Assembly (NCBI GenBank): GCA_007117525.1
Contig: SKGJ01000355.1
Location: 1-10,650, forward strand
DNA length: 10,650 nt
From: Alkalimonas sp.
GTDB lineage: Bacteria; Pseudomonadota; Gammaproteobacteria; Enterobacterales; Alteromonadaceae
Reading direction: 5' to 3'
Each line of letters starts with the position of its first letter. The stretch's first letter is position 1. Position numbers and translations under genes: made by a program. Positions 1 to 10,650 of this stretch are shown piece by piece. The notes under the pieces were generated by a model. The model made no database searches, was not told the origin of the DNA, and saw only the letters and a program-made list of their open reading frames with translations.

Positions 1-213
1 ATGAAAAACTTACTAACTACTGTTGTTGCCACTTGTTTTGTCGTCGGTCTTGCCATTGCTGCCAAAGGGGCAGACACTTCCAGCGAAACCAAACTGGATG
101 CAGAGCCCCTATTGGCTTGTGCCTGGTTTCCTTTCTGCTGGGATCCAGACCTGGAAATGCATCAAAACCTGGACTCAGAATCTATAGATGCCATGGAAGA
201 TGCTGTTGCCTGA
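1..213 (+). CDS. Small acidic secreted peptide of unknown function
   Basis: I do not recognise this 70-residue product. The ATG is the first base of the window, so its ribosome binding site and any alternative upstream start cannot be judged. The N-terminus looks like a Sec signal peptide: Lys2, then a hydrophobic stretch at about residues 4-21, with a possible signal peptidase I site after Ala20 (AIA|AK). The predicted mature part is about 50 residues, rich in Asp and Glu, with very few basic residues. It carries two cysteines, Cys40 and Cys46, enclosing an aromatic loop (CAWFPFC) that could form a disulfide in the periplasm. The C-terminal 20 residues look like an acidic amphipathic helix. 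It lies 122 nt upstream of a membrane-bound winged-helix regulator on the same strand, which suggests but does not prove a functional link. It could be a secreted signal, a periplasmic partner of the regulator or a small stress peptide. Confidence 0.6.
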   Translation: MKNLLTTVVATCFVVGLAIAAKGADTSSETKLDAEPLLACAWFPFCWDPDLEMHQNLDSESIDAMEDAVA

Positions 214-298
214 GCTGCGATGTCGGTTTTCAAGCCGGTTCAGCTGTCATTGCATCACTCTGTAACAATTGCGTACCTGAAATTTTGCTGCTTTCCGT

Positions 299-304
299 TA
301 TAAT
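299..304 (+). promoter_or_regulatory. Candidate -10 box of the regulator gene
   Basis: A perfect TATAAT lies 31 nt before the TTG start of the membrane regulator. No good -35 hexamer is visible at 16-18 nt spacing; the best is the weak CTGAAA at 277-282. Transcription would begin near 310-312 and give a leader of about 25 nt. The weak -35 suggests either low basal activity or an activator. The inverted repeat at 302-332 overlaps this box. Confidence 0.5.
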
Positions 305-332
305 CCGTCCATACCCTGTGTAAGGACGGATT
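302..332. repeat. Perfect 9-bp inverted repeat over -10 box and ribosome binding site
   Basis: AATCCGTCC at 302-310 is matched exactly by GGACGGATT at 324-332, with 13 nt between. The left arm overlaps the last three bases of the TATAAT box. The right arm covers the GGA of the AAGGA ribosome binding site and ends 3 nt before the TTG start. Because transcription from that promoter should begin near 311, the left arm would not be in the RNA. A DNA operator, perhaps for autoregulation, is therefore more likely than an RNA hairpin, unless a promoter further upstream reads through from the small peptide gene. Confidence 0.5.
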
Positions 333-335
333 GCC

Positions 336-2417
336 TTGTCTAAGCTGGAACCCCTGGTTCAATTTGGTCGCTGGCGTTATCGTGCTTCGGTTGGTAAGTT
401 ATGGCCAGCTGATGCCGATGAGTCGGTGGCTGCCTTGCTTGAGCCCAGACTGCAGAAGTTGCTGAACTATTTTTTATTGCATCCGAATCAGCTGCTGACA
501 AAAAACCAGCTGATTGAAGATGTGTGGCCGGCTGGAGAGGGAACCGATGGCGCTGTGATGCGTGCCGTTGGAGCTCTGCGGAAATTGCTGCAGGATAATA
601 CACAAGCGCCTGTTTTTATTGCCACCATACCGAAAAAGGGTTATTGCTGGTTGGCTGAGCTGGAGCCACTCACCACCCCTCAGGCGGAACAGAACCGACA
701 GTTTGAACATGACAATTCAGCTCAGATCCGCAGGGTAGGCTTGCAGCGATACCCCAATCGTCAATTTATTCTGCTGGCTGTGTTGTCACTTTTGATCAGC
801 TGCGGCATCGTGGCTTATGGTTTAACCCATCTTACTCTGGGAGCAGCACAGCAAAGTTTCCACCATCTCGAACCCATTAGTGCGCTCAATGGTCGTGAGC
901 GTTTGCCGCTTTGGGACTCGAGCCAGCAACAGATGTTTTATCAGCATCAACGCAATGGCCAGTCGGAGTGGCAGTGGGTGGCACAACCCAGTCAGCAAGT
1001 GAGCCCGGTTTTTTTACCGGGAAGTTACAAGGCACTTGGGCCGGCCAGCTTCGCAGACAACAATCTGTATTTCAGTGCTCAGACTGAAGAGGGCTGTGGT
1101 ATTTTTCAGCAGGCGGTAACCCTTCCACCCTTGCCAGCCCGACAGCTGGCGGTCTGTCGGCAATGGCAGCCCAGCGGTATGACCCTGCTGGGAGAGCACT
1201 TATACTGGCTGGATACCGTGCCGGACCGGCAAGCTCAGTTCCAACTTTGGCGCGCTACCGTGCCTGTGGGGCATGCTCCTTTACAGCCTGAAGCTGTGCC
1301 GATGGAGGCCATAGCTGCCCTCGCCATACACCGATTGATTGCGCACGAGGGCAGTTTGTACTTGTTGGTGCAAGTAAGTTTTTCGCAGGCTCAACTGATT
1401 CGAATGCACTCTGGCGAAAAAGACTGGCAGTTGATGAAGCAGTATCCGCAAGTTGTTATTGAACTGGCCGAAAGCCGCAAAGGGCTTTGGCTTAGTCAAT
1501 CACAACAGCCTTATCAGCCGTTTACACCCATGGGCAATAACGCTGCCAGCCTTGGACCATTGTCGGTGGGGTTACGGGATCTGATTTTCATCGGTCCAGC
1601 CGAGCCTGTTGCAGTCTCAGGTGCGAAGCCAATCGATGATCTTTGGTTTGCAACCAAAGCGGCTGATGGCTTGGGTTGGCAGCATTGGTATCCGTCGAAT
1701 CGGACCGAGCGGTTGGCGGCAGTCTCTGGTACACAGGTTGCTTTTGTCTCAAACCGCTCCGGTAACGAGCAAATCTGGCTGGCACAGCGTGGCCATTTGC
1801 AGCAAGTGACATCGTTAGCTGGTCACCAACAAATTCAGCAATTGCTCTGGTTCCGGCAGCACTTGTTGGCGGTCATCAATCGAAAAGTGTTTCAGTTGAA
1901 TACCGAAACAGGGCAATTGCAAGCGTTGTTGCCTCCGGAAGTGGAGCCCAGTCAGCTGGAGGTGTGCCGTCAGCAGCTGTATTGGACGCAGTTTGATGGC
2001 AAAGCGGGCTGGCAGCTCTATCGGATGGCAGCGAATCGGGCCGAGTTGGTGTTGGACGATGTGCTGGATGTTCGTTGTGCGCCAGATGGTTTGGTGATTC
2101 GGCGTGATCGGGTTGCGGGTCTGCAGTTGTGGCGTCAGGATGGTCGTTTTTTGTCTCTCTCCTTGCCGGGGTTTTCGGTCCCTGCTGTGGAACGCCATCA
2201 GTGGCTGACCAACGACCTGGGCATTGCCTGGCTGGATACGGCAGTGGGTACCTTGAGCTTTATGAGCTGGCAAGATGCGTACCAGCAGTTTGAGCTGCCG
2301 GCTGGCCAGGCACCAACAGCGATCTACAGTGATCGCAGTGGCAGCCAGTGGTTGTTGCAACAAAGCCGGCAACAGGACAGTGACGTTGTTCGCCTGTTGC
2401 CGGATAGGACGCCTTAA
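336..2417 (+). CDS. CadC/ToxR-like membrane winged-helix transcriptional regulator
   Basis: This 693-residue protein starts with an OmpR/PhoB-type winged-helix DNA-binding domain at about residues 5-106. It includes the recognition-helix region ([15 protein letters not shown], 71-85) and the typical closing wing IPKKGYCW (98-105). A linker leads to one transmembrane helix at about 144-163, and the remaining roughly 530 residues should be periplasmic. That part has beta-rich repeats, including a TolB/PD40-like motif ([15 protein letters not shown], about residues 467-481), which suggests a beta-propeller sensor. It is a one-component regulator like CadC but clearly longer than E. coli CadC (512 residues). 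The start is TTG at 336, supported by AAGGA at 322-326 with 9-nt spacing and by the domain beginning right after it. The gene is convergent with hemL and their ends overlap by 4 nt. The signal and target genes are unknown; the adjacent small secreted peptide is one candidate. The class is secure, the propeller assignment moderate. Confidence 0.9.
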
Positions 2418-3703
2418 CCGGTGGCCAGCTGAGCGAAACTGCGATCGGCGGCGGCGATGGTTGCTGCCAGATCAGCTTCACTGTGCGCCAGTGACAAAAA
2501 GCCTGCTTCATACGCCGATGGTGCCAGATAGATGCCTTCTTGCAGCATCAGATGGAAAAAGCGCTTAAAGGCCTCAATGTCGCACTGAGTGGCTTGGGCA
2601 AAATTAGTGATGGCTTGCTCTTTGGTAAAAAACAGACCAAACATACCGCCGACCTGAGTGGTCGCCAATGGGATGCCGTGTTTGTCGGCAGCGGCCTTGA
2701 TACCGGCGATCAGCTGGCTGGTTTTCTCTGTCAGGGCTTCATAGACCCCAGGCTGGCGGATGGCATTCAGCGCTGCCAAACCAGCGGCCATGGCCAGCGG
2801 GTTGCCGGATAAGGTGCCCGCCTGATAGACCGGCCCGGTGGGCGCAATGTGTTGCATAATGGCGCGCTTGCCGCCAAAGGCCCCTACTGGCATACCGCCA
2901 CCGATGATTTTACCTAAGGTTGTTAAATCCGGTTGCACGCCATACACCGCCTGAGCTCCGCCTAATGCAACCCGAAAGCCCGTCATGACTTCATCAAAAA
3001 TCAGCATACTGCCGTATTGATCACAGAGCGCTCTTAGCCCTTTTAAGAAACCTGGTGCTGGTGGAATGCAGTTCATATTGCCGGCGACTGGCTCCACAAT
3101 AATGCAGGCGATGTCGTCGCCTTGTTCCGCAAAGATGGCTTCGAGCTGAGTCAGGTTGTTAAATTCCGCCGTTAGCGTGTACTTGGCAAAGTCAGCCGGT
3201 ACGCCCGGTGAGTTGGGTACGCCCAGCGTCAGGGCACCAGAGCCTGCTTTGACCAGCAGGGAGTCGGCGTGGCCATGGTAGCAGCCTTCAAATTTTAAAA
3301 TGGTATTGCGGCCGGTATAGCCGCGGGCCAGCCGGATGGCGCTCATGGTGGCTTCGGTACCGGAGCTGACGAAGCGCACCATCTCCATGCTGGGCACTAA
3401 CTGACTGACCAGCTCGGCCATGTCAACTTCCGCTGGGCAGGGCGCACCGAAGCTTAAACCATTTTCTGCGGCTTGCTGAACTGCCTGGCGAATGGCTGGA
3501 TGATTATGCCCCAGCAGCATCGGGCCCCAGGAACCAATGTAATCGATATAGCGCTTGCCATCGACATCAAAAATATAAGGACCGTCGGCTTTTTCAATAA
3601 AAACCGGGGTGCCGCCAACACTTTTAAAAGCCCGTACTGGTGAGTTGACACCACCGGGAATGGTGTGTTGGGCGCGTTCGAAAAGTTGCACTGATTTGTT
3701 CAT
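2414..3703 (-). CDS. hemL: Glutamate-1-semialdehyde 2,1-aminomutase
   Basis: HemL is a cytoplasmic PLP enzyme that converts glutamate-1-semialdehyde to 5-aminolevulinate, the C5-pathway entry to heme and other tetrapyrroles. The 429-residue length fits the family (E. coli 426). Visible signatures are the N-terminal [27 protein letters not shown] opening (residues 4-26), [15 protein letters not shown] (113-127) for cofactor phosphate binding, the FDEVMTGFR segment (236-244) with the PLP-pyridine aspartate, and [16 protein letters not shown] (263-278), where Lys265 is the Schiff-base lysine. The ATG at 3703 is preferred over an in-frame ATG at 3763 because it has AAGGAA at 3714-3709 with 5-nt spacing and because the longer version would overlap pyrB. 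It begins 16 nt after the pyrB stop, so the two genes are probably cotranscribed. No break or missing catalytic residue is seen. Confidence 0.97.
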
Positions 3704-3719
3704 ACGGGTTCCTTGCAGA

Positions 3720-4742
3720 TTAAAGCGGAGAAAGGGAGGACTTGTTGCTGTACCAGGGCACATCGCACTCGTATCGGGTTACCAGGTGCTCAACACCAAG
3801 CGTCAGGGCGAACAGCGCCATCCGGATCACCACGCCATTGTCGGCCTGGCGGAAAATCGCCAGATTCGGATTCAGGTTCAGGTCGTTGTCGAGTTCGTTG
3901 GCATCCAACCGTGAGTCGCGTGGTAGTGGATGCATAATGACGGTGTTGGATTTGCAATGCTTGGTGTAAATATCCTGATTGAGCCGGAACTTGCCGCGAT
4001 ACAGGTTGGCTTCGTCTTTGCTGGCAAAGCGCTCTTCCTGCACCCGGGTTTGGTAGACAATATCGGCGGCCAGTTTGCCTTCCAGTGCATCGCTGAACTC
4101 AATGCTGTGGCCGGCGTTTTCGATGGCACTGACCACGCTATCTGGCATCGCCAGCTCGGTTGGAGAAATCAGGGTAAAACGAATGTTTTTGTACAGGCAC
4201 AGCAATTTTGCCAGTGAGTGCACGGTGCGGCCAAATTTTAAATCGCCAACCATGGCGATGTGCATGCCATCAATGCTTTGGCCGCTGGCTGCCAGCTCTT
4301 TTTCAATGGTAAAAAGGTCGAGCAGCGCTTGAGTTGGGTGTTCATTGGCGCCATCGCCCCCATTTAACACCGGCACCCGACTGCCTTCAGCAAATTCAGC
4401 CACTGAGCCAGAATGGGGGTGGCGCATCGCAATCACATCGCTGTAGCTGCTGAGCACCCGGGCGGTATCGAACAACGACTCGCCTTTGGCCAGAGCGGAG
4501 CTTTCCATGCCGGTGGTTTCTCGTACTTCGCCTCCCAACAGGTTAAAGGCGCAGCCAAAACTAACCCGGGTCCGGGTACTGGGCTCAAAGAATAGATTGC
4601 CCAAAATGGCGCCATCCAGCACCTTGGTGCGCTTTTGCCTGCTGGCATAAGGCTCCATGCTGCGGGCCACCTGAAATACCTGCGCAATGCGCTCGCGATC
4701 AAACTGATTGACGGAAAGAATATGCTGGCCTGTAAAGCTCAT
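3720..4742 (-). CDS. pyrB: Aspartate carbamoyltransferase, long single-chain type
   Basis: PyrB joins carbamoyl phosphate and aspartate to N-carbamoylaspartate, the first committed step of pyrimidine synthesis, in the cytoplasm. The carbamoyl-phosphate motif FFEPSTRTR lies at residues 51-59, followed by KGES (86-89), MRHP (106-109), HPTQALLDL (135-143), [12 protein letters not shown] (165-176), the aspartate-loop QTRVQEER (231-238) and HPLPR (271-275). The product is 340 residues, longer than the 311-residue E. coli catalytic chain and with an extra C-terminal tail; I recall Shewanella-type enzymes of similar size. No pyrI regulatory chain follows; hemL does, 16 nt downstream. The frame is open back to an ATG at 4892, but the extra 50 residues are Pro/Ser/Thr/His-rich, unlike the family. 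The ATG at 4742 gives the expected start ([14 protein letters not shown]) although its ribosome binding site is weak. Confidence 0.95.
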
Positions 4743-4817
4743 ACGCTGGTGCCTGTGATCTGAGGTGTGGCTGGGAGACGGCACCGGGGTTGCCGGGCAG
4801 TCCGTGTCTGGCTGGTC

Positions 4818-4833
4818 ATTATACGCTATAGCG
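4818..4833 (-). promoter_or_regulatory. Candidate pyrB promoter: TATAAT with adjacent 10-bp palindrome
   Basis: On the minus strand a perfect TATAAT runs from 4823 to 4818, 75 nt before the pyrB ATG. Immediately upstream (4833-4824) is the perfect 10-bp palindrome CGCTATAGCG, placed where an operator in the -10/-35 spacer would be. No good -35 hexamer is visible (CGCCTT at 17-nt spacing). Predicted transcription begins near 4811. A second minus-strand -10-like box, TATACT, lies at 4898-4893. Confidence 0.4.
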
Positions 4834-4892
4834 CAGGGGAAAGGCGAATGCTGTTCAGCCCTCGTTGTTTGAGTTTTCGCTGCTTTACTCAT

Positions 4893-4951
4893 AGTATAGA
4901 ATCAGGTTAGGTACTACTTTTAGTATTAATTTCAGCGAGTAATGGCCCTTT
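4893..4951. promoter_or_regulatory. AT-rich divergent promoter region between pyrB and pump operon
   Basis: This is the most AT-rich stretch between the divergent pyrB-hemL and pump units. Toward pyrB it offers TATACT at 4898-4893. Toward the pump operon it offers TATAGA at 4895-4900 and TATTAA at 4924-4929. None has a convincing -35 partner, so the exact start points are uncertain; the location is argued mainly from gene orientation. No terminator-like or riboswitch-like structure is seen. Confidence 0.3.
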
Positions 4952-5098
4952 ATGAGCACTATCCAAAGTGGCATCAACAGCACTGTCGAACAAGGTCTTC
5001 AATACCAGCTGGGTCGGTTCGCCGCTTTGAACTGGTTGTGGTGGCAGGGCGCGCAGCTCTGTGGTAGCGGGCAGGAGCAGCCACCCCATGCTGCTTGA
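4952..5098 (+). CDS. Possible 48-residue Trp-rich small protein before the pump operon
   Basis: An ATG-to-TGA frame of 48 codons lies in the leader of the pump operon and ends 11 nt inside the first pump gene. Its second half has a tryptophan cluster (Trp28, Trp30, Trp31) in a short hydrophobic patch and ends in a Gln/Pro-rich tail. The ribosome binding site of the first pump gene (AGGAG at 5073-5077) lies inside this frame, so translation through it could couple to that gene. Against it, the start has no clear Shine-Dalgarno sequence, no known family is recognised, and another frame (ATG 4942 to TAG 5067, 41 codons) is also open here. It may be a leader peptide, a small subunit or simply chance. 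Confidence 0.3.
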   Translation: MSTIQSGINSTVEQGLQYQLGRFAALNWLWWQGAQLCGSGQEQPPHAA

Positions 5099-5699
5099 AT
5101 GGGCTGTGCCAACCTTGCTTGGCGTTTTGCTGCTGCTGGCCGCTTTGGTCTCGGCTTTGATGCATCCGCTGCTGTGGTCTATCCGTGGCTACATCGGCTT
5201 TAGCCTGTTGTTGGCACTGGCCTGGGCCTGGTTGGGAGCTGTCGGGTTGGCGCTGGCCGAAGCGGTGATTGGGGCTGTTCTGACGGGAGCTCTGCTGATG
5301 CTGGCTCTATCCCGTCAAGTTGCCGTGGCACCGGCTTCGGTCAATCGTCTAAGCGGGCCAACCAGAGTGCTGCTGCTTGCTGGCTGCCTGCTGCTGAGCG
5401 CTGTGTTGGCATGGACTTTATGGCAAGGTCCAAAGCCGCACCTGTTCAGCCTTTGGCTGGCGCTGGTTTGGGGACTTTCCTGCTTCACTTTGGTGAATGG
5501 GCCAGAGCTGTTGCGGCGTGTGATTGCCCTGAACCTAATGGGGGCGGCGGTTTTTTCCGTGCTGGTGTTAGCGGCCAGTCAGGTGGATGCGATCGACAGC
5601 CGGCTCTATGGGTTGGTATTGATGGCGATGGTGATTGCCCTGGGGGCGACCGCATTGGCGCTGTGGCTGATCCACCGTCTTCAGGCGGAGTCCTTGTGA
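5088..5699 (+). CDS. Fused DUF4040 (MbhD/NuoJ-like) and MnhC/NuoK-like membrane subunit
   Basis: This 203-residue integral membrane protein seems to join two small subunits that are usually separate in Mrp antiporters and Mbh hydrogenases. Residues about 1-80 resemble the DUF4040 domain (MbhD, and the MrpA C-terminal region): helices at about 5-25, 30-50 and 52-74, with the conserved LGAVGLALAEAVIGAVLTGA segment (49-68) carrying Glu58. Residues about 120-200 resemble MnhC/NuoK: NGPELLRRVIALNLMGAAV (137-155), then a loop Asp and final helix (DSRLYGLVLMAMVIALGATAL, from 170), where the usual DPLPQALVLTAIVI has lost its Pro-Gln. A further helix at about 92-111 links the two. In complex I terms this is NuoJ plus NuoK, the hinge carrying the proton-coupling glutamates. 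The ATG at 5088 has AGGAG at 5073-5077; an in-frame GTG at 5061 would add nine polar residues. Its TGA overlaps the next start (GTGA). Confidence 0.75.
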   Translation: MLLEWAVPTLLGVLLLLAALVSALMHPLLWSIRGYIGFSLLLALAWAWLGAVGLALAEAVIGAVLTGALLMLALSRQVAVAPASVNRLSGPTRVLLLAGCLLLSAVLAWTLWQGPKPHLFSLWLALVWGLSCFTLVNGPELLRRVIALNLMGAAVFSVLVLAASQVDAIDSRLYGLVLMAMVIALGATALALWLIHRLQAESL

Positions 5700-7111
5700 G
5701 TCTGGTGCTGGTGGCTTTGGCATTGCCGCTGCTGGCTGCTGTGCTGGCTTTGTGCTGGCGCCGTCAAGCCGCCAGGCTGGTTTGGCTGGCGGCCTTGCTA
5801 AACCTGCCGCTGCTGGCTGTGGCCTTGTGGCAGGTGGTCACCTCAGGCTCACAGCCGTTGCTGCTTAGCAGCACAGAAACCGAGCTGCTGCATTGGCAAC
5901 TAACACCATTAACGGCTTTGCTGATGCTGCTGGTAGCAAGCATTCATTTTCTGGTCGCCAGTTACAGCCTCAGTCAATGGCGGTTTGCCGGCTTGTCCCT
6001 TTACTTTTGGCCACTGGCTGCGCTGGTGCAGAGTCTGTTTTTTGTGTTGTTGCTGTCGGCAGATCTCTTGTTTTGGTACCTGAGTATGGAACTGCTGGGG
6101 CTGGTGGCAGTTGCACTGGTGTTGCTGGCCGGGAAAAAAGCATGGCAGGCGGCGCTGCGCTATTTGTTGTTGTCTTTGGCCGGCTCGCTCAGTTTCTTAT
6201 TGGGCGTTGCACTACTTTACAGCCAGTACGGCAGCTTCGCATTGAGTGAGCTGACGCTGGGTATTGCAGCGTCCTCTGCCGATCCCCGGCTGGCACTTTG
6301 GCTGATGACCCTAGGTTTGATGCTCAAAGCCGCGCTCTGGCCCCTGCACTGGTGGCTGCCTGCGGCACACCTGGTCGCACCGGCCGCCGTCAGTGCTTTG
6401 CATGCGGGCTTGATCATCAAAGCCCCGCTTTTTCTGCTCTGGATGCTCTGGAGCCAACTGGCGACGCCAGCCATCGCTGAGGTTGGCAGTGTCTGGTTTT
6501 TGCTTACCGGCAGCCTGGCCTTGCTGGCGGGGGGCTGGTCGGCATTGCGCGCGCCTTTACCCAAGCTGATGATCGCCCATTCGACGGTCGCTCAGCTGGG
6601 TTATGGTTTATTGGCTTTAGGGCTGATGCTGTCACTGGCCGAACCGTCACTGGAACAGGCTTTTTGGCTCTTTATCATGGCGCATGGGCTGGCAAAAGCT
6701 GCAGCCTTCCTCGCCATTGGCGAAATGCAATTGCGCTTGGGCGGCAAGCGGCTGACGACCTTTCGTGGTGCCAGTCAAACCATGCCGCTGGCGATGTTTG
6801 CCCTGGCGGTCGCCGGTGGCAGCTTGATTGGTTTGCCACCCAGTGGCGGCTTTCTGGCCAAATGGCAATTGCTGGTGCCGCTGTGGCAGCAGAGCCAGTA
6901 CTGGCCTGTGCTGCTGGTGATCCTGCTCGGCACGCTGCTATCGGCCGGTTATGTGTTTCGTTTGGTGGTGCTGGCGTTTTACCGGGCACGGCCTCGTCCG
7001 GCCGGTTTTAAAGCACCTGTATTGCCGCAATGGCTGGCGCTAATGCCTGCCTTGCTGGTGTGGGGCCTGGCGTTGTTCAGCCTTCCTTTACTGCATTGGC
7101 TCGGAGGCTAG
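5696..7111 (+). CDS. Antiporter-like proton-conducting subunit 1 (NuoN/NuoM/MrpD family)
   Basis: This 471-residue protein with about 14 predicted helices belongs to the proton-conducting transporter family shared by complex I (NuoL/M/N), Mrp antiporters and Mbh/Hyf hydrogenases. The full channel signature is present: Glu132 in helix 5 (YLSMELLGL), Lys211 in helix 7 (LGLMLKAALWPLHWWLP), His236 and Lys242 around the broken helix 8 (VSALHAGLIIKAP), LPKLMIAHSTVAQLGY (288-303), His330 and Lys334 in helix 10 (AHGLAKAAAF), and Lys389 in broken helix 12 (GLPPSGGFLAKW). The start is GTG at 5696, overlapping the previous stop as GTGA, with GGAG at 5687-5690. The frame is open upstream to 5411 but that part only shadows the previous gene. 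The next gene starts 1 nt after its stop. It probably carries H+ or Na+/K+ across the cytoplasmic membrane; which ion cannot be read from sequence. Confidence 0.92.
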   Translation: MSLVLVALALPLLAAVLALCWRRQAARLVWLAALLNLPLLAVALWQVVTSGSQPLLLSSTETELLHWQLTPLTALLMLLVASIHFLVASYSLSQWRFAGLSLYFWPLAALVQSLFFVLLLSADLLFWYLSMELLGLVAVALVLLAGKKAWQAALRYLLLSLAGSLSFLLGVALLYSQYGSFALSELTLGIAASSADPRLALWLMTLGLMLKAALWPLHWWLPAAHLVAPAAVSALHAGLIIKAPLFLLWMLWSQLATPAIAEVGSVWFLLTGSLALLAGGWSALRAPLPKLMIAHSTVAQLGYGLLALGLMLSLAEPSLEQAFWLFIMAHGLAKAAAFLAIGEMQLRLGGKRLTTFRGASQTMPLAMFALAVAGGSLIGLPPSGGFLAKWQLLVPLWQQSQYWPVLLVILLGTLLSAGYVFRLVVLAFYRARPRPAGFKAPVLPQWLALMPALLVWGLALFSLPLLHWLGG

Positions 7112-7112
7112 C

Positions 7113-8612
7113 ATGGACTGGAACAGCTGGTTGCCACTCTGGGTCGTGCTCAGCTCCTTGCTGCCGGGCTTGTTGATTTTCACCCTGGCTGAAGATCGCT
7201 ATGTACTTCGTACCAGTCTGAATATGGGCGGCGTCCTGCTCAAGCTGGGCTTGGTGGGCTGGATGTGGCAAGGGGTTAAGGCCGGACAGGACTATTATTT
7301 CGAACTGCCTTTTTTACCCGGTGCACCGCTGGTGCTGCATGGCGATGCGCTGTCGATGCAATTTGTGTTGTTGTCGTCCGTGCTGTGGTGTGTCACCACC
7401 TTGTATGCCATTGGCTATCTGGAAGGCTCGCCACTGCGGTCGCGCTTTTTTGGCTACTTTAACCTCTGCGTCAGCGCCACGGTCGGGCTGGCTCTTTCCG
7501 GCAACCTGGTCAGTTTTGTGTTGTTTTACGAACTGTTGACGCTGGCCACCTTTCCTTTGGTGGTGCATCGGGGCACAGCCGCCGCTTTAAAAGCCGGCCG
7601 GCGTTATCTGGCCTATACCCTGACAGGCGGCACCGTCTTGCTGTTTGGTGCTGCCTTGCTCCACAGCCTGATCGGTAGCCCGGTGTTTATGCCGGGAGGC
7701 TATTTGCAGCCCTTGTTGGCTGAGCACAGTGGCGTGTTAACGCTGGCTTTTGTCTTGCTGATAGCCGGGCTAGGAGTGAAAGCTGCCTTGTTGCCTTTGC
7801 ATGGCTGGCTGCCAGAGGCCATGGTGGCACCGGCGCCGGTCAGTGCTTTGCTGCACGCTGTTGCTGTGGTCAAAGCCGGTGCTTTTGGCATTGTCCGGGT
7901 GGTGTACGATGTATTTGGTGTCGAGGTCATGCAACAGCTGGATCTGGGATGGCTGTTGGTGGTGCTGGCCAGCAGCACCATTTTGTATGGCTCCTGGCGT
8001 GCCTTGCAGCAACAGGATTTAAAGCGCCGGTTGGCGTACTCGACGGTGAGTCAAGTGTCCTATGTCACGTTAGGGGTTGCCATGCTTGGGCCTGTTGCGG
8101 CGATTGGCGGCCTGGTGCACCTGGTGCATCAGGGCGTGATGAAAATAACCCTGTTCTTTTGTGCCGGTAACTTTGCCGAGACGCTCGGGATCCACAAAAT
8201 TCAGGAGCTCAATGGTGTTGGGCGGCGCATGCCACTGAGCAGTACGGCCTTTACCCTGGGGGCAGCCGGCATGATAGGGCTACCAGCGACTGCTGGCATG
8301 CTTAGTAAATGGTATCTGGCGACCGGTGCCCTTGAGGCCGGTTACCCCTGGGTGCTCTTGGTGCTGCTTGGCTCCAGTGCCATGAATGCCATGTATTTTT
8401 TGCCTTTGCTGTACCGGATCTGGTTTTTACCGGCAGCACCCTGGCCGCAAGAGCGCGTTCTGTCCAACCGATTTGAAACACACTGGATGCTGTTGTTGCC
8501 ACCGGTGCTGACGGCCGCTTTGGTGCTGCTGATGGGGCTATTGGCCGGGACCGATATCAGCCCGCTGAGCTGGAGCAAACTGATTGTTGAGCGGGAGTTT
8601 AGCTATGACTGA
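7113..8612 (+). CDS. Antiporter-like proton-conducting subunit 2 (MrpD/NuoM family)
   Basis: This 499-residue, roughly 14-helix protein is the most canonical of the three pump subunits. Helix 5 carries Glu140 (FVLFYELLTLATFPLV). Helix 7 carries Lys223 (GLGVKAALLPLHGWLPEA). Helix 8 has His248 and Lys254 (PVSALLHAVAVVKAGAFG). The conserved DLKRRLAYSTVSQVSYV follows at 302-318. Helix 10 has His339 and Lys344 (HQGVMKITLFF), and helix 12 has Lys399 (GLPATAGMLSKW). The tail SSAMNAMYFLPLLYRIWF (421-438) is typical of MnhD-like proteins. Ribosome binding is strong (GGAGG at 7103-7107, 5-nt spacing). The last 8 nt overlap the next gene (ATGACTGA), so translation is probably coupled. In known complexes such subunits work beside MrpA/MrpC or NuoK/NuoL; here the partners would be the fused subunit and the two sibling proteins. 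Confidence 0.94.
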   Translation: MDWNSWLPLWVVLSSLLPGLLIFTLAEDRYVLRTSLNMGGVLLKLGLVGWMWQGVKAGQDYYFELPFLPGAPLVLHGDALSMQFVLLSSVLWCVTTLYAIGYLEGSPLRSRFFGYFNLCVSATVGLALSGNLVSFVLFYELLTLATFPLVVHRGTAAALKAGRRYLAYTLTGGTVLLFGAALLHSLIGSPVFMPGGYLQPLLAEHSGVLTLAFVLLIAGLGVKAALLPLHGWLPEAMVAPAPVSALLHAVAVVKAGAFGIVRVVYDVFGVEVMQQLDLGWLLVVLASSTILYGSWRALQQQDLKRRLAYSTVSQVSYVTLGVAMLGPVAAIGGLVHLVHQGVMKITLFFCAGNFAETLGIHKIQELNGVGRRMPLSSTAFTLGAAGMIGLPATAGMLSKWYLATGALEAGYPWVLLVLLGSSAMNAMYFLPLLYRIWFLPAAPWPQERVLSNRFETHWMLLLPPVLTAALVLLMGLLAGTDISPLSWSKLIVEREFSYD

Positions 8613-10125
8613 GTGGACGCTATGGCTTTGGCCGGGTGCCAGTTATGCGCTGCCGCAGGGGCCAATGGTGTTCTGGTTCGGTTTTACCTTGTTGCTCTGG
8701 TGCTGTGCGGCGCTATACAGCATGCAAACCATCCAAAGCCGGAAAAGGTTGTACTGGATCAGTTTTGTTCTGGCGATGCTCGGCAACCTGCAGCTGCTGC
8801 TGGCGCAGGATGTGTTGGGGTTTTACCTTGGGTTTGCGCTCATGAGTTTGTCGGCCTATGGGCTGGTGATCCATCGTGGCGATAAAACGGCCCGGCAGGC
8901 CGGGCGACTCTATTTACAACTGGCAATCCTTGGTGAATTGCTGCTGTTTGCGGGCTTGTTGCTCCGGGTGGATGCGGCTGAGGGGGCATTGCTGATTGCC
9001 AATCTGCAAAGCATTGAGCTTACCCCGCTAACTCTGACCTTGTTGCTGTTGGGCCTGGGCTTAAAAGCTGGCTTTTTCCCGCTGCACATCTGGTTGCCGT
9101 TGGCACATCCGGCGGCTCCGGTCCCCGCCAGTGCGGTGTTGTCCGGCGCTATGATCAAAGCGGGCTTGTTGGGCTTGTGGCAGTTTTTGCCGGCTCAGGA
9201 TCCGCTGCTCGTATCCTGGTTGCCGGGCTTGGCATTGCTGGCGTTGGGCTCTGCATTGTTTGGCGCTCTGATCGCCTTGCTGCATCAGAGCAGCAAGGTG
9301 GTGCTGGCGTACTCGTCGGTCAGTCAGATGGGCTATATGCTGTTGGCGCTGGTGCTGTATTGGGCCAGCCCGCTTGAGCTGCAAACGGCTGCTACCTGGC
9401 TGCTGGTTGGGTATTGCTGCCATCATGCTTTGCTGAAATCGGCGTTGTTTCTGGCTGCTGGCTCTGTCAATCACTACCGTTTATCCACCTGGCATGGTGC
9501 CTTGCTGCTTTGGCCACTGTTAAGCCTGGTAGCGCTACCGCTCAGCTCTGGTGCCATGGTGAAATATGGCTTGAAGCAAGGGGTGTCCGAAAGCAGCTTA
9601 CCTGCTTTACCGCTGCTCGATGCACTGCTTGCTTTCGGTGCTTTGTGCACCGCCTTGCTGGCGCTTCACTGGTTGCGTCTGGCCAAAGCACAGTGGCAGC
9701 TGCCGGGACCTTCGCTGCCAGGGACAGCCAGCCTGGCCTGGGGGATCCTGGTGCTGGCTTCGCTCAGCATGCCAGGCTGGTTCGCTGCTTTGCGGCCGCA
9801 GTGGTTGGCCAGTTTGAGTTTTAGCGCGGTGCTGGCGGCGCTCTGGCCGGTTGCCTTGGCGCTGTTGCTGCACTGGGGCTGGCAGCGCAGCGGTTGGCAA
9901 CTAGCGGCCGCCTGGCAACAGCCCAGAAGTCCGGCCCTTGGCTGGTCTTTGTGGCTAAAAGCAGGTTATCAAAGCAGAAGTCGTGCACTACCTGTGCTCA
10001 GATTGCCAGCCTGGCGGCAGAGTGAGCGCTGGCTCAATCGCCGTTTGGCAACAGAGTCTTTGCTGCCTGGGGTCTGTGCACTGCTGCTCAGTTTGCTGTT
10101 GTTGCTGTGGCTGCTGAGTGGCTGA
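8605..10125 (+). CDS. Divergent antiporter-like subunit 3 with short N-terminus and C-terminal extension
   Basis: This 506-residue membrane protein keeps most of the family core: Lys154 in helix 7 (GLGLKAGFFPLHIWLPLAH), Lys185 in helix 8 (VLSGAMIKAGLLGLW), SSKVVLAYSSVSQMGYML (229-246), His273, His274 and Lys278 in helix 10, and Lys320 in helix 12 (SSGAMVKYGL). Three things are unusual. The helix-5 glutamate is replaced by Ala78 (FYLGFALMSLSAYG, codon GCG at 8836-8838). The helix-5 site lies 54-62 residues nearer the N-terminus than in its siblings, so helices 1 and 2 are missing. About 186 residues follow Lys320, against 82 and 100 in the siblings; they include a polar, Arg/Trp-rich amphipathic stretch (about 428-485) and a final helix (486-505), reminiscent of the NuoL lateral-helix tail. 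ATG 8605 has GGGAG at 8593-8597 and overlaps the previous gene by 8 nt. It is probably a structural or modified pump subunit. Confidence 0.88.
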   Translation: MTEWTLWLWPGASYALPQGPMVFWFGFTLLLWCCAALYSMQTIQSRKRLYWISFVLAMLGNLQLLLAQDVLGFYLGFALMSLSAYGLVIHRGDKTARQAGRLYLQLAILGELLLFAGLLLRVDAAEGALLIANLQSIELTPLTLTLLLLGLGLKAGFFPLHIWLPLAHPAAPVPASAVLSGAMIKAGLLGLWQFLPAQDPLLVSWLPGLALLALGSALFGALIALLHQSSKVVLAYSSVSQMGYMLLALVLYWASPLELQTAATWLLVGYCCHHALLKSALFLAAGSVNHYRLSTWHGALLLWPLLSLVALPLSSGAMVKYGLKQGVSESSLPALPLLDALLAFGALCTALLALHWLRLAKAQWQLPGPSLPGTASLAWGILVLASLSMPGWFAALRPQWLASLSFSAVLAALWPVALALLLHWGWQRSGWQLAAAWQQPRSPALGWSLWLKAGYQSRSRALPVLRLPAWRQSERWLNRRLATESLLPGVCALLLSLLLLLWLLSG

Positions 10126-10152
10126 GCCGCTGTTTTAAAGCCAGCCACTCAG
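10114..10152. terminator. 11-bp inverted repeat between convergent pump operon and hemJ
   Basis: CTGAGTGGCTG at 10114-10124 pairs exactly with CAGCCACTCAG at 10142-10152, with a 17-nt loop. The arms include parts of both stop codons (pump TGA 10123-10125 and hemJ TGA 10151-10149). Placement between convergent genes suits a bidirectional terminator. However, no run of T follows on either strand (only TTT at 10155-10157 on the plus strand), so an intrinsic terminator is not certain. Confidence 0.4.
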
Positions 10153-10577
10153 GGTTTGAGCACTGCCAGCAAGATGGTGGCAAACAAAATCAGCACTGGC
10201 AGCTCATTGAACCAACGGTAAAAACGGCCACTACGGCTATTTTTATCGGCTTTAAAGTCGGCCAGCAGCTTAAAGCAATAGCCGTGGTAGCCGTACAACA
10301 AGACCACCAACAGCAGTTTGTAATGCAGCCAGCGGCTGGCACGAAACCAGTCCATGCCGTATGCCTGGATCAGAAGTAGGCCAAACACCAGCGTCAGAAT
10401 GGCAAAGGGGGTTACAAAGAACAATAAGCGACGCTCCATCACTTTGAATTGTGCCTGAATCTCCGTGTTGCTGGTTTCTGCGTGGTAGACAAAAAGTCTT
10501 GGCAAGTAAAAAATGCCGGCAAACCAGGCCACCATAAAAATCAGATGCAAGGCTTTGTAGAGCAATACCAGGGTCAT
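10149..10577 (-). CDS. hemJ: Protoporphyrinogen IX oxidase, HemJ type
   Basis: HemJ is the small membrane-bound enzyme that oxidises protoporphyrinogen IX to protoporphyrin IX, the penultimate step of heme synthesis, in bacteria lacking HemG and HemY. The 142-residue length and four helices (about 3-24, 49-71, 83-105, 124-140) match the family. Visible signatures are His11 in helix 1, FAGIFYLPRLFVYHAE (19-34), MERRL (47-51), WLHYKLLLVVLLYGYH (83-98) and RWFNELPVLI (121-130). It is preceded by AAGGAG at 10594-10589 with 11-nt spacing. Its ATG overlaps the stop of a probable upstream frame as ATGA. It converges on the pump operon, 23 nt from its stop. It is the second heme gene in the window, but on a different transcript from hemL. 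Confidence 0.93.
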   Translation of the reverse strand: MTLVLLYKALHLIFMVAWFAGIFYLPRLFVYHAETSNTEIQAQFKVMERRLLFFVTPFAILTLVFGLLLIQAYGMDWFRASRWLHYKLLLVVLLYGYHGYCFKLLADFKADKNSRSGRFYRWFNELPVLILFATILLAVLKP

Positions 10578-10650
10578 AGCAGGTTATTCTCCTTTACCAA
10601 TAAAGTTTGCACCTGATCCCAACGAACCAGTCCCGCTGGCTCAGGCACAC
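10574..10650 (-). CDS. C-terminal end of a gene upstream of hemJ (partial)
   Basis: On the minus strand a frame enters from the window edge and runs 24 codons to a TGA at 10576-10574, ending WDQVQTLLVKENNLL. Its stop overlaps the hemJ start as ATGA, and the hemJ ribosome binding site (AAGGAG, 10594-10589) lies within it. This geometry is typical of translationally coupled genes. Only the tail is visible, too short to identify. The other frames are less likely: one stops at once and the other stops 13 nt before the hemJ ribosome binding region would end. Confidence 0.45.
   Translation of the reverse strand, partial: VPEPAGLVRWDQVQTLLVKENNLL

Follow-up and report, generated by a model that had tools for sequence, protein, structure and literature searches.

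Loss of the sodium-translocation genes from a group-3-type Mrp operon in one Alkalimonas lineage

Results

Gene content of the locus

The stretch of DNA analysed here (10,650 bases, hereafter the window) is Alkalimonas DNA from an assembly (G000) of 435 contigs, which is 71.6% complete. Its plus strand carries four tightly packed genes between positions 5088 and 10125, whose ends overlap or nearly touch. As an earlier note on this DNA had described, these are bordered on both sides by genes of the opposite strand: upstream by a carbamoyltransferase-domain gene (3720..4742, minus strand; with the conserved MSFTGQ as its start, the gene begins at 4742) and a class-III aminotransferase-domain gene (minus strand), and downstream by a UPF0093-domain gene (10149..10577, minus strand). 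We take these to be pyrB, hemL and hemJ, respectively, names that follow the earlier note, the domains alone having been computed. The pyrB flank is syntenic, and hemJ is likewise downstream of the operon, in the related loci L025 to L028, of which L025 belongs to a named Alkalimonas MAG (sister genome G001, 81% complete) and L026 to A. amylolytica. The L025 contig aligns with the window over its full 10,650 bases at 98% DNA identity, so that the arrangement cannot be ascribed to a single faulty assembly.

A Pfam scan of the nine open reading frames of the window detected no MrpB, E, F or G, no NuoH and no hydrogenase domain, in agreement with the claim that such partner genes are missing at the locus. 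The short stretch ahead of gene A (4743..5087, plus strand) corresponds to the interval that is occupied by mrpE-mrpF-mrpG in relatives. No sigma-70-like promoter or terminator was found between positions 4600 and 5300, and no RNA family matched at gathering score within the window.

The first of the four genes, gene A (5088..5699, plus strand, 203 aa), encodes a DUF4040/MbhD half fused to an MrpC/NuoK-like half. The N-terminal half, which is of the MrpA C-terminal, NuoJ-like type, scored 35.9 bits with PF13244 (cut-off 27.2). The C-terminal half stayed below the cut-off of PF00420 (21.6 bits, cut-off 26.1), and an MrpC profile built from four relatives gave 71.2 bits with gene A, so that the fusion recognized in the earlier note is upheld. 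An AB profile from the same number of relatives gave 59.2 bits; PF04039 and PF20501 were not detected in A by the Pfam scan. The fusion joint lies approximately at 5427..5441 (plus strand), where full-length relatives have the remainder of MbhE and a complete MnhB domain that are absent from A. DNA matches to L026 end at 5297 and restart at 5499, and the spacing in L026 is 593 bases longer. One MbhE helix appears to have been kept as a bridge between the two halves. The predicted structure of A has seven helices and is of low confidence (mean pLDDT 62.1, pTM 0.40), with alignment backing the first half only; judging from the loop charges, read by eye, the two halves are probably in the usual orientation. 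The closest solved structures by sequence, 6u8y_D (E 8e-4) and 6cfw_D (E 0.004), are both weak matches. When the fused protein was used for searching, ten matches were obtained among 7,999 scored candidates; the whole length was covered only by the window's own cluster and the remaining matches covered 11-49%, which suggests that, among these candidates, the fused protein is confined to the lineage of the window.

The glutamate of the MbhD half is kept in A (E58). At the position of an MrpC threonine that is conserved in 78/78 relatives, the window and L025 have Met; from the motif we take this threonine to be T75. Two near-invariant residues of the parent protein, D149 and E153 (each conserved in at least 97% of 77 rows), which by motif are presumably the counterparts of MrpA D792 and E796, lie in the lost piece of MbhE. 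Ten of the 25 near-invariant sites (95%) in the C-terminal half are changed, in a set picked by profile from 78 MrpC rows, as are 5/21 in the DUF4040 half.

The three other genes encode PF00361 (Proton_antipo_M) proteins of 471, 499 and 506 aa, which are too short for MrpA. Gene B (D1; 5696..7111, plus strand), the gene that comes right after MrpC in the order, scored 147.8 bits, gene C (D2; 7113..8612, plus strand), which is strongly conserved, 185.7 bits and gene D (D3; 8605..10125, plus strand) 120.7 bits. All are far above the cut-off of 21.5 bits, and the assignment of three NuoL/M/N-family subunits in the earlier note is thus borne out. The GTG start of D1 overlaps the TGA stop of A, and D3 could alternatively start at a TTG at 8584. 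The top solved-structure match by sequence for all three was 6cfw_H, a subunit of the archaeal MBH, to which D2 (160 bits) is closer than D1 (132 bits).

D1 and D2 possess the TM5 Glu and the TM7, TM8 and TM12 Lys, as do 78/78 relatives. In D3 the three Lys and the TM6 Glu are kept, as in 79/79 relatives, and none of the 16 aligned members has Glu at the TM5 position. These helix numbers are presumed from alignment to known subunits. Several of the changes in D1 flank the TM5 Glu (E131, counted without the GTG start) and the TM8 Lys (K241), both of which are retained.

The full operon in relatives

To place the locus among its relatives, a species-genome collection was scanned with a 16-row D3 alignment and the best 80 of 139 loci were taken. 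With one-round profiles, MrpE, MrpF, MrpG, a DUF4040+MnhB protein and MrpC were found in this order in 74 of these best 80, and D1, D2 and D3 were present in the same 74. The full order in relatives is MrpE-F-G-[DUF4040+MbhE+MnhB]-C-D1-D2-D3, a group-3-type Mrp. Among the other six, a contig end cuts four (L042, L058, L065 and L071), leaving as real exceptions L025 and L060, the latter with D1 and D3 only. The Pfam order in A. amylolytica is PF01899, PF04066, PF03334, then PF13244, PF20501 and PF04039 in one protein, and PF00420, the PF20501 match (15.4 bits) being below its cut-off of 27.

L026 and L027 have the full operon in the same pyrB-hemJ interval that holds the four genes of the window. 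It also lies between pyrB and hemJ in L028, where approximately 3.3 kb precede mrpE and 2.1 kb follow D3. DNA alignment with L026 showed that the window is 967 bases shorter from pyrB to the DUF4040 core and 593 bases shorter from DUF4040 to MrpC, a total shortening of about 1.56 kb relative to A. amylolytica. What is missing in the window and in one sister MAG is MrpE, F, G, MnhB and most of MbhE.

A survey of 395 genomes of the family located D3 at 53 places in 52 genomes (E below 1e-60), with MrpG within 8 kb on the same strand at 49 of them. The four places without MrpG are the window, the sister genome G001, G357, whose contig breaks off immediately upstream of MrpC, and G307, where D3 is a lone fragment containing stops. 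In a D2 tree of 24 rows the reduced pair is nested inside Alkalimonas (UFBoot/SH-aLRT support 100/100 for the pair, 91/87 for the pair with L026-L027 and 100/99 for the genus).

These results leave hardly any doubt that the locus is a group-3-type Mrp operon which was reduced by loss in one Alkalimonas lineage. An assembly or chimera artefact is ruled out by the sister MAG, which at 98% DNA identity shows the same joint, and also by L027, which has an isolate name with the same Super_Day4 prefix as L025 and carries the full form. The reduced form is carried by two assemblies only, which are 71.6% and 81% complete. The earlier note had regarded the four genes as a stand-alone system, a view that it tied to the lack of MrpE/F/G genes beside the operon in relatives. 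As such genes, together with DUF4040+MnhB, adjoin the operon in 74 of the best 80 of 139 loci, and in other Alkalimonas in the same pyrB-hemJ interval, an independent minimal system is rejected.

Comparison with known systems

The parent operon is of a described kind, group 3 Mrp, to which a Nitrospira mrp locus (PMC7784846) also belongs. Group 3 is distinguished by MrpD-type subunits in the absence of an MrpA gene (PMC8415708), and this holds for the window, where MrpC is present as the C-terminal half of A (71.2 bits). The locus is unlike group 3 Mrp in having no MrpE, F or G, no MnhB domain and no complete MbhE-type piece, the last two being present in the L026 parent protein, and in the fusion of DUF4040 to MrpC. 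The E-F-G-DUF4040/MnhB-C-D-D-D order of the relatives equals that of P. furiosus mrpEFGBB'CD (PMC8415708) with two more D genes, and the mrp locus of 'Ca. Nitrospira alkalitolerans' has two NuoM/L-like genes after mrpD (PMC7784846).

The proton-translocation module of P. furiosus MBH and MBS provided the top sequence matches to solved structures, but the locus differs from these systems in lacking a hydrogenase or redox module; the nearest man-made analogue is the laboratory deletion of mbhABC, the E/F/G homologues (PMC8415708). Assignment to energy-converting hydrogenases of the MBH/Hyf/Ech type is contradicted by the lack of hydrogenase domains in the nine window frames and of PF00146 in six genomes of the genus. 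Similarly, DabA (DUF2309) beside a single DabB, the mark of the DAB systems, was not found in the nine frames, which contain three PF00361 genes.

With the membrane arm of complex I (NuoJ, K, L, M, N) the locus shares a homologous subunit set and the channel residues; it is unlike complex I in having Mrp ancestry and no NuoH, NuoA or peripheral arm at the locus. The resemblance to NuoJ-K-L-M-N had led to the proposal of a pump arm that docks on a redox partner encoded elsewhere. PF00146 (NuoH/HycD family) was found in none of the six genomes of the genus (the genome of the window being 71.6% complete), with the control positive in 11/14, and the ancestor was a stand-alone Mrp. On the evidence of this one family and of the ancestry, docking on a redox partner is scarcely credible. 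Of the description of J- and K-like elements with three antiporter-like subunits and no partners, the anatomy stands, but its interpretation as an independent minimal system or redox pump arm does not.

Selection on the remaining genes

Comparison of the window with L025 gave the following ratios of nonsynonymous to synonymous changes (with the one-sided binomial p in parentheses): 9:9 for A (0.04), 9:25 for D1 (2e-8), 1:26 for D2 (2e-14) and 9:12 for D3 (0.003). All four frames are intact in both assemblies. The dN/dS of A was 0.38, and its 9:9 ratio is worse than the 12:67 obtained for the full-length AB and C of L026-L027 (Fisher p = 0.003), which makes early decay of A possible.

Sites that are at least 98% conserved in the family were changed in D1 at 17/122 positions, compared with 4/126 in L026, 5/126 in L027 and 2/123 in L028. 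For D2 the corresponding values were 2/203 (L026 and L027 3/206 each, L028 0/203) and for D3 1/70 (none in L026, L027 or L028). Relative-rate tests of the window against L026 with L028 as outgroup gave 76 vs 34 changes for D1 (p = 6e-5), 24 vs 20 for D2 (p = 0.55) and 41 vs 28 for D3 (p = 0.12); with three other outgroups p was 0.0008-0.012 for D1 and above 0.3 for D2 and D3. The conserved-site counts and the relative rates show reworking of A and D1 but not of D2 and D3. From gene order and rates, D1 is probably the subunit nearest to the lost module, although D2 is the better match to 6cfw_H.

Decay of the operon after the loss of an essential module could account for the dN/dS of A and for the changed near-invariant sites in its two halves (10/25 and 5/21). 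It is difficult to reconcile with four frames that are intact in both assemblies, with 26 synonymous changes against a single nonsynonymous one in D2, with the absence of acceleration in D3 and with the retention of all four key residues in D1, and we consider it improbable. Purifying selection, kept channel residues and intact frames show that, as far as can be judged from sequence, the remnant does not look decayed; its function is probably maintained.

Mrp genes elsewhere in the genomes

G001 carries a canonical MrpAB-C-D-E-F-G operon on contig C51. In G000 the start of the same kind of operon is on C212, a different MrpG end is on C312, and C57 encodes a 758-aa PF00361 protein that is MrpA-like by size. 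Ordinary Mrp machinery thus seems to be retained in the cell. G000 (71.6% complete) gave no hit to PF01899 or PF04066 and, for PF03334, one fragment at the end of another contig; in G001 (81% complete) the only E/F/G copies are those of the canonical operon on C51. A relocated module was accordingly not seen in either genome; assuming independent losses, both assemblies would fail to contain it in about 5% of cases.

The presence of a canonical operon in G001, and of pieces of such operons in G000, would allow the remnant to borrow MrpE/F/G/B from the same genome and to work as an ordinary antiporter. Those subunits are, however, of another Mrp type, A has lost most of MbhE, and many conserved positions of A and D1 have changed, so that borrowing has a low probability.

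Discussion

In the P. furiosus system MrpB, E, F and G form the sodium-translocation module, and MbhD, MbhE, MrpC and MrpD the proton-translocation module (PMC8415708). Compared with this division, the sodium set is wholly absent at the locus and most of MbhE is gone from the proton set. The Na+ route proposed for A. flavithermus Mrp enters near MrpE/G and runs by way of MrpF D35 and MrpA E706 to an exit at MrpA D792/E796, where MrpC T75 faces E796 (PMC7419157); the lost parts carry published entry and exit residues. The published models for Na+ are mutually incompatible, and MrpA Glu780 and MrpB Phe41 have also been implicated in an exit (PMC9568556); the regions matching these residues are probably missing at the locus too.

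According to PMC5703873, Mrp generally needs all of its subunits, and the subcomplex left without E, F and G was inactive; on the other hand, B. subtilis can dispense with MrpE, and the T75A variant of MrpC had normal antiport activity but did not fully restore sodium resistance. Single losses therefore need not kill activity, and the lost Thr alone proves little. The same source cites two reports in which an MrpA-type subunit was active by itself (Nt-Nha; M. acetivorans MrpA), a precedent for Na+/H+ exchange with fewer than seven subunits. Both cases, however, involve subunits of the MrpA type (Nt-Nha having homology to MrpA as well as MrpD), unlike the three MrpD-type subunits and the MbhD-MrpC protein of the window.

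Taken together, these data show that at this locus a group-3-type Mrp lost its whole sodium-translocation module (MrpE, F, G and MnhB) and most of MbhE through at least two deletions, the second of which left an open, fused frame. What remains is the proton-translocation module, made up of a single MbhD-MrpC protein, which probably has seven helices, and three subunits of the MrpD type. It is probably still a working membrane complex, whose three linked proton channels would keep their coupling to the MbhD Glu (E58 of A) and to the TM5 Glu of D1. Such a remnant could serve as a proton-motive-force-driven device for pH homeostasis, most likely a simplified cation/H+ exchanger with its cation step shortened to the A-D1 interface, or else a gated proton pathway.

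The best reading of the sequences is that the locus is probably an Mrp reduced to its proton half, which has been stripped of a module in this lineage only and is kept under selection. The key Glu and Lys of D1-D3, which are as in 78-79 relatives, speak for it; against it, A evolves faster than its full-length counterparts, which may be a start of decay. Whether residual cation/H+ exchange persists in the module-stripped Mrp is nearly an even question, tilting slightly to the negative. A more specific picture may be entertained with some reserve: a proton-only, complex I-like arm, in which the Na+ module was shed and A and D1 were rewired into a four-polypeptide complex responsive to the proton motive force. 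Such a complex would work without a redox arm and without the classical Na+ path, the protons being coupled to another ion at the A-D1 interface or gated alone.

Conduction of protons only, as a gated H+ uptake or leak path or as a pH sensor, could be useful to an alkaliphile that needs protons in. It would suit the retention of every Lys tested in the three antiporter-like subunits and the loss of the published parts for Na+ entry (E/F/G) and exit (the MbhE D/E pair and MrpB). An ungated path would nevertheless dissipate the proton motive force, and the Na+ routes in Mrp are themselves disputed (PMC9568556); we regard exclusive proton conduction as rather unlikely.

In the parts of the open-licence literature consulted, no description of a four-gene Mrp remnant was recognized. 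Where Na+ crosses in Mrp and MBH, and whether the proton half can act without the E/F/G/B half, are matters of dispute between mutually exclusive models (PMC9568556). A lineage which has lost one half at the locus, with the channel residues kept and the rest under selection, amounts to a natural deletion experiment, and the intact A. amylolytica operon at the same site allows each subunit of the reduced locus to be set against its counterpart. In this lineage the proton-side modules are by themselves at the locus as a result of loss and appear to be maintained; an alkali-loving lineage would thus provide a natural test of whether the proton-handling half works alone.

Operon variants and a regulator-like protein

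An operon remnant was found in the Pseudomonas MAG CSMAG_1243, where only an open D1 and D3, two of the NuoL/M/N-type subunit genes, are left (locus L060, positions 7399-10476). This remnant is still smaller than that of the window, in which gene A (DUF4040/MbhD + MrpC-like) is accompanied by D1, D2 and D3, and the same assembly contains, besides it, a full operon (L029). The reduction in L060 is separate from that in the window.

In three relatives belonging to other genera (L135, L136 and L137) D2 and D3 are fused into a single protein of 1,073-1,093 aa, and MrpE, F and G are retained upstream of the fusion. A lone D3-like piece, decayed and interrupted by stop codons, was observed in L150 (approximately 8707-9480); the 14-kb stretch around it was searched for matches to MrpE, F, G, the DUF4040+MbhE+MnhB part and MrpC, and none was found.

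In the large protein encoded at 336-2417 of the window, the domain search places a winged-helix domain (Trans_reg_C) at the N-terminus. The C-terminal portion that follows is long, and the protein resembles ToxR/CadC-type membrane regulators.

Glutamate position in D3

The glutamate at the canonical site of TM5 is absent from D3 in all 16 aligned family members, including that of the window (8605-10125), and an invariant Glu is present in the helix after TM5. The D3 channel may work in a different way.
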